Part shown: piece after piece, positions 1 to 64,000 of the stretch | Layout of the letters: each line of letters opens with the position of its first letter | Position numbering within the stretch: position 1 is the first letter of the stretch | NCBI RefSeq assembly: GCF_008973465.1 | Contig: NZ_WBXN01000004.1 | Coordinates: forward strand, 5,124,501 to 5,188,500 | Reading direction: 5' to 3' | DNA length: 64,000 nucleotides | From: Streptomyces sp. SS1-1 | GTDB taxonomy: Bacteria > Actinomycetota > Actinomycetes > Streptomycetales > Streptomycetaceae | The notes under the pieces: generated by a model | Database searches by the model: none | What the model was told of the DNA's origin: nothing | The model's input: only the letters and a program-made list of their open reading frames with translations | Made by a program: the position numbers and the translations under genes

Positions 1-144
1 CTGCTGTCGGTCTGGATCGACCGTGACGGCGTGCACACCGCCGATGACGGGGCCTCCGGCCCCCACCGGATCGCCTCGCTCGCCGAACTCCCCGCCCTGC
101 TCGGCGCCGATACCCGTTTTGGAGCCCGGCCCACGTTCAGGTAA
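1..144 (+). CDS. C-terminal end of a HAD-family hydrolase (partial)
   Basis: Reading frame 1 is open from the first base to a TAA at 142-144 and gives 47 residues. They begin LLSVWIDRDG and contain IASLAELPALLG, a tail typical of HAD-type phosphatases that end with a residue-rich helix after the last strand. The catalytic motifs would lie upstream of the window, so the family call rests on this tail and on the position. In Streptomyces a HAD gene follows gltX and precedes a tRNA-Gln/Glu cluster (from memory). The substrate cannot be predicted. Confidence 0.55.
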   Translation: MLSVWIDRDGVHTADDGASGPHRIASLAELPALLGADTRFGARPTFR

Positions 145-235
145 TGTTCTTCCTGCGCCGCCGGGGAGCGGGCCGAAAGGCCGGGAACCGGGGGAGCGAA
201 CTAGAACAAGATCCCCTCAGGGGCTTGCGTTCCAG

Positions 236-307
236 TGGCCTATGGTGTAATTGGCAGCACGACTGATTCTGGTTCAGTTAGTCTTGGTTCGAGTCCAGGT
301 AGGCCAG
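236..307 (+). tRNA. tRNA-Gln (CTG anticodon)
   Basis: The acceptor arm TGGCCTA (236-242) pairs with TAGGCCA (300-306) and G307 is the discriminator. The anticodon stem ACTGA/TCAGT encloses the loop TTCTGGT, giving anticodon CTG. The T-loop carries GGTTCGAGTCC. CCA is not encoded. It is the first of five tRNAs in one co-oriented cluster. Confidence 0.95.
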
Positions 308-347
308 CTCGCAGAGCTTATCTGCGCCGCGGAGTTCCATCCGCAAA

Positions 348-420
348 GCCCCCGTTGTGTAGCGGCCTAGCACGCTGCCCTCTCAAGGCAGTAGCGCCGG
401 TTCGAATCCGGTCGGGGGTA
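348..420 (+). tRNA. tRNA-Glu (CTC anticodon), copy 1
   Basis: The acceptor arm GCCCCCG (348-354) pairs with CGGGGGT (413-419), with one G-U pair at the end; A420 is the discriminator. The anticodon loop CTCTCAA reads CTC. The anticodon stem contains CTGCC/GGCAG, where the other two Glu copies have CCGCC/GGCGG. This is a compensated base-pair change, so both forms fold. Confidence 0.95.
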
Positions 421-482
421 CAGATCCTTCCCGCGAGGACGGCTCGGGTAGCTCCCACCGACCTCGATGCAGGATCGCTAGG

Positions 483-555
483 GCCCCCGTTGTGTAGCGG
501 CCTAGCACGCCGCCCTCTCAAGGCGGTAGCGCCGGTTCGAATCCGGTCGGGGGTA
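483..555 (+). tRNA. tRNA-Glu (CTC anticodon), copy 2
   Basis: It has the same acceptor, D-arm and T-arm as copy 1: GCCCCCG 483-489 pairs with CGGGGGT 548-554 and A555 is the discriminator. The anticodon is CTC within a GCCGCC/GGCGG stem. Confidence 0.95.
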
Positions 556-575
556 CAAACTGGTCTAAACCACAT

Positions 576-647
576 TGGTCTATGGTGTAATTGGCAGCAC
601 GACTGATTCTGGTTCAGTTAGTCTTGGTTCGAGTCCAGGTAGACCAG
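576..647 (+). tRNA. tRNA-Gln (CTG anticodon), copy 2
   Basis: It is identical to the first tRNA-Gln except for a compensated acceptor pair: TGGTCTA (576-582) pairs with TAGACCA (640-646), where copy 1 has TGGCCTA/TAGGCCA. The anticodon is CTG. Confidence 0.95.
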
Positions 648-675
648 CTCGGATCTGCGGAAACGTACGATCCTC

Positions 676-748
676 GCCCCCGTTGTGTAGCGGCCTAGCA
701 CGCCGCCCTCTCAAGGCGGTAGCGCCGGTTCGAATCCGGTCGGGGGTA
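676..748 (+). tRNA. tRNA-Glu (CTC anticodon), copy 3
   Basis: GCCCCCG 676-682 pairs with CGGGGGT 741-747 and the discriminator is A748. It matches copy 2 throughout. It is the last tRNA of the cluster and is followed directly by a terminator hairpin. Confidence 0.95.
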
Positions 749-754
749 CAGCGA

Positions 755-784
755 GAAGGCCCTCCGCTTCGGCGGGGGGCCTTC
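755..784 (+). terminator. Intrinsic terminator of the tRNA cluster
   Basis: A 13-bp stem, GAAGGCCCTCCGC (755-767) against GCGGGGGGCCTTC (772-784), closes a TTCG tetraloop 6 nt after the last tRNA. There is no clear T-run, as is common in this genus. Confidence 0.8.
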
Positions 785-813
785 GGCGTGTCCCCGCTCG
801 CTCGTGTCTCCGC

Positions 814-1458
814 TCACTCGAAGCCGTAGCGCCGCGCGGACTCCTCCTCCTGCGCCAGCCGGTGCAGGGCCTGAAGCATCGGCTCCACCAGGACCGCGCC
901 CAGCACCGCCGTCTCGACCTTCTCCGCCTCCGACGCCCGGGTCTCCACGAAGTCCAGGTCGAGGACGGCCGCCCCGTGCATCAACCGGGCGTAGGACAGC
1001 AGCAGTTGAGGGTCCCAGTCGTAGCCGAGGCGCCGCAGGGCCGCCACCGCCACGACCAGCGAGCGATAGGCGGGGGAGATCGACACCAGCGCCTGGGCGT
1101 GGGACCAGCCCAGCTCCGCCAGGAGCCGGTCCGCCGTCTCGTGGGCGCCCCGGACGTACTCGTCGTCCTCGTCCGGCTCCGGGACCTGGGGGAGGGCCCA
1201 CAGGGCCGCGCCCATCCGGATCGTCCGGGGCAGGGCGTCGTCGTCGACGTGCCCGAGCACCTCCCGGACCGTCGCCACCGGCAGCCGCCCCACCTGGATC
1301 AGGGCGCGCACCAGCCGCAGCCGGCGCAGGTGCTCCTGGTCGTACTCGGCGGTGCGGGCGTTGATCTGGCGGCCGGGGCTCAACAGGCCCTCGCGCAGGT
1401 AGTACTTGATCGTCGCGATGGGCACGCCACTGCGCTCGCTCAGCTCCGCCAGCCGCAT
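814..1458 (-). CDS. MerR-family transcriptional regulator
   Basis: The 214-residue protein opens with the MerR winged-helix signature: LAELSERSGV at residues 3-12, IKYYLREGLL near 17-26, then an ARTAEYD wing and the dimerisation helix. The long C-terminal part (about 75-214) is an alpha-helical effector domain with no cysteine cluster, which argues against a metal sensor. ATG at 1458 was chosen because AGGGGAGG lies 8 nt upstream. The next upstream in-frame ATG, at 1494, would lie inside the operator. It is transcribed divergently from the DUF4188 gene, and near-identical 17-bp palindromes sit between them. It therefore probably represses or activates that gene and itself (inference). Confidence 0.85.
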   Translation of the reverse strand: MRLAELSERSGVPIATIKYYLREGLLSPGRQINARTAEYDQEHLRRLRLVRALIQVGRLPVATVREVLGHVDDDALPRTIRMGAALWALPQVPEPDEDDEYVRGAHETADRLLAELGWSHAQALVSISPAYRSLVVAVAALRRLGYDWDPQLLLSYARLMHGAAVLDLDFVETRASEAEKVETAVLGAVLVEPMLQALHRLAQEEESARRYGFE

Positions 1459-1475
1459 CTCTTGCGCCTCCCCTT

Positions 1476-1524
1476 GGACAGTGCCACTATCCAACCACCG
1501 AACAGATGGATAGTGCCGCTATCC
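1476..1524. promoter_or_regulatory. Twin 17-bp operator palindromes in the MerR/DUF4188 divergent region
   Basis: Two copies of GGAYAGTGCCRCTATCC lie at 1476-1492 and 1508-1524. The second is a perfect 6-5-6 inverted repeat (GGATAG/CTATCC) and the first has one mismatch. Their starts are 32 bp apart, close to three helical turns, so two dimers would sit on the same DNA face. The downstream copy ends 22 bp before the DUF4188 start and the upstream copy 17 bp before the merR start, so occupancy could control both promoters. MerR binding is inferred. Confidence 0.7.
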
Positions 1525-1546
1525 GATGGCGGAACCAGGGGGCGAC

Positions 1547-2056
1547 ATGGTCGCGAAACCGGTGCTGGGGCGTACGACGGCCGACACCGAGGGCGATGTG
1601 GTGGTGCTGCTCATCGGCATGCGGATCAACCACTTCTGGGCGGTGCACCAGTGGCTCCCGGTCATGCTGGCGATGTTCCGCATGTTGGCGGAGCTCGCGA
1701 AGGACGGCGACCGGGGGCTGCTGGGGCGGGTGCTCCTGACGGCCTCGCCGCGGACGTACTACGTCGTCCAGTACTGGGAGTCCAAGGAGAAGCTGTACGC
1801 GTACGCCGCCTCGCCGGACATGTTCCACCACAAGGTGTGGGGCATCGTGAACCGCAAGGAGCGGGCCGGCAGGGTCCGCGGGCACGTGGGGATCTGGCAC
1901 GAGTCGTACGTCGTGCCGGAGGGGTCGTACGAGTCCATCTACGGGGACATGCCGGCGTTCGGCCTCGCGGCCGCGCACGGACAGGTGCCGGTGGAGCGGC
2001 GCGGCCGGTCCGCGAAGGACCGCTTCGCCCACCGGTCGGGCGGCGCGGGCTCCTGA
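1547..2056 (+). CDS. DUF4188 family protein (monooxygenase-like ferredoxin-fold)
   Basis: The 169-residue protein carries the DUF4188 signature VVVLLIGMRINHFWAVHQWL at about residues 18-37. It continues with the family's MLAELAKD helix, the YYVVQYWES strand, and RVRGHVGIWHESY. These proteins are predicted to adopt a dimeric alpha-beta barrel like small haem or ABM monooxygenases, but no reaction is established. ATG 1547 is preferred over ATG 1526 because AGGGGG precedes it by about 6 nt, while 1526 lies one base after the operator. Pairing with a divergent MerR gene suggests an inducible stress or detoxification function (inference). Confidence 0.8.
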   Translation: MVAKPVLGRTTADTEGDVVVLLIGMRINHFWAVHQWLPVMLAMFRMLAELAKDGDRGLLGRVLLTASPRTYYVVQYWESKEKLYAYAASPDMFHHKVWGIVNRKERAGRVRGHVGIWHESYVVPEGSYESIYGDMPAFGLAAAHGQVPVERRGRSAKDRFAHRSGGAGS

Positions 2057-2065
2057 GAGATCGGT

Positions 2066-2117
2066 GCCGTCGGTCCGGGAGGCGCCGCGGCGTTGAGGCG
2101 CGTCCAGGACCGACGGC
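2066..2117. terminator. Bidirectional terminator between DUF4188 gene and ndgR
   Basis: An 11-bp perfect inverted repeat, GCCGTCGGTCC (2066-2076) and GGACCGACGGC (2107-2117), has a 30-nt loop and lies between convergent genes. Its symmetry would serve both strands. There is no T-run. Confidence 0.5.
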
Positions 2118-2141
2118 GTGCGTACGTCGTCGCCGGCGGGG

Positions 2142-2858
2142 TCAGCCCGTGCGGCGCAGGGCCTCGGACAGGCGGGAGGCGGCGTCGATGACCGCCTGGG
2201 CGTGCATGCGGCCGGGGTGGCGCGTGAGGCGCTCGATGGGGCCGGAGACCGACACGGCGGCCACCACGCGGTTCGACGGGCCGCGCACCGGCGCGGAGAC
2301 CGAGGCGACACCCGGCTCGCGCTCGCCGATCGACTGGGCCCAGCCGCGGCGCCGTACGCCGGAGAGGGCGGTGGCCGTGAAGCGGGCGCCCTGCAGGCCG
2401 CGGTGCAGCCGCTCGGGCTCCTCCCAGGCCATCAGGATCTGCGCGGAGGAACCCGCCTTCATCGTCAGCGTCGAGCCGACCGGGACCGTGTCCCGCAGGC
2501 CGGACAGCCGCTCCGCCGCGGCGACGCAGATGCGCATGTCGCCCTGGCGGCGGTAGAGCTGGGCGCTCTCGCCCGTGACGTCCCGCAGATGCGTGAGGAC
2601 CGGGCCGGCGGTCGCGAGGAGACGGTCCTCACCCGCCGCCGCGGCCAGTTCCGCGAGGCGGGGGCCGAGAATGAATCGGCCCTGCATGTCGCGCGCCACC
2701 AGCCGGTGGTGTTCCAATGCCACGGCCAGCCGGTGGGCCGTGGGTCGTGCGAGTCCGGTGGCCGAGACGAGTCCCGCGAGGGTGGCCGGTCCGGACTCCA
2801 GGGCGCTCAGGACAAGGGCTGCCTTGTCCAGGACGCCGACGCCGCTACTGTTGTCCAT
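2142..2858 (-). CDS. ndgR: IclR-family regulator NdgR
   Basis: The 238-residue protein has an N-terminal winged helix (about 8-68, with [18 protein letters not shown]) and a C-terminal IclR effector domain ([18 protein letters not shown], then [18 protein letters not shown]). Length and position directly divergent from leuCD match NdgR of S. coelicolor and AreB of S. clavuligerus. Those proteins control leucine and other amino-acid genes and link them to antibiotic production (family knowledge). ATG 2858 gives the usual NdgR N-terminus [13 protein letters not shown]; an upstream start would add seven residues and has no ribosome site. It probably binds the shared 203-bp ndgR-leuC region. Confidence 0.92.
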
Positions 2859-2883
2859 GCAACGATACTCGCGTCTCACTCTG

Positions 2884-3049
2884 TGAAACGCAAGTTCAAT
2901 TTCCCGTGGAACACGCCACTCTGGATGTCACGAAGGCACAGCGGCCCGTGGACCAGAACGGGCCTGGCGGCGGACGTCCGGAAGCAGGGGCACGGACGGC
3001 GGTCGCCCTCTCAAGATCTCTAGTTGGGCCGGTGGACCGTAGACCGGCC
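2884..3049. promoter_or_regulatory. ndgR-leuC divergent control region with operator-like palindromes and a leader hairpin
   Basis: The AT-richer part near ndgR holds the weak palindromes TGAAACGCAAGTTCA (2884-2898) and TTCCCGTGGAA (2901-2911), plausible NdgR sites. Just before leuC, GGCCGGT (3027-3033) pairs with ACCGGCC (3043-3049). This 7-bp hairpin ends one base before the leuC Shine-Dalgarno GAAGGGA, so its folding could affect translation. No leucine-codon leader peptide or T-box was recognised. Confidence 0.45.
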
Positions 3050-3061
3050 GAAGGGAAAGCG

Positions 3062-4492
3062 ATGGGTAGGACACTCGCGGAGAAGGTCTGGGACGACCAC
3101 GTCGTCCGGCGCGCCGAGGGCGAGCCCGACCTCCTCTTCATCGATCTGCACCTGCTGCACGAGGTGACCAGTCCGCAGGCCTTCGACGGTCTGCGCAAGA
3201 GCGGCCGGCAGGTGCGCCGGCTCGACCTCACCATCGCGACCGAGGATCACAACACCCCGACCCTCGACATCGACAAGCCCATCGCGGACCCCGTCTCCCG
3301 CGTCCAGCTGGAGACCCTGCGCAAGAACGCCGCCGAGTTCGGCGTCCGGCTGCACCCGCTGGGCGACGTCGAGCAGGGCGTCGTCCACGTCGTCGGCCCG
3401 CAGCTCGGTCTGACGCAGCCCGGCATGACCGTGGTCTGCGGCGACTCGCACACCTCCACGCACGGCGCGTTCGGCGGCCTGGCGTTCGGCATCGGCACCT
3501 CCCAGGTGGAGCATGTGCTGGCCACCCAGACGCTGCCCATGGCCCGCCCGAAGACCATGGCCATCACGGTCGACGGCGAGCTGCCCGAGGGCGTCACCGC
3601 CAAGGACCTGATCCTGGCGATCATCGCCCGGATCGGCACCGGCGGCGGCCAGGGCTACGTCCTGGAGTACCGCGGCTCCGCCATCGAGAAGCTCTCGATG
3701 GAGGCCCGCATGACCATCTGCAACATGTCGATCGAGGCGGGCGCCCGCGCGGGCATGATCGCCCCCGACCAGACCACCTTCGACTACCTCGAGGGCCGTC
3801 CGCACGCGCCGAAGGGCGAGGACTGGGACGCGGCCGTCGCGTACTGGAAGACGCTGAGGACGGACGACGACGCCGAGTTCGACGCCGAGGTGGTCATCGA
3901 CGCCTCCGAGCTGTCGCCGTTCGTCACCTGGGGCACCAACCCGGGCCAGGGCGCGCCGCTTTCGGCGTCCGTCCCCGACCCGGCTTCGTACGAAGACGCC
4001 TCGGAGCGTCTGGCCGCCGAAAAGGCCCTGGAGTACATGGGGTTGGAGGCCGGTCAGCCGCTGCGCTCCATCAAGGTGGACACCGTCTTCGTAGGCTCGT
4101 GCACCAACGGCCGCATCGAGGACCTGCGCGCCGCCGCCGAGCTCGTCAAGGGCCGCAAAGTCGCCGACGGCGTACGGATGCTGGTCGTCCCCGGCTCCGC
4201 CCGGGTCGGTCTGCAGGCCGTCTCCGAGGGCCTGGACGTCGTCTTCAAGGAGGCCGGCGCCGAGTGGCGGCACGCCGGCTGCTCGATGTGCCTGGGCATG
4301 AACCCCGACCAGCTGGCCCCCGGCGAGCGCTCGGCGTCCACGTCCAACCGCAACTTCGAGGGCCGGCAGGGCAAGGGCGGCCGTACGCACCTGGTGTCGC
4401 CGCAGGTCGCGGCGGCCACCGCGGTCCTGGGCCACCTGGCCTCCCCGGCCGACCTGTCCGACGCCGAGACCCGTACGCCCGCTGGAGTCTGA
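3062..4492 (+). CDS. leuC: 3-isopropylmalate dehydratase large subunit
   Basis: The 476-residue protein is the aconitase-type LeuC subunit. With LeuD it isomerises 2-isopropylmalate to 3-isopropylmalate in leucine synthesis. The N-terminus [13 protein letters not shown] and the substrate-loop motif [13 protein letters not shown] (about 129-141) are typical. The three [4Fe-4S] ligands appear as the Cys in VGSCTNGR (about 347) and the two in [10 protein letters not shown] (about 407 and 410). GAAGGGA lies 6 nt before ATG 3062. leuD follows after 6 nt in one operon, and the gene is divergent from ndgR, its probable regulator. Confidence 0.97.
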
Positions 4493-4498
4493 TCAGTC

Positions 4499-5092
4499 AT
4501 GGAAGCATTCACCAAGCACACCGGCCGGGCCGTCCCGCTGCGCCGCTCCAACGTCGACACCGACCAGATCATCCCTGCTCACTGGCTCAAGAAGGTGACC
4601 AGGGACGGCTTCGAGGACGGGCTGTTCGAGGCCTGGCGCAAGGACCCGGAGTTCGTGCTCAACCGCCCCGAGCGCGAAGGCGCCACGGTGCTGGTCGCCG
4701 GCCCCGACTTCGGCACCGGCTCCTCCCGTGAGCACGCCGTGTGGGCGCTGCAGAACTACGGCTTCAAGGCCGTGATCTCGTCCCGCTTCGCCGACATCTT
4801 CCGCGGCAACTCGCTGAAGAACGGCCTGCTCACGGTCGTGCTGGACCAGAAGATCGTGGACGCGCTGTGGGAGCTCACCGAGAAGGACCCCACGGCCGAG
4901 GTCACGGTGGACCTCGAGGCGCGTGAGGTGCGCGCCGAGGGCATCACCGCCGCCTTCGAGCTGGACGAGAACTCCCGCTGGCGGCTGCTGAACGGCCTCG
5001 ACGACATCTCGATCACCCTCCAGAACGAGGCCGACATCGCGGCCTACGAGGCGAAGCGGCCGTCGTTCAAGCCGCGCACCCTCCAGGGCTGA
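4499..5092 (+). CDS. leuD: 3-isopropylmalate dehydratase small subunit
   Basis: This is the 197-residue swivel domain of the isopropylmalate isomerase, usual length. It carries the opening motif [14 protein letters not shown] and the conserved loop [14 protein letters not shown] (about 66-79), followed by [15 protein letters not shown]. It starts 6 nt after leuC and must act as a heterodimer with that subunit. A strong symmetrical hairpin 45 nt downstream ends the operon. Confidence 0.97.
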
Positions 5093-5136
5093 TCCGGACG
5101 TCGCGCAAGGCGACTTTCGGCCACCCCAACACACCC

Positions 5137-5171
5137 GCAGTACCCCCGATCGGTCCGATCGGGGGTACTGC
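5137..5171. terminator. 35-bp perfect palindrome, terminator of leuCD
   Basis: The 17-nt arm GCAGTACCCCCGATCGG is followed by a single T and its exact reverse complement. As RNA it would form a very stable hairpin. As DNA it could extrude as a cruciform or bind a symmetrical protein. It lies 45 nt after leuD, with no T-run. Confidence 0.65.
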
Positions 5172-5355
5172 CATGTCTGCACCCGAACGGCCCTGCGCGA
5201 TCGGGGCGCCGCTCACAACACCCCACGTTACGAAGGGTGTTGCCGGGGTACGCGAGACATGTCACCGCGGCTTCCGCAAGTGCCCGGAAGGCCAACTGAG
5301 GCCGGAGTTGCACCCCTGGCAGGCGACAACTCGCCCCAGATGGCACAATCTGTGC

Positions 5356-5586
5356 ATGGAACACGACGGCCAACTCGAGCTCTATGCGGCGGTCGCGGAC
5401 CAACTCAAGGAAGCGCACGCGAGCGTGCGCGCACTGCAAGTCCCGGAGGGCGTACGGATGGCGCTGACCCGGAAGCTGCTGGTCATTACGGCCGCGGCCA
5501 AGCACGACGTCGCCGAAGCGGCAAGGCGTCTGGAGCGGTTCGTCGCGGACCTCGACGCGGGGCGATTCCCCGAAGAGGAACGCTGA
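5356..5586 (+). CDS. Conserved small protein of unknown function
   Basis: The 76-residue protein (MEHDGQLELYAAVADQLKEA start, RFPEEER end) is almost entirely predicted helix with alternating charged and small residues, and has no cysteine or membrane segment. I recognise it only as a Streptomyces protein regularly found between leuD and hupS. ATG 5356 was chosen because a CACAAT -10-like element ends 6 nt before it with no Shine-Dalgarno sequence, which suggests a leaderless mRNA. Upstream extension in frame has non-coding-like composition. Function unknown. Confidence 0.75.
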   Translation: MEHDGQLELYAAVADQLKEAHASVRALQVPEGVRMALTRKLLVITAAAKHDVAEAARRLERFVADLDAGRFPEEER

Positions 5587-5644
5587 GAACACCTTCGAGG
5601 CAGTCGAGTCTGTTGCGGCACAAGGGTGATTAGCCCGTTTCGTG

Positions 5645-5674
5645 TTTGATTTGCGGTATATATCTGCCTAACGT
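5645..5674 (+). promoter_or_regulatory. Probable hupS promoter
   Basis: TTTGAT (5645-5650) and TAACGT (5669-5674) are spaced 18 nt apart inside an unusually AT-rich stretch with TATATATC between them. Transcription would start near 5681, giving a leader of about 45 nt that contains the GAAGGGGAAG ribosome site before GTG 5726. Confidence 0.5.
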
Positions 5675-5725
5675 GCGAAAAAGCTTGAACACTTTCGTTC
5701 TGGCGATGTCTCCGAAGGGGAAGAC

Positions 5726-6379
5726 GTGAACAAGGCGCAGCTCGTAGAAGCGATTGCCGACAAGATGGGCGGCCGCCAGCAGGCCGCCGATGCTGTCGAC
5801 CACGTACTGGACGCGATCGTCCGCGCCGTCGTGGCGGGGGAGCGGGTCTCGGTCACCGGCTTCGGTTCGTTCGAGAAGGTCGACCGCCCGGCCCGGTACG
5901 CCCGCAACCCTCAGACGGGCGAGCGGGTTCGGGTCAAGAAGACCTCGGTTCCCCGCTTCCGCGCCGGTCAGGGCTTCAAGGACCTGGTGAGCGGCTCGAA
6001 GAAGCTGCCGCGCGGCGGAGAGGTCTCCGTGAAGAAGGCACCCAAGGGCAGCCTCACCGGCGGCGCCTCGGCCACGGTCAAGAAGGCCGCCGCCAAGAAG
6101 ACCACCAAGGCCGCCGCGAAGAAGACCTCGGCCGCCGCCAAGAAGACGACTGCGAAGAAGACCACGGCGACGGCGAAGAAGACGGCCGCGAAGAAGGCGC
6201 CGGCGAAGAAGACGACGACGGCCGCCGCCAAGAAGACGACGGCGAAGAAGACCACGGCGACGGCGAAGAAGACGGCCGCGAAGAAGGCCCCGGCGAAGAA
6301 GGCCACCGCCAAGAAGGCGCCCGCCAAGAAGTCGACGGCTCGCAAGACCACCGCCAAGGCGACCGCCCGCAAGAGGTAG
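5726..6379 (+). CDS. hupS: HU-type nucleoid protein with lysine-rich tail (HupS)
   Basis: The 217-residue protein is a fusion-like two-part HU. Residues 1-93 are a normal HU fold (MNKAQLVEAIADKMGGRQQA, GFGSFEKVDRPARYARNPQTGE with the DNA-arm RNPQTG). Residues 94-217 are an Ala-Lys-Thr-Pro tail of AKKTT and KKAPAKK repeats like histone H1. In Streptomyces HupS compacts the nucleoid in spores (family knowledge). GTG 5726 follows GAAGGGGAAG. The tail contains a near-perfect 81-bp duplication. The gene is monocistronic, with its own promoter and a strong terminator. Confidence 0.96.
   Translation: MNKAQLVEAIADKMGGRQQAADAVDHVLDAIVRAVVAGERVSVTGFGSFEKVDRPARYARNPQTGERVRVKKTSVPRFRAGQGFKDLVSGSKKLPRGGEVSVKKAPKGSLTGGASATVKKAAAKKTTKAAAKKTSAAAKKTTAKKTTATAKKTAAKKAPAKKTTTAAAKKTTAKKTTATAKKTAAKKAPAKKATAKKAPAKKSTARKTTAKATARKR
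6131..6301 (+). repeat. Tandem 81-bp direct repeat inside the hupS tail
   Basis: Copies at 6131-6211 and 6221-6301 have a period of 90 bp (30 codons) and differ at only a few positions. Each encodes an Ala-Lys-Thr module with KKTTATAKK and KKAPAKK. The frame is kept, so gain or loss of a copy would only change tail length. Confidence 0.85.
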
Positions 6380-6402
6380 AACCGCAGGGGCACTCACGCG
6401 CC

Positions 6403-6430
6403 GGGCCGGACTCCGCACGGAGTCCGGCCC
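6403..6430 (+). terminator. hupS terminator
   Basis: The 13-bp perfect stem GGGCCGGACTCCG (6403-6415) against CGGAGTCCGGCCC (6418-6430) has a 2-nt CA loop. It lies between hupS and the convergent small gene, so it may act on both strands. Confidence 0.8.
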
Positions 6431-6449
6431 GCGGCGTTCCCGGGCCCCG

Positions 6450-6653
6450 TCAGAAGGTCTGCAGCGTCACCAGCGTCACGCGCAGCGAACCGCCGTCGCC
6501 CTCCGTCTCGATGCGGACCCGCTGCCCGGGCCGCAGCAGCCGCAGGCCGCCCGCGTCGAAGGCCGGGGCGTCGAAGGGGACGGGGGTCCCGTCGTCCAGG
6601 AGCACGCTGCCGGAGCGGGTGTCGGCGTCGTAGGTGTATGCGGTGGCCTGCAT
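6450..6653 (-). CDS. Small beta-rich protein, cold-shock-like, unknown function
   Basis: The 67-residue protein (MQATAYTYDADTRSGSVLLD start) reads as a five-strand barrel: a GSVLLDDGTPVPF strand pair, then LRLLRPGQRVRIE, then LRVTLVTLQTF. The pattern resembles cold-shock/OB proteins (a GxVxxDDG strand followed by a GQxVxxE strand), but it lacks the aromatic RNP1/RNP2 residues. It lies 70 nt downstream of cofC on the same strand and could be co-transcribed with it. Function not known. Confidence 0.7.
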   Translation of the reverse strand: MQATAYTYDADTRSGSVLLDDGTPVPFDAPAFDAGGLRLLRPGQRVRIETEGDGGSLRVTLVTLQTF

Positions 6654-6723
6654 GTTCGCAGCCTATGCGCTCTGCCGGGGGGCCGCGAGGGGGTGTTCGC
6701 CGGGTGCGGTGCGTCCGCCCGTC

Positions 6724-7362
6724 CTACGCGCCCTCGGTGAGCAGCCGCGCCGCCACCTGGGCCGTGCGCGGGCCGACGCCCAGCGCCAGGGCGGCCCGCA
6801 GATCCGCGCCGGTGTCCACGTCCTGGCGTACGGAGTCCACATCGTGGAGGGGCAGTTCCCATGCGCCGGAGGCGCGGTGCCGGGCGCGCGAGTTCTCCCC
6901 GAACTCCGGCCGCAGCGCATTCCTGGGCGCCGCCGCCAGCAGGGTCGTACCGATGCCCGCCGCGTCCGCGAGAAAGGCGCGCGGGAATTCCGCCGCCGCG
7001 TCCAGGACCCGGGCCAATTCCAGCGGGCGCAGGGCGGGGAGATCCGCGTTCAGGGCGGCCACCGCCGCCTCGGGGCGGGGGGCGCGCACGGCGGCGGCCG
7101 CGTGCGCCAGCGCCGCGTTGAGACCGCCGCGCGGTTCGTCGGAGACGATGTGGGCGCCGAGCAGCGCCAGCTCGCGGCCCGCCCGCTCGTCGTCCGTGAC
7201 GACGGCCACATCCTTCACCGCCGAGCAGGCCAGTGCCGCCGCGACGGTGTCCTGGGCGAAGGCGAGGGCCAGCTCCGGGCGCAGCGCGTCGGCCGCGGTG
7301 TCCGACAGCCTGCTCTTCGCCCGTGCCAAGGGCTTCAGGGGTACGACCAAGGTCCACTGCAC
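6724..7362 (-). CDS. cofC: 2-phospho-L-lactate (or phosphoenolpyruvate) guanylyltransferase CofC/FbiD
   Basis: The 212-residue protein is a nucleotidyltransferase of coenzyme F420 synthesis that activates phospholactate or PEP with GTP. Its N-terminus WTLVVPLKPLARAKSRLSD matches the GTP-binding start of CofC (VPVKxxxxAKSRLS). GGLNAALAHA (about 81-90) and LNADLPALRP (about 104-113) match the guanine and metal-binding segments. Length matches the family. It is divergent from the acyltransferase gene, and no other F420 gene is in the window. Confidence 0.93.
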   Translation of the reverse strand: MQWTLVVPLKPLARAKSRLSDTAADALRPELALAFAQDTVAAALACSAVKDVAVVTDDERAGRELALLGAHIVSDEPRGGLNAALAHAAAAVRAPRPEAAVAALNADLPALRPLELARVLDAAAEFPRAFLADAAGIGTTLLAAAPRNALRPEFGENSRARHRASGAWELPLHDVDSVRQDVDTGADLRAALALGVGPRTAQVAARLLTEGA

Positions 7363-7575
7363 CGGTGTTCCGTCCCTCTCTCGTCGCGGTCATTGTCGCC
7401 CAGCCGTCCCCGGAGGCGTCCGGCGGCCGCGGGGCGCGGCGGCGGACGGAGGGCCCTGGAGGGGTGGGGGCGCGCAACGGGCGGGCGTAGTGTTCTCGAC
7501 AGACCGGCGGCCTGGGGCGACACTTGTGCGGCCCCCCGGCCCGATGTCGTCGATTTCCTAGAGGAAGGTGTCCGC

Positions 7576-8364
7576 GTGCCCCGCCGCAGAATCGGCTTCT
7601 GGTACCGCTTCGCCGCGGTGATCTGCAAACCACCGCTGGTGGCTCTGATCAAGCGGGACTGGCGTGGAATGGAGCACATTCCGGCCGAGGGCGGATTTAT
7701 CACCGCGGTGAACCACAATTCGCACATCGATCCCTTCGCGTACGCGCACTTTCAGTACAACACCGGCAGGGTTCCGCGATTCCTCGCGAAGAGCGGCCTT
7801 TTCAAGAAGGGATTCGTCGGCGCCGCGATGCGCGGCACCGGGCAGATCCCCGTCTACCGGGAGACCACGGACGCGCTGAGCGCCTTCCGCGCGGCGATCG
7901 ACGCGGTCGAGCGCGGCGAGTGCGTGGCGTTCTACCCGGAGGGCACCCTCACCCGCGACCCGGACCTGTGGCCCATGACCGGCAAGACCGGTGCCGCGCG
8001 GGTCGCCCTGCAGACCAGGTGCCCGGTGATCCCGGTCGCCCAGTGGGGCGCCAACGAACTGCTGCCGCCCTACGCCAAGAAGCCGCACCTGTTCCCGCGC
8101 AAGACGCACCGCGTGCTCGCCGGACCCCCGGTCGACCTCTCGGCGTTCTACGACCAGGAGATGACTCCCGAGCTGCTGAAGGAGGCGACCGAGGTCATCA
8201 TGGCCGCGATCACCCGCCAGCTCGAGGAGATCCGCGGGGAGAAGGCGCCCGACGTGCCCTACGACCCGCGCCGTGAGCGCATCGAGCAGCGCCGCAGGAC
8301 CACAGCGCAGAGCCGGCCGGCTCGGGAGGAGCAGGCCGAGCAGGAGGAGGGGCAGGGCACGTGA
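7576..8364 (+). CDS. Lysophospholipid acyltransferase (PlsC-like, 1-acyl-G3P acyltransferase)
   Basis: The 262-residue protein carries acyltransferase motif I NHNSHIDP (HX4D), the motif III core FYPEGTLTRD and motif IV VIPVAQWGANE. The N-terminal RIGFWYRFAAVICKPPLVAL is a short hydrophobic membrane-association segment. The C-terminus is charged and Glu-rich. GTG 7576 follows GAGGAAGG by 7 nt. Its stop overlaps the gpsA start (GTGA), so both are translationally coupled. GpsA would supply glycerol-3-phosphate and this enzyme would acylate it or its lyso product, so the pair makes phosphatidic acid. Confidence 0.92.
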   Translation: MPRRRIGFWYRFAAVICKPPLVALIKRDWRGMEHIPAEGGFITAVNHNSHIDPFAYAHFQYNTGRVPRFLAKSGLFKKGFVGAAMRGTGQIPVYRETTDALSAFRAAIDAVERGECVAFYPEGTLTRDPDLWPMTGKTGAARVALQTRCPVIPVAQWGANELLPPYAKKPHLFPRKTHRVLAGPPVDLSAFYDQEMTPELLKEATEVIMAAITRQLEEIRGEKAPDVPYDPRRERIEQRRRTTAQSRPAREEQAEQEEGQGT

Positions 8365-9371
8365 GCAAGCCCGTCAAGGCGGCCGTCATGGGCACGGGAT
8401 CGTGGGGCACCGCCTTCGGCATGGTCCTCGCCGACGCCGGCTGCGAGGTGACCCTGTGGGCCCGGCGCGCCGGCCTGGCCGACGCGGTCAACTCCACCCG
8501 GACCAACCCGGACTACCTCCCCGGCGTCGAACTGCCCCGCAATCTGCGGGCCACCACGGACGCCGCCGAGGCCACCCGCGACGCCGACTTCACCGTCCTC
8601 GCCGTCCCCTCGCAGACGCTGCGCGCCAACCTCGCCGACTGGACCCCGCTGCTCGCCCCGGGCACCGTCCTCGTCTCCCTGATGAAGGGCGTCGAACTCG
8701 GCTCCGCGATGCGGATGAGCGAGGTCATCGAGGACGTCGCCAAGGTCGGCCCGGACCGCATCGCCGTGGTCACCGGACCCAACCTGGCACGGGAGATCGC
8801 CGCGCGGATGCCTGCCGCCGCGGTCGTCGCCTGTACCGACGAGGCGGTCGCCCAGCGCCTCCAGGCGCACTCCCACACGCCGTACTTCCGCCCGTACACC
8901 AACACCGACGTGGTGGGCTGCGAGCTCGGCGGTGCCGTGAAGAACGTCATCGGCCTCGCCGTCGGCATCGCGGACGGCATGGGTCTCGGCGACAACGCCA
9001 AGGGCTCCCTCATCACCCGCGGCCTCGCCGAGACGACCCGGCTCGGGATGGCGCTGGGCGCCGACCCGCTGACGTTCTCCGGGCTCGCCGGCCTCGGCGA
9101 CCTGGTGGCCACCTGCTCCTCGCCGCTCTCGCGCAACCACACCTTCGGCACCAACCTCGGCAAGGGCATGACCCTGCAGGAGACCATCGCGGTCACCAAG
9201 CAGACCGCCGAGGGCGTCAAGTCCTGCGAGTCCGTGCTGGATCTGGCCCGCAGGCACGGGGTGGACATGCCGATCACGGAGACGGTCGTCGGCATCGTGC
9301 ACGAGGGCAAGCCGCCGGTCGTCGCGCTGAAGGAGCTGATGTCGCGCAGCGCGAAACCGGAGCGGCGCTGA
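8361..9371 (+). CDS. gpsA: NAD(P)H-dependent glycerol-3-phosphate dehydrogenase
   Basis: The 336-residue cytosolic enzyme reduces dihydroxyacetone phosphate to sn-glycerol-3-phosphate for phospholipid synthesis. The Rossmann motif GTGSWGTAFG lies at 11-20. GAVKNVIGLAVGIADG contains the catalytic lysine, and FSGLAGLGDLVATCSSPLSRN is the family's substrate loop. Length is standard. It overlaps the acyltransferase stop by 4 nt. Confidence 0.97.
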   Translation: MSKPVKAAVMGTGSWGTAFGMVLADAGCEVTLWARRAGLADAVNSTRTNPDYLPGVELPRNLRATTDAAEATRDADFTVLAVPSQTLRANLADWTPLLAPGTVLVSLMKGVELGSAMRMSEVIEDVAKVGPDRIAVVTGPNLAREIAARMPAAAVVACTDEAVAQRLQAHSHTPYFRPYTNTDVVGCELGGAVKNVIGLAVGIADGMGLGDNAKGSLITRGLAETTRLGMALGADPLTFSGLAGLGDLVATCSSPLSRNHTFGTNLGKGMTLQETIAVTKQTAEGVKSCESVLDLARRHGVDMPITETVVGIVHEGKPPVVALKELMSRSAKPERR

Positions 9372-9474
9372 GCGACCGGTTCCGCTTGAGCCACCCTTTC
9401 GGGGCATCTCTCGAACCGCCACCCGTCAACGGACGCTGACTCGGCGCCCTACCACCGGGTACTCTCATCGCGAT

Positions 9475-10632
9475 ATGAGCACCGAGAACCTCCCCCAGAG
9501 CCCCGACCGGCCGGCGCGCAAGCCGCGGGTGGCCGTCGTCTTCGGCGGACGCAGCTCCGAGCACGGGATCTCCGCGGTCACCGCGGGGGCCGTGCTGCGC
9601 GCGATCGACCGGACCACGTACGACGTCCTGCCGATCGGCATCACGCAGAGCGGCCGCTGGGTGCTCACCGCCGACGACCCGGACCGCATGGCGATCACCG
9701 ACCGCCGTACGCCCAGCGTCGACCAGCTCGCCGAGTCCCACGACGGCGGTGTGGTGCTGCCCGTCGACCCGGCGAACCGCGAAGTCGTCTACAGCGAGCC
9801 CGGTTCGGTGCCCAAGGCGCTGGGCGAGATCGACGTCGTCTTCCCGGTGCTGCACGGCCCGTACGGCGAGGACGGCACCCTGCAGGGGCTGCTGGAGCTC
9901 TCCGGTGTGCCGTACGTGGGTTCGGGTGTGCTCGCCTCGGCCGTCGGCCAGGACAAGGAGTACATGAAGCGGGTGTTCACGTCGTTCGGGCTCAAGGTCG
10001 GCCCGTACGTGGTGATCCGGCCGCGTGAGTGGGAGCAGGACGAGTCCGCCGCCCGCAAGAAGATCATCGACCTGGCGGGCGACCACGGCTGGCCGCTGTT
10101 CGTGAAGCCCGCGCGCGCGGGCTCCTCCATCGGCATCACCAAGGTCGACGACCTGTCCGGGCTGGACGAGGCGATCGCCGAGGCGCGCCGGCACGACCCG
10201 AAGTTCCTCGTGGAGGCGGCCCTGCGCGGCCGGGAGATCGAGTGCGGGGTGCTGGAGTTCGAGGACGGCCCGCGGGCCTCCGTCCCCGCCGAGATCCCGC
10301 CGCCCGACGCCCACGCGTACTACGACTTCGAGGCCAAGTACATCGACTCCACGCCCGGCATCGTCCCGGCGCCGCTGACGGCCGAGGAGACGGCAGAGGT
10401 GCGGCGCCTGGCCGTGGACGCCTTCGAGGCGGCCTCGTGCGAGGGCCTGGTGCGGGCGGACTTCTTCCTCACCGAGGACGGGGAGTTCGTGATCAACGAG
10501 ATCAACACGATGCCCGGCTTCACGCCGATCTCGATGTACCCGCAGATGTGGCAGGCCACCGGGGTCGAGTACCCGGAGCTGATCGACCGGCTCATCAAGG
10601 CGGCGCTGCGGCGCTCGACCGGACTGCGCTGA
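9475..10632 (+). CDS. ddl: D-alanine--D-alanine ligase
   Basis: The 385-residue ATP-grasp enzyme forms D-Ala-D-Ala for peptidoglycan. It carries the N-terminal VVFGGRSSEHGISAVTAG, the PVLHGPYGEDGTLQGLLEL loop and the metal-binding end FVINEINTMPGFTPISMYPQ. A TACTCT -10 element lies at 9460-9465, 9 nt before ATG 9475, and no Shine-Dalgarno is present, so the transcript is probably leaderless. There is nothing to suggest the lactate-specific (vancomycin resistance) form, although the omega-loop residue was not modelled. Confidence 0.96.
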   Translation: MSTENLPQSPDRPARKPRVAVVFGGRSSEHGISAVTAGAVLRAIDRTTYDVLPIGITQSGRWVLTADDPDRMAITDRRTPSVDQLAESHDGGVVLPVDPANREVVYSEPGSVPKALGEIDVVFPVLHGPYGEDGTLQGLLELSGVPYVGSGVLASAVGQDKEYMKRVFTSFGLKVGPYVVIRPREWEQDESAARKKIIDLAGDHGWPLFVKPARAGSSIGITKVDDLSGLDEAIAEARRHDPKFLVEAALRGREIECGVLEFEDGPRASVPAEIPPPDAHAYYDFEAKYIDSTPGIVPAPLTAEETAEVRRLAVDAFEAASCEGLVRADFFLTEDGEFVINEINTMPGFTPISMYPQMWQATGVEYPELIDRLIKAALRRSTGLR

Positions 10633-10648
10633 CAGCAGCTCCGGAACC

Positions 10649-11158
10649 TCAGTCGGCGATCCCTTCGGGGATCGCCTTCTTGATGGCCGGGGCCAGGTCG
10701 ATCAGCACGCCCGAGGTGTCCCGGCCCTCGGGCACGTCCACCTCGACGTACGCCTTGCGCAGAGCCGAGGTGAACCGGTACCCCCCGTCGTCGCGCTTCT
10801 CCATCAGCCAGCGGACGCCCTCCACGCCGCCGGCCACCGCGTCGGGGTCCCTGCCCTCGGCCACCTTCGGGTCCAGCATCTTGGGCGGCCGTTCGACACC
10901 GCACCGCAGTATGATCGCCGGGTCTCCCCAGCCCGCGGTCAACGCGGACGCGGGCGAGGGATCCTCACGGTCCGCCCCGTCCACCTCGGCCGGCAGCACC
11001 TTGTCGAGGTTCCGGCACAGCTCCGTGGCTTTCGCACCGGGACTGGGAACCGCAGCCGACGCACCGCCGTCTGCCGAGGAGCAGCCCGCGGCGGTGACGA
11101 GAACGGCGAGTGCGGGCAGCCCGAGGACGACAGCGCGCCGGTGACGGAAAGAGTTCAC
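10649..11158 (-). CDS. DUF3515 lipoprotein
   Basis: The 169-residue protein has a lipoprotein signal peptide: basic RHRR, a hydrophobic stretch, and the lipobox TAAGC with Cys about 26, followed by a Ser/Gly-rich linker. The mature part matches DUF3515, including the LPAEVDGADR segment, the WGDPAIILRCG strand with a second Cys, and an acidic VDVPEGRD near the end. It would be anchored outside the membrane. The role is unknown. It is conserved next to ddl and thiL in actinobacteria (from memory). Its last codons contain the ddl terminator on the opposite strand. Confidence 0.88.
   Translation of the reverse strand: MNSFRHRRAVVLGLPALAVLVTAAGCSSADGGASAAVPSPGAKATELCRNLDKVLPAEVDGADREDPSPASALTAGWGDPAIILRCGVERPPKMLDPKVAEGRDPDAVAGGVEGVRWLMEKRDDGGYRFTSALRKAYVEVDVPEGRDTSGVLIDLAPAIKKAIPEGIAD
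10655..10676 (+). terminator. ddl terminator embedded in the end of the DUF3515 gene
   Basis: The stem GGCGATCCC (10655-10663) with TTCG loop and GGGATCGCC (10668-10676) is followed by TTCTT, a canonical form. It lies 22 nt after the ddl stop and overlaps codons of the convergent gene. Confidence 0.85.
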
Positions 11159-11178
11159 CGGCCAAGGGTAGACGGGGG

Positions 11179-11412
11179 CTACAGATGGACGACGGGGCAG
11201 GTCAGGGTGCGGGTGATGCCGTCCACTTGCTGGACTTTGGCGACCACCATGCGACCGAGGTCGTCGACGGTGTCGGCCTGGGCGCGGACGATGACGTCGT
11301 ACGGTCCCGTCACGTCCTCGGCCTGGATGACTCCAGGGAGCTTGCCGATGGTCTCGGCGACGGTCGACGCCTTGCCGACCTCGGTCTGGATCAGGATGTA
11401 CGCCTGTACCAC
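11179..11412 (-). CDS. Stand-alone Lrp/AsnC ligand-binding (RAM) domain protein
   Basis: The 77-residue protein is just the beta-alpha-beta-beta-alpha-beta RAM domain: VQAYILIQTEVGKA, then LPGVIQAEDVTGPYDVIVRA with the conserved GxYD, then ending VTRT-like GITRTLTCPV. It has no DNA-binding helix-turn-helix. GTG 11412 was chosen because TGGAGG lies 6 nt upstream; the longer frame would only add non-coding-like sequence. Such proteins may form octamers that bind amino acids or pair with full Lrp proteins (inference). It is divergent from thiL. Confidence 0.88.
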   Translation of the reverse strand: MVQAYILIQTEVGKASTVAETIGKLPGVIQAEDVTGPYDVIVRAQADTVDDLGRMVVAKVQQVDGITRTLTCPVVHL

Positions 11413-11618
11413 GGAACCTCCAGGGCGGCCACGAGGATCATGTGGGGAAAAGGAACGCCACGGTATCGCGTCGCCGCTCGCCGCGGGGAGACCCGCGAGG
11501 GCCGGGGCTTGCGCGCCGGGGTGCACGCACGGCAGAAGTTGACGTGCACCTCGACCGTAGCGAGGGCAGCAGGGACGCGCGACCGGGTGCGAACAGGGAT
11601 AGAAGGGGCGTAAGGGCA

Positions 11619-12587
11619 ATGAAGGGCACTGTTGGTGAGCTAGGGGAGTTCGGGCTCATCAGGGAGCTCACCTCCCGTCTCACCACCACCCCGGCGGTCC
11701 GGGTCGGCCCCGGCGACGACGCCGCGGTGGTGGCCGCCCCCGACCGCAGGGTGGTGGCCAGCACCGACATCCTGGTCGAGGGGCGGCACTTCCGCCGCGA
11801 CTGGTCGACCGCCTACGACGTCGGCCGCAAGGCCGCCGCCCAGAACCTCGCGGACATCGCCGCCATGGGCGCGGTGCCCACCGCGCTGCTGCTCGGCCTG
11901 GTCGTACCGGCCGAACTCCCGGTGACCTGGGCGAGCGAACTGATGGACGGGCTGCGCGACGAGTGCCAGGTCGCGGGCGCCTCGGTGGTCGGCGGCGACG
12001 TCGTGCGCGGCGACTCCATCACGGTGTCCATCACCGCGCTCGGCGATCTGCGCAACCAGGAGCCCGTCACCCGCGCCGGCGCCCAGCCCGGCGACCTCGT
12101 CGCCGTGACCGGCTGGCTCGGATGGTCCGCCGCCGGATACGCCGTGCTCGCCCGGGGCTTCCGCTCGCCCCGCGCCTTCGTGGAGGCCCACCGGCGCCCC
12201 GAGCCGCCGTACCACGCCGGCCCGGCCGCCGCCGGGCTGGGCGCGACCGCCATGTGCGACGTCAGCGACGGGCTGATCGCCGACCTCGGGCACATCGCCG
12301 AGGCCAGCAAGGTCCGTATCGACATCCGCTCCGGCGCCATCGACATCCCCACCCAGATGAACGACATCGGGCAGGCCGTCGGCGTCGACCCCATGCAGTG
12401 GGTGCTGACCGGGGGAGAGGACCACGCGATCGTGGCGACCTTCCCGCCCGACGTGAAGCTCCCGGCCCGCTGGAAGGTCATCGGGGAGGTCCTCAACCCG
12501 TCGGCGCTCCCGCAGGTCACGGTCGACGGCGCGCCCTGGACCCGCAAGGGCGGCTGGGACCACTTCGGAGGGGGCATCGAGTCGTGA
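11619..12587 (+). CDS. thiL: Thiamine-monophosphate kinase
   Basis: The 322-residue ATP-dependent enzyme phosphorylates thiamine monophosphate to thiamine pyrophosphate. It carries [16 protein letters not shown], the GDDAAVV metal motif (about 31-37), [15 protein letters not shown] and [20 protein letters not shown] 11619 follows AAGGGC. Its stop overlaps the thiD start as GTGA, so the two thiamine kinases are coupled. No TPP riboswitch was recognised upstream. Confidence 0.96.
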
Positions 12588-13366
12588 TACCCGGCGTGCT
12601 CACGGTCGCCGGGTCCGACTCCGGGGGCGGGGCCGGCATCCAGGCCGACCTGAAGACGATGCTGGCGCTCGGCGTGCACGGCATGAGCGTGGTCACCGCG
12701 GTCACCGCGCAGAACTCGCTCGGCGTCCAGGGGGCCTGGGAACTGCCGGTCGAGGCGGTCCGCGCCCAGTACCGCAGCGTCGTCGACGACATCGGCGTAC
12801 GGGCCGTGAAGACCGGGATGCTGTCCTCGGCCGAACTGGTCCACGCGGTGGCCGAGTTGATCGCCGGGACGGACGCGCCGGCCGTGGTCGACCCGGTCGG
12901 GGTCTCCAAGCACGGGGACCCGCTGCTCGCCCCGTCGGCCCTCGACTCCGTCCGGACCGCGCTGCTGCCGGTGGCGACCGTGGCCACGCCCAACCTCGAC
13001 GAGGTGGCGCACCTCACGGGGGTGCGGGTCGCGTCGGAGGACGACCTGAGGCGGGCGGCGGAGGCCGTGCTGGCGTACGGGCCGCGCTGGGTCGTGATCA
13101 AGGGCGGCCATCTCGCCGGGGACGCCGTGGACCTGCTCACGGACGGCTCGCAGGAGCACTGGCTGCGCGCCCCGCGCCACGACAACCGGCACTCCCACGG
13201 CACCGGCTGCACCCTCGCCTCCGCGATCGCCTCCCAGCTCGCCAAGGGGCAGTCCGTGCCGGAGGCCGTGAAGGCCGCCAAGGAGTACGTCACCGGGGCG
13301 ATCGCCGCCGGGTTCGCCCTGGGCGCCGGGATCGGGCCCGTGCACCACGGCTGGAACCTGAGCTAG
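12584..13366 (+). CDS. thiD: Hydroxymethylpyrimidine/phosphomethylpyrimidine kinase
   Basis: The 260-residue ribokinase-fold enzyme makes HMP-pyrophosphate for thiamine synthesis. Signatures are [18 protein letters not shown] near residue 7, [15 protein letters not shown] and the C-terminal anion hole [18 protein letters not shown] 12584 overlaps the thiL stop by 4 nt, with GGAGGGGG upstream. A bidirectional terminator follows 11 nt after the stop. Confidence 0.96.
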
Positions 13367-13377
13367 GGCATGCGAAA

Positions 13378-13405
13378 AGCCGGCCCACCCGAGGGTGGAC
13401 CGGCT
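13378..13405. terminator. Bidirectional terminator between thiD and rpmB
   Basis: AGCCGG-C-CCACCC (13378-13390) pairs with GGGTGG-A-CCGGCT (13393-13405), with one mismatch and a tiny loop. TGTTTG follows on the plus strand, and the flanking AAAA gives TTTT on the minus strand. Confidence 0.8.
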
Positions 13406-13448
13406 GTTTGCAGCGAACCAGCAGTGGCCGCGCGCTCAGCTGTGGGCG

Positions 13449-13634
13449 TCAGCGCGAGACCTTGCCGGCCTTGATGCACGAGGTGCAGGCGTTCACGCGC
13501 TTCGGCGTCCCGCCGACCACGGTACGCACGCGCTGGATGTTCGGGTTCCAGCGACGGGGCGTACGGCGGTGCGAGTGCGAGATGTTGTTGCCGAAGCCCG
13601 GCCCCTTGCCGCAGACGTCGCAGTTGGCAGCCAC
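13449..13634 (-). CDS. rpmB: Ribosomal protein L28 (zinc-binding form)
   Basis: The 61-residue L28 starts [12 protein letters not shown] and ends with an [10 protein letters not shown] segment. The CxxC pairs at residues 5/8 and about 50/53 make it the zinc (C+) paralogue. In actinobacteria the C- paralogues are induced by zinc starvation (family knowledge). It is transcribed towards thiD. The 255-nt region up to the next gene holds its leader and no other gene. Confidence 0.96.
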
Positions 13635-13889
13635 GGGTCACTCCAAAGACTTCAGATGCACTTACGGTTGATCCCGGCAGGCCGGGATCGAGATCGTAGG
13701 ATCAGAGATCTGAGTGGCGTTGCCAGGGGAATGGCCCGATTGGATCGGGCAACCGGAGCAGCATACAACGGCTGCGCCAGTACAACGAAACTACCATGGC
13801 TGCCCGGGGGGCGGTCCCGGCCCACCTCCGGCGGGCCCCGGCCCTGGGTCTACGCTGCGTCCCACGTCCAGCAGTCCGAGGAGGCGCAG

Positions 13890-15560
13890 GTGGCGCAGGT
13901 GCCGCAGACATTCTTCGATGCTCTCGCGGTGCGTACCTGGTGCGGCCTCGCGCTGGAGTCGCTGGGCAGGGCGCGCGAGGAGATCGACGCGATCAACGTC
14001 TACCCCGTGGCGGACGGCGACACCGGGACGAACCTGTACCTGACCGTGGAGTCCGCGGCCGCCGCCGTGGAGGCCGTCTTCACCGCCTACGACGTGGGCA
14101 AGCCCACACTCGCCGACGCCGTCCGCGCCATGGCGCACGGCGCCCTGATCGGGGCGCGCGGCAACTCCGGGACGATCCTCGCGCAGCTGCTGCGGGGCAT
14201 GGCCCAGGTGCTCGCTGCCGAGGGGGAGACGGCCCACACCGACGGCACCGGGCTGCGGCTGGCGCTGCGGACCGCGGCCGACTCCGCCCGGCAGGCCGTG
14301 GCCCACCCCGTGGAGGGCACGGTCCTCACGGTGGCCTCGGCCGCCGCCGACGCGGCCGGCGCGGCCACCGGCGAGGACTGCGGGGCGATCGCCCGGGCCG
14401 CCTTCGACGGGGCGCGCGCGGCGCTGGCCGCCACCCCCGGGCAACTGGCCGCGCTGGAGCGCGCCGGGGTGGTCGACGCCGGAGGGCGTGGCCTCGTCGC
14501 GGTCCTGGGCGCGCTGGTCGAGACGTTCACCGGGGAGGCGGCACCCGTGGTCGCCGGGGCGACGGCCACGCGCGCGCGTGCCGGTGCGGGGGACGGGCCG
14601 GCCGGTGCCGAGGACTGCGCCGACGGCCCCGGCGAGGGCGGCCCCGCGTTCGAGGTCATCTACCTGCTGGAGGCGGAGGACGCGGCCGTGGCCCGGCTGC
14701 GGGACCGCCTCGACGCTCTCGGCGACTCCCTCGTGGTCGTCGGCGGGGACGGCCTGTGGAACGTCCACGTCCATGTCGACGACGCGGGCGCCGCCGTGGA
14801 GGCCGGCGTGGAGGCCGGACGGCCGTACCGGATCCGGATCACCCACTTCGGGGCCGGGGACGCGCACAGCACCGGCGAGCGCACGCCCCGCGAACGGGTC
14901 CAGCGGGCCGTCGTCGCCGTCGTGCCCGGTGAGGGACTGGCCGGGCTGTACGGCGAGGCCGGCGCGACCACCGTGCTGGCCCGTCCCGGGGAGCCCCCGG
15001 CCAGCGGCGAGCTCGTCGAGGCCGTACGGCGGGCCCACGCCCGCGAGGTCGTCCTGCTCCCCAACGACGCCGATCTGCGGCACACCGCCGCCGCGGCCGC
15101 CGAGCAGGCCCGCGCCGAAGGCATCCGCGTGGCCCTCATCCCCACCCGCTCCGCGGTCCAGGGCATAGCGGCGCTCGCCGTGCACGAACCCGAGCGCCGC
15201 TTCGACGAGGACGTCGTCTCGATGACCTCCGCGGCCGGCGCCACCCGGCACGCCGAGGTCGCCGTCGCCGAGCACCGGTCCTGGACCTCGGCCGGCATCT
15301 GCCAGGCAGGGGACGTCCTCGGGCTCATCGACGGCGACGTGGCCGTGATCGGAGCCGACGTCACCGCCGTCGCCGAGACCGTCCTCGACCGCATGCTCGC
15401 CGCCGGCGGCGAACTCGTCACCCTCGTCCTCGGCGACGACGCCCCCGGCCCGATCGCCGAGCACCTCGAGAGCCGCGTACGGGAGGCGTACCTCGCCGTC
15501 GACACGGTGGTGTACCGGGGCGGCCGCCAGGGAGCGCTCCTGCTCATCGGCGTGGAGTGA
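13890..15560 (+). CDS. DAK2/DhaL plus DegV-like protein (FakA-type fatty-acid kinase subunit)
   Basis: The 556-residue protein has an N-terminal DhaL/DAK2 domain: INVYPVADGDTGTNLYLTVE, whose aspartates near 42-44 bind Mg-ADP, and ARGNSGTILAQLLRGMAQ. A middle domain and a C-terminal DegV-like domain follow (SAVQGIAALAVHEPE). This architecture is that of YloV/FakA, which phosphorylates FakB-bound fatty acids (family knowledge). No FakB partner is adjacent. GTG 13890 follows GAGGAGG. In many Gram-positives the gene sits directly before recG; here an opposite-strand pair intervenes. Confidence 0.88.
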   Translation: MAQVPQTFFDALAVRTWCGLALESLGRAREEIDAINVYPVADGDTGTNLYLTVESAAAAVEAVFTAYDVGKPTLADAVRAMAHGALIGARGNSGTILAQLLRGMAQVLAAEGETAHTDGTGLRLALRTAADSARQAVAHPVEGTVLTVASAAADAAGAATGEDCGAIARAAFDGARAALAATPGQLAALERAGVVDAGGRGLVAVLGALVETFTGEAAPVVAGATATRARAGAGDGPAGAEDCADGPGEGGPAFEVIYLLEAEDAAVARLRDRLDALGDSLVVVGGDGLWNVHVHVDDAGAAVEAGVEAGRPYRIRITHFGAGDAHSTGERTPRERVQRAVVAVVPGEGLAGLYGEAGATTVLARPGEPPASGELVEAVRRAHAREVVLLPNDADLRHTAAAAAEQARAEGIRVALIPTRSAVQGIAALAVHEPERRFDEDVVSMTSAAGATRHAEVAVAEHRSWTSAGICQAGDVLGLIDGDVAVIGADVTAVAETVLDRMLAAGGELVTLVLGDDAPGPIAEHLESRVREAYLAVDTVVYRGGRQGALLLIGVE

Positions 15561-15572
15561 CCCCGGCGCGCG

Positions 15573-18509
15573 TCACTCCTGGTCCTGTTCCGCCACGACC
15601 TGGAGCATCTGTTCGGCCTCGGCCCGGCGTCGGCGGACCGTGTCGTCCCGTCCGTCGGCGTTCTCGTAGGCGGCGAGCACGGCACGCGCGTGTGCCGCCG
15701 CGTCGGCGGGGCGGCTGAGGTCGGCCTGCAGCCAGCCGGCGGCGAGTTCGGCGCCGGTGCGGCTGTGCAGGGCGTCGTCGCCGAGGGACGCGAACACCGT
15801 CACGGCCCGGGACATCTGCGCCAGGGCCTCCTCCAGTGCCGTGCGGATCGAGTCGTCCTCCGCGTCCTCGGCCGCCGAGCGGGCCAGCAGGTCCCCGAAC
15901 TGGCGGTGTGTCTGGCCGAGTTCGGCGACCAGCCGCTGCCGCGCCTCCTCGTCGTCGGCCTCGTCCAGCGCCGCCGCGCACTCCTCGACCGCGCCCTTCA
16001 TCAGCTCGGCCGCCCGCGCCCCGTCGCCGTCCTCCACCCGCAGCGCCAGCCACGCGCGGGCGCGCAGCGAGCGGACCAGGCCGTGGACGTTGCCCAGGGA
16101 GCGCCACAGCTCGCCCGCGCGCGTGTACGCGCGGTCGGCGTCCGTGTGCAGCCCCGCGTGGCCCAGCGACTCGGCGGCCAGGTGCGCCAGTGTCGCGTGG
16201 TCGTGCTGCTCGGGCCACTCCCGGGCGATCGCGGCCGCCTGCAGCCGCCGTTCCGCCGCGTCCCGGTGGTCGCCGAGCTCCTCCAGGCAGTCACCGAGCC
16301 ACCACAGCGTCTGGACGACCGCCCCGTCGCCGTGCGTCTCGGCGGACAGGTCGGGCAGCGCGGACTCCAGCACCTCCGCCGCCTCGGCGAATCGTTGCTG
16401 CCGCACCAGGAACCCCCCGAGCTGGTGCCGCGCCCAGGCGCCCAGCGTGCGGCTCTCACCCGCCTCGTCCGCCCAGTGCGCCGCCTCCAGGGCGTGCTCC
16501 GCGGCCTCCTCGGACACCCCGGTGCCGCCCAGCACCTCGGCCAGCTGGAGATGCAGCTGGGCCCGCCCGGTCGCTTCCAGGTACGGCCCGCCGTGCTCCA
16601 GGGCGGCCCGCAGCGCCCGCTCGGCCCTGGCCGTGTCGCCGAGATGGTGGGCGAGACCGGCCAGCCGGGCCTCGTACTCGACCGCGAACCACGGCAGCCC
16701 CGCCGCGACGAACTCGCCCGAGGCCCGCGCGAACAGCTCCGCGGCCCCCTCCACGTCACCGGACAGCGCCGCCAGCTCGGCCAGCATCGCCCAGGCCTCC
16801 GCGACCCGCGCGAGCAGCCGTACGTCGTCCCCGGTGCGCCCCGAGACGAACGCCAGCACCTCCCGGACGGCCGACTCCGCGGCGGACAGCGCGGCGCTCT
16901 CGGCGCCCTCCTCCGCCTCGTGCACCCGGCGCATCAGGATCCGCGCGCGGCTCATCAGGACGGCCGCCGTCTGCCGCACACCCGTGCCGTCCTCGGCGTA
17001 CAGGGCCAGAACCTGGTCGTACAGGGCGCCGACCGCCTCGATCGCCGCGGACACCTCGCCGGTGAGCGCCTCGACGTACGCCCCACGCGCGCGTGCCGCC
17101 AGCGCCTCGCCCGGATCGCCCGCCTCCGCGTACAGCGCGGCGGCCTCCTCGAACAGGGGGACACCCTCCGGGCCGAGGTCCATCCCCCGGTGGTCGGCGA
17201 TCTCCGCCCGGTCCCGCGCCTCCAGCTCGACGCCCTCGGCGGCCCGCGACACCGCCGCCCACGCCTCGATGGCACTGGGCCGCAGCGTGTCCGACAGCCG
17301 CCGCGCCTCCGCGAGCAGCTCCGGCAGACCCGGCGCCTCCTTGGCAGCGGGGGAAGGCACCACGGCAGCCGCCGGGGCCGCCGGCGCCGGGCGGTTCGCC
17401 GTCCGCACCCCCAGCGGCAGCCGCTCCACCAGCGGTTCCTGCGCCATACGCAGCCGCACCCGCTCACTCGTGTACGACGTGCCGTTGCGCTCGTCGAAGC
17501 GCGCGGCCAGCGCCAGCGCCTCCGCACGCGCGTGGGCGGCCAGTTCGCGCGCCGTCCACGTCCGGTCCGCCGGGCCGGGCACCTGCTGCCCGCCCAGCCC
17601 CAGCACCGTCAACCGGTCCATGAGCAGCGTCACCGCCGCCATGAAGTCCAGCCTGCTGCGCGGCTGCCCGTCGTCCGTGAAGTACGCCGGACGCTCCGCC
17701 AGCAGCTCCAGACCGCGCGCCTCGTTGCCCGTCAGCGCGCAGAACTCCACATGGTCCGCGTACGCGCCCCGCATGCTCTCCATCGGCCGCACCAGCCGGA
17801 AGCCCCGCAGATGGTTGGCGCGGGCCTCGTCCACCCGGCCCAGGCGCAGCAGCGGGGCCAGCGAGGACGCGAGCACGGTGTGCGGTTCGTGGGCACAGGC
17901 GTACTCGCCGTCCAGGACCGGCCGCCACAGCCGGACCGCCTCCGCGTCCCGGCCCCGCACCGCCTGCCACCAGCCCTGCCCGTGCAGCTCGCACGCGTGG
18001 CAGTCGGCCATGGAGTCCCGGTCGGCCGCCAGCCACGCCGCGTACGCCCGCTCCGCCCGCTCCAGGTCACCGACGTGCGCGGCCACGCTGAACTCGGCGC
18101 CGCGCACCGCCCGCTCGGAGTGCCCGGCCAGCCGGTAGCGGTGCTCCATCTCGCCGAGCCACTTCTCGATCGAGGAGAGCGGGATGTGCGGCTGGTCGAG
18201 CATCCCGGCCGACATCCACTTGAAGACCCAGTGCAGGCTGTGCGTCTCGTACTCGTCGAAGTCCTCGGGCCGCTCGTCCCACATGCGCAGCAGCCGCGCG
18301 AACGGGACGAACATCTTCGCCTTCTCGGAGCTGTAGTTGTAGACCTTCAGCTGGTGCCCAAGGGCCTCGATCACGGCGAGCGGCTCGCCCAGCCGCTCCG
18401 CCTCGGCGAGCAGCTGCTCCGCGCGCGCGTTGCGGGCCGGGCCCTCCGGCTGCTCGCCGTTCTCCGCCATCGCCCGGCGCAGCGCGTCGAGGTCGGTGAT
18501 CTCCGTCAT
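15573..18509 (-). CDS. Large helical-repeat (TPR-like) protein paired with the HSP90 homologue
   Basis: The 978-residue protein (MTEITDLDALRRAMAENGEQ start) is nearly all helix. Many pairs follow the TPR pattern of small residues and A-x-x-x-A, such as LYAEAGDPGEALAARARG, LAHHLGDTARAERALRAAL and LGDHRDAAERRLQAA. Residues 1-368 form one helical block and an Ala/Pro-rich linker (about 369-395) leads to a second array. C170, C173, H176, C205, H207 and H210 cluster in the first block. No enzymatic motif was seen. Its ATG overlaps the HSP90 stop as TGATG, with GGAGGGGGAC upstream, so the two are translationally coupled. It may be a client-binding or scaffold partner (inference). Confidence 0.85.
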   Translation of the reverse strand: MTEITDLDALRRAMAENGEQPEGPARNARAEQLLAEAERLGEPLAVIEALGHQLKVYNYSSEKAKMFVPFARLLRMWDERPEDFDEYETHSLHWVFKWMSAGMLDQPHIPLSSIEKWLGEMEHRYRLAGHSERAVRGAEFSVAAHVGDLERAERAYAAWLAADRDSMADCHACELHGQGWWQAVRGRDAEAVRLWRPVLDGEYACAHEPHTVLASSLAPLLRLGRVDEARANHLRGFRLVRPMESMRGAYADHVEFCALTGNEARGLELLAERPAYFTDDGQPRSRLDFMAAVTLLMDRLTVLGLGGQQVPGPADRTWTARELAAHARAEALALAARFDERNGTSYTSERVRLRMAQEPLVERLPLGVRTANRPAPAAPAAAVVPSPAAKEAPGLPELLAEARRLSDTLRPSAIEAWAAVSRAAEGVELEARDRAEIADHRGMDLGPEGVPLFEEAAALYAEAGDPGEALAARARGAYVEALTGEVSAAIEAVGALYDQVLALYAEDGTGVRQTAAVLMSRARILMRRVHEAEEGAESAALSAAESAVREVLAFVSGRTGDDVRLLARVAEAWAMLAELAALSGDVEGAAELFARASGEFVAAGLPWFAVEYEARLAGLAHHLGDTARAERALRAALEHGGPYLEATGRAQLHLQLAEVLGGTGVSEEAAEHALEAAHWADEAGESRTLGAWARHQLGGFLVRQQRFAEAAEVLESALPDLSAETHGDGAVVQTLWWLGDCLEELGDHRDAAERRLQAAAIAREWPEQHDHATLAHLAAESLGHAGLHTDADRAYTRAGELWRSLGNVHGLVRSLRARAWLALRVEDGDGARAAELMKGAVEECAAALDEADDEEARQRLVAELGQTHRQFGDLLARSAAEDAEDDSIRTALEEALAQMSRAVTVFASLGDDALHSRTGAELAAGWLQADLSRPADAAAHARAVLAAYENADGRDDTVRRRRAEAEQMLQVVAEQDQE

Positions 18510-20344
18510 CAGCGGTCCCCCTCCCCGTTCGTGGCCCACTCCAGCAGGCCGATGAAGGCCCGGTTCAGCAGCGCCGAGTCCGCGGGCCTGAGCGGGCGCT
18601 GCGCCATCAGCAGCGCCTGCCCGTACAGGGACTCCACGGCGGTGCCGATCAGTTCCGGCCCGCCGAGCGAACCGATCCGCCGGATCAGCGGGCTGAGGTG
18701 GTTGAGCACCAGACGCGCGCGGGGCGCCTCGCCGCGCAGCGAGCCGAGGATGCCCGCCCACAGGTCGTCGGCCTCCTCCTCGGCCCGCGCACGGGCCTGC
18801 TCGTGCCGGGCGGCCCGGTCGTCCAGGTGCAGCGCGGGCACCGACAGCGGATGGAACGCGCGCAGCACCACGTCGCAGCCCAGCGGGTCGAGCGTGGCCC
18901 GCGCGGTCGCCAGGAAACCCGACAGGGCCAGCTCCACCGCCGGGTCGACCGCGTCCAGATGGGCGGTCACGGTGTCCGCGTCCAGCTCGGCGACGACCGT
19001 GCCCGGCCGCACCGACGGCAGCGCCTCGACGAGCTCGCTGTCGTACGTGTAGCCGCCGTTGATCACGCCGACGCCCTGCGCGGACGCGATCGGCGCGACC
19101 TGCCGGTACTCCTCGACGGTCCGGGTGAAGTGCACGACCCGGTGCCGCCGCGCGAACTCCTCCAGGGAGAGCCGGCCGTCGGTCGTCTCGAACGGCAGCC
19201 AGGGCAGCATCGTGCGCAGCATCTCCCGGTCGTGCCGCGCCAGGGACTTCACGCCCAGATGGTGCACCGCGAGGAACGCGGCCAGCCGCTCCGGGTCACC
19301 GGCCGCCAGCCCCGTCAGCCAGGCCCGGATCCGTTCCCCCAGCGCCTCCCGCACCGCCGCCAGCGTCTCGTCCTCGTACAGCGACTCGCGGGACGCCGTC
19401 GGCCGCAGGCTGTCGGTGTCCAGCACGCACCGCACGAAGAACGCCCAGTCGGGCAGCAGCTGTTCGGCCCGCTCGGTCAGCAGCATGCCCTTGAGGTGGA
19501 CGCGATGGCCCGCCCGCTGCGCCGGGCTGACCGCCGACGGCAGGACGTACGCCACCCCGCGGATCCCCGCGAGCGGCACGTCCAGCTCGATCGCGTCCAG
19601 CGGCGTGAAGCCGAACAGGTCGTGGCAGTGCCGCCCGAGCGCCACCCGGCGGGCGGCGGGGGAGGGGTACGGCCGGTCCCAGGGCGCCGGCAGATCGGTG
19701 ACCGCCTCCTCGCCGACCCGCACGTCGTACGGCAGCAGCGAGCCGAAGTCCCGCGCCAGCGCCAGCACCCGGTCCTCGGCCAGCCACTCGGCGGCGCCCG
19801 CCCGGGCCACCAGGTGCATGGTCGTGCCGGGCTCGGGGCGCGCCTCGTCCGGCAGCGTGCGCACGGTGTACGAACCGTCGTCGGTCGCCGTCCACTCCAC
19901 GGGCGCCGCGTCCGGCGTACGCGCGCTGCGGCTGACCACCCGGATCCGCTCGGCGACGACGAAGCAGGCCAGCAGCCCGATGCCGAACTGCCCGAGGAAG
20001 TCCGAGCGCGCCTCCTGAAGCCCCTCCGCCCGCTTGGAGCTGCGCCCGATCGTCGCCAGGAGGTCGTGCACGTCCGCCTCGGTCAGCCCGATCCCGGAGT
20101 CCTCGACCCGCAGCGCGCCCGGCTCGGCGAACAGCCGCACGCGCGCGGGCGCGTCCGGCTCGGCGGCACGCCGGGCGGTGATGGCGTCGACCGCGTTCTG
20201 GAGCAGTTCGCGCAGGTAGACCTTCGGACTGGAGTACAGGTGGTGGGAGAGCAGGTCCACCAGACCGCGCAGGTCGACCTGGAAGGAACGGGGAGACGGG
20301 GAGGCCGCGGGGGCCTGGGATGACTGTGGGGTCTGGGAGTCCAT
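18509..20344 (-). CDS. HSP90-family protein (divergent HtpG)
   Basis: The 611-residue protein has a 20-residue Pro/Ser-rich start, then a GHKL ATPase domain: LRELLQNAVDA (E46, N50, D53), DSGIG (82-86) and GQFGIG (118-123). The middle domain keeps KGMLLTERAEQLLPDWAFF and the catalytic arginine context TASRE (R319). The last 60 residues (RLVLNHLSPLIRR, then ESLYGQALLMA) match the HtpG dimerisation end. All ATPase residues are present, so it should be active. It has no MEEVD tail. It differs clearly from canonical HtpG between about 340 and 540. It heads a two-gene operon and is divergent from recG. Confidence 0.9.
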   Translation of the reverse strand: MDSQTPQSSQAPAASPSPRSFQVDLRGLVDLLSHHLYSSPKVYLRELLQNAVDAITARRAAEPDAPARVRLFAEPGALRVEDSGIGLTEADVHDLLATIGRSSKRAEGLQEARSDFLGQFGIGLLACFVVAERIRVVSRSARTPDAAPVEWTATDDGSYTVRTLPDEARPEPGTTMHLVARAGAAEWLAEDRVLALARDFGSLLPYDVRVGEEAVTDLPAPWDRPYPSPAARRVALGRHCHDLFGFTPLDAIELDVPLAGIRGVAYVLPSAVSPAQRAGHRVHLKGMLLTERAEQLLPDWAFFVRCVLDTDSLRPTASRESLYEDETLAAVREALGERIRAWLTGLAAGDPERLAAFLAVHHLGVKSLARHDREMLRTMLPWLPFETTDGRLSLEEFARRHRVVHFTRTVEEYRQVAPIASAQGVGVINGGYTYDSELVEALPSVRPGTVVAELDADTVTAHLDAVDPAVELALSGFLATARATLDPLGCDVVLRAFHPLSVPALHLDDRAARHEQARARAEEEADDLWAGILGSLRGEAPRARLVLNHLSPLIRRIGSLGGPELIGTAVESLYGQALLMAQRPLRPADSALLNRAFIGLLEWATNGEGDR

Positions 20345-20534
20345 CGTCGCAGCGCCGGTGGGGGGAGGGGCGACGGCGCGGGGTCGGGCGGTCCCGGTTG
20401 GGCGGTGACCGCGAAAGGGATGGCCGGGGCGCGTCATCCTAGATCCGAGACGAACCGGCTGACCAGGGGTTTCCGGGACGTTTACCCACAAGCTCACGGC
20501 GGCGCCCGCCGCGATGTCAGTGCCGTGGTGTGGA

Positions 20535-22739
20535 ATGGATCTCGTGCCCGCACTGGACGAACCACTGAAGAAGGTGCTCGGCCCTCCCACCGCGAAGGTG
20601 ATGGCCGAGCACCTCGGCCTGCACACCGTCGGGGACCTGCTGCACCACTATCCCCGCAGATACGAGGAGCGCGGCCAGCTCACCCACCTCGCGGACCTCC
20701 CCATGGACGAGCACGTCACCGTGGTCGCCATGGTCGCCGACGCCCGGCTGCACAGCTTCGCCTCCTCGCGGGCGCCGCGCGGCAAGGGCCAGCGCCTGGA
20801 GGTCACCATCACCGACGGCAGCGGCCGCCTCCAACTGGTCTTCTTCGGCAACGGCGTCCACAAGCCGCACAAGGAGCTCCTGCCCGGCACCCGCGCGATG
20901 TTCGCCGGCAAGGTCTCCGTCTTCAACCGCCGCCTCCAACTCGCGCACCCCGCGTACGAACTGCTGCGGGCGGACTCCGAGGAGGCCGTCGAGACCTGGG
21001 CCGGCGCGCTGATCCCGCTCTACCCGGCCACCGCCAAACTGGAGTCCTGGAAGATCGGCAAGGCGATCCAGACGGTCCTGCCCAGCGCCCAGGAGGCCGT
21101 CGACCCGCTCCCGGAGTCCCTGCGCGAAGGCCGCGGCCTGGTCCCCCTGCCGGAGGCCCTGCTCAAGATCCACCGCCCGCACACCAAGGCGGACATCGAG
21201 GACGCCCGCGCCCGCCTCAAGTGGGACGAGGCCTTCGTCCTCCAGGTCGCGCTCGCCCGCCGCCGGCACGCCGACGCCCAACTCCCCGCCGTCGCCCGGC
21301 GCCCCGCACCCGACGGGCTGCTCACCGCCTTCGACGCCCGCCTGCCCTTCACCCTCACCGACGGCCAGCAGCAGGTCTCCCGGGAGATCTTCGCCGACCT
21401 GGCCACTGAACACCCGATGCACCGGCTGCTCCAGGGCGAGGTCGGCTCCGGCAAGACATTGGTGGCGCTGCGCGCGATGCTCGCCGTCGTCGACGCCGGC
21501 GGGCAGGCCGCGATGCTCGCGCCCACCGAGGTGCTGGCGCAGCAGCATCACCGGTCGATCGTCGAGATGATGGGCGACCTCGCCGAGGGCGGCACCCTGG
21601 GCGGCGCCGAGCACGCCACCAAGGTCGTGCTGCTCACCGGGTCCATGGGGGCCGCCGCCCGTCGCCAGGCCCTGCTCGACCTCGTCACCGGCGAGGCCGG
21701 GATCGTCATCGGCACCCACGCCCTGATCGAGGACAAGGTCCAGTTCCACGACCTCGGCCTGGTCGTCGTCGACGAGCAGCACCGCTTCGGCGTGGAGCAG
21801 CGCGACGCCCTGCGCGGCAAGGGCAAACAACCCCCGCACCTGCTGGTCATGACGGCCACCCCCATCCCCCGCACGGTCGCGATGACGGTCTTCGGCGACC
21901 TGGAGACGTCCGTCCTCGACCAGCTCCCCGCCGGCCGCTCACCGATCGCCTCCCATGTCGTCCCGGCCGCCGACAAGCCCCACTTCCTCACCCGCGCCTG
22001 GCAGCGGGTGCGCGAGGAGGTGGAGAACGGGCACCAGGCGTACGTCGTCTGCCCCCGCATCGGTGACGAGGAGGACGACCCGAAGAAGGCCAAGGCCGCC
22101 TCGCCCGAGGACGCGGCCGAGAAGCGCCCGCCGCTGGCCGTCCTCGACGTCGCCGACCAGCTCGTCAAGGGCCCCCTGAAGGGCCTCACGGTCGAGGTGC
22201 TGCACGGCAGGATGCACCCCGACGACAAGGACGCCGTGATGCGCCGCTTCGCCGCCGGCGACACGGACGTCCTCGTCGCCACGACCGTCATCGAGGTCGG
22301 CGTCAATGTCCCGAACGCCACCGCCATGGTGATCATGGACGCCGACCGCTTCGGCGTCTCCCAGCTCCACCAGCTGCGCGGCCGTGTCGGCCGCGGCTCG
22401 GCGCCGGGGCTGTGCCTGCTGGTCACCGAGATGCCCGAGGCGAGCCCCGCCCGGCAGCGCCTGGCCGCCGTCGCCTCCACCCTCGACGGCTTCGAGCTCT
22501 CCCGGATCGACTTGGAGCAGCGCCGCGAGGGCGACGTCCTCGGCCAGGCCCAGTCCGGAGCCCGCACCAGCCTGCGGATGCTGGCCGTCATCGAGGACGA
22601 GGAGATCATCGCCGAGGCCCGGCAGGAGGCCGCGGCTTTGGTGGAGCGGGACCCGGAGCTCACGGGACTGCCCGGCCTGCGGACCGCCCTGGACGCCCTC
22701 CTGGACGAGGAGCGGGAGCAGTACCTGGAGAAGGGGTGA
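20535..22739 (+). CDS. recG: ATP-dependent DNA helicase RecG
   Basis: The 734-residue SF2 helicase reverses stalled replication forks and branch-migrates junctions. It has an N-terminal wedge/OB domain (GDLLHHYPRRYEERG, then EVTITDGSGRLQLVFF), Walker A GEVGSGKTLVALRA, motif II as DEQH in VVVDEQHRFGVEQR, motif III TATPIPRT and motif VI QLRGRVGRG. ATG 20535 gives the usual RecG start; an ATG 21 nt earlier is less likely. There is an insertion of Lys/Asp-rich residues (about 515-540) near DEEDDPKKAKAASPED. It opens the recG-rsmD-coaD block. Confidence 0.96.
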   Translation: MDLVPALDEPLKKVLGPPTAKVMAEHLGLHTVGDLLHHYPRRYEERGQLTHLADLPMDEHVTVVAMVADARLHSFASSRAPRGKGQRLEVTITDGSGRLQLVFFGNGVHKPHKELLPGTRAMFAGKVSVFNRRLQLAHPAYELLRADSEEAVETWAGALIPLYPATAKLESWKIGKAIQTVLPSAQEAVDPLPESLREGRGLVPLPEALLKIHRPHTKADIEDARARLKWDEAFVLQVALARRRHADAQLPAVARRPAPDGLLTAFDARLPFTLTDGQQQVSREIFADLATEHPMHRLLQGEVGSGKTLVALRAMLAVVDAGGQAAMLAPTEVLAQQHHRSIVEMMGDLAEGGTLGGAEHATKVVLLTGSMGAAARRQALLDLVTGEAGIVIGTHALIEDKVQFHDLGLVVVDEQHRFGVEQRDALRGKGKQPPHLLVMTATPIPRTVAMTVFGDLETSVLDQLPAGRSPIASHVVPAADKPHFLTRAWQRVREEVENGHQAYVVCPRIGDEEDDPKKAKAASPEDAAEKRPPLAVLDVADQLVKGPLKGLTVEVLHGRMHPDDKDAVMRRFAAGDTDVLVATTVIEVGVNVPNATAMVIMDADRFGVSQLHQLRGRVGRGSAPGLCLLVTEMPEASPARQRLAAVASTLDGFELSRIDLEQRREGDVLGQAQSGARTSLRMLAVIEDEEIIAEARQEAAALVERDPELTGLPGLRTALDALLDEEREQYLEKG

Positions 22740-22844
22740 GACGGGCCGTCCGGGCGACGCGACCGGATGGACCAGGCGGGTACCCGGGCCCGTGAGCGAC
22801 CGGCCACACTGATACCCACAGCCGCCCACACCCGAGGACAGAAG

Positions 22845-23938
<1,094 letters not shown>

Positions 23939-23996
23939 TGGGGCTACAGTCGTCCCGTCCGTCTCCATCACAGCTGTAGAGAGTGGCGAGCACACG

Positions 23997-25064
23997 GTGG
24001 ACGTGCAGAAGAAGCTCGACGAGATCGTCTCGGCGGTCTCCAGTGCCCGGTCGATGCCGATGTCGGCCTCGTGCGTGGTCAACCGCGCCGAACTGCTCTC
24101 GATGCTCGAAGAGGTCCGCGAGGCCCTGCCCGGCTCGCTCGCCCAGGCCCAGGAGCTGATCGGCGACCGCGAGCAGATGGTCCAGCAGGCCCGCCAGGAG
24201 GCCGAGCGGATCATCCAGGGCGCGCACGCCGAGCGCGGCTCCCTGATCTCCGACACCGAGGTGGCCCGCCGCTCCCAGGCCGAGGCCGACCGCATCCTCG
24301 CCGAGGCCCGCCAGGAGGCCGAGGAGATCCGCGCGGAGGCCGACGACTACGTCGACTCCAAGCTCGCCAACTTCGAGGTCGTCCTCACCAAGACCCTCGG
24401 CTCCGTCGGCCGCGGCCGCGAGAAGCTGCTGGGCACCGGCCCGGGCACCGACGAGAACGGCTACGAGGACGAGGACGCCCCCGAGCGCAGCCACGACCCG
24501 GAGACCCTGCGCCGCAGCGCCGACGAATACGTCGACGTCAAGCTCGGCGCCTTCGAGGCGGTGCTCGCCAAGACCCTGGAGGCGGTCGGCCGCGGCCGGC
24601 AGAAGCTGCACGGCCGGATCGCCACCGACGACCTCGGCGCCCTCGCCGACGACATGAGCACCGTCCAGCACTCCAGCGACGCCGACTACCTCGCCGACCT
24701 CGCCGCGCTCGCGCAGCAGGACGCCCCGGCCGCCCCCGCCGAGCCCCCGGCTGCCGTACCGCCGCAGCCGCAGTACGACCCCGGGGCCGCACAGCCGGCG
24801 TACGGCTACCAGCAGCAGACCGCCGACCCGTACGGCTACCAGCAGCAGGGCTACGGCCAGCAGGACCCCTATGGCTACCAGCAGACCGACCCCTACGCGT
24901 ACCAGGGCTACGACACCGGGCAGCAGGCGTACGACCCGCAGCAGGCGGCCCAGCAGCCCCAGCAGACCCACCAGTCCTACGCGCTCGACGAGACCAGCCT
25001 CTTCGACACCAGCATGATCACTCCGGAGCAGCTGAGAGCGTACGAGCAGGGGCGTGGCCAGTAG
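23997..25064 (+). CDS. sepIVA: SepIVA-type DivIVA-like coiled-coil protein
   Basis: The 355-residue protein sits in the coaD - here - DUF177 - rpmF - rnc - mutM order that in mycobacteria contains SepIVA. Residues 1-115 are coiled coil (MVQQARQEAERIIQGAHAER). Two near-identical modules at 116-144 and 176-204 (YVDSKLANFEVVL and YVDVKLGAFEAVL) are exactly 60 residues apart. Residues 255-328 are a Tyr/Gln/Pro-rich low-complexity tail with YGYQQ repeats. The end SLFDTSMITPEQLRAYE looks like a short conserved binding motif. In mycobacteria the homologue acts in septation and polar growth; in Streptomyces the role is open. Confidence 0.85.
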   Translation: MDVQKKLDEIVSAVSSARSMPMSASCVVNRAELLSMLEEVREALPGSLAQAQELIGDREQMVQQARQEAERIIQGAHAERGSLISDTEVARRSQAEADRILAEARQEAEEIRAEADDYVDSKLANFEVVLTKTLGSVGRGREKLLGTGPGTDENGYEDEDAPERSHDPETLRRSADEYVDVKLGAFEAVLAKTLEAVGRGRQKLHGRIATDDLGALADDMSTVQHSSDADYLADLAALAQQDAPAAPAEPPAAVPPQPQYDPGAAQPAYGYQQQTADPYGYQQQGYGQQDPYGYQQTDPYAYQGYDTGQQAYDPQQAAQQPQQTHQSYALDETSLFDTSMITPEQLRAYEQGRGQ

Positions 25065-25205
25065 CACGGCCACCGGATTGGGCCGTGAGCGAAAGGTCCA
25101 GTATCCTGGCTCTTCGGTCGCGCGTACGTCCGCGATCAACGCTGCCCGCAGGCACCACTGGGCGGCGGACCCCCCTGAGCTCAGCAGATCGAAAGCAGGA
25201 ACGGC

Positions 25206-25847
25206 GTGACAGCCCGCCTCGACCACCGCAACCCCCTCGTGTTCGACACACACGAGCTGGGCCGGCGGCCCGGTGCGCTGCAGCGCCTGACCCGCACGGT
25301 CGACGCCCCCAAGGATCTCGGCATCCCCAAGGTCGTCGGAGTGCCGGAAGGCGCCCCGCTGGAGCTCGACCTCCGACTCGAGTCGGTCATGGAAGGTGTG
25401 CTTGTCACAGGCACCGCCCGTGCACGGGCCGAGGGGGAGTGCGTAAGGTGTCTGGAGCCGCTTCAGCTCGACGTGGAAGCGGACTTCCAGGAGATGTTCT
25501 CGTACCCTGACGCCGACGACCGGGGCCGTGCACACCGCGCGGAGCCCGGCGACGACGCCGAGGACGACGAGGACAGGCTCTTCATCGAGGACGGCCTGTT
25601 CGACCTCGAGCCTGTGCTGCGTGATGCGGTGGTGCTCGCACTGCCGATGCAGCCGGTGTGCCAGGAAGACTGCCCGGGACTGTGCGCCGAGTGCGGCGTG
25701 CGTCTCGCTGACGACCCGGACCACCACCATGACGCCGTCGACATCCGTTGGGCGGCACTGCAGGGACTCGCCGATTCACTCGAACCCGGCGATAAGGACG
25801 ACAAGAGCGGCGCCGAACCGGGCGTCGACGAGAAGCAGGAGAAGTAG
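25206..25847 (+). CDS. DUF177/YceD family protein
   Basis: The 213-residue protein carries the YceD/DUF177 pattern: [21 protein letters not shown] ending in an ExxC strand, then a C-terminal [15 protein letters not shown] cysteine cluster and a DPRW-like [10 protein letters not shown]. The four cysteines suggest a zinc ribbon. Actinobacterial and enterobacterial DUF177 genes precede rpmF, and in plants and E. coli the family affects 23S rRNA maturation (family knowledge). It ends 2 nt before rpmF. The acidic insert near 108-125 (DDAEDDEDR) is unusual for the E. coli form. Confidence 0.9.
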
Positions 25848-25849
25848 CC

Positions 25850-26023
25850 GTGGCTGTTCCGAAGCGGAAGATGTCGCGCAGCAACACGCGCCACCGCCGG
25901 TCGCAGTGGAAGGCTGCGGTCCCCACCCTGGTTGCGTGCGAGCGCTGCCACGAGCCCAAGCAGCAGCACATCGCGTGCCCGTCTTGCGGCACCTACAACA
26001 AGCGCCAGGTCCTCGAGGTCTGA
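25850..26023 (+). CDS. rpmF: Ribosomal protein L32 (zinc-binding form)
   Basis: The 57-residue L32 begins [20 protein letters not shown] and has the two CxxC pairs CERC (about 30-33) and CPSC (about 43-46), the zinc (C+) type. It starts at GTG 25850, two bases after the DUF177 stop, and is followed 19 nt later by rnc. It was found by reading the sequence between those genes. Confidence 0.97.
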
Positions 26024-26042
26024 GCGGCTGGTGAGAGGCACT

Positions 26043-26828
26043 GTGTCCACGCCCAAGAAGAACGCAGCGGACAACCAGGCCTCGTCCCACACGCTGTTGG
26101 AAGGGCGGCTCGGGTACAAACTCGAGTCCGCCCTTCTGGTGCGTGCGCTGACCCACCGTTCCTACGCGTACGAGAACGGCGGTCTGCCCACCAACGAGCG
26201 GCTGGAGTTCCTCGGGGACTCCGTGCTCGGCCTGGTGGTCACGGACACGCTGTACCGCACCCACCCCGATCTGCCGGAGGGCCAGCTGGCCAAGCTCCGG
26301 GCCGCGGTGGTCAACTCGCGCGCGCTGGCGGAGGTGGGCCGCGGGCTCGACCTGGGCGCCTTCATCCGGCTCGGCCGCGGTGAAGAGGGCACGGGTGGCC
26401 GGGACAAGGCATCCATCCTCGCCGACACCCTGGAAGCGGTGATCGGCGCGGTCTATCTCGACCAGGGCCTCGACTCGGCGGCGGAGCTGGTGCACCGCCT
26501 GTTCGACCCCCTGATCGAGAAGTCCTCGAACCTCGGTGCCGGCCTGGACTGGAAGACCAGTCTCCAGGAGCTCACCGCGACCGAAGGGCTCGGCGTCCCC
26601 GAGTACCTGGTCACGGAGACCGGCCCCGACCACGAGAAGACCTTCACTGCTGCCGCCCGCGTCGGAGGCGTCTCGTACGGCACCGGCACCGGCCGCAGCA
26701 AGAAGGAGGCGGAGCAGCAGGCCGCCGAGTCCGCGTGGCGGTCCATCAAGGCCGCGGCGGACGAGCGCGCCAAGGAGGCGGCGAACGCCGCCGCCGAACC
26801 CGACGCCGACGCGTCGGCCTCCGCCTGA
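26043..26828 (+). CDS. rnc: Ribonuclease III (AbsB)
   Basis: The 261-residue enzyme cleaves double-stranded RNA. It has the RNase III signature [15 protein letters not shown] (about 46-60), the second acidic site [13 protein letters not shown], and a C-terminal dsRBD ([14 protein letters not shown] to [13 protein letters not shown]). An Ala/Glu-rich tail follows. In S. coelicolor the orthologue is AbsB, a global antibiotic regulator (family knowledge). GTG 26043 was chosen with GAGAGG just upstream; GTG 26031 is also possible. A 17-bp terminator follows. Confidence 0.95.
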
Positions 26829-26842
26829 CCGAACAGCGCGAT

Positions 26843-26878
26843 CCGAGCGCCCGTCCCGGCCCCGGGACGGGCGCTCGG
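26843..26878 (+). terminator. rnc terminator
   Basis: The 17-bp perfect stem CCGAGCGCCCGTCCCGG (26843-26859) pairs with its complement at 26862-26878 with a CC loop. It is 14 nt after the rnc stop and separates rnc from mutM. Confidence 0.85.
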
Positions 26879-26909
26879 CCCGTGTCCGCACGGGGTGGAG
26901 AGGGAGAGC

Positions 26910-27770
26910 ATGCCCGAGTTGCCCGAGGTCGAGGTCGTCCGGCGTGGCCTGGAGCGGTGGGTCGCCCACCGCACGGTCGCCGACGCCGAGGTGCTGCACC
27001 CGCGTGCCGTGCGCCGGCATGTCGCGGGCGCCGACGACTTCACGCACCGCCTCGAAGGCCACCGCGTCGGCGTCCCCAGCCGGCGCGGCAAGTATCTGTG
27101 GCTGCCGCTCGCGGACACCGGCCAGGCGATCCTGGCGCACCTCGGCATGAGCGGCCAGCTCCTGGTGCAGCCGCACACCGCTCCCGCGGAGAAGCACCTG
27201 CGCATCCGCGTGCGCTTCGCCGACGACCTCGGCACCGAACTCCGGTTCGTCGACCAGCGGACCTTCGGCGGCCTGTCGCTGCACGACACCACCCCCGACG
27301 GCCTGCCCGACGTCATCGCGCACATCGCCCGCGACCCGCTCGACCCGCTCTTCGACGACGAGGCGTTCCACCAGTCGCTGCGGCGCCGGCGCACGACCGT
27401 GAAGCGGGCCCTGCTCGACCAGTCGCTGATCAGCGGCGTCGGCAACATCTACGCGGACGAGGCCCTGTGGCGGGCCCGGCTGCACTACGACCGCCCGACG
27501 GCGACCCTCACCCGTCCGCGCACACTGGAACTGCTGGGCCACGCGCGGGACGTGATGAACGCGGCCCTCGCGGTCGGCGGCACCAGCTTCGACAGCCTCT
27601 ACGTCAACGTCAACGGCGAGTCCGGCTACTTCGACCGCTCGCTCGACGCGTACGGGCGTGAGGGCCTGCCCTGCAAGCGGTGCGGCACGCCCATGCGGCG
27701 CCGGCCCTGGATGAACCGGTCCAGCTACTTCTGCCCCAGGTGTCAGAGGGTGCCGCGCGTCTCGTCGTAG
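26910..27770 (+). CDS. mutM: Formamidopyrimidine-DNA glycosylase
   Basis: The 286-residue base-excision enzyme removes 8-oxoguanine and FaPy. The mature N-terminus [14 protein letters not shown] supplies the catalytic P2 and E3, [14 protein letters not shown] is the helix-two-turn-helix, and the C-terminal zinc finger is [10 protein letters not shown] ... FCPRCQ. ATG 26910 must be the start because the proline has to be residue 2. Its last 28 nt overlap the end of the convergent HxlR gene. Confidence 0.97.
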
Positions 27771-28144
27771 GTCCGCCGTGCGTCGAGCACGTCGTCCATC
27801 CGCCCCTCCACGAACTGGATGAGGCTCATCAGCCGCTCGGCCACGCCGCGGCCCAGCGCCGTCAGCTCGTAGTCCACGCGCGGCGGATTCGTCGGCTGCG
27901 CCTCCCTGTGCACCAGGCCGTCGCGCTCCAGCGCGTGCAGCGTCTGGGACAGCATCTTCTCGCTGACCCCGTCGACCCTGCGCCGCAGCTCGTTGAACCG
28001 CAGCGACCCCTCGTACAGGGCGCCCAGCGTGAGCCCGCCCCACCGCCCCGTGACGTGCTCCAGCGTGCCGCGCGAGGGACAGGTCCTGGCGAACACGTTG
28101 TACGGAAGGTCCTGCTCCGCCGTGCGTTCCTGGGTGCTCTCCAT
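27743..28144 (-). CDS. HxlR-family transcriptional regulator
   Basis: The 133-residue winged-helix protein has [20 protein letters not shown] (about 37-56) and the recognition segment [20 protein letters not shown], then [10 protein letters not shown] as the wing. It contains one Cys (CPSRG, about residue 22) at the position used for redox sensing in some HxlR proteins. ATG 28144 was chosen over a start 22 residues earlier because the extra part is unlike the family. It overlaps mutM tail to tail by 28 nt. There is no divergent oxidoreductase target next to it. Confidence 0.9.
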
Positions 28145-28204
28145 GCGGACAGCGTACTCGCATACAGCGCTGGTGAGGCGTGCGCGCTCTCCCCAGGCTT
28201 GCGC

Positions 28205-28225
28205 TTTCAAATAGTTAGTGCTTTC
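28205..28225. promoter_or_regulatory. AT-rich promoter/operator island upstream of hxlR
   Basis: A 21-nt stretch, TTTCAAATAGTTAGTGCTTTC, is far richer in A and T than its surroundings. It lies 61-81 nt upstream of the HxlR start. On the minus strand it reads with ACTAACTATTTG, similar to HxlR-type operators with a TAnnTA core. Autoregulation is inferred. Confidence 0.4.
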
Positions 28226-28299
28226 CTCTGGTCACTGGCTCCAGCGGGCACCTGAACGCTGACCACGAGCGGGTCCTGGAGGACGAACACGGGGTCCCG

Positions 28300-28779
28300 T
28301 CACGGCAGTTCGGTCAGGCGGGTGCGGGCCTTCTCGGCGATCACGGACCATGTGTCGTCGAGCAGGCGCACGAGCGCCGGCCGGGGTGTGCGCGGATGCC
28401 CCGCGACGGTCTGCCGCACCGCGTCATGCGGATCGCCGGCCAACCGGTTCAGCAGGGCGGGCGGGCAGTCACGTCGACCGGCCACCCGGTGACGTACCCG
28501 CCAGTCCGGATCCTCGACCAGCACCGCGAGGATCTCCAGTGGTGCCGTCCTGTTGTGGGCGGCCCAGAAATTCATGTCGGGACGGTCGCGCAGCAGGCTC
28601 CACCAGACGGGCAACGGCATGGCCGCCCAGGCGGAGCGCTCGTACTCCGCCGGGTTCGTACTCTCTCGCAGCCGGATGAACTCCTCGACGGAGGTGATCT
28701 CGGGGAAACGGTCGGCCATGCCCTCCATCCAACCCTCTGGCATCGGCGGAAGGCGCGGCGATTTCACCGTCGCCCCCAC
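28300..28779 (-). CDS. Small HEAT-like / variant leucine-rich repeat protein
   Basis: The 159-residue protein has repeated helical units of about 24 residues. Examples are MNFWAAHNRTAPLEILAVLV, WRVRHRVAGRRDCPPALLNR and AVRQTVAGHPRTPRPALVRL, all with an HNR/AGR turn and PxxLLxxL helix. This is the pattern of the leucine-rich repeat variant family of helical solenoids. No catalytic motif is present. GTG 28779 is taken as start; GTG 28767 with GGGTGGGGG upstream and ATG 28743 are alternatives. Function not known. Confidence 0.7.
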   Translation of the reverse strand: MGATVKSPRLPPMPEGWMEGMADRFPEITSVEEFIRLRESTNPAEYERSAWAAMPLPVWWSLLRDRPDMNFWAAHNRTAPLEILAVLVEDPDWRVRHRVAGRRDCPPALLNRLAGDPHDAVRQTVAGHPRTPRPALVRLLDDTWSVIAEKARTRLTELP

Positions 28780-28799
28780 CCGCCGGCCCTCATGGTGTG

Positions 28800-30182
28800 A
28801 TGATCGAAACCGTGATCGGCAAGGGGAGCGGGCGGGGCGGGCGGAGTGCGTGGGTCGGGATCGCGGCGAGCGCGTTGCCGCTGTATCTGACGATGATCGC
28901 CGCGTCGGCCGGAGCGCTCGTCGACACCGCCCTGTTGGGCCATCACGCCACCGCCGCGCTCGCCGCCTTCGCCGTCACGCTGGCCGTGTTCAGCCCGGCC
29001 ACCGCCACCGTGGCGGGCGCGCTGCGTGGGGTGATGCCGTTCGTCGCGCCCCGTAGGGACGATCCCGACCGGCTTCTGCCCGTCGTGCGCACCGGGATGT
29101 GGCTGGCGGTCGCGGTCGGTGGCCTCGGGGCGGCGGCCGTCGCGGCGGTGCCGTTGATCGGCCGGGCGACCGGGGTTCCCCGGACCACCCTCGACGCGTT
29201 GGGGAGCTTCCCCTATCTGCTGGCGGCGAGCGTGCTCGCCATCGCGGTCACCTCGGCGGCGACCTCCGTCCTGGTCGCCCTCGGACGCTCGACGTCGGTG
29301 ATGCGGGCCGGACTGCTCGGCACGGCCGCCTCGGCCACGCTGTCGGTCCTCCTCGTGGGCGGTCCGGGCCCGTTGCCGAGCCTCGGCCTGACCGGAGCGG
29401 GCATCGCGATGCTCGCCTCCAGCCTGATCACCGCCGTCGCCAACCACCTGGCCCTTCGCCGGTGCGCCGCGCTGGCCGGCCGCTCGCCGCGTCCGGGCCG
29501 GCCGGACCTGCGGCAGGTCTGGAAGGTGGGTGCCGTGGGCATCCCGCTCGCCGGCACTGTCCTCGTCAAGTTCGCCGTCCTGGGGGTACTGACGTTCGCC
29601 GCGGCCCGGATCGGGACGGACAGCGCGGCGGTGCACAGCGTCGGGATCTCCCTGGTCAACCTGATCTTCACGGCCGCGGTGGCGGTCGGCCAGGCCACCA
29701 TCCCCCTGGTCTCCGCGTTCGCGGAGGAGCGCGACAGCGCGAACATCCGGCGCAGCGTCCGGGCGGGGACGTGGCTGGCCCTGGCCGTCGTGGGGTGCGT
29801 CGGGACCGCGCTGATCGTGTTCAGCACGTGGGCCGTCCCGCTGTTCACCGGCGACGCCGCCCTCCGGCCGCAGATCACCGACCTCCTGCCGTGGGTGCTG
29901 GCCGTGGTCGTCACCGACGCCGCGCAGGCGGTCGTCGGCTTCGGTCTCATCGGCCTCAAGCGCACGGTGCCGAGCCTCGTGACGACCGCCGTCTGCTACG
30001 GAGTTCTCGCGGCGGTCGCCGCCCCGATCGCCACCGCGGGGGGCCTCACCGCCCTCTGGGCGGCCCTGGCCCTCGCCAACTTCCTCCAGACGGCCGGGAA
30101 GGCGTACTCCTTCCACCGCCACAGCGGGTACGACCACACGCCCAGCACCGCCGCCGGCGAGAAGGCCATGTCCGACCGGTGA
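28800..30182 (+). CDS. MATE-family efflux protein
   Basis: The 460-residue membrane protein has about 12 hydrophobic segments. It opens with AWVGIAASALPLYLTMIAAS and the MATE loop DTALLGHHATAALAAFAVTL (usual form DxxxVGxLG). The second half repeats the pattern (SAAVHSVGISLVNLIFTAAV). It probably exports cationic compounds using H+ or Na+ (family). It starts 20 nt from the divergent HEAT-like gene and is followed after 28 nt by an APH-type kinase. No Shine-Dalgarno is evident; GTG 28797 directly before the ATG could also be used. Confidence 0.88.
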   Translation: MIETVIGKGSGRGGRSAWVGIAASALPLYLTMIAASAGALVDTALLGHHATAALAAFAVTLAVFSPATATVAGALRGVMPFVAPRRDDPDRLLPVVRTGMWLAVAVGGLGAAAVAAVPLIGRATGVPRTTLDALGSFPYLLAASVLAIAVTSAATSVLVALGRSTSVMRAGLLGTAASATLSVLLVGGPGPLPSLGLTGAGIAMLASSLITAVANHLALRRCAALAGRSPRPGRPDLRQVWKVGAVGIPLAGTVLVKFAVLGVLTFAAARIGTDSAAVHSVGISLVNLIFTAAVAVGQATIPLVSAFAEERDSANIRRSVRAGTWLALAVVGCVGTALIVFSTWAVPLFTGDAALRPQITDLLPWVLAVVVTDAAQAVVGFGLIGLKRTVPSLVTTAVCYGVLAAVAAPIATAGGLTALWAALALANFLQTAGKAYSFHRHSGYDHTPSTAAGEKAMSDR

Positions 30183-30210
30183 GCCGTGCGCGCCGACTAC
30201 GATTCCCGTC

Positions 30211-30993
30211 ATGATCGAGGACGGTGAGTCGGCGCGCGGTGGCCTTTCGACGGTGCGCCGGGTGGGGGAGACCATTCTCCGGCCGTGGCGTGTGTGGACC
30301 CCGGCGGTGCGCGAACTGCTGCGCCACCTGGAGCAGGTGGGCTTCGTTGGCGCGCCCCGCGCTCTCGGCGACGGTCCCGTGGACGGCCACGAGGTGGTGT
30401 CCCTGCTGCGCGGCGAGGTCGGCCTGTACCCGTGGCCGCCGGCACTCCTCACGGACCAGGGCGTCACCCAACTCGGCCGATGGCTGCGCGAGTACCACGA
30501 CGCCGTACGCGACTTCCGTCCCTCGCCGGACGCCGTCTGGTGCGACCCGGAGGCCCGCTGGCGCCCCGGCCTGATCATCCGTCACGGCGACCTGACCACC
30601 TGGAACTCGGTCTGGGCCGACGACCGCCTGGTCGGCGTCATCGACTGGGACCTGGCCATCCCCGGCCACCCGCTGGACGATCTCGCACAACTCGCCTGGT
30701 ACAGCGTGCCGTTGCGGCTCCCCGAGCGTCAGCGCAAGGTCGGCTTCGGCGCGGACGGCGCGCCGTTGGCCCGACGGCTGCGGCTCCTGTGCGACGCCTA
30801 CGGCGCGGACCCGGCCGGCGTACTGGACGCGCTGGCCCGACTGCAACGAGACGAGACCGACCGGATAGCCCGCCTGGGCCCCCTCGGCGCGGACCCCTGG
30901 GCGGCCTTCCTGCGGCAGGACTTCATCCCGGACATCGAGGAGGAACGTACCTGGGCACTGGCCCACCGCGACCAACTCCTCGGCCACGCCTGA
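30211..30993 (+). CDS. Aminoglycoside phosphotransferase (APH)-family kinase
   Basis: The 260-residue protein keeps the catalytic loop IIRHGDLTTWNSVWADD (HGDxxxxN) and the metal motif VIDWDLAIPG (DxD-like, DW). The N-terminal lobe is short and starts at ATG 30211, 7 nt after a TACGAT -10 element, so it may be leaderless. The family includes antibiotic kinases, fructosamine and choline kinases, so the substrate is open. It follows a MATE exporter, so a drug-handling pair is possible but unproved. Confidence 0.85.
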   Translation: MIEDGESARGGLSTVRRVGETILRPWRVWTPAVRELLRHLEQVGFVGAPRALGDGPVDGHEVVSLLRGEVGLYPWPPALLTDQGVTQLGRWLREYHDAVRDFRPSPDAVWCDPEARWRPGLIIRHGDLTTWNSVWADDRLVGVIDWDLAIPGHPLDDLAQLAWYSVPLRLPERQRKVGFGADGAPLARRLRLLCDAYGADPAGVLDALARLQRDETDRIARLGPLGADPWAAFLRQDFIPDIEEERTWALAHRDQLLGHA

Positions 30994-31050
30994 GGCAGCA
31001 CAGCCAAAACCCGATGTCGCCCGGCAGGCCCGGGTGCCACACTGCGCGGT

Positions 31051-31313
31051 GTGACGCGACCGGAGATGACGGAACTGGACCATCATCGCCGGAGTGGTCC
31101 TCCTCCGTCCCGACGTGATGCCGGCCGGATGGACGGAGACGTACGAGGGCGCGTGCGGGCGCCTCGGCGTCGAACCCCGCCGGAGGGCTGGGCCCTGTGG
31201 AACACCTGGGGCGATCACGGCATGCCGGTGACCATGATCGTCACTGGCGTCGACATCACCGAGGGCCTGCTCGCGGGTCGGGCCGGCCGTGAGGAAGCGG
31301 ACCCGAGGTCGCC
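31051..31313 (+). pseudogene. Frameshifted remnant of a small unidentified gene
   Basis: Strong third-position G/C coding bias shifts between frames. One stretch near 31076-31177 reads TIIAGVVLLRPDVMPAGWTE, then the neighbouring frame from 31183 reads EGWALWNTWGDHGMPVTMIV. A possible start ATG at 31066 (MTELD) is in yet another phase relative to the first stretch. No single frame covers the region, so at least one and probably two indels are implied. The product was not recognised. It ends against the convergent CAP-domain gene. Confidence 0.4.
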
Positions 31314-32456
31314 TCAGTACCCGAAGTCCTGCGTCCACCAGGGCCCGCCCGCGCCCATGTGGACGCCGACTCCCAGGGTCTTGAAGTCGCAGTTCAGGAT
31401 GTTGGCCTTGTGGCCGGGGCTGTTCATCCAGGCTTCCATGACCGCCGCCGCGTCCGCCTGGCCGCGGGCTATGTTCTCGCCGCCGAGGTCCGTGACGCCG
31501 GCCTTCGCCGCGCGGTCCCACGGGGAGGCGCCGCTCGGGTCGGTGTGGTCGAAGAAGCCGCGCTGGGCCATGTCCTCGCTGAAGTCCTGCGCCAGGTCGG
31601 CCAGGGCGCTGTTGGCGGCCAGCGGGGTGCAGCCCACCTGGGCGCGCTCGTCGTTGACCAGCCGCAGGACCTCCGCCGCGGCGGCCGCCTCCGCGGACAC
31701 CGTCACCGGGGCGCTGGTGCGCTCCTCGGCCTTCGGGGGCGTCGCCGGCTTCTCGGGCGCCTTGGTCGCCGTACGCGACGGCGTCTCCTTCGGCTTCTCG
31801 CTCGGCGTGGCCGACGGCTTCTTCGACGGCGTCTTCGTCGGCGCGGACGACGTGGTGGACGGAGCGGGCGAGGTGGGCCGCTCGGCGTCACGGCTCGTCG
31901 TGCCGCCGCTCTCGTGGCTCTCCGCGCTGCCCGACGTACCGCCCAGCTCGTTGGGCGCGTTGGTCGGGCTGTCGGCGGACTGCACCCGGTCGGTGCCGTT
32001 GCCGCCGCCGAGCTGGTAGTTGTCGATGCCGGGCACCACACCGGTGGCGACGGCGACCGTGCCCAGCGCCACCGCGGCCGACACGCCCAGCAGTCCGGTC
32101 TTCACCGGGGCCGGGCCCTTCTTCTTGCGGCGGCGGTGCGAGCCGCCCGGCAGCCGGCTGCCGGCGTCGGGCGTGAAGCCCTCGCCGTGGAAGGCGGTGG
32201 TCTCGTCGCCCGGGAAGGTGGTCGTCGCGGTGAGCCGGTCGTAGCCCTCGTCCGTCGCGAAGAGGTAGGCGTCGCTCGCCGCGTAGGCCTCGGCGTACGC
32301 CTCCGGGTTCAGGTAGGGCGCGATGCCCATGGTGGGCCGGTCGCCCTGGGGGTTGAGCGGGTCGTCGCCGTGCGTGTACGAGCCGTCCGTGTGTGTGCCC
32401 CCCGCGGCGCGGCCCGTGGCGGCGCGGCCGGCGGCGGAGCGTCGGTGGCGTCCCAT
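31314..32456 (-). CDS. Membrane-anchored CAP/SCP-domain protein
   Basis: The 380-residue protein has a cytoplasmic N-terminus of about 115 residues ending in a basic RRRKKKG, then one membrane span (TGLLGVSAAVALGTVAVATG). A long Ser/Thr/Pro/Lys-rich wall-spanning linker follows. The C-terminal CAP domain (about 255-380) has LRLVNDERAQVGCTPLA, FFDHTDPSG, GENIARG and the conserved AWMNSPGHKANIL. The CAP active-site histidines and glutamate are present. Extracellular CAP proteins of this type have no settled biochemical role. A 26-bp inverted repeat lies upstream. Confidence 0.9.
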   Translation of the reverse strand: MGRHRRSAAGRAATGRAAGGTHTDGSYTHGDDPLNPQGDRPTMGIAPYLNPEAYAEAYAASDAYLFATDEGYDRLTATTTFPGDETTAFHGEGFTPDAGSRLPGGSHRRRKKKGPAPVKTGLLGVSAAVALGTVAVATGVVPGIDNYQLGGGNGTDRVQSADSPTNAPNELGGTSGSAESHESGGTTSRDAERPTSPAPSTTSSAPTKTPSKKPSATPSEKPKETPSRTATKAPEKPATPPKAEERTSAPVTVSAEAAAAAEVLRLVNDERAQVGCTPLAANSALADLAQDFSEDMAQRGFFDHTDPSGASPWDRAAKAGVTDLGGENIARGQADAAAVMEAWMNSPGHKANILNCDFKTLGVGVHMGAGGPWWTQDFGY

Positions 32457-32496
32457 GTCCTGGCCTTCCTGGTCCCTGCGGTCTTCATGCCCTCAC

Positions 32497-32522
32497 GAAA
32501 CTCACACGATCAGGTGAGTTTC
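32497..32522. promoter_or_regulatory. Perfect 9-8-9 inverted repeat upstream of the CAP-domain gene
   Basis: GAAACTCAC (32497-32505) and GTGAGTTTC (32514-32522) are separated by 8 nt and lie 41-66 bp before the CAP gene start, in the divergent region with acyP. Arm spacing fits a dimeric repressor or activator site. The partner is unknown. Confidence 0.55.
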
Positions 32523-32608
32523 ACATGAGATTCATTGGGTCGGGACGGTACCGCATGGCGCCAGGGGAGGACGTGCCCCGAGGGACATTGGCCCGTTAGG
32601 TTGCAGTC

Positions 32609-32890
32609 ATGAGTGAGGATGTGCGGTTGGTCGCCTGGGTGCGTGGACGGGTCCAGGGTGTGGGTTTTCGCTGGTTCACGCGGGCCAAGGCGCTCGAGAT
32701 CGGCGGCCTGAGTGGTTTTGCTCTCAATTTGGAGGACGGTCGCGTCCAGGTGGTCGCCGAAGGCCCCCGCAAGGGTTGCGAAGGACTGCTCGACTGGCTC
32801 CAGGGAGCCGACACGCCCGGGCGGGTGGACGGCGTCACCGAGATCTGGGACACACCCCGCGGCGGCTACGACGGCTTCGCCATCCGGTGA
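32609..32890 (+). CDS. acyP: Acylphosphatase
   Basis: The 93-residue enzyme has the signature [13 protein letters not shown] with catalytic Arg and the second motif [18 protein letters not shown] with the catalytic Asn. Length is standard. ATG 32609 has no Shine-Dalgarno and lies 6 nt after a TAGGTT hexamer, which suggests a leaderless transcript. A terminator follows 49 nt downstream. It is conserved just upstream of smc in Streptomyces (from memory). Confidence 0.96.
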
Positions 32891-32939
32891 TCGACGGGCC
32901 GCGCGCCGCCCCCGCGGAAGCGGAGGGACATGCCACCGG

Positions 32940-32968
32940 CACCTGCCCGAAGCAGAAAGGGGCAGGTG
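32940..32968 (+). terminator. acyP terminator
   Basis: CACCTGCCC (32940-32948) pairs perfectly with GGGCAGGTG (32960-32968) around an 11-nt loop, followed by GTTG. It lies 49 nt after the acyP stop. Confidence 0.65.
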
Positions 32969-33271
32969 GTTGCCAAGAAGCGCGCGTAGTGGCAAGCTCC
33001 GCTCTCACGGTGATCGTCACGCCCCCAGGGCCCCGCAGGAGTCGCCACGCGCCGCCGTCCGGCCGTGTGCCCCCGGGTTCGCCCGCCAATACGGGGCGTG
33101 ATCGTGTTGACCGTCAAACTTTTTGGTGAGACGCTGAAAGTCCCCGCGCACCTCAGCTGTTTGGCGTGGCTGAACGGCAGTACAACTCAAGCCCGTCAAG
33201 CATCCACGGGTGCGAATCCCTCACGACCCACACCGCATCGGTCGGTCACTCAGTGTGGAGGACCATCCATC
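32969..33271 (+). other. 303-nt non-coding region upstream of the small coiled-coil gene
   Basis: No frame here has convincing codon bias. TTGACC at about 33108 with AAACTTTTTGG just after it is a locally AT-rich, promoter-like patch. GTGTGGAGG near 33253-33261 is the ribosome site of the next gene, so the mRNA leader could be over 100 nt. No riboswitch fold was recognised. Confidence 0.4.
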
Positions 33272-33475
33272 ATGGCAAAGGCGCTTCTCGGTTACGTCGG
33301 CGGCTCCGACCCGCGACTCCTCGCCGAGATGCGACGGCTCCAGCAGCGTGTCCAGGACCTGGAATCCGAGCTCGTACGGATCCAGGCCGAGAACGAGGCG
33401 CTGACGGCTGCCGCTTCTCACGACAGGATCATGGAGAGCATCGACGCACACCAGGCGGAGCCTGCGCTCACCTGA
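33272..33475 (+). CDS. Small conserved coiled-coil protein
   Basis: The 67-residue protein starts MAKALLGYVGGSDPRLLAEM and continues as one amphipathic coiled coil (RRLQQRVQDLESELVRIQAE) with a short acidic end. It is well conserved upstream of smc in Streptomyces (from memory), but I know no function. ATG 33272 follows TGGAGG by 10 nt. A textbook terminator lies 101 nt downstream, so it forms its own transcript. Confidence 0.85.
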   Translation: MAKALLGYVGGSDPRLLAEMRRLQQRVQDLESELVRIQAENEALTAAASHDRIMESIDAHQAEPALT

Positions 33476-33575
33476 TCACTGCATCGCTCCACGAAAGCAC
33501 GGCAGTGGTCGGGCGGCCCGTATCCAACCGCTCGGCAGTTGTCGGACGACTGGGCTTCCAGTTGTCAGAAATTGC

Positions 33576-33597
33576 AAGGGACGCTTCGGCGTCCCTT
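33576..33597 (+). terminator. Canonical intrinsic terminator before smc
   Basis: AAGGGACGC (33576-33584), a TTCG loop and GCGTCCCTT (33589-33597) are followed by CTTTCTTTC. It is among the most classical stem-plus-T-tract terminators in the window. Confidence 0.9.
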
Positions 33598-33728
33598 CTT
33601 TCTTTCCCCCCGCCTTATTGCCCCGCGCATCCTTTCACCTTCTTCAACGTCTGGTGTGCCCTCGGCGTTCACCGGCGAAACCGCACGTTCATGGAGCGAG
33701 ACATCCCCGGACGGTAGAGTCCGGCGGC

Positions 33729-36700
33729 GTGCACCTCAAGGCCCTGACCCTCCGCGGCTTCAAGTCGTTCGCCTCGGCGACCACGCTCCGGTTCGAGCCG
33801 GGGATCACGTGCGTCGTCGGACCGAACGGCTCGGGCAAGTCCAACGTCGTGGACGCGCTCAGCTGGGTCATGGGCGAGCAGGGCGCCAAGTCGCTGCGCG
33901 GCGGCAAGATGGAGGACGTCATCTTCGCCGGCACCACCGGCCGCCCGCCGCTGGGCCGCGCCGAGGTGTCGCTGACCATCGACAACTCCGACGGTGCCCT
34001 GCCCATCGAGTACGCCGAGGTCACCATCACGCGGATCATGTTCCGCAACGGCGGCAGCGAGTACCAGATCAACGGCGACACCTGCCGGCTGCTCGACATC
34101 CAGGAACTGCTCTCCGACTCCGGCATCGGCCGCGAGATGCACGTCATCGTCGGCCAGGGCCAGCTCGACTCCGTGCTGCACGCCGACCCGATGGGCCGCC
34201 GCGCCTTCATCGAGGAGGCCGCCGGCGTCCTCAAGCACCGCAAGCGCAAGGAGAAGGCGCTGCGCAAGCTGGACGCGATGCAGGCCAACCTCGCGCGCGT
34301 GCAGGACCTCACCGAGGAGCTGCGGCGCCAGCTCAAGCCGCTGGGCCGCCAGGCCGCCGTCGCCCGCCGGGCCGCCGTCATCCAGGCCGACCTGCGCGAC
34401 GCCCGGCTGCGCCTCCTCGCCGACGACCTCGTACGGCTGCGGCAGGCGCTGAGCGCCGAGGTCGCGGACGAGGCCGCGCTCAAGGCCCGCAAGGAGTCCG
34501 CCGAGCAGGAGCTGAGGAAGGCGCTCCAGCGGGAGGCGGCCCTGGAGGACGAGGTGCGCAGGCTCGCGCCGCGCCTCCAGCGGGCCCAGCAGACCTGGTA
34601 CGAGCTGTCCCAGCTCGCCGAACGGGTGCGCGGCACGATCTCGCTGGCCGACGCCCGGGTGAAGAGCGCCACGTCCGCGCCGCCCGAGGAGCGCCGGGGC
34701 CGCGACCCCGAGGACATGGAGCGGGAGGCCGCCCGCATCCGCGAGCAGGAGGCCGAGCTGGAGGCGGCCCTGGAGGCGGCCGAGCGCGCCCTGGAGGACA
34801 CGGTCGAGCACCGCGCCGAACTGGAGCGTGAGCTGGCCGTCGAGGAGCGCCGCCTGAAGGACGTCGCCCGCGCCATCGCCGACCGCCGCGAGGGCCTCGC
34901 CCGGCTGAACGGCCAGGTCAACGCCGCCCGCTCACGAGCCGCCTCCGCGCAGGCCGAGATCGACCGGCTGGCCGCAGCCCGCGACGAGGCACAGGAGCGG
35001 GCCGTCGCCGCCCAGGAGGAGTACGAGGCCCTGAAGGCCGAGGTAGACGGCCTGGACGCCGGTGACGCCGAGCTCGGCGAGCGGCACGAGGCTGCGAAGC
35101 GAGAGCTCGCCGAGGCGGAGGCCGGGCTCACGGCCGCCCGCGAGGCCGTCACCGCCGCCGAACGCCGCCGCGCCGCGACCCAGGCCCGCCACGAGGCCCT
35201 GGCCATGGGCCTGCGCCGCAAGGACGGCACCGGTGCCCTGCTGGGCGCGCGGGACCGCCTGACCGGTCTGCTCGGACCGGCGGCGGAGCTGCTGACCGTG
35301 GCCCCGGGACACGAGGTGGCGCTCGCCGCCGCCTTCGGGTCCGCGGCGGACGCGGTCGCGGTGACGTCCCCGGCCGCCGCCGCCGAGGCGATCCGCCTGC
35401 TGCGCAAACAGGACGGAGGCCGCGCCTCGCTCCTGCCGGCCGGCGACCCCGCCCCCGCACCGGAGCCGGCCCCCGCGCCCGCCGGACGCCTCGCCGCCGA
35501 TCTCGTCACCGGACCCGCCGAGCTCATGCCCGCCGTACGCCGCCTGCTGCGGGGGATCGTCGTCGTCGGCACCCTGGAGGACGCCGAGGACCTCGTCTAC
35601 GCCCACCCCGAGCTGACGGCGGTCACCGCCGAGGGCGATCTCCTCGGCGCCCACTTCGCGCACGGCGGCTCCGCCGGTGCGCCCAGCCTGCTGGAGGTGC
35701 AGGCGTCCGTCGACGAGGCCGCCGCCGAACTGGACGAGCTGGCCGTGCGCTGCGAGGAGCTGACCGAGGCGCAGCACGCGGCCGCCGAACGGCGCCGGGA
35801 GTGCGCCGCGCTCGTCGAGGAGCTGGGGGAGCGGCGCCGGGCCGCCGACCGGGAGAAGTCGGCCGTCGCCCAGCAGCTCGGCCGGCTCGCCGGGCAGGCT
35901 CGCGGTGCCGCCGGGGAGGCCGAGCGGTCCGTGGCCGCCGCCGCCCGCGCCCAGGAGGCGCTCGACAAGGCGCTCCAGGACGTCGAGGAGCTGGCGGAAC
36001 GGCTCGCCGTCGCCGAGGAGATGCCGGTCGAGGAGGAACCGGACACCTCGGTGCGCGACCGGCTCGCCGCCGACGGCGCCAACGCCCGCCAGACCGAGAT
36101 GGAGGCCCGCCTCCAGGTCCGTACGCACGAGGAACGCGTCAAGGGGCTCGCCGGACGGGCCGACTCGCTGGACCGGGCCGCCCGCGCCGAACGCGAGGCA
36201 CGCGCGCGTGCCGAGCAGCGGCGGGCCCGGCTGCGGCACGAGGCCGCCGTCGCCGAGGCCGTCGCGTCCGGCGCCCGGCAGCTCCTCGCCCACGTCGAGG
36301 TCTCGCTGGGCCGCGCCGAGCGGGAGCGCGCCGCCGCCGAGGCCGCCAAGGCGCGGCGCGAGCAGGAGCTGGCGGCCGCCCGCACCGAGGGCCGGGACCT
36401 CAAGGCGGAGCTGGACAAGCTCACCGACTCCGTACACCGGGGCGAGGTCCTGGGCGCCGAGAAGCGGATGCGGATCGAGCAGCTGGAGACCAAGGCCCTG
36501 GAGGAGCTGGGCGTGGAGCCGGCCGGGCTGGTCTCGGAGTACGGCCCCGACCAGCTCGTACCGCCGTCGCTGCCCGCCGAGGGGGAGCAGCTGCCGGAGG
36601 ACCCCGACCATCCGCGCAACCGGCCCAAGCCGTTCGTGCGCGCCGAGCAGGAGAAGCGGCTCAAGGCCGCCGAGCGCGCCTACCAGCAGCTCGGCAAGGT

Positions 36701-37283
36701 CAACCCGCTCGCGCTGGAGGAGTTCGCGGCGCTGGAGGAGCGGCACCAGTTCCTCAGCGAGCAGCTGGAGGACCTGCGCAAGACCCGCGCGGACCTGCTC
36801 CAGGTGGTCAAGGAGGTCGACGAGCGCGTCGAGCAGGTCTTCACCGAGGCGTACCGGGACACCGCGCGCGAGTTCGAGGGCGTCTTCAGCCGGCTCTTCC
36901 CGGGCGGCGAGGGACGACTGGTCCTCACCGACCCCGACAACATGCTCACCACCGGCGTCGACGTCGAGGCCCGGCCGCCCGGCAAGAAGGTCAAGCGGCT
37001 GTCCCTGCTGTCCGGCGGCGAGCGCTCCCTGACGGCGGTCGCCCTGCTGGTGTCGATCTTCAAGGCCCGGCCGAGCCCGTTCTACGTCATGGACGAGGTC
37101 GAGGCCGCCCTCGACGACACCAACCTCCAGCGGCTGATCCGGATCATGCAGGAGCTGCAGGAGGCCTCCCAGCTCATCGTGATCACGCACCAGAAGCGCA
37201 CGATGGAGGTCGCCGACGCGCTGTACGGCGTCTCCATGCAGGGCGACGGTGTGTCGAAGGTCATCAGCCAGCGCCTGCGCTGA
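33729..37283 (+). CDS. smc: Chromosome segregation ATPase SMC
   Basis: The 1184-residue condensin core loads at parS sites and aligns chromosomes. Walker A GPNGSGKSNVVDALSWVMGE starts at residue 31, two long coiled coils (about 170-505 and 665-1000) flank a hinge (about 510-660), the signature is LLSGGERSLTAVALL and Walker B is FYVMDEVEAALDD. The hinge contains a short Pro-Ala insert (PAPAPEPAPAPAG). GTG 33729 lies 8 nt after TAGAGT with no ribosome site, suggesting leaderless expression. The kleisin partners ScpA/ScpB are not in the window. Confidence 0.97.
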   Translation: MHLKALTLRGFKSFASATTLRFEPGITCVVGPNGSGKSNVVDALSWVMGEQGAKSLRGGKMEDVIFAGTTGRPPLGRAEVSLTIDNSDGALPIEYAEVTITRIMFRNGGSEYQINGDTCRLLDIQELLSDSGIGREMHVIVGQGQLDSVLHADPMGRRAFIEEAAGVLKHRKRKEKALRKLDAMQANLARVQDLTEELRRQLKPLGRQAAVARRAAVIQADLRDARLRLLADDLVRLRQALSAEVADEAALKARKESAEQELRKALQREAALEDEVRRLAPRLQRAQQTWYELSQLAERVRGTISLADARVKSATSAPPEERRGRDPEDMEREAARIREQEAELEAALEAAERALEDTVEHRAELERELAVEERRLKDVARAIADRREGLARLNGQVNAARSRAASAQAEIDRLAAARDEAQERAVAAQEEYEALKAEVDGLDAGDAELGERHEAAKRELAEAEAGLTAAREAVTAAERRRAATQARHEALAMGLRRKDGTGALLGARDRLTGLLGPAAELLTVAPGHEVALAAAFGSAADAVAVTSPAAAAEAIRLLRKQDGGRASLLPAGDPAPAPEPAPAPAGRLAADLVTGPAELMPAVRRLLRGIVVVGTLEDAEDLVYAHPELTAVTAEGDLLGAHFAHGGSAGAPSLLEVQASVDEAAAELDELAVRCEELTEAQHAAAERRRECAALVEELGERRRAADREKSAVAQQLGRLAGQARGAAGEAERSVAAAARAQEALDKALQDVEELAERLAVAEEMPVEEEPDTSVRDRLAADGANARQTEMEARLQVRTHEERVKGLAGRADSLDRAARAEREARARAEQRRARLRHEAAVAEAVASGARQLLAHVEVSLGRAERERAAAEAAKARREQELAAARTEGRDLKAELDKLTDSVHRGEVLGAEKRMRIEQLETKALEELGVEPAGLVSEYGPDQLVPPSLPAEGEQLPEDPDHPRNRPKPFVRAEQEKRLKAAERAYQQLGKVNPLALEEFAALEERHQFLSEQLEDLRKTRADLLQVVKEVDERVEQVFTEAYRDTAREFEGVFSRLFPGGEGRLVLTDPDNMLTTGVDVEARPPGKKVKRLSLLSGGERSLTAVALLVSIFKARPSPFYVMDEVEAALDDTNLQRLIRIMQELQEASQLIVITHQKRTMEVADALYGVSMQGDGVSKVISQRLR

Positions 37284-37394
37284 GCGCCCCCCACCCGACG
37301 GGCGGCCCGGTGCTGCCGTCGTTCACCTTCAACTCTTCAAGAAATGAACACATCGCGTTCGCGAGTGGTCTTCGAAGTCACACTCCTCGCCCTA

Positions 37395-37422
37395 TTGACT
37401 TCGGAACTTGAAGGCATAGGGT
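37395..37422 (+). promoter_or_regulatory. Probable glcP promoter
   Basis: TTGACT (37395-37400) and TAGGGT (37417-37422) are separated by 16 nt and match the Streptomyces vegetative consensus. The start would lie near 37429, giving a leader of about 80 nt before GTG 37512 with its GAGGAG ribosome site. Confidence 0.65.
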
Positions 37423-37511
37423 CACCAGCGTTGCTTTTTCCTTCAGGTATCACGGCCTGAAGGGGCTGACCCCCCATCCGGCAGCGTTGCCGAGGGCCCG
37501 AGGAGTTACAC

Positions 37512-38927
37512 GTGACCAGCACTACGCAGGCGCAGCCCGCACGAGCCAGAACGGCTCACCCCGAACATCTCGGGCACGTCGTCTTCATCACCGCCGCGGC
37601 CGCCATGGGCGGCTTCCTCTTCGGCTACGACAGCTCCGTCATCAACGGGGCCAACGGCGGCATCCAGGCCCGGTTCGACCTCAGCTCCGGCGTCACCGGG
37701 ACCGTCGCCGCCAGCGCCCTGCTCGGCAGCGCCCTGGGCGCCGCGATCGCCGGCCGCATAGCCGACCGCATCGGCCGTATCCGCGTCATGCAGATCGCGG
37801 CGGTGCTGTTCGCCGTGAGCGCCGTCGGGTCCGCGCTGCCCTTCGCCGCCTGGGACCTCGCCGCCTGGCGTGTGCTCGGCGGTATCGCCATCGGTATGGC
37901 GTCCGTCATCGGCCCGGCCTACATCGCCGAGGTCGCCCCGCCCGCTTACCGCGGCCGGCTCGCCTCGTTCCAGCAGGCCGCCATCGTCATCGGCATCGCC
38001 GTCTCCCAGCTCGTCAACTGGGCCATCCTCAACATGGCCGACGGCGCCGAGCGCGGTCAGGTCGCCGGCCTCGAGGCCTGGCAGTGGATGCTCGGCGTGA
38101 TGCTGGTGCCCGCCCTCGTCTACGGGCTGCTCTCCTTCGCCATCCCCGAGTCCCCGCGCTACCTGATCAGCGTCGGCCGTATCGCCGACGCCAAGAAGGT
38201 CCTCGCGGACGTCGAGGGCGACATCGACCTGGACGGCCGCGTCACCGAGATCGACCAGGCCATGCGCAGCGACCACAAGTCGACGTTCCGGGACCTGCTG
38301 GGCGGCCGCTTCGGCCTGCTGCCGATCGTGTGGATCGGTATCGGCCTGTCCGTCTTCCAGCAGCTGGTCGGCATCAACGTCATCTTCTACTACTCGAACC
38401 TGCTGTGGCAGTCCGTCGGCGTCGACCCGTCGAGCTCGTTCTTCTACTCGTTCGAGACCTCGATCATCAACATCCTCGGCACCGTGATCGCGATGATCTT
38501 CGTCGACCGTCTCGGCCGGAAGCCGCTCGCCCTCATCGGCTCCGTCGGCATGGGCGTCTCCCTCGCGGCGGCAGCCTGGGCGTTCTCCTTCCAGCACGGC
38601 AACGACCCGCTGCCCACCGCGCAGGGCTATGTGGCGCTGATCGCCGCCAACGCGTTCGTCCTGTTCTTCGCCCTGTCCTGGGGTGTGGTCGTCTGGGTCA
38701 TGCTCGGCGAGGTCTTCCCGAACAAGATCCGCGCCGCCGCCCTGGGTGTGGCCGCCTCGGCCCAGTGGATCGCCAACTGGCTGATCACGATCACCTTCCC
38801 GGACCTGGCGGACTGGAACCTGTCGCTCACCTACGTCATGTACGCGGTGTTCGCCTTCCTCTCCATCCCCTTCATCCTCAAGTTCGTGCCCGAGACCAAG
38901 GGCAAGAAGCTCGAGGACATGGGCTGA
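37512..38927 (+). CDS. glcP: Major facilitator glucose permease GlcP
   Basis: The 471-residue sugar porter has 12 predicted spans and the sugar-transporter signatures GGFLFGYDSSVINGA, GRIADRIGR in loop 2-3, PESPRYLI, QQLVGINVIFYYSNLL and the C-terminal VPETKGKKLED. Position next to smc and sequence match GlcP, the main glucose/H+ symporter of S. coelicolor that supports glucose repression (family knowledge). GTG 37512 follows GAGGAG. A 16-bp terminator lies 58 nt downstream. Confidence 0.93.
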   Translation: MTSTTQAQPARARTAHPEHLGHVVFITAAAAMGGFLFGYDSSVINGANGGIQARFDLSSGVTGTVAASALLGSALGAAIAGRIADRIGRIRVMQIAAVLFAVSAVGSALPFAAWDLAAWRVLGGIAIGMASVIGPAYIAEVAPPAYRGRLASFQQAAIVIGIAVSQLVNWAILNMADGAERGQVAGLEAWQWMLGVMLVPALVYGLLSFAIPESPRYLISVGRIADAKKVLADVEGDIDLDGRVTEIDQAMRSDHKSTFRDLLGGRFGLLPIVWIGIGLSVFQQLVGINVIFYYSNLLWQSVGVDPSSSFFYSFETSIINILGTVIAMIFVDRLGRKPLALIGSVGMGVSLAAAAWAFSFQHGNDPLPTAQGYVALIAANAFVLFFALSWGVVVWVMLGEVFPNKIRAAALGVAASAQWIANWLITITFPDLADWNLSLTYVMYAVFAFLSIPFILKFVPETKGKKLEDMG

Positions 38928-38985
38928 CCGCCCCCGACCCGGGGGGAAGGGCCAAGTCCCCGCTGCCCCTCTCCCCGTGACCCGC

Positions 38986-39024
38986 CGCCGCCCCGGCTCG
39001 GCCACTGCCCGAGCCGGGGCGGCG
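38986..39024 (+). terminator. glcP terminator
   Basis: The 16-bp perfect stem CGCCGCCCCGGCTCGG (38986-39001) against CCGAGCCGGGGCGGCG (39009-39024) has a 7-nt loop. Confidence 0.8.
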
Positions 39025-39042
39025 CCGTCGTGTCCGCCCCGC

Positions 39043-39340
39043 TCAGTCGCCGAGGGCGGGCAGCACCCGCAGGGCAGGGTGAGGCTGCGCCACCCCTCCT
39101 TCGGCGGCCCGGCGCGCGGCGGCCTTCGAGGAGCCGCCGACCAGCAGCAGCGGGTGGGGCTCGGTGAGCGGGCGCGGGGTGATCCGGACCGTACGGCCCC
39201 GGTACGCGAAGGGCTCGCCGGTCCATGCCCGCAGCAGCGTTCTCCAGCAGCTCCTCCTGGAGCCGGCCGCGCCGCTTCCACTCCACGTCGAAACGCACGA
39301 CCGTGACGGGCTGGGGTCCCCCCCTTCGCCGGGCGGGTGG
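39043..39340 (-). pseudogene. Remnant of a luciferase-like (LLM) flavin-dependent monooxygenase
   Basis: Read on the minus strand, one frame gives VTVVRFDVEWKRRGRLQEEL. Near 39235 the coding frame shifts, and the next frame gives WTGEPFAYRGRTVRITPRPL followed by LLLVGGSSKAAARRAA and a stop at 39043. These are internal segments of bacterial luciferase-like oxidoreductases (a GEPFxYxGRxVRVTPxP loop, then a PxLLVGGSSxAAARRAA strand). The N-terminal TIM-barrel half and normal C-terminus are missing. It is frameshifted and truncated, lying between glcP and ftsY. Confidence 0.7.
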
Positions 39341-39418
39341 CACGGCGGACCTCAGCTGACGATGTGTCAGGTATCCATAGGGGTGTCGCGGCACTCCATG
39401 GCCGATACTGGTCGGGTT

Positions 39419-40627
39419 ATGGACATCGTCATCCTTGCTGTAGTCATCGCCGTGGTCGTGCTCGGCGCGATCAGCGGGCTCGTCATCGGCACCCGCCGTA
39501 AGAAGCAGCTGCCCCCGCCGCCGCCCGCCGCCCCCGACATCACCGCCCCACCGGCCGAGCCGCACGTCGGCGACGAGGCCGAGACACCGCGCGACGAAGA
39601 GCGCCGGACCATAGAGGAGGTGGATCTCCCGGGCGGCGGAGCGACGGCCGTCGAGGAACCGCCCGTCGTCGAGGAGCTCCCGCCGACCGCGATCGAGGTG
39701 CCGGAACCGACCGCCGGCCGCCTGGTCCGGCTGCGCACCCGGCTCTCCCGCTCCCAGAACGCCCTCGGCAAGGGGCTGCTCACGCTCCTGTCCCGCGAGC
39801 ACCTGGACGAGGACACCTGGGAGGAGATCGAGGACACCCTGCTCACCGCCGACGTCGGCGTGGCCCCCACCCAGGAGCTGGTCGACGGCCTGCGCGAGCG
39901 CGTCAAGGTGCTCGGCACCCGCACCCCCGAGGAGCTGCGCGGCCTGCTGCGCGAGGAACTGCTCAAGCTCGTCGGCACCGACATGGACCGCACGGTCCAC
40001 ACCGAGCCCGAGGCGAGCAAGCCCGGCATCGTGATGGTCGTCGGCGTCAACGGTACCGGCAAGACCACCACCACCGGCAAGCTCGCCCGCGTCCTCGTGG
40101 CCGACGGCCGCAGCGTGGTCCTCGGCGCCGCCGACACCTTCCGGGCCGCCGCCGCCGACCAGCTCCAGACCTGGGGCGAGCGCGTCGGCGCCTACACCGT
40201 GCGCGGACCCGAGGGCGGCGACCCCGCCTCCGTGGCCTTCGACGCGGTGAAGGAGGGCAAGGAGATGGGCTCCGACGTCGTCCTCATCGACACCGCAGGG
40301 CGCCTGCACACCAAGACCGGCCTCATGGACGAGCTCGGCAAGGTCAAGCGCGTCGTGGAGAAGCACGCGCCGCTCGACGAGGTGCTGCTCGTGCTCGACG
40401 CCACCACCGGGCAGAACGGCCTCGTGCAGGCCCGTGTCTTCGCCGAGGTCGTCGACATCACCGGCATCGTGCTCACCAAGCTCGACGGCACCGCCAAGGG
40501 CGGCATCGTCATCGCCGTCCAGCGCGAGCTGGGCGTCCCGGTCAAGCTGATCGGGCTCGGCGAGGGCGCCGACGACCTGGCGCCGTTCGAGCCCGAGGCG
40601 TTCGTCGACGCCCTGATCGGGGAGTGA
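39419..40627 (+). CDS. ftsY: Signal recognition particle receptor FtsY
   Basis: The 402-residue GTPase docks SRP-ribosome complexes at the membrane. An N-terminal membrane span (MDIVILAVVIAVVVLGAISG) is followed by an acidic Pro/Glu-rich A domain to about 95, then the NG domain with GVNGTGKTTTTGKLA, DTFRAAAADQLQTW, DTAGRLHTKTGLMDEL and TKLDGTAKGG. ATG 39419 follows a GATACT -10 hexamer by 9 nt with no ribosome site. The N-terminal anchor, present in actinobacterial FtsY, is absent in many other bacteria. Its partner ffh is 7.3 kb downstream. Confidence 0.97.
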   Translation: MDIVILAVVIAVVVLGAISGLVIGTRRKKQLPPPPPAAPDITAPPAEPHVGDEAETPRDEERRTIEEVDLPGGGATAVEEPPVVEELPPTAIEVPEPTAGRLVRLRTRLSRSQNALGKGLLTLLSREHLDEDTWEEIEDTLLTADVGVAPTQELVDGLRERVKVLGTRTPEELRGLLREELLKLVGTDMDRTVHTEPEASKPGIVMVVGVNGTGKTTTTGKLARVLVADGRSVVLGAADTFRAAAADQLQTWGERVGAYTVRGPEGGDPASVAFDAVKEGKEMGSDVVLIDTAGRLHTKTGLMDELGKVKRVVEKHAPLDEVLLVLDATTGQNGLVQARVFAEVVDITGIVLTKLDGTAKGGIVIAVQRELGVPVKLIGLGEGADDLAPFEPEAFVDALIGE

Positions 40628-40660
40628 CCTCACCGGCCGCGCCCCGTCGCGCCGCGCGAA

Positions 40661-40702
40661 GAAGCGCCCGCCACCCAAGGTGCAGTTGGGGGCGGGCGCT
40701 TC
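40661..40702. terminator. Bidirectional terminator between ftsY and the prim-pol gene
   Basis: GAAGCGCCCGCC (40661-40672) pairs with GGCGGGCGCTTC (40691-40702) around an 18-nt loop, between convergent genes. Confidence 0.75.
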
Positions 40703-40714
40703 GCTGTACGCGCT

Positions 40715-41371
40715 CTACGCGCGTGAGCGGTGGGCCACGTAGGCCAGCGTGCCGAGGAGCAGGCGCGCCGCCGGCGGCTTCGTCGCCGTGTCCAGGGAGG
40801 GCGGCCGCAGCCAGCGGGCGGGGCCCAGGCCGCCCCGGTCGGAGGGGGGCGCGGTCACATGGGCGCCGGGGCCGAGGCCGTGCAGGTCGAGGTGCGTGCG
40901 GTCGTCCCAGCCCATGCGGTACAGCAGGTCGTGCAGCTCGGCGGCGGCGCCCGGGGCGACCAGGAACTGGGCGCGGCCGCCGGGGGTGGCGACGACCGGG
41001 CCGAGGGGGAGGCCCATGCGCTCCAGCCGGGTCAGCGCCCGGCGGCCGGCCGGCTCGGCCACCTCGATCACGTCGAACGTCCGCCCGACCGGGAGCAGCA
41101 CCGAGGCGCCGGGGTACTCCGACCACGCCTTGCTGACCTCGTCGAGCGTGGCGCCGGCCGGGATGACGGGGGCGAAATCCAGAGGGTGCGCGCCGGGGGC
41201 CTCGCAGCCGGAGCGGCCGCAGGAGCAGACGCCGCCCGTGGCCCGCGTGCCGGGCACCACGTCCCAGCCCCACAGTCCGGTGAACTCGGCCACGGTGGTG
41301 CACTCCGGGGAGCGGCCGCGCCGACGCGCGCCGGATCGGATCTCCCGGATACCGCCGATCGTGAAGCCCAT
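40715..41371 (-). CDS. Bifunctional DNA primase/polymerase-like (prim-pol) domain protein
   Basis: The 218-residue protein matches the short Streptomyces family annotated as prim-pol N-terminal domain. It has GWDVVPGTRATGGVCSCGRSG with a three-Cys cluster, GCEAPGAHPLDF, a DVIEVAEPAGRRALTRLERM strand-helix and a C-terminal HLDLHGLGPGAHVTAPPS. The catalytic DxD expected of active prim-pol enzymes reads only as DVIEV, so activity is doubtful. ATG 41371 follows GGAGGGGG. The gene is divergent from nsdA. Confidence 0.75.
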   Translation of the reverse strand: MGFTIGGIREIRSGARRRGRSPECTTVAEFTGLWGWDVVPGTRATGGVCSCGRSGCEAPGAHPLDFAPVIPAGATLDEVSKAWSEYPGASVLLPVGRTFDVIEVAEPAGRRALTRLERMGLPLGPVVATPGGRAQFLVAPGAAAELHDLLYRMGWDDRTHLDLHGLGPGAHVTAPPSDRGGLGPARWLRPPSLDTATKPPAARLLLGTLAYVAHRSRA

Positions 41372-41830
41372 GCCCCCTCCAACGGGTCCAGCACGCCGCT
41401 GGTTACGGCGTGAAAGCGGATCGTGACCCTCTGTGTTCTCAAGGTGTCCGGATACCCCGGGCGCCGCGTCGTCCATTGCGGCGCACTGGAGTGTGCAGGG
41501 TGGTGGAGCGCGTGACACGCGCCCCTGAGTGCTCCGCTCCGCCTACTTCCGGCCGTCCTATGTCAAGTGAATCGCGTTGCGGCGTCCGTGAGTTCATTCG
41601 AAGGGGTGGCGAATGGTGGCGATTCTGCGAACGCCATGGCTGCGCCCGTGATCGTAGGATTACCGTGTGTGCACGGAGCCTCGGGGCACATGCACTTGTG
41701 GGTATGCCGCGGGCAAGTCGGCTTTCCGTTCGAAGGGTGACAACTGCCGGACGAGCGACGGTGTTTACCGGCATTCTGATAGGGCTTGGCGCACTCGGTG
41801 GCAAGTGGTCCAAGGGATGGGGGCGTTCCA
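41372..41830. other. 459-nt divergent intergenic region, prim-pol gene / nsdA
   Basis: No frame carries a convincing gene, although open stretches exist. AT-richer patches occur around 41640-41670 (TAGGATTACCG) and 41760-41790 (GTTTACCGGCATTCTGATAGGG), both plausible promoters for nsdA. GGGATGGGGGCG (41816-41827) serves as the nsdA ribosome site. No repeat or RNA was recognised. Confidence 0.4.
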
Positions 41831-43321
41831 GTGAGCGGCAACGGCGGAAGCGGTACGAGTGCCACCGGCGCGTCGCACACGGACAAGCGCCCGAACGACC
41901 TCCTCTCGTCCTGGTTCGTGCGCAGCGGCTGGTCCAAGGGTGAGCTGGCCCGCCAAGTGAACCGCCGGGCCCGCCAGTTGGGCGCCAACCACATCTCGAC
42001 CGACACCTCCCGCGTCCGCCGCTGGCTGGACGGGGAGAATCCTCGCGAGCCGATCCCGAGGATCCTGTCCGAGCTCTTCTCCGAGCGGTTCGGCTGTGTC
42101 GTCTCCGTCGAGGACCTCGGCCTGCGCACGGCCCGCCAGTCACCGTCCGTGTCCGGCGTCGACCTGCCCTGGACCGGCCCCCAGACGGTCGCCCTGCTCA
42201 GCGAGTTCTCGCGCAGCGACCTCATGCTCGCCCGGCGCGGCTTCCTCGGGAGCTCGCTCGCCCTGTCCGCCGGCCCGGCGCTGATCGAGCCGATGCAGCG
42301 CTGGCTGGTCCCGGCCCCGGCCGCCGAGCGCGAGTCCCGGGCCGTGCCGTCCTCCCGGGCCCGCGGCCGCCTGTCCAAGCCCGAGCTGGACCTGCTGCAG
42401 TCCACCACGGTGATGTTCCGGCAGTGGGACGCCCAGTGCGGGGGCGGCCTGCGCCGCAAGGCCGTCGTCGGGCAGCTGCACGAGGTGACCGACCTCCTCC
42501 AGGAGCCCCAGCCCGAAGCCACCACCCGCAAGCTGTTCAAAGTCGCCGCCGAGCTGGCCGAGCTGGCCGGCTGGATGTCGTACGACGTCGGGCTCCAGCC
42601 CACCGCGCAGAAGTACTTCGTCCTCGCGCTGCACGCCGCCAAGGAGGCCGGTGACCGGCCGCTCGGCTCGTACGTCCTGTCCAGCATGAGCCGTCAGATG
42701 ATCCACCTCGGCCGGCCCGACGACGCCCTGGAGCTGATCCACCTCGCGCAGTACGGCAGCCGGGACTGCGCGAGCCCCCGCACCCAGTCGATGCTGTATG
42801 CGATGGAGGCCCGCGCCTACGCCAACATGGGCCAGCCCGGCAAGTGCAAGCGGGCCGTCCGTATGGCCGAGGACACCTTCGCCGAGGCCGACGAATGGGA
42901 CGAGCCGGACCCCGACTGGATCCGCTTCTTCTCCGAGGCCGAGCTGTACGGGGAGAACTCCCACTCCTTCCGCGACCTGGCCTATGTCGCCGGCCGCAGC
43001 CCCGCCTACGCCTCCCTCGCCGAGCCCGTGATGCGCCGGGCCGTGGACCTGTTCGCCCAGGACAGCGAGCACCAGCGGTCCTACGCGCTGAACCTGATCG
43101 GCATGGCCACCGTGCACCTGCTGCGGCGCGAGCCCGAGCAGAGCGTCGGCTACGCCGAGCACGCCATGCGGATCGCCAAGAAGGTCCGCTCCGAGCGTGT
43201 GAACACTCGTATCCGAAAGACGGTCGACACGGCCGTACGCGACTTCGGGGAACTGGCCGAGGTCGTGGACCTGACCGAGAAGCTCGCCGTGGAGCTGCCC
43301 GAGACCGCGGAGGCGGTCTGA
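41831..43321 (+). CDS. nsdA: Developmental and antibiotic negative regulator NsdA
   Basis: The 496-residue protein matches NsdA, described in S. coelicolor as a negative regulator of sporulation and antibiotic production. An N-terminal disordered segment is followed by an XRE-like helix-turn-helix (WSKGELARQVNRRARQLGAN, RVRRWLDGENPREPIP). A TPR-containing C-terminal half follows (YVLSSMSRQMIHLGRPDDAL, ARAYANMGQPGKCKRAVRMA). GTG 41831 gives MSGNGGSG, with GGGATGGGGGCG upstream. It is monocistronic with a long leader region. Whether it binds DNA directly is not settled. Confidence 0.92.
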   Translation: MSGNGGSGTSATGASHTDKRPNDLLSSWFVRSGWSKGELARQVNRRARQLGANHISTDTSRVRRWLDGENPREPIPRILSELFSERFGCVVSVEDLGLRTARQSPSVSGVDLPWTGPQTVALLSEFSRSDLMLARRGFLGSSLALSAGPALIEPMQRWLVPAPAAERESRAVPSSRARGRLSKPELDLLQSTTVMFRQWDAQCGGGLRRKAVVGQLHEVTDLLQEPQPEATTRKLFKVAAELAELAGWMSYDVGLQPTAQKYFVLALHAAKEAGDRPLGSYVLSSMSRQMIHLGRPDDALELIHLAQYGSRDCASPRTQSMLYAMEARAYANMGQPGKCKRAVRMAEDTFAEADEWDEPDPDWIRFFSEAELYGENSHSFRDLAYVAGRSPAYASLAEPVMRRAVDLFAQDSEHQRSYALNLIGMATVHLLRREPEQSVGYAEHAMRIAKKVRSERVNTRIRKTVDTAVRDFGELAEVVDLTEKLAVELPETAEAV

Positions 43322-43500
43322 CCACGCGCGTGTGCCCAGGGCACCCCTGACCCCGGCCGCGGCCGGCCCTCCCGAACTGCCCGACTCGGCTCCCCCATGC
43401 CAGGTCATCGGAAGGCCGACCGCGGCCGGTTTGCATCCCTCCACGAAGGTTGCGCCACGATAACGATCCGGCGGACCCGGATCCGGCAGTTCATCGACGC

Positions 43501-43536
43501 GTAACACGCGGAGTGCCTTCGTCACGGCGGCGAAAC
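43501..43536 (+). promoter_or_regulatory. GlnR-like operator upstream of amtB
   Basis: GTCAC-n6-GAAAC lies at 43521-43536 and matches a GlnR half-operator (gTnAC-n6-GaAAC). A second GTAAC is at 43501-43505, and a further GAAAC at 43554-43558. The upstream pair is degenerate (AGTGC for GAAAC) and the spacing between sites is 4 rather than 6. The rest of the 335-nt nsdA-amtB gap shows no gene; GAGGAG at 43645-43650 is the amtB ribosome site. Confidence 0.65.
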
Positions 43537-43643
43537 AACGAGGGGCTTCCACCGAAACCGCGCTGCGCCAATCTCTTGGCCCATAACCGGCCCACCCCTC
43601 ACTCCGCTCAGGCTTCGCCCGCACGGGGCCGCCGTACCTATGA

Positions 43644-45335
<1,692 letters not shown>

Positions 45336-45360
45336 TCAGCGGAAGAACAGGAGCTGCCGG

Positions 45361-47808
45361 GTGTCGAGTACGGATGTGCGGGACAAAGCAGAGGACTCGG
45401 GACCCAGCGGCTACGCGGCGGCCCGGCTGCGCCTCCTCACCGAGGGGGCGCGGTCCGGGCCGCCGCGCCGCTCCGCCCTCGCCCAGCTCACCGACGAGTG
45501 GCTGACCGGCCTGTTCGCCGCGGGCGCCGAGGGGACGCGGGGCGTCGCCCTGGTCGCCGTCGGCGGCTACGGCCGCGGCGAGCTGTCCCCGCGCAGCGAC
45601 CTGGACCTCCTGCTGCTGCACGACGGCGGGGACGGCACGGCGGTCGCCGCCCTCGCCGACCGGATCTGGTACCCGGTCTGGGACCTCGGGCTCGCCCTCG
45701 ACCACTCCGTGCGCACCCCCGCCGAGGCCCGCAAGACCGCCGCCGACGACCTCAAGGTGCAGCTGGGCCTGCTGGACGCCCGGCACATCGCCGGCGACCT
45801 CGGCCTCACCACCGGACTGCGCACCGCCGTCCTCGCCGACTGGCGCAACCAGGCCGCCAAGCGGCTCCCCGAGCTCCAGGAGCTGTCCGCCGAGCGCGCC
45901 CAGCGCCAGGGCGAACTCCAGTACCTGCTGGAACCCGATCTCAAGGAGGCCCGCGGCGGGCTGCGGGACGCCACCATCCTGCGCGCCGTCGCCGCCTCCT
46001 GGCTGGCGGACGCCCCCCGCGAGGGCCTCGCCGACGCCCGGCGCCGCCTCCTCGACGTCCGGGACGCGCTGCACCTGGCCACCGGACGCGCCACCGACCG
46101 GCTCGCCCTCCAGGAGCAGGACCAGGTCGCCGCCGAACTCGGCCTGCTCGACGCCGACACCCTGCTGCGCCAGGTCTACGAGGCGGCCCGCGTCGTCTCG
46201 TACGCCAGCGACGTCACCTGGCGCGAGGTGAACCGTGTGCTGCGGGCCCGCGCGGTACGGCCCCGGCTGCGGGCCATGCTGGGCGGCGGCAAGCCCACCG
46301 CGGAACGCTCCCCGCTGGCCGAGGGCGTCGTCGAGCAGGACGGCGAGGTGGTGCTCGCCCGCGCCGCGCGCCCCGACCGCGACCCCGTGCTCCCGCTGCG
46401 CGCCGCGGCCGCCGCCGCCCAGGCCGGGCTCCCGCTCTCCCTGCACGCCGTCCGGCGCATGGCGACCGGCGTGCGCCCGCTGCCCACGCCCTGGCCCGCC
46501 GAGGCCCGCGAGCAGCTCGTCACCCTGCTGGGCTCGGGCCGGCCCACCGTCGAGGTGTGGGAGGCCCTGGAGGCAGAAGGGCTGATCACCCACTTCCTGC
46601 CCGACTGGGAGCGGGTGCGCTGCCGCCCGCAGCGCAACGCCGTCCACATCTGGACCGTCGACCGGCACCTCATCGAGACCGCCGTCCGCGCCTCCGAGTT
46701 CACCCGCCGCGTCCACCGCCCCGACCTGCTGCTCGTCGCCGCGCTGCTGCACGACATCGGCAAGGGCTGGCCCGGCGACCACTCGGTGGCCGGCGAGATC
46801 ATCGTCAAGGACATGGCCGCCCGGATCGGCTTCGACCGCGACGACGTGGCGGTCCTCTCCACCCTCGTCCGCCACCACCTGCTGCTCGTCGAGACGGCCA
46901 CCCGGCGCGACCTGGAGGACCCGGCGACCGTCCGCGCGGTCGCCGACGCCGTCGGCACGCCCGGCACGCTCGAACTCCTGCACGCCCTGACCGAGGCGGA
47001 CGCCCTGGCCACCGGCCCCGCCGCCTGGTCGGCCTGGCGCGGCTCCCTCGTCGCCGACCTGGTCAAACGGGTCGGCGCGGTGCTCGCCGGGGACGTCCCG
47101 GACGAACCCGAGGCCGCCGCGCCCACCGCCGAGCAGGAACGACTCGCCCTCGAGGCGATCGCCGTCGGCAGCCCCGTCCTGGCCCTGCGCGCCCAGACCG
47201 AGCCCCCGTCCGAGGACGGACCCGCGGGCGACCCGGAACCGCTCGGCGTCGAACTCCTGATCGCCGTCCCCGACCAGCCGGGCGTGCTGCCCGCGGTCGC
47301 CGGCGTCCTCGCCATGCACCGGCTGACCGTGCGCACCGCCGAGCTGCGGGCCCTGGACCTGCCCGACGGCGTCGACGGCTCCGTCCTCCTGCTGAACTGG
47401 CGGGTCGCCGCCGAGTACGGCTCCCTGCCGCAGGCCACCCGGCTGCGCGCCGACCTGGTGCGCGCCCTGGACGGCTCCCTGGACATCGCCGGGCGGCTCG
47501 CCGAGCGGGACGCCGCCTATCCCCGCCGTCGGGGCGTCGTGGCGCCGCCACCCCGGGTCACCGTGCATCCGGCGGCGTCCCGGCTGGCCACCGTCATCGA
47601 GGTGCGCGCCCAGGACGCGCCCGGCCTGCTGTTCCGGATCGGCCGCGCGCTGGAGGACGCGAGCGTGCGGGTGCGCAGCGCGCACGTCAGCACCCTGGGC
47701 GCCAACGCCGTCGACGCGTTCTATGTCACAGGCCCCGAGGGCGCGCCCCTGCCCGGTGAGGAGGCCGTCTCCGTGGCCCGCAAGCTGGAGGAGACCCTGC
47801 GGGGCTGA
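45361..47808 (+). CDS. glnD: PII nucleotidyltransferase / removing enzyme GlnD
   Basis: The 815-residue sensor has an N-terminal nucleotidyltransferase domain (VGGYGRGELSPRSDLDLLLL, about 60-79), an HD hydrolase domain (AALLHDIGKGWPGDHSVAGE, about 460-480) and two C-terminal ACT domains (LLIAVPDQPGVLPAVAGVLA and TVIEVRAQDAPGLLFRIGRA) that bind glutamine. GTG 45361 follows AGGAG. It is third in the amtB-glnK-glnD operon. It modifies GlnK Tyr51, by adenylylation in Streptomyces. Confidence 0.96.
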   Translation: MSSTDVRDKAEDSGPSGYAAARLRLLTEGARSGPPRRSALAQLTDEWLTGLFAAGAEGTRGVALVAVGGYGRGELSPRSDLDLLLLHDGGDGTAVAALADRIWYPVWDLGLALDHSVRTPAEARKTAADDLKVQLGLLDARHIAGDLGLTTGLRTAVLADWRNQAAKRLPELQELSAERAQRQGELQYLLEPDLKEARGGLRDATILRAVAASWLADAPREGLADARRRLLDVRDALHLATGRATDRLALQEQDQVAAELGLLDADTLLRQVYEAARVVSYASDVTWREVNRVLRARAVRPRLRAMLGGGKPTAERSPLAEGVVEQDGEVVLARAARPDRDPVLPLRAAAAAAQAGLPLSLHAVRRMATGVRPLPTPWPAEAREQLVTLLGSGRPTVEVWEALEAEGLITHFLPDWERVRCRPQRNAVHIWTVDRHLIETAVRASEFTRRVHRPDLLLVAALLHDIGKGWPGDHSVAGEIIVKDMAARIGFDRDDVAVLSTLVRHHLLLVETATRRDLEDPATVRAVADAVGTPGTLELLHALTEADALATGPAAWSAWRGSLVADLVKRVGAVLAGDVPDEPEAAAPTAEQERLALEAIAVGSPVLALRAQTEPPSEDGPAGDPEPLGVELLIAVPDQPGVLPAVAGVLAMHRLTVRTAELRALDLPDGVDGSVLLLNWRVAAEYGSLPQATRLRADLVRALDGSLDIAGRLAERDAAYPRRRGVVAPPPRVTVHPAASRLATVIEVRAQDAPGLLFRIGRALEDASVRVRSAHVSTLGANAVDAFYVTGPEGAPLPGEEAVSVARKLEETLRG

Positions 47809-47815
47809 CCGGGGG

Positions 47816-47841
47816 ATCCCGGCCACCTGTGTCGCCGGGAT
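47816..47841 (+). terminator. Probable amtB-glnK-glnD terminator
   Basis: ATCCCGGC (47816-47823) pairs with GCCGGGAT (47834-47841) around a 10-nt loop, 7 nt after the glnD stop. Moderate stem, no T-run. Confidence 0.5.
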
Positions 47842-47892
47842 ACCCTGGAGGGCGATTCCCAGCTGCCACCGACCCCGAGGACCGCGAGCGCC

Positions 47893-49446
47893 GTGTTCGA
47901 TACTCTTTCCGATCGCCTCTCAGCGACGTTCAAGAACCTGCGTGGCAAGGGACGGCTCTCCGAAGCGGACATCGACGCCACCGCGCGCGAGATCCGTATC
48001 GCGCTCCTCGAAGCCGACGTGGCGCTGCCCGTCGTGCGGACGTTCATCAAGAACGTCAAGGAGCGCGCGCTCGGCGCCGAGGTCTCCAAGGCGCTGAACC
48101 CTGCCCAGCAGGTCCTGAAGATCGTCAACGACGAGCTCGTCACGATCCTGGGCGGCGAGACCCGCCGGCTGCGCTTCGCCAAGCAGCCGCCCACCGTGAT
48201 CATGCTGGCCGGTCTGCAGGGTGCCGGTAAGACCACCCTCGCGGGCAAGCTCGGCCGCTGGCTGAAGGAGCAGGGCCACTCGCCGGTGCTGGTCGCCGCC
48301 GACCTCCAGCGCCCCAACGCCGTCAACCAGCTGAGCGTCGTCGCCGAGCGCGCCGGTGTCGCGGTCTACGCGCCCGAGCCGGGCAACGGCGTGGGCGACC
48401 CGGTGAAGGTCGCCAAGGACTCCATCGAGTTCGCGAAGACGAAGGTCCACGACATCGTGATCGTGGACACCGCCGGCCGCCTCGGCATCGACCAGGAGAT
48501 GATGCAGCAGGCCGCGGACATCCGCGACGCCGTCTCCCCGGACGAGATCCTCTTCGTCGTCGACGCGATGATCGGCCAGGACGCGGTCAACACCGCCGAG
48601 GCCTTCCGCGACGGCGTCGGCTTCGACGGCGTGGTGCTCTCCAAGCTCGACGGTGACGCCCGCGGTGGTGCCGCCCTGTCGATCCGGCAGATCACCGGCA
48701 AGCCGATCATGTTCGCCTCCAACGGCGAGAAGCTCGACGACTTCGACGCCTTCCACCCTGACCGGATGGCCTCCCGCATCCTCGACATGGGTGACCTGCT
48801 CACCCTGATCGAGCAGGCGGAGAAGACGTTCAGCCAGGAAGAGGCCGAGAAGATGGCCTCCAAGCTGGCGTCCAAGAAGGGCCAGGACTTCACCCTGGAC
48901 GACTTCCTGGCCCAGATGGAGCAGGTCCGGAAGATGGGCTCCATCTCCAAGCTGCTCGGCATGCTGCCCGGCATGGGCCAGATCAAGGACCAGATCAACA
49001 ACCTGGACGAGCGGGACGTCGACCGCACCGCCGCGATCATCAAGTCGATGACCCCGGCCGAGCGCCAGGAACCGACGATCATCAACGGCTCCCGCCGCGC
49101 CCGTATCGCCAAGGGCTCCGGCGTCGAGGTCAGCGCCGTCAAGAACCTGGTCGAGCGGTTCTTCGAGGCCCGCAAGATGATGTCCCGCATGGCCCAGGGC
49201 GGCGGGATGCCCGGCATGCCGGGGATGCCGGGCATGGGCGGCGGCCCCGGCCGCACCAAGAAGCAGCCGAAGAAGGCCAAGGGCAAGCAGCGCTCCGGCA
49301 ACCCGATGAAGCGCAAGCAGCAGGAGCAGGAGGAGGCCGCCCGGCGCGCCGCCGCCGCTCAGGGCGGCGGGGCCTTCGGGGTGCCCGGCCAGCAGCCCGC
49401 CAAGGACTTCGAGCTCCCGGACGAGTTCAAGAAGTTCATGGGCTGA
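47893..49446 (+). CDS. ffh: Signal recognition particle protein Ffh
   Basis: The 517-residue SRP54 GTPase has an NG domain (GLQGAGKTTLAGKLGRWL at about 108-125, DLQRPNAVNQL, DTAGRLGIDQEMM, SKLDGDARGGA) and a methionine-rich M domain (MGSISKLLGMLPGMGQIKDQ) that binds signal peptides and 4.5S RNA. The C-terminal tail is extended, with a Met/Gly stretch (GMPGMPGMPGMGGG) and a basic/Gln-rich end. GTG 47893 lies after CGAGGACC. The 4.5S RNA is not in the window. Confidence 0.97.
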   Translation: MFDTLSDRLSATFKNLRGKGRLSEADIDATAREIRIALLEADVALPVVRTFIKNVKERALGAEVSKALNPAQQVLKIVNDELVTILGGETRRLRFAKQPPTVIMLAGLQGAGKTTLAGKLGRWLKEQGHSPVLVAADLQRPNAVNQLSVVAERAGVAVYAPEPGNGVGDPVKVAKDSIEFAKTKVHDIVIVDTAGRLGIDQEMMQQAADIRDAVSPDEILFVVDAMIGQDAVNTAEAFRDGVGFDGVVLSKLDGDARGGAALSIRQITGKPIMFASNGEKLDDFDAFHPDRMASRILDMGDLLTLIEQAEKTFSQEEAEKMASKLASKKGQDFTLDDFLAQMEQVRKMGSISKLLGMLPGMGQIKDQINNLDERDVDRTAAIIKSMTPAERQEPTIINGSRRARIAKGSGVEVSAVKNLVERFFEARKMMSRMAQGGGMPGMPGMPGMGGGPGRTKKQPKKAKGKQRSGNPMKRKQQEQEEAARRAAAAQGGGAFGVPGQQPAKDFELPDEFKKFMG

Positions 49447-49466
49447 CCGCTCCCGTACGTCGCACA

Positions 49467-49502
49467 GGGCGTCCCTCCTCCGGAACTCCGGGAGGGGCGC
49501 CC
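49467..49502 (+). terminator. ffh terminator
   Basis: GGGCGTCCCTCC (49467-49478) pairs with GGAGGGGCGCCC (49491-49502), including one G-U pair, around a 12-nt loop, 20 nt after the ffh stop. Confidence 0.75.
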
Positions 49503-49544
49503 TCTGCGCATGCCGAGGCCCGGCGACTGCCGTAACGTCCAGAT

Positions 49545-51482
49545 ATGAGCGATACGGCGCCACGACGGAAGGATCCGGACCAGCCGTGGCGCACCGAGGG
49601 CACACCGGAGGAGCCGCCCGTGCGGTCCGGCGGGCGCCGGATGCGCGGCCGCTGGTGGGGGCTGGCCGTCACCGTGGTGGTCGTGTTCCTGCTGGCCTAC
49701 GTGGGCCTGAACTACCTCGACCGGGGCGACGAGCCGACGGTCTCGTACACCGAGTTCAGCCGCCAGGTCGAGGCCGACAACATCGCCAAGATCTACTCCA
49801 AGGGCGACGCCATCCAGGGCGAGCTCAAGAAGGCCAGGGACGCCCCCGGCGACGGCGGGAAGTTCACCAAGTTCCGCACCCAGCGCCCCGCGTTCGCCGA
49901 GGACGACCTCTGGCAGGAGCTGAACAGCCGCGGGGTCACCGTGACCGCGGAGCCGGTCGTCAAGGAGCGCAGCGCCCTCACCAACCTGCTGATCTCCCTC
50001 GCGCCGATCGTGATCATCGTCGCGGTGTGGATCTTCATCGCCCGGCGGTTCGGCCCGGGACGCGGCGGCGCCGGCGGCATGTTCGGGCGCAAGCCGCCGC
50101 CCAAACCGGTCGAGCTGCTGCCGGGCCGGCACCGCACCACCTTCGCGGACGTCGCGGGCATCGACGAGGTCAAGGGCGAACTGGACGACGTCGTCGACTT
50201 CCTGGAACACCCCGACGCCTACCGCGCGATGGGCGCGAAGATGCCGCGCGGCGTCCTCCTCGCGGGCTCGCCCGGCACCGGTAAGACCCTGCTCGCGCGG
50301 GCCGTGGCGGGCGAGGCCGGCGTGCCGTTCTTCTCCGCCTCCGCCTCCGAGTTCATCGAGATGATCGTCGGCGTCGGCGCCTCCCGCGTCCGGGAGCTGT
50401 TCGCCGAGGCCCGCAAGGTGGCACCGTCGATCATCTTCATCGACGAGATCGACACCATCGGCCGCGTCCGCAGCGGCGGGGCCTCGGTCAGCGGTCACGA
50501 CGAGCGCGAGCAGACCCTGAACCAGATCCTCACCGAGATGGACGGCTTCACCGGCTCCGAGGGCGTCATCGTCATCGCGGCCACCAACCGCGCCGACATC
50601 CTCGACCCCGCGCTGACCCGGCCCGGCCGCTTCGACCGCGTCGTCAACGTCTCCCCGCCGGACCGCCGCGGCCGCGAGGCCATCCTGCGCATCCACACCC
50701 GCGACATCCCGCTCGCCGACGACGTGGACCTGACCCAGCTGGCCCGCACCACCCCCGGCATGACCGGCGCCGACCTGGCCAACCTCGCCAACGAGGGCGC
50801 GCTGCTCGCCGTCCGCAGGGGCCAGTCCCAGGTGACGGCCACGGACCTGTCCGAGGCGCTGGAGAAGGTGCAGCTCGGCGCCGAACGCACCCTCGTGATG
50901 CCCGAGGAGGACCGCCGGCGCACCGCCTACCACGAGAGCGGCCACGCCCTGCTCGGCATGCTCCAGCCCGGCGCCGACCCGGTCCGCAAGGTCACCATCG
51001 TGCCCCGCGGCCGGGCCCTCGGCGTCACCATGTCCACCCCGGAGGTGGAGCGATACGCGCACTCCGAGGCGTATCTGCGCGGCCGCATCATCGGCGCCCT
51101 GGGCGGCATGGCCGCCGAGGAGGAGGTCTACGGCGTCGTCACCACCGGCGCGGAGAACGACCTCGAACAGGTCACCGCCATCGCCCGCGGCATGGTCGCC
51201 CGCTGGGGCATGAGCGAACGCGTCGGCCGGCTGTCCGCCCTGCCCAGCGACGCCCAGCAGGCGTACGGGCTCTCCGCGGCCCCCCGCACCCTCGACGTCA
51301 TCGACACCGAGATGCGCCGCATCGTCGACGACTGCTACGAGGAGGCCCGCCGCAAACTGCGCGAGCACCGCGGCCGGCTGGACGCCCTGGCGCAGGCCCT
51401 GCTGGAGCAGGAGACCCTGGAGGAGGCCGACGCCTACCGGGTCGCCGGCATCCCGCGGCTGGCGAAGGAGGAGACGGCGTAG
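49545..51482 (+). CDS. ftsH: FtsH-family membrane AAA+ zinc protease (paralogue)
   Basis: The 645-residue protein has two spans (about 36-57 and 147-167) enclosing an extracytoplasmic domain. An AAA+ domain follows with Walker A GSPGTGKT (241-248; usual GPPGTGKT) and Walker B IIFIDEID. The metalloprotease site is HESGH (463-467), with the third ligand D539. The pore loop reads MIVGVG instead of the usual MFVGVG, so the substrate-gripping aromatic is replaced by Ile274. Other ATPase and protease residues are intact. ATG 49545 follows TAACGT by 6 nt, indicating a leaderless transcript. It looks like a second, divergent FtsH rather than the housekeeping copy. Confidence 0.92.
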
Positions 51483-51501
51483 GGGAGGGAGGTGGGCGAG
51501 T

Positions 51502-52365
51502 TCACGGCACGCGCGCGATGAGATACCGGAACACGTTCGGCATCCACACCGTCCCGTCCCGCCGCTGATGCGGATGCAGCGCCTCCGTCAGCTCCTTGTC
51601 GACCTGCACCTGGTCCGTCGCCGTGATCGCCGCGTCGAACAGCCCCGTCGACAGCAGCCCGCGCACGGCGCTGTCCACGTCCGCGTACCCGAACGGGCAG
51701 GCCACCCGGCCCGACCCGTCGATCCGCAGCCCCGCCCGCTGGGCGACCTCCTCCAGGTCGTCCCGCAGCGCCGGACGCCAACTGCCCGCGTTCCGCAGCG
51801 GATCGGCCAGCTTCGTGGCGACCCGCAGCACCGACGAGGTCGCACAGCGCTCGGGCGGCCCCCAGCCCGCCAGCACCACAGGCGCGCCCCGCCCCGCGAG
51901 CGGCGTCGCGGACGCCAGCAGACCGGCCGGCCCCTCCGCGTCGCCCGCCAGGCACCCGATGGGCTCGAAGGCGGTCACGACCGTGAAGGCCGGCGACCGC
52001 TCCTGCCTCGCGTCCGCCAGGGTGTCGACGAGCCGCGTGCCGCCACGCGCGCGTGCCTCCCCGCCCGCGGGTCCCGCGGGGAGCAGCCGCTGCCGCGCCA
52101 GGGCCAGCCGCTCGGGGGCGGAGGCCTCGACGCCGGTGACGGCCGCGCCTCTGGACGCCGCCATCAGCAGGGCGAGTCCGCTGCCGCAGCCCAGGCCCAG
52201 CAGCCTGCTGCCGGGACCCACCTCCAAGCGCTCGTAGACCGCCTCGTAGAGCGGGACCAGCATCCGCTCCTGGATCTCGGACCAGTCACGCGCGCGTGCA
52301 CACGGGTCCACGCGAGGTGCCCGGCCCGCGCGAGGCAGACGCTGCCGCACGAGCGTAGGTGTCAT
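51502..52365 (-). CDS. SAM-dependent methyltransferase, substrate unknown
   Basis: The 287-residue class I methyltransferase has a motif I of LLGLGCGSGLALLMAASRGA (about 54-73) followed by the acidic VTGVEAS strand. A later LVVL-like strand reads APVVLAGWGPPERC. A C-terminal helical part ends MPNVFRYLIARVP. Topology fits UbiE/small-molecule methyltransferases, but nothing indicates the substrate. ATG 52365 (MTPTLVRQRLPRAG) was chosen because the upstream 53 codons do not look coding. It is convergent with ftsH and divergent from proS. Confidence 0.82.
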   Translation of the reverse strand: MTPTLVRQRLPRAGRAPRVDPCARARDWSEIQERMLVPLYEAVYERLEVGPGSRLLGLGCGSGLALLMAASRGAAVTGVEASAPERLALARQRLLPAGPAGGEARARGGTRLVDTLADARQERSPAFTVVTAFEPIGCLAGDAEGPAGLLASATPLAGRGAPVVLAGWGPPERCATSSVLRVATKLADPLRNAGSWRPALRDDLEEVAQRAGLRIDGSGRVACPFGYADVDSAVRGLLSTGLFDAAITATDQVQVDKELTEALHPHQRRDGTVWMPNVFRYLIARVP

Positions 52366-52563
52366 GTAAAGCGCCCCAATCCGCCGAGAGTTGTCGCGAT
52401 GCCCGCTTCCGTCGCCCCCGTGGCATGCGCTCGCGCTCCCCCCGTATGCCAGGTAACTCCGCGCCCGTCCCCGCGTCCAGGGGTCGCGGGGCCCTGCTTG
52501 TGGCTTCCCCGTGTCCGTGGCCAAAATTCACATTCCGGTAATCGGAGGCCGTACGATCCCGTC

Positions 52564-53979
52564 ATGGTGAAGGCACCCGTACTCACGCCCCGCGCCGACG
52601 ACTTCCCGCGCTGGTACCAGGATCTGGTCGCCAAGGCGGAGCTGGCCGACAACGGACCGGTGCGCGGCACCATGGTCATCCGGCCGTACGGCTACGGCCT
52701 GTGGGAGCGCATGCAGGCCGAGATGGACGCCCGCATCAAGGCGACCGGCACGCAGAACGCGTACTTCCCGGTGCTGATCCCGCAGTCCTCGCTGGCCCGG
52801 GAGGCCGACCACGTCGAGGGGTTCGCGCCCGAGCTCGCGGTGGTCACGCACGGTGGCGGCAAGGAGCTGGAGGAGCCCGCCGTGGTCCGCCCCACCTCCG
52901 AGATGATCGTCAACGAGTACTTCGCCAAGTGGGTGCAGAGCTACCGCGATCTGCCGCTGCTGATCAACCAGTGGGCGAACGTGGTGCGTTGGGAGCTGCG
53001 GCCGCGCCTGTTCCTGCGCACCACCGAGTTCCTGTGGCAGGAGGGCCACACCGCGCACGCCACCTACGAGGAGGCCCGCGACTTCGCCGCGCGCATCCAC
53101 CGCGAGGTCTACGAGGACTTCATGGTGAACGTCCTCGCGATGGACGTGCTCCCCGGCCGCAAGACCACGAAGGAGCGCTTCGCCGGAGCCGTCAACACCC
53201 TGACGCTCGAAGGCATGATGGGCGACGGCAAGGCCCTCCAGATGGCCACCAGCCACGAGTTGGGCCAGAACTTCGCCAAGGCGTTCGACACGCGCTATCT
53301 CTCCGCCGACGGCCGGCAGGAACTGGTCTGGCAGACCTCCTGGGGCTCGACCACCCGCATGATCGGCGCGCTCGTCATGATGCACGGCGACGACGACGGC
53401 CTGCGCGTCCCGCCGCGGCTCGCGCAGACCCAGGTCGTCGTGGTCGCGGTGAAGGGCGACGAACGGGTTCTGGCCACGGTCCGGGAGACCGGCGCCCGTC
53501 TCGCCGCCGCCGGTCTGCGGGTCCAGGTCGACGACCGCACGGACACCCCCTTCGGCCGCCGGATCGTGGACTGGGAGCTCAAGGGCGTACCGGCCCGCGT
53601 CGAGGTCGGCCCCCGTGACCTGGAGAACGGCACGGCGATGCTGGCCCGGCGCATCCCCGGCGGCAAGGAGCCGATCGCGCTCGACGCGCTGCCGGCCCGG
53701 CTGCCCGCGCTCCTGGAGGAGGACCAGGCGCTGCTGCTCGCGCAGTCGCGTGAGCGCCGCGCCTCCCGCACGGCGGACGTGGCGAACGCCGAGGAGGCCG
53801 TCGAGGCGGTGGCGGGCGGCGGCTGGGCGCGTCTGCCGTGGGCCGCGCTCGGCCCGGAGGGCGAGGCCGCGCTCGCCGAGCACGCGGTGACCGTACGGTG
53901 TCTGGTCGCCGCGGACGGGTCGGTGCCGGACGCCGAGGACGCACCCGGTAACGTCGCGGTCGTCGCGCGCGCTTACTGA
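52564..53979 (+). CDS. proS: Prolyl-tRNA synthetase, eukaryote/archaea-like class
   Basis: The 471-residue class II synthetase has motif 1 around IRPYGYGLWERMQAEMD, motif 2 RWELRPRLFLRTTEFLWQEG, motif 3 GSTTRMIGALVMMHGDDDGL, and an anticodon domain (TQVVVVAVKGDERVL). It lacks the 180-residue editing insertion of bacterial ProRS. It ends ARAY, and in this class the terminal tyrosine carboxylate reaches towards the active site. The zinc cysteines of the C-terminal domain are reduced to one Cys. ATG 52564 follows TACGAT by 6 nt (leaderless). Streptomyces normally also have a bacterial-type ProRS, so this may be an extra copy. Confidence 0.93.
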   Translation: MVKAPVLTPRADDFPRWYQDLVAKAELADNGPVRGTMVIRPYGYGLWERMQAEMDARIKATGTQNAYFPVLIPQSSLAREADHVEGFAPELAVVTHGGGKELEEPAVVRPTSEMIVNEYFAKWVQSYRDLPLLINQWANVVRWELRPRLFLRTTEFLWQEGHTAHATYEEARDFAARIHREVYEDFMVNVLAMDVLPGRKTTKERFAGAVNTLTLEGMMGDGKALQMATSHELGQNFAKAFDTRYLSADGRQELVWQTSWGSTTRMIGALVMMHGDDDGLRVPPRLAQTQVVVVAVKGDERVLATVRETGARLAAAGLRVQVDDRTDTPFGRRIVDWELKGVPARVEVGPRDLENGTAMLARRIPGGKEPIALDALPARLPALLEEDQALLLAQSRERRASRTADVANAEEAVEAVAGGGWARLPWAALGPEGEAALAEHAVTVRCLVAADGSVPDAEDAPGNVAVVARAY

Positions 53980-54239
53980 GATGACGCCGGGGGAGCGACA
54001 GCGACCGAAACGCCTCTTGCGCGCACGCCCATCACAGGGGTGACCGCGTCTGGACCCGGGCTACGCGCCGGGTCGTACGTCAGCCTACGCACCGGCTTGG
54101 TACGAGCTGTGAGCCTTTCTCCGCAGATCAGCGCACCCGCCCTCGTCGGTGCGCATCATTCCCGACTGACGGGTACGTGCAAATTATTTGGGATGCCCTG
54201 GAATCGGAACACAGCGGCACCCGCGCTCGTTGTCATTAC

Positions 54240-54836
54240 GTGAGCACGACACAGACACCACCTGTTCTCGCCGCGGAGCTGGCGCAGGCGTGGGCCGACA
54301 TTCAGCGGTACCACCCCGAGCTGCCGGATCTCGCCGCGCCAGAGTCCCTGATCGGGGAGTCGTCGTCCGCCTGCGGTCACGAACTCTCCTTCGAGCGACT
54401 GCTTCATGAGGCAGTCCATGGCATCGCCGCCGCGCGCGGCATCCGGGACACGTCCCGGGCCGGCCGCTACCACAACCGCCGATTCCTCACCATCGCCGAG
54501 GAGCTGGGCCTGGACCATCCCGAGGAGCCGCACCCGAGCAGCGGTTTCTCCCTGGTCACGCTCAACCCCGAGGCCAAGCGCCGGTACCGCCCGACCATCG
54601 AGCGCCTCCAGCGGGCGCTGAAGGCCCATATGGCGGCGACCTCCTCGGACACCGGCAGGACCTTCCGGGGCCCGGCCGCCCGGCACGGCTCCTCCGGAGG
54701 CGGCGTCCGCGTCAAGGCGGTCTGCGACTGCGGCCGCAACGTCCGCGTCGTCCCCTCGGTCCTCGCCCAGGCCCCCATCGTGTGCGGCGGCTGCGGCAAG
54801 CCGTTCCGCATCCCGGAGGTCATGGGAGCGGCGTGA
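54240..54836 (+). CDS. SprT-like HExxH protein with C-terminal zinc ribbon
   Basis: The 198-residue protein has ERLLHEAVHGIAAARG (HEAVH, about 59-63), a metalloprotease-type helix. It is followed by YHNRRFLTIAEELGLDHPEE, like SprT/Spartan and phage minor-tail zincin helices. A C-terminal ribbon has CDCGRNVRV and VCGGCGKPF. A third metal ligand (His in YHNRRF) is plausible. GTG 54240 gives MSTTQTPPVL; no ribosome site is seen. This is a recurrent actinobacterial family of unknown role. It is placed before the rpsP operon. Peptidase activity is inferred from the motif. Confidence 0.75.
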   Translation: MSTTQTPPVLAAELAQAWADIQRYHPELPDLAAPESLIGESSSACGHELSFERLLHEAVHGIAAARGIRDTSRAGRYHNRRFLTIAEELGLDHPEEPHPSSGFSLVTLNPEAKRRYRPTIERLQRALKAHMAATSSDTGRTFRGPAARHGSSGGGVRVKAVCDCGRNVRVVPSVLAQAPIVCGGCGKPFRIPEVMGAA

Positions 54837-55218
54837 CGCGCTCGCACGGCGTCCGGCACCGGCATCTCGTGGCTGCCGGTCAGGGACGCGGGGCGAGGCG
54901 GGTGCCGTCGTGACCCGTCCGGCCGTGCCGTCGAGGCGGCGCGGCCGGACGCGGACGGCGCCCCGTGGCGTCGGGCTGCCCGTGGCCGATGCTCACGGCA
55001 CCCGGTCCGCCGGGTGCCCCATCGGCATGCCCGCGCACGGCCGCCGACCGCGGCCGGGAGCGACCCGCCGGGTGTGGCACAATGGCTAGCTGTACTCGAC
55101 AGCCGCACAGGACCCCTCTCTCCTCCGGCTGACGCGTCCATCGGGCACTCGGGTACCGCAACCCCACGCGGCAGTCCTGCCGTGCCCAACCACGTCAAAT
55201 CCAGGAGAACCCACTCCA
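54837..55218 (+). other. 382-nt region: terminator-like hairpins and the rpsP promoter region
   Basis: ACCGGCA/TGCCGGT (54858-54880) and the 9-bp stem GGCACCCGG/CCGGGTGCC with a TCCG loop (54997-55018) probably end the SprT-like gene. GTGTGGCACAATGGCTAGCTGTAC (split at 55072-55095) is the only AT-richer element and is a likely rpsP promoter. The leader would be about 110-130 nt, ending with CAGGAG before GTG 55219. No gene was found. Confidence 0.5.
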
Positions 55219-55638
55219 GTGGCAGTCAAGATCAAGCTGAAGCGTCTGGGCAAGATCCGTTCGCCTCACTACCGCATCGTCGTCGCCGACTCCCGCACCC
55301 GTCGTGACGGCCGTGCGATCGAGGAGATCGGCAAGTACCACCCGACCTACAACCCGTCGGTCATCGAGGTGGACGCCGAGCGCGTGGCGTACTGGCTGGG
55401 TGTCGGCGCGCAGCCGACCGAGCCCGTCCTCGCCATCCTGAAGAAGACCGGCGACTGGCAGAAGTTCAAGGGCGAGCCCGCCCCGGCTCCGCTGCTGACC
55501 GCCGAGCCGAAGAAGGCGCGCCCGTCGTTCGAGGCCCTCGGTGGCGACGACGAGGGCAAGGGTGAGGCCATCACCCAGAAGAAGAAGGCGGAGAAGAAGG
55601 ACGAGGCCGCGGCCGAGTCCGAGTCGGCCGAGGCCTGA
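55219..55638 (+). CDS. rpsP: Ribosomal protein S16
   Basis: The 139-residue S16 starts [20 protein letters not shown] and has [20 protein letters not shown]. It is about 50 residues longer than E. coli S16 because of an Ala/Lys/Glu-rich tail ([19 protein letters not shown]), common in actinobacteria. GTG 55219 follows CAGGAG. It is first gene of the rpsP-khpA-rimM-trmD-rplS block. Confidence 0.97.
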
Positions 55639-55640
55639 GC

Positions 55641-55880
55641 ATGCTCGAGGAGGCTCTCGAGCACCTCGTGAAGGGCATCGTCGACAACCCTGACGATGTG
55701 CAGGTCGCCTCGCGCAACCTGCGCCGCGGGCGTGTGCTGGAGGTCCGGGTCCACCCCGACGACCTCGGCAAGGTGATCGGCCGCAACGGCCGCACCGCAC
55801 GCGCTCTGCGCACCGTCGTGGGCGCCATCGGCGGCCGCGGTGTCCGCGTCGACCTCGTCGACGTGGACCACGTCCGCTGA
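55641..55880 (+). CDS. khpA: KH-domain RNA-binding protein KhpA
   Basis: The 79-residue single KH domain begins [20 protein letters not shown] and has [20 protein letters not shown] (GxxG motif GRNG). The standard place is between rpsP and rimM, 2 nt after rpsP. KhpA with KhpB binds small RNAs and affects cell-wall growth in Gram-positives (family knowledge). Confidence 0.95.
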
Positions 55881-55900
55881 CGCCGAACACAGCACCGGCT

Positions 55901-55936
55901 CGGGCCGGGGAGGGCCACTCGGCCGTCCCCGGCCCG
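55901..55936 (+). terminator. Hairpin between khpA and rimM (attenuator or partial terminator)
   Basis: The 11-bp perfect stem CGGGCCGGGGA (55901-55911) against TCCCCGGCCCG (55926-55936) has a 14-nt loop, in the 106-nt khpA-rimM gap. It may reduce downstream expression within the operon or mark an RNA-processing site. Confidence 0.55.
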
Positions 55937-55986
55937 TGGTCGTTCTACGCAGTCATGCCGCAGGCACACGACAGGAGATTGGACAC

Positions 55987-56538
55987 GTGCAGCTGGTAGT
56001 CGGACGGATCGGCCGGGCCCACGGCATCAAGGGCGAGGTCACCGTCGAGGTACGCACCGACGAGCCCGAGCTGCGGCTCGCCCCCGGAGCCGTGCTCGCC
56101 ACCGATCCCGCCTCCACGGGACCCCTCACCATCGAGAGCGGCCGCGTCCACAGCGGACGCCTCCTGCTGCGCTTCGAGGGCGTACGCGACCGCACCGGCG
56201 CCGAGGCCCTGCGCAACACCCTCCTGATCGCGGACGTCGACCCCGACGAGCTGCCCGAGGAGGAGGACGAGTACTACGACCACCAGCTCATGGACCTGGA
56301 CGTGGTCACCGCGGACGGCGTCGAGGTCGGCCGCATCACCGAGATCTCGCACCTGCCCACCCAGGACCTCTTCATCGTCGAACGGCCCGACGGGAGCGAG
56401 GTGATGATCCCCTTCGTCTCCGAGATCGTCACCGAGATCGACCTGGAGGAGCAGCGGGCCGTCATCACCCCGCCGCCCGGCCTCATCGACGACCGGGCGG
56501 AGATCGCCTCGTCCCGCGACGCGGAGGCCGAGAGCTGA
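55987..56538 (+). CDS. rimM: 16S rRNA processing protein RimM
   Basis: The 183-residue RimM has [20 protein letters not shown] in the N-terminal barrel and a C-terminal PRC domain ([40 protein letters not shown]). It assists 30S head maturation by binding S19. GTG 55987 follows AGGAGA. Its stop overlaps the trmD start (TGATG). Confidence 0.95.
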
Positions 56539-57371
56539 TGCGGCTCGACGTCGTCACGATCTTCCCCGAATACCTCGACCCCCTGAACGTCTCCCTCGTC
56601 GGCAAGGCCCGCGCGCGCGGACAGCTGAACGTCCAGGTGCACGACCTGCGGGCGTGGACGTACGACCGCCACAACACCGTCGACGACACCCCGTACGGCG
56701 GCGGCCCCGGCATGGTCATGAAGACCGAGCCCTGGGGCGACGCGCTCGACTCCGTCCTGGCCGACGGCTACGAGGGCGGCGCCGGCGAGCCCACCCTGAT
56801 CGTGCCCACCCCCAGCGGGCGGCCCTTCACCCAGGAACTCGCCGTCGAACTGTCCGAGCGGCCCTGGCTGATCTTCACCCCGGCCCGCTACGAGGGCATC
56901 GACCGCCGCGTCATCGACGAGTACGGCACCCGGATGCCCGTGCACGAGGTGTCCATCGGCGACTACGTCCTCGCCGGCGGCGAGGCGGCCGTCCTCGTCG
57001 TCACCGAGGCCGTGGCCCGGCTGCTGCCCGGCGTCCTCGGCAACGCCGAGTCGCACCGCGACGACTCCTTCGCGCCCGGCGCCATGGTGAGCCTGCTGGA
57101 GGGCCCCGTCTACACCAAGCCGCCCGAGTGGCGCGGCCGGGACATTCCGGAGGTACTGCTCAGCGGCCACCACGGGAAGATCGCCCGCTGGCGCCGCGAC
57201 GAGGCGCTGCGGCGCACCACCGCGAACCGGCCCGACCTGATCGAACGCTGCGCGCCCGCCGCCTTCGACAAGAAGGACCGCGAGATGCTCTCCATCCTGG
57301 GCTGGACGCCCGACCCGGAGGGCGAGCGGTTCGGCCGATTTTGGCGCAGGACCGAGGCCGTGGAAGAATAG
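56538..57371 (+). CDS. trmD: tRNA (guanine-37-N1)-methyltransferase
   Basis: The 277-residue SPOUT enzyme has [44 protein letters not shown] and the trefoil-knot SIGDYVLAGGEAAVLVVTEA. Length is standard (about 250-280). It is translationally coupled to rimM. It methylates G37 of tRNAs to prevent frameshifting. Confidence 0.97.
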   Translation: MRLDVVTIFPEYLDPLNVSLVGKARARGQLNVQVHDLRAWTYDRHNTVDDTPYGGGPGMVMKTEPWGDALDSVLADGYEGGAGEPTLIVPTPSGRPFTQELAVELSERPWLIFTPARYEGIDRRVIDEYGTRMPVHEVSIGDYVLAGGEAAVLVVTEAVARLLPGVLGNAESHRDDSFAPGAMVSLLEGPVYTKPPEWRGRDIPEVLLSGHHGKIARWRRDEALRRTTANRPDLIERCAPAAFDKKDREMLSILGWTPDPEGERFGRFWRRTEAVEE

Positions 57372-57506
57372 TCCGCTGTTGTGCGCCGTCCGGCGTGCGC
57401 CCCTGCCACAGGGGGACACGACGCCCGCCCCGACGGGCACAGCACTCTCATCTCGAACACCTAGTTCCGTTGATGACCTGTGGCATCAGCGAAGAAAGCA
57501 GACGAA

Positions 57507-57857
57507 ATGTCTCACCTGCTCGACTCCGTCGACGCCGCGTCGCTGCGCAGCGACGTCCCGGCCTTCCGCCCCGGCGACACCGTCAACGTCCACGTGCGCG
57601 TCATCGAGGGCAACCGCTCCCGTGTGCAGCAGTTCAAGGGCGTGGTGATCCGCCGCCAGGGTGCCGGCGTGCGCGAGACCTTCACGGTCCGCAAGGTCTC
57701 CTTCTCCGTCGGCGTCGAGCGCACCTTCCCGGTGCACACCCCGATCGTGGAGAAGATCGAGCTCGTCACCCGCGGTGACGTGCGTCGCGCCAAGCTGTAC
57801 TACCTGCGCGAGCTGCGCGGCAAGGCCGCGAAGATCAAGGAGAAGCGCGAGAACTGA
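57507..57857 (+). CDS. rplS: Ribosomal protein L19
   Basis: The 116-residue L19 begins [20 protein letters not shown] and has [20 protein letters not shown] and [21 protein letters not shown] 57507 gives the known Streptomyces length. An in-frame ATG/GTG 27 nt upstream would add nine residues (MASAKKADE) and is less likely, although GAAGAAAG in that stretch acts as ribosome site. It ends the ribosomal block. Confidence 0.96.
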
Positions 57858-57864
57858 GCGCTTC

Positions 57865-57880
57865 CGGGGGCTCGCCCCCG
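57865..57880 (+). terminator. Hairpin after rplS
   Basis: CGGGGGC (57865-57871) pairs with GCCCCCG (57874-57880). It is short with a tight loop and lies 8 nt after the stop. The next gene has its own -10 element. Confidence 0.45.
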
Positions 57881-57917
57881 AGGGGTCCGCGGCGGGGCCG
57901 GATAGCATCTGGCCTCG

Positions 57918-58634
57918 ATGGACACCGAAGCACAGCACACGGAGCGCGACCGCTCCTCCCGCCCTTCCGGCACCGGGTACGCCCCGGACCCGGAGGGCCG
58001 GGAGGGACGGTCGCGTTCCGCGTTGGCGGGCCGGATCACCGCCCGCCTCCCCGGCGGCCGGTACAGCCTGACCCTGCTGCTGGTCCTCGTCGGCGTCCTG
58101 CTGCTCAACCTGTTCGTCGCGCGGCCGTTCGAGATCCCGAGCGGATCCATGGAGCCCGCATTGAGGATCGGCGACCGCGTCCTCGTAAATAAGTTGGCGT
58201 ACCGTTTCGATGCCGGGCCGCGGCGCGGCGATGTCGTCGTGTTCGACGGAACCGGGTATTTCGGGGACGCCGACTACGTCAAACGCGTTGTGGGTGTGGG
58301 GGGAGACCACGTGGTCTGCTGTGACAAGGAGGGGAGGATCCAGGTGAACGGCCGCCCGGTCGACGAATCGGCCTTCGTGCACCCCGGCGACCGCCCGTCC
58401 GCCGTGCGGTTCGACGTCGTCGTCCCCGACGGCAGGCTCTTCGTCCTCGGCGACCACCGCGGCGCCTCCAGCGACTCCCGCGACCACCTGGGCTCACCCG
58501 GCGGCGGCATGATCCCCCTCGACGCCGTCATCGGCCGCGCCGAGGCCGTCGTCTGGCCCGCCGCCCACTGGACCCGACTGCACCGTCCGGACGCCTACGC
58601 GCGCGTGCCCGCCCCGGACGGCGCCCATGGGTAA
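57918..58634 (+). CDS. sipW: Type I signal peptidase SipW
   Basis: The 238-residue Sec signal peptidase has a basic N-terminus, one membrane span (YSLTLLLVLVGVLLLNLFVA, about 48-67), catalytic Ser in IPSGSMEP and catalytic Lys in YVKRVVGVGGD, then GDHRGASSDSRDH. It appears to lack the C-terminal anchor. ATG 57918 follows TAGCAT by 9 nt (leaderless). It is the first of four tandem paralogues, as in S. lividans and S. coelicolor, and overlaps sipX by 8 nt. Confidence 0.93.
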   Translation: MDTEAQHTERDRSSRPSGTGYAPDPEGREGRSRSALAGRITARLPGGRYSLTLLLVLVGVLLLNLFVARPFEIPSGSMEPALRIGDRVLVNKLAYRFDAGPRRGDVVVFDGTGYFGDADYVKRVVGVGGDHVVCCDKEGRIQVNGRPVDESAFVHPGDRPSAVRFDVVVPDGRLFVLGDHRGASSDSRDHLGSPGGGMIPLDAVIGRAEAVVWPAAHWTRLHRPDAYARVPAPDGAHG

Positions 58635-59718
58635 CCGCGGCAAACCGCGCGGCGTGCCCAGCAGCGCCGCCGACAATCTGCTCCCCACCGGCTCCCGGCG
58701 CGCCTCCGGCCCCACGGGCGGCCGCAGCCGCGCCGAGCGGCGCAAGCTCCAGCGCAAGGTCAAACGGCGCCGCAGGCGCTCGGCGATCAAGGAGATACCC
58801 CTCCTCGTCGGCGTCGCCGTGCTGATAGCGCTCGTCCTCAAGACCTTCCTCGTCCAGGCCTTCGTGATCCCGTCCGGCTCCATGGAGCAGACGATCCAGG
58901 TCGGCGACCGCGTCCTCGTCGACAAGCTGACTCCCTGGTTCGGCAACAAGCCCGAGCGCGGTGACGTCGTCGTCTTCAAGGACCCCGGCGGCTGGCTCCA
59001 GGACGAGCAGACGACGGTGAAGAAGGACGACCCCGTCGTCGTCAAGCAGGTCAAGGAGGCCCTCACCTTCATCGGCCTGCTGCCCTCCGACGACGAGAAG
59101 GACCTGATCAAACGGGTCGTGGGCGTCGGCGGCGACCGCGTCAAGTGCTGCGACGCCCAGGGCCGGGTCACCGTCAACGGCGTTCCCCTGAACGAGGACT
59201 ATCTGTACCCGGGCAACACCCCGTCCAAGACCCAGTTCGACATCACCGTCCCCCAGGGCCGGCTGTGGGTCATGGGCGACCACCGGGCGAACTCGGCCGA
59301 CTCCCGCGCCCACCAGGACCAGGAGTACGGCGGCACGGTCTCCGAGGACGAGGTCGTCGGACGCGCGAAGTGGATCGCCTGGCCTCTCGGGCACTGGACC
59401 AGTCTGGACGAGCCGAACACCTACGCCTCCGTGGCCGACTCGGCGCCCGGGTCGACCGCGTCCGTCCCGCTGTCGCATAGGGTTGCCCCGGACGATTCGA
59501 ACGGAACGCTCCAGCTCCCGAGCCCTGCGGAACTCCCGCTCGTTATGGGAGTGGTGGGCCTGCGCCGCGCATGGGGCAGGCAGCGGCACAGAGTAAGGAG
59601 TTGGCGTGGGGGATGTGGCGGTTGGCGCACGGTCCGGGCACGACGGCGAGGAGCACCGCGGACACCCCGTGGGCGCGGCCGACCCGGCGGCGGACGGCGC
59701 CGTGACCTCCGGGAATGA
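58627..59718 (+). CDS. sipX: Type I signal peptidase SipX, with extended out-of-frame overlap into sipY
   Basis: The 363-residue protein has a basic start, a span (LLVGVAVLIALVLKTFLVQA), catalytic Ser in IPSGSMEQT, Lys in LIKRVVGVGGD and MGDHRANSADSRAH. A second C-terminal segment is ELPLVMGVVGLRRAWGR. From about residue 325 the tail is Arg/Gly-rich (GAPRTPRGRGRPGGGRRR) and runs 113 nt into sipY in another frame. In frame +2 a TAA sits at 59594-59596, just before the sipY ribosome site. The tail may therefore be an artefact of an indel or a real overlap. Confidence 0.9.
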   Translation: MGNRGKPRGVPSSAADNLLPTGSRRASGPTGGRSRAERRKLQRKVKRRRRRSAIKEIPLLVGVAVLIALVLKTFLVQAFVIPSGSMEQTIQVGDRVLVDKLTPWFGNKPERGDVVVFKDPGGWLQDEQTTVKKDDPVVVKQVKEALTFIGLLPSDDEKDLIKRVVGVGGDRVKCCDAQGRVTVNGVPLNEDYLYPGNTPSKTQFDITVPQGRLWVMGDHRANSADSRAHQDQEYGGTVSEDEVVGRAKWIAWPLGHWTSLDEPNTYASVADSAPGSTASVPLSHRVAPDDSNGTLQLPSPAELPLVMGVVGLRRAWGRQRHRVRSWRGGCGGWRTVRARRRGAPRTPRGRGRPGGGRRRDLRE

Positions 59719-60571
59719 GCCCGGATCCGGCGATGACGGCGGACGGTCGGGCGGCGAGCCCCCGACCGGCGGCCAGGGGTCGGGCGGGGCCGCCCCCGAG
59801 AAGAAGCAGCGCTCCTTCTGGAAGGAGCTGCCGATCCTGATCGGGATCGCGCTCGTCCTGGCGCTGCTGATCAAGACGTTCCTGGTGCAGGCGTTCTCGA
59901 TCCCCTCCGACTCGATGCAGAACACCCTCCAGCAGGGTGACCGCGTCCTCGTCGACAAGCTCACCCCGTGGTTCGGCTCCGAGCCGGAGCGCGGCGAGGT
60001 CGTCGTCTTCCACGACCCCGACCAGTGGCTCGCGGGCGAGCCCACCCCCGACCCGAACGCCCTGCAGACCTTCCTCAGCTGGATCGGCCTGATGCCGTCC
60101 TCCGAGGAGAAGGACCTGATCAAGCGTGTGATCGGCGTCGGTGGCGACACCGTCGAGTGCAAGGGCACGGGCCCGCTGACGGTCAACGGCAAGGCGCTGA
60201 ACGAGCCCTACGTCTACCCGGGCAACACCCCGTGCAGCCAGGACGACCAGGGCGGCCAGTTCAAGGTGAAGGTCCCCGAGGGCTTCATCTGGGTGATGGG
60301 CGACCACCGGCAGAACTCCCGGGACTCGCGCTACAACCAGTCCGACAAGAACCACGGCATGGTCCCCGTCGACAAGGTCGTCGGCCGTGCCGTCGTGATC
60401 GCGTGGCCGGTCGGCCGCTGGAGCACCCTGCCGGTTCCGGACACCTTCGACCAGGACCTCAGCACGCGGTCCGCGGCCCTGACGGTCGCCCCGCCGAGCC
60501 TCGCGCTGGCCGGCGCGGTGCCGCTGGTGCTGTGGCGCCGGCAGCGGGTCAGGGCCGAGCGGACGCGCTGA
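59606..60571 (+). CDS. sipY: Type I signal peptidase SipY
   Basis: The 321-residue protein has a Gly/Asp-rich disordered start (about 1-70), a span (LPILIGIALVLALLIKTFLV), catalytic Ser in IPSDSMQNT, Lys in LIKRVIGVGGD and MGDHRQNSRDSRYN. A C-terminal anchor (SLALAGAVPLVLW) ends with RRQRVRAERTR. GTG 59606 follows AAGGAG by 5 nt. Confidence 0.94.
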   Translation: MGDVAVGARSGHDGEEHRGHPVGAADPAADGAVTSGNEPGSGDDGGRSGGEPPTGGQGSGGAAPEKKQRSFWKELPILIGIALVLALLIKTFLVQAFSIPSDSMQNTLQQGDRVLVDKLTPWFGSEPERGEVVVFHDPDQWLAGEPTPDPNALQTFLSWIGLMPSSEEKDLIKRVIGVGGDTVECKGTGPLTVNGKALNEPYVYPGNTPCSQDDQGGQFKVKVPEGFIWVMGDHRQNSRDSRYNQSDKNHGMVPVDKVVGRAVVIAWPVGRWSTLPVPDTFDQDLSTRSAALTVAPPSLALAGAVPLVLWRRQRVRAERTR

Positions 60572-60747
60572 GCGGCCGGGACACCGTGGACGGGACCGGC
60601 CCGGGCAGCCGCACCGGGCCCGCCGCGGAGTACGGCATCAGCCGTTCCGTTTCGCACCCGCACCTGGGGAAAGCTTTGCCGAGCGGCCGGTCCGCGGTCT
60701 CCTGAGGGGCTGCCCGGCGTCGGTACCGCCGGGTAGGGTGCGGGTCC

Positions 60748-61518
60748 ATGGGTGGCGAGAGCACGATACGTACGGCGCCGCGTTCCGGCGCGAGCAAGGG
60801 CCCGGCGGGCAGCCGGACCGGACAGGTGCTGTCCGGGCTGGCCGTGGCGCTGGGTCTGCTGCTGTTCCTGGGCGGCTTCGCCTGGGGAGCGGTCGTGTAC
60901 CGGCCGTACACCGTCCCCACCAGCTCTATGGCGCCCACGATCGGCGCCGGCGCCCGGGTGCTCGCCCAGCGCGTCGACGGCGGCGACGTCCACCGCGGTG
61001 ACGTCGTCGTCTTCACGGACAAGACCTGGGTGACCAACGCGCCCGTCGTCAAGCGCGTCGTCGCGGTCGGCGGCGACACCGTCGCCTGCTGCACCGACGG
61101 CAAGCTGACCGTCAACGGCAAGCGGATCGACGAGCCCTACCTGGCCGACGACGGCCTCGCCGAGCTCCAGGGCTTCCCGAGCGTGAAGGTCCCCAAGGGC
61201 CGGATCTTCCTCCTCGGCGACGAGCGCAGCGGCTCCCTCGACTCCACCGCCCACCTCACGGACGCCGCCAGCGGCACCGTCGCCCGCAGTGCCGTCTCGG
61301 CCCGTGTGGAGGCCGTCGTGTGGCCCATGAACGGCATGCTGGAGCAGGCGACCGGCTTCGAGAAGCTCGGCCCGCTGTCGCCGCAGGGGCCGCTGCGCAC
61401 GCAGGGCCTCATGATCCTCGCCGGAGCCGTGCTGGTCCTCGGCGGCGGGGCGTACGGCCCGATCGCCAAGCGCCTCGGGGGCCGCAACCGCAAGCCGGAG
61501 CCCGCCCGTGCCGGCTGA
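60748..61518 (+). CDS. sipZ: Type I signal peptidase SipZ
   Basis: The 256-residue protein has an N-terminal span (GLAVALGLLLFLGGFAWGAV), catalytic Ser in VPTSSMAPT, Lys in VVKRVVAVGGD, LGDERSGSLDS instead of the usual GDHR/N box, and a C-terminal anchor (LMILAGAVLVLGGGAYG). It is the most divergent of the four. It has its own promoter: TAGGGT (60734-60739) ends 8 nt before ATG 60748. It overlaps the NUDIX gene by 11 nt. Confidence 0.93.
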   Translation: MGGESTIRTAPRSGASKGPAGSRTGQVLSGLAVALGLLLFLGGFAWGAVVYRPYTVPTSSMAPTIGAGARVLAQRVDGGDVHRGDVVVFTDKTWVTNAPVVKRVVAVGGDTVACCTDGKLTVNGKRIDEPYLADDGLAELQGFPSVKVPKGRIFLLGDERSGSLDSTAHLTDAASGTVARSAVSARVEAVVWPMNGMLEQATGFEKLGPLSPQGPLRTQGLMILAGAVLVLGGGAYGPIAKRLGGRNRKPEPARAG

Positions 61519-62044
61519 GACCGACAGCCCGCACCAGAACGGGGTCGACGGCCCGCCCGAGGACGGGGTGCGCAGGGTCGCCCGCGTCGTGCTGCTCGAC
61601 CCCGAGGACCGCATCCTGCTGCTGCACGGCCATGAGCCGGAAGACCCCGCCGACGACTGGTGGTTCACGCCCGGCGGGGGAGTCGAGGGCGACGAGACGC
61701 GCGAAGAGGCCGCTCTGCGGGAACTCGCCGAGGAGACCGGCATCACGGACGTCGATCTCGGCCCCGTGCTGTGGCGGCGCCGGTGCTCGTTCCCGTTCGC
61801 GGGCCGCCGCTGGGACCAGGACGAGTGGTACTTCCTGGCCCGTACGACCCAGACGGCGGTCAGGGCCCTGGCCCTCACCGAGCTGGAGCGGCGCAGCGTC
61901 GCCGGAGCACGCTGGTGGACGTGTCCGGAACTCGCCCGGGCGCATGAGACGGTGTATCCGACCAGACTCGCCGAGCTGCTGCGGAGGCTGCTCGACGAAG
62001 GTCCCCCGGCCGGGCCCGTGACCCTCGACACCGAAATCGTCTAG
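61508..62044 (+). CDS. NUDIX hydrolase
   Basis: The 178-residue protein has a complete Nudix box, with the Gly-Glu metal-binding helix running from GGGVEGDETREEAALREL into AEETGI (about 57-80). It is preceded by VARVVLLDPEDRILLLHGHE and followed by QDEWYFLART. The substrate (a nucleoside-diphosphate derivative) is not predictable. GTG 61508 lies inside the end of sipZ, so it is co-transcribed. Confidence 0.92.
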   Translation: MPAETDSPHQNGVDGPPEDGVRRVARVVLLDPEDRILLLHGHEPEDPADDWWFTPGGGVEGDETREEAALRELAEETGITDVDLGPVLWRRRCSFPFAGRRWDQDEWYFLARTTQTAVRALALTELERRSVAGARWWTCPELARAHETVYPTRLAELLRRLLDEGPPAGPVTLDTEIV

Positions 62045-62100
62045 GGGCCTGCGGGACTGGCGCACAATGGGGGGATCGCACGGCTGAAGGGGAACATGCC

Positions 62101-62409
62101 ATGAGCGCCGAGGACCTCGAGAAGTACGAGACCGAGATGGAGCTGAAGCTCTATCGGGAGTACCGCGATGTCGTCGGTCTGTTCAAGTACGTGATCGAGA
62201 CCGAGCGGCGCTTCTACCTGACCAACGACTACGAAATGCAGGTGCACTCGGTCCAGGGTGAGGTGTTCTTCGAGGTGTCCATGGCGGACGCCTGGGTCTG
62301 GGACATGTACCGGCCGGCCCGGTTCGTGAAGCAGGTGCGCGTCCTGACGTTCAAGGACGTGAACATCGAGGAGCTGAACAAGAGCGACCTCGAACTGCCC
62401 AGCAGCTGA
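62101..62409 (+). CDS. DUF2469 protein
   Basis: The 102-residue acidic protein MSAEDLEKYETEMELKLYRE, then YREYRDVVGLFKYVIETERR and LTNDYEMQVHSVQGEVFFEV, is a near-invariant actinobacterial family of unknown function. It is found beside the yraN-comM genes. ATG 62101 follows GAAGGGGAAC. A hairpin terminator with TTTT follows. Confidence 0.93.
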   Translation: MSAEDLEKYETEMELKLYREYRDVVGLFKYVIETERRFYLTNDYEMQVHSVQGEVFFEVSMADAWVWDMYRPARFVKQVRVLTFKDVNIEELNKSDLELPSS

Positions 62410-62424
62410 GGCCGGGGCTGAGGT

Positions 62425-62440
62425 TCACCCGCACGGGTGA
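62425..62440 (+). terminator. Terminator after the DUF2469 gene
   Basis: TCACCCG (62425-62431), a CA loop and CGGGTGA (62434-62440) are followed 5 nt later by TTTT. Confidence 0.7.
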
Positions 62441-62528
62441 GCGAGTTTTCCACAGCCCCGTAGTCGTCCACCAAGATCCAACAACGTCCTGAGACGGGCT
62501 CATCGTTGGCGCCGGAGGTGGTGCCGAC

Positions 62529-62891
62529 ATGAACGCACGCAGGGCACTCGGCAGGTACGGCGAGGATCTGGCCGCGAGGCGGCTGACCCAGGCCGGGATG
62601 ACGGTTCTCGGGCGCAACTGGCGCTGTGGCAGGACCGGAGAGATCGACATCGTCGCCCGCGACGGCGACGTCCTCGTCGTCTGTGAGGTGAAGACCCGCA
62701 GGGCCGGCGGCTTCGAACATCCGATGGCCGCCGTGGGCCCCGACAAGGCGCGGCGTCTGCGCGGCCTCGCCGAGCGCTGGATCCACGCGCACGGCGGAGC
62801 CCCGCCCGGAGGCGTCCGGATCGACCTGGTCGGCATCGTCCTGCCCGACCGGGGCGCCCCCGTCGTCGAGCACGCGCGAGGGGTGGCCTGA
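62529..62891 (+). CDS. yraN: UPF0102 (YraN) nuclease-like protein
   Basis: The 120-residue protein with a PD-(D/E)xK-type core opens [16 protein letters not shown]. Its catalytic-like strand [20 protein letters not shown] includes D in EID and E-x-K in EVKT. Function is unproven but linked to DNA processing because it precedes comM/yifB in many bacteria. It is separated from that gene by 1 nt. Confidence 0.93.
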
Positions 62892-62892
62892 C

Positions 62893-64000
62893 ATGGGGTT
62901 CGCACGCACCTGCGCGGTGGCGCTCGTGGGCGTCGAGGGAGTCGTCGTCGAGGTCCAGGCGGACCTCGAACCGGGCGTCGCGGCCTTCACGCTCGTGGGC
63001 CTGCCCGACAAGAGCCTGACCGAGAGCCGCGACCGCGTCCGGGCGGCCGTCGTCAACTCCGGCGGCGAGTGGCCGCAGAAGAAGCTCACCGTCGGACTCA
63101 GCCCGGCGTCCGTACCGAAGGCCGGCAGCGGCTTCGACCTGGCCGTCGCCTGCGCCGTCCTCGGCGCCGCCGAGCGCATCGACCCACGCGTCCTCGCCGA
63201 CATCGTGATGATCGGCGAGCTCGGACTGGACGGCCGGGTGCGCCCCGTCCGGGGCATCCTCCCGGCCGTGCTCGCCGCCGCCGACGCCGGATACGAACAG
63301 GTCGTCGTCCCGGAGTGCGCGGCGGCCGAGGCATCCCTCGTCCCGGGCGTCTCCGTGTTCGGCGTACGCAGCCTGCGCCAGCTGATCGCCGTCCTCGCCG
63401 ACGAACCCGTCCCCGACGAGGAACCCGAGGACCACGGCCGCCCCGACCCGCTGCTCGCGGGCCTGCGGATGCCGGGGACCGGCGCGGCCACCGGCATGCG
63501 GAACCTGGGCGCCACCGCCTGCGACCACGGCCACGACCTCGCCGACGTCGTCGGGCAGACCTCGGCACGCACCGCCGTGGAGGTCGCCGCGGCCGGCGGG
63601 CACCATCTTTTCCTGGAGGGCCCGCCCGGCGCCGGCAAGACGATGCTCGCGGAGCGGCTGCCCGCCATCCTCCCGCCGCTCGGCCGGCAGGAGTCCCTGG
63701 AGGTCACGGCCGTGCACTCGGTCGCGGGCCTCCTCCCGGCGGGCAAGCCCCTCATCGACGCGGCCCCCTACTGCGCCCCGCACCACTCCGCCACCATGCA
63801 GGCCCTGGTCGGCGGCGGCCCCGGCTTCGCCCGCCCCGGCGCGGTGTCGCTCGCTCATCGAGGGGTGCTTTTTCTGGATGAAACCCCCGAATTCAGCGGT
63901 CAGGCGCTCGACGCCCTGCGTCAGCCGCTGGAGGCGGGCCACGTCGTGATCGCCCGCAGCGCCGGCGTCGTCCGCTTCCCGGCGAAGTTCCTCATGGTCC
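62893..64000 (+). CDS. ComM/YifB-family Mg-chelatase-like AAA+ ATPase (partial, runs off window)
   Basis: The frame is open from ATG 62893 to the end of the window (369 codons visible) and begins [20 protein letters not shown]. An N-terminal LonC-like domain ([39 protein letters not shown]) is followed by AAA+ Walker [19 protein letters not shown] (about 240-257) and Walker [12 protein letters not shown]. The family includes ComM, a branch-migration helicase for integration of transforming DNA (family knowledge). It starts 1 nt after yraN. Confidence 0.94.

Follow-up and report, generated by a model that had tools for sequence, protein, structure and literature searches.

A PRK14083-lineage HSP90 and its co-encoded TPR-type partner as a proposed two-gene chaperone machine in Streptomyces

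Eukaryotic HSP90 is served by TPR co-chaperones such as Hop/Sti1, for which the MEEVD tail of cytosolic HSP90 acts as the docking site. For bacteria, a co-evolution analysis of HSP90 states that obligate Hsp90 co-chaperones were not identified, and it leaves hsp90B and hsp90C aside throughout (Press 2013; PMC3708813). Second bacterial HSP90 lineages were described as HTPG groups B and C, and in that paper S. coelicolor is given two HTPG copies that fall into different groups (the second copy has 615 aa), with a Group C copy listed in Firmicutes (Chen 2006; PMC1525184). The HSP90 analyzed here is a member of NF010683 (PRK14083, 'HSP90 family protein'), a model without a named function or partner. 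HTPG groups B/C (Chen 2006) and hsp90B/hsp90C (Press 2013) are likewise second lineages, to one of which NF010683 may correspond. The TPR neighbour of NF010683-type HSP90 is reported here. The open-licence literature searched contained no report recognisable as describing this HSP90-TPR pairing, in agreement with the earlier note on this DNA, which knew of no described function for the pair. We consider it probable that the two genes constitute a chaperone machine, composed of an HSP90 that is driven by ATP and belongs to the PRK14083 lineage, together with a co-chaperone or client adaptor dedicated to it.

The HSP90 and its TPR-type partner

The window, i.e., the whole stretch of 64,000 nucleotides that was analyzed, contains an HSP90 gene at positions 18509 to 20344 (minus strand), encoding 611 aa with N-, M- and C-domains and complete ATPase residues. 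Its product passes the cut-off of NF010683 (857.1 bits vs 455; model positions 4 to 599 of 604) and does not reach that of the canonical HtpG model NF003555 (168.5 bits vs 371). As the source genome also carries its own htpG as a separate gene (G000:C4:743080), the window gene being the ordinary housekeeping htpG is ruled out. The residues by which a full-length HSP90 homologue had previously been recognised, namely E46, N50, D82, GQFGIG (118-123) and TASRE (316-320), were found at exactly these positions. The GHKL catalytic residues and the middle-domain arginine have known functional roles in the HSP90 superfamily. In a 40-row HSP90 alignment E46, N50, D82, G84, G86, G118, F120, G121, I122 and G123 are invariant, as are the middle-domain residues T316, A317, R319 and E320, with Q119 and S318 being at least 90% conserved. 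The structure model (pLDDT 87.9) aligns over residues 22-609 to TRAP1 (7exp_A; Z 22.4, rmsd 6.0, 509 residues). Over residues 218-609 it aligns to two further structures, the HSP90 chain 2cge_A (Z 21.5) and 7rxz_C, a human construct of the middle and C-terminal domains (Z 21.0). According to this model, the window HSP90 has the three-domain HSP90 fold including the C-terminal (dimerisation) domain. An EEVD or VD ending was absent from all 173 HSP90 frames examined, a set in which some genes are present twice and no frame is truncated by a locus end; the previously noticed lack of a MEEVD tail thus extends to all of these frames.

The partner gene (15573 to 18509, minus strand) encodes 978 aa, and its start codon overlaps the HSP90 stop codon (TGATG). 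Both genes have base 18509 in common, which confirms the overlap that the earlier note had read as translational coupling of the HSP90 to a helical-repeat protein of 978 residues. The structure model of the partner (pLDDT 90.5) is nearly all-helical. TPR superhelices were among its Foldseek matches, the C-terminal part gave profile matches to consensus TPR, LGN and OGT chains, and the matches in a viral structure library were generic repeat proteins. The Pfam TPR gathering score was narrowly missed (TPR_12, 29.6 bits vs 30.1). By its model, the partner is a helical-hairpin (TPR-type) superhelix protein. Compared to Hop/Sti1 and relatives, the likeness would lie in a TPR protein serving HSP90; however, those co-chaperones have 3-repeat clamps, whereas the partner has a long superhelix and the HSP90 has no MEEVD.

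Two parts of the partner can be distinguished. The N-domain (residues 1-372; 17394 to 18509, minus strand) is the part that the window protein shares with the short partners found in Listeria and Paenibacillus, and the C-terminal TPR superhelix (residues ~393-978; 15573 to 17333, minus strand) is the fastest-evolving part. The N-domain had no Pfam or NCBIfam family above cut-off and no significant match among PDB sequences; a short partner also gave nothing significant there, the only match being Sti1 (E 0.21). This unnamed domain exhibits an FDxRNG motif accompanied by three cysteines, C170 (codon 18000 to 18002), C173 (17991 to 17993) and C205 (17895 to 17897, all minus strand), which are near-invariant (98% of 48 representatives) and possibly form a metal or redox site. 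The dN/dS values are 0.16 for HSP90, 0.15 for RecG, 0.28 for the N-domain and 0.42 for the C-terminal TPRs. By these ratios, HSP90 evolves about as slowly as RecG. The superhelix is lineage-dependent and faster evolving, with the N-domain being kept in actinobacterial, Listeria and Paenibacillus pairs.

Occurrence of the pair

In the genus sample, the TPR gene directly follows every full-length NF010683 gene (72 of 72, from 61 of the 101 genomes), and the pairing is therefore not a matter of chance. Canonical HtpG (NF003555) shares its fold and ATP site with the window HSP90, yet none of 42 htpG-type genes in the genus sample has a partner-like gene within 5 kb. A partner match also lies downstream of HSP90 in 79 of 80 loci from named genomes (20 of the 80 being seeds of the partner profile), and in the 80th the contig ends. 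The earlier note had proposed searching for constant adjacency, and had regarded a housekeeping htpG or rare co-occurrence as speaking against its reading; the pair proved to be distinct from htpG and its genes to co-occur almost always. When both proteins were searched separately in 396 Actinomycetota genomes, HSP90 was found in 12 and the partner in 13, with 11 containing both (Fisher p 1e-18). Partner genes without HSP90 do occur, which weighs against a dedicated machine; two of them (G088 and G298) are among 16 detected in this search. Actinomyces oris likewise has a partner, with no HSP90 in any of three stretches.

The pairing extends across Actinomycetota and to one Planctomycete, Paenibacillus and Listeria. 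In the latter two the partner consists of only the first ~350 residues (322-353 aa) and matches the N-domain only (E 1.4e-47 for Listeria, 3.5e-63 for Paenibacillus). In 124 of 167 loci the partner start can be placed so that it overlaps the HSP90 stop codon, a count in which the choice of start favours overlap. The HSP90 distance matrix correlates with that of the N-domain at r 0.95 (166 pairs), a value inflated by common ancestry and by the double inclusion of some genes. No frame among those searched with both profiles matched both, as an HSP90-partner fusion would.

The pair is dispensable, being missing from 39 of the 101 genus genomes, one of which (G028) has a fragment at a contig end. 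A compensation for missing htpG was rejected, as the presence of the two is independent in these genomes (23 with both, Fisher p 0.30). No PF00183 match was obtained in the Listeria record or the Dermabacter searched and none of htpG strength in the Jonesia, Mycetocola or Salinibacterium sequences searched. The NF010683-type is thus the only HSP90 seen in the searched sequences of these five genera, which adds to its importance.

Proposed function and alternatives

As it is encoded almost always next to an NF010683-type HSP90, the partner is a strong candidate for the role of a dedicated helper of a bacterial HSP90. Its N-domain would dock on the HSP90 dimer by a contact other than a MEEVD tail and would couple HSP90 to the client, and the C-terminal TPRs might select clients or an additional chaperone. 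The three cysteines could hold a metal or sense the redox state, and the overlapping stop and start codons might hold HSP90 and partner at a fixed ratio. A wider proposal, which we put forward tentatively and with about as much doubt as confidence, is that the partner represents the first obligately co-encoded bacterial HSP90 co-chaperone. Its N-domain, ranging from Bacillota to Actinomycetota and Planctomycetota, would be a new metal- or redox-sensing domain that docks on a separate HSP90 lineage; the fast-evolving TPR superhelix, which would choose the clients, would be an actinobacterial addition, with a third subunit joining in one Streptomyces branch. With a co-encoded partner beside nearly every NF010683 member examined, the statement in PMC3708813 that no such co-chaperone is identified in bacteria becomes directly testable. 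If NF010683 corresponds to hsp90B or hsp90C, the pairing would also indicate what a paralogue lineage set aside in that analysis may do. The two co-expressible genes would also provide a simple bacterial model for HSP90-TPR cooperation without a MEEVD tail.

Co-encoding alone also fits a dedicated client, the interaction between HSP90 and partner being a prediction. The TPR protein might be a large sensor or scaffold which needs its own HSP90 for folding or switching, in analogy to plant NLR receptors, which need HSP90. We regard this as unlikely, even though the genomic evidence is the same as for a co-chaperone. A client would be in line with the partner evolving faster than HSP90, with two tandem partner genes behind one HSP90 in Listeria (L222 and L128) and with an N-domain that persists alone or near YbjN in some loci. 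However, it would be odd for a one-client chaperone to be the only HSP90 seen in the sequences of the five genera named above, and the short partners resemble a docking domain more than a client needing HSP90.

A sensor or conflict system against phages or stress, as the earlier note had contemplated, with HSP90 as ATPase switch and the TPR protein as sensor, appears improbable. PADLOC 2.0.0 yielded no match for the partner and only short partial GHKL matches for HSP90. The models of TmtA and REase_II (PADLOC) and of the restriction enzymes BbrUII/HgiDII (NCBIfam), which have the GHKL ATP-binding fold in common with HSP90, cover just ~90-125 of its N-terminal residues with 10 to 34 bits. No relatives were found in the viral contigs searched. 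Seventeen phage records matched HSP90, two of them over at least 80% of its length, and the one inspected (MT837560) has 77% GC and looks bacterial. Although the fast evolution of the C-terminal TPRs would suit defence, HSP90 is slow-evolving and the recG site stable; with its housekeeping sites and RecG-like HSP90, the pair lends the suggestion no support. Two cases come closer to it. In G419, an HSP90 and a different, short TPR neighbour, unrecognised by the partner profile, lie between hsdM/hsdS-like genes (by eye) and hsdR (Pfam), and on a Pseudanabaena plasmid an HSP90 relative that matches TIR weakly (19.5 bits, cut-off 24.7) has a TIR gene next to it and a TPR gene nearby. Both are, however, divergent relatives without the N-domain, and one does not reach the family cut-off.

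There is also little to recommend a non-chaperone ATPase, in which HSP90 would switch with its nucleotide state and, through the TPR scaffold, act on transcription or cell-envelope proteins. CoxE-type VWA and AAA-type genes just upstream in one locus (L069) and the occurrence of the N-domain alongside YbjN, which Pfam describes as a 'putative sensory transduction regulator', would fit such a role, but the HSP90 architecture is complete, the middle-domain arginine is present, and ClpB and an HspR-type operator adjoin the pair in Salinibacterium. Genes do move as blocks, and copies that occupy the same site are passed on jointly, but it is very improbable that two unrelated genes merely happen to be carried together, since the same pair recurs in three phyla at many sites unrelated to each other, including paralogues and plasmid copies.

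Insertion site, upstream region and neighbours

The pair lies on the opposite strand between a FakA/YloV-like DAK2 gene (13893 to 15560, plus strand; TIGR03599, 442.8 bits, cut-off 396.1) and recG (20535 to 22739, plus strand; 1153 bits, cut-off 995), the start of which may be 20514. In genomes without the pair at recG, the gap between DAK2 and recG is 37-410 nt (10 of 10 sites fetched), whereas among 15 fetched loci that have the pair and show both flanks it spans 4.8-5.8 kb in 14. The 15th locus (L156) has a gap of 7.9 kb, with ~2.7 kb extra between partner and DAK2. This comparison reveals a real insertion, as the arrangement had suggested. The term 'acquired module' is hence justified for the recG site, but not for the family itself, which is old, its branching in a quick tree being broadly that of the actinobacterial families. 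At recG and at secE, the sites read are housekeeping neighbourhoods, stable within a lineage.

The HspR operator motif HAIR is CTTGAGT-N7-ACTCAAG. Neither HAIR nor CIRCE was found upstream of the window HSP90, and heat-shock control of this gene was therefore rejected; a HAIR-type operator with 1 mismatch was present only in Salinibacterium (L118, L120, L122). A promoter-like TGGTCA-N18-TAGGAT directed towards HSP90 (20436 to 20465, minus strand) is kept at the recG site, as TGGTCA or TGGTCG, in 30 of 33 loci scanned; a sigma-70 consensus scan did not pick it up. The putative leader, its start being placed from this element, covers 20345 to 20429 (minus strand) and contains two conserved hairpins, stem I (20388-20412) and stem II (20352-20379), which ends 7 nt before the ATG. 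It has no match in Rfam, and, taken by itself, the leader from the window is hardly more stably folded than shuffled sequences (z -1.06).

A scan of 140 loci, some short or fetched twice, for DnaK, GrpE and ClpB only gave DnaK-GrpE once and the Salinibacterium ClpB three times. Such proteostasis neighbours fit a chaperone machine, but these 4 of 140 are too few for a general genomic link to other chaperones and by estimate not above chance. Apart from c4 in one Streptomyces branch, no third gene recurs across all lineages; a third gene is found at 26 paralogous loci. In L069, the AAA-type match accompanying the CoxE-type VWA gene just upstream stands at 28% to ClpB and is perhaps a MoxR.

An HSP90 distinct from HtpG and its partner gene

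The HSP90 of the window (611 residues; 18509-20344, minus strand) is a member of the uncharacterised NCBIfam family NF010683 (PRK14083), with 857 bits in a profile search against a cut-off of 455, and falls short of the canonical HtpG model (168.5 vs 371 bits). The possibility, considered in the earlier note, that this gene is simply the housekeeping htpG does not apply, as a separate canonical htpG is located at C4:743080 of the same genome (418 bits to PF00183). NF010683 occurs once more in this genome, again with a separate TPR gene next to it (C4:30113 and 27261), some 30 kb away from the end of the contig. Among 101 genomes of the genus, taken to be Streptomyces because named Streptomyces share the recG site, NF010683 is present in 62, one frameshifted copy counted, and an htpG-type sequence (169-196 bits to NF010683) in 42, the presence of the two being mutually independent (p 0.30). 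The description of the protein as a full-length HSP90 with the GHKL residues and the middle-domain arginine was borne out: the ATP-site residues and this arginine are invariant in an alignment of 40 diverse rows, and the AlphaFold model (pLDDT 87.9) can be aligned over nearly its full length to TRAP1 as well as to other HSP90 structures, C-terminal domain included. On these grounds it is a complete HSP90 and, by all signs, can bind and hydrolyse ATP.

The following gene encodes a TPR-type partner of 978 residues with helical repeats (15573-18509, minus strand), stop and start sharing one base (TGATG). HSP90, partner and recG were each searched in the same 101 genomes. The adjacency of the two genes, which the earlier note had proposed to check, held throughout: for 72/72 full-length NF010683 genes (61 genomes) a partner match on the same strand starts 5-95 nt past the end of the HSP90 match, and a partner-type neighbour occurs within 5 kb of none of the 42 htpG-type loci. 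Three NF010683 rows outside the 72 are two pieces of a frameshifted copy in genome G010, which also carries the partner, and a contig-end fragment (G028). Ten partner rows (nine genomes) are not adjacent to any HSP90, namely C-terminal pieces on other contigs (G014, G032, G046), partial matches to the C-terminal TPRs (G004, G015, G019, G055), an orphan split into two rows (G088) and a remnant that retains the beginning of an HSP90 (G080). Loci with decaying or orphan pairs are those of G010 (L055 7303-12798), G080 (L056 9931-12398) and G088, where the lone partner (L057 7805-11020) adjoins a gene judged by eye to be transposase-like.

Of 396 genomes of Actinomycetota, 12 contain the HSP90 (E at most 1e-100), 13 the N-domain of the partner (residues 1-372; E at most 1e-8) and 11 both. 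The exceptions are G419, whose HSP90 accompanies a short TPR gene not recognised by the partner profile, and G088 and G298 with a partner but no HSP90. Genome contigs encode at least 561 relatives among the 593 pattern matches listed, and 79 of the 80 loci taken further from these have a downstream partner match, which is by construction for the 20 loci that seeded the partner profile; in the 80th (L124) the contig ends. These loci include Microbacteriaceae, Propionibacteriaceae, Jonesia, Corynebacterium, Nocardia, Pseudonocardiaceae, Micromonosporaceae, Thermomonosporaceae, Kribbella, Streptomyces and one Planctomycete, Schlesneria, whose partner match spans 55 positions (E 8e-7) on a contig ending early in the partner. 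In Dermabacter (L126) a NAD synthase gene separates HSP90 and partner. A plasmid collection yielded N-domain matches in seven records, six with an adjoining HSP90 (three Streptomyces, Paenibacillus, two Listeria) and one, Actinomyces oris, with no HSP90 within 5 kb. The Listeria record NZ_CP030101.1 (L172; filed as plasmid, 2.9 Mb) is probably a chromosome. In the sequences searched, for which genome completeness was not given, PF00183 had no match in the Listeria record and Dermabacter, and only weak, NF010683-type matches in Jonesia, Mycetocola and Salinibacterium. A phage record (MT837560, L175; 77% GC) carrying the pair looks like bacterial contamination.

Anatomy of the partner and readings of the pair

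The N-domain had no Pfam or NCBIfam family over cut-off, only weak single TPR repeats, and no significant PDB sequence match. Among 48 representatives (<70% identity), C170, C173 and C205 each reach 98% conservation, and R341, within an FDxRNG motif, 100%. The remainder of the partner is a TPR superhelix. The short partners of Listeria (322 residues) and Paenibacillus (353 residues) can be aligned with the N-terminal region of long partners (E 1.4e-47 and 3.5e-63). Median dN/dS (Nei-Gojobori; 14 recG-site orthologues each against the window sequence) rises from 0.16 for HSP90 through 0.28 in the N-domain to 0.42 in the C-terminal TPRs; RecG and DAK2 give 0.15 and 0.18, respectively. Only the relative values count, because the DNA is GC-rich.

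Judged from sequence, the most likely mechanism is that of an HSP90 with a dedicated co-chaperone or adaptor, a reading we favour with some reserve. The dN/dS gradient is as expected of a conserved docking domain and a client-facing surface, though a sensor would fit it as well; orphan partners and the dispensability of the pair count against the favoured reading. That the partner is instead a dedicated client of HSP90 appears unlikely. A defence sensor is quite improbable, as is a non-chaperone switch, and neutral linkage of the two genes hardly merits consideration.

A few chaperone neighbours provide hints of a proteostasis role and are not counted as proof. In three Salinibacterium genomes (L118 5695-9836, L120, L122) ClpB is divergent from the pair, and the interval between them contains a HAIR sequence of HspR type with one mismatch. 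The L118 ClpB scores 1157 bits to TIGR03346, just under the cut-off of 1232, and lacks the N-terminal domain, since the match begins at model position 148. In G009 (L061 10169-16600) a DnaK-GrpE pair lies upstream of a paralogous HSP90-partner pair on the same strand.

The HSP90 lineage itself is already known but unstudied. Chen 2006 (PMC1525184) distinguishes HTPG groups A-C and describes two copies in S. coelicolor, and Press 2013 (PMC3708813) sets hsp90B and hsp90C aside from analysis and states that no obligate co-chaperones were identified for bacterial Hsp90. Lmo0941, named as hypothetical and of unknown function in PMC6901971, is probably the Listeria partner, judging from gene order (lmo0942 adjoins fri). 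No report of the pairing, the N-domain or the cysteine triad was recognised in the open-licence literature searched.

Insertion beside recG and the leader

Of the 35 intact copies of the window's class, class A (844 bits or more), 32 lie next to recG in divergent orientation, as does the frameshifted G010 copy. In G064 and G051 the pair lies elsewhere with the recG site empty, and the G099 copy is at a contig edge. Where recG has no pair beside it, the spacing between DAK2 and recG is 37-410 nt (ten genomes fetched), in agreement with the earlier claim that the pair separates these genes. Other lineages use other sites, e.g., next to secE in Microbacterium. An HSP90 tree (quick method only) broadly tracks taxonomy, except for G329, a genome of another family placed among Streptomyces; the recG-site copies form a cluster in it, and their single origin is not proven. 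Site counts, other sites and the taxonomy-like tree together mark an old family with lineage-specific placement, kept intact as a unit.

At the recG site, 30 of the 33 scanned loci retain a promoter-like TGGTC(A/G)-N18-TAGGAT. Between this element and the HSP90 ATG (window 20345-20429, minus strand), an alignment of 18 of the 28 available leaders contains two hairpins. Stem I (8 pairs) has four G-U changes that leave it paired, and one broken cell. Stem II, of 6 pairs, is identical in 18/18 leaders, its loop differing in length and sequence; its end lies 7 nt upstream of the ATG, and a clear Shine-Dalgarno is absent. As neither stem has a compensatory double change in the 18 leaders, a conserved RNA structure is suggested but not proven; three compensatory changes detected by the tool belong to other, weaker stems within the coding part. 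The leader is a candidate RNA thermometer, or may instead act as a DNA operator.

Variant loci

Of 37 NF010683 copies in the two remaining Streptomyces classes, 25 have a third gene of about 326 aa, for which no family was found, just upstream, and 12 do not; a plasmid copy in S. globosus has this gene too. Three-gene units of this kind thus number 26 in Streptomyces, all from a single paralogous class (L060, L061, L062, L064, L066, L176, L193-L197, L199, L201-L207, L209, L210, L212-L215, L218), and all three of the proteins read contain WGWEART. A single HSP90 is followed by two partner genes in tandem, each including the N-domain, in Listeria NCTC7974 (L222 4830-6798) and at L128 3061-8370; at L122 9532-14427 the second gene matches the C-terminal TPR part only. 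The N-domain occurs without HSP90 in G298 (L189 9532-11609), fused to YbjN and adjoining YbjN, and in A. oris (L221 3166-7883), where a YbjN gene precedes it by two genes.

In G419 (L071 29-19129), a divergent NF010683 HSP90 and the short TPR gene are flanked by hsdM/hsdS-like genes (judged by eye) on one side and an hsdR gene of a type I restriction system on the other. On a Pseudanabaena plasmid (L174 4749-13809), an HSP90 relative of 877 aa has a weak TIR match in its C-terminal part and lies beside a TIR-domain gene as well as TPR and VWA genes.
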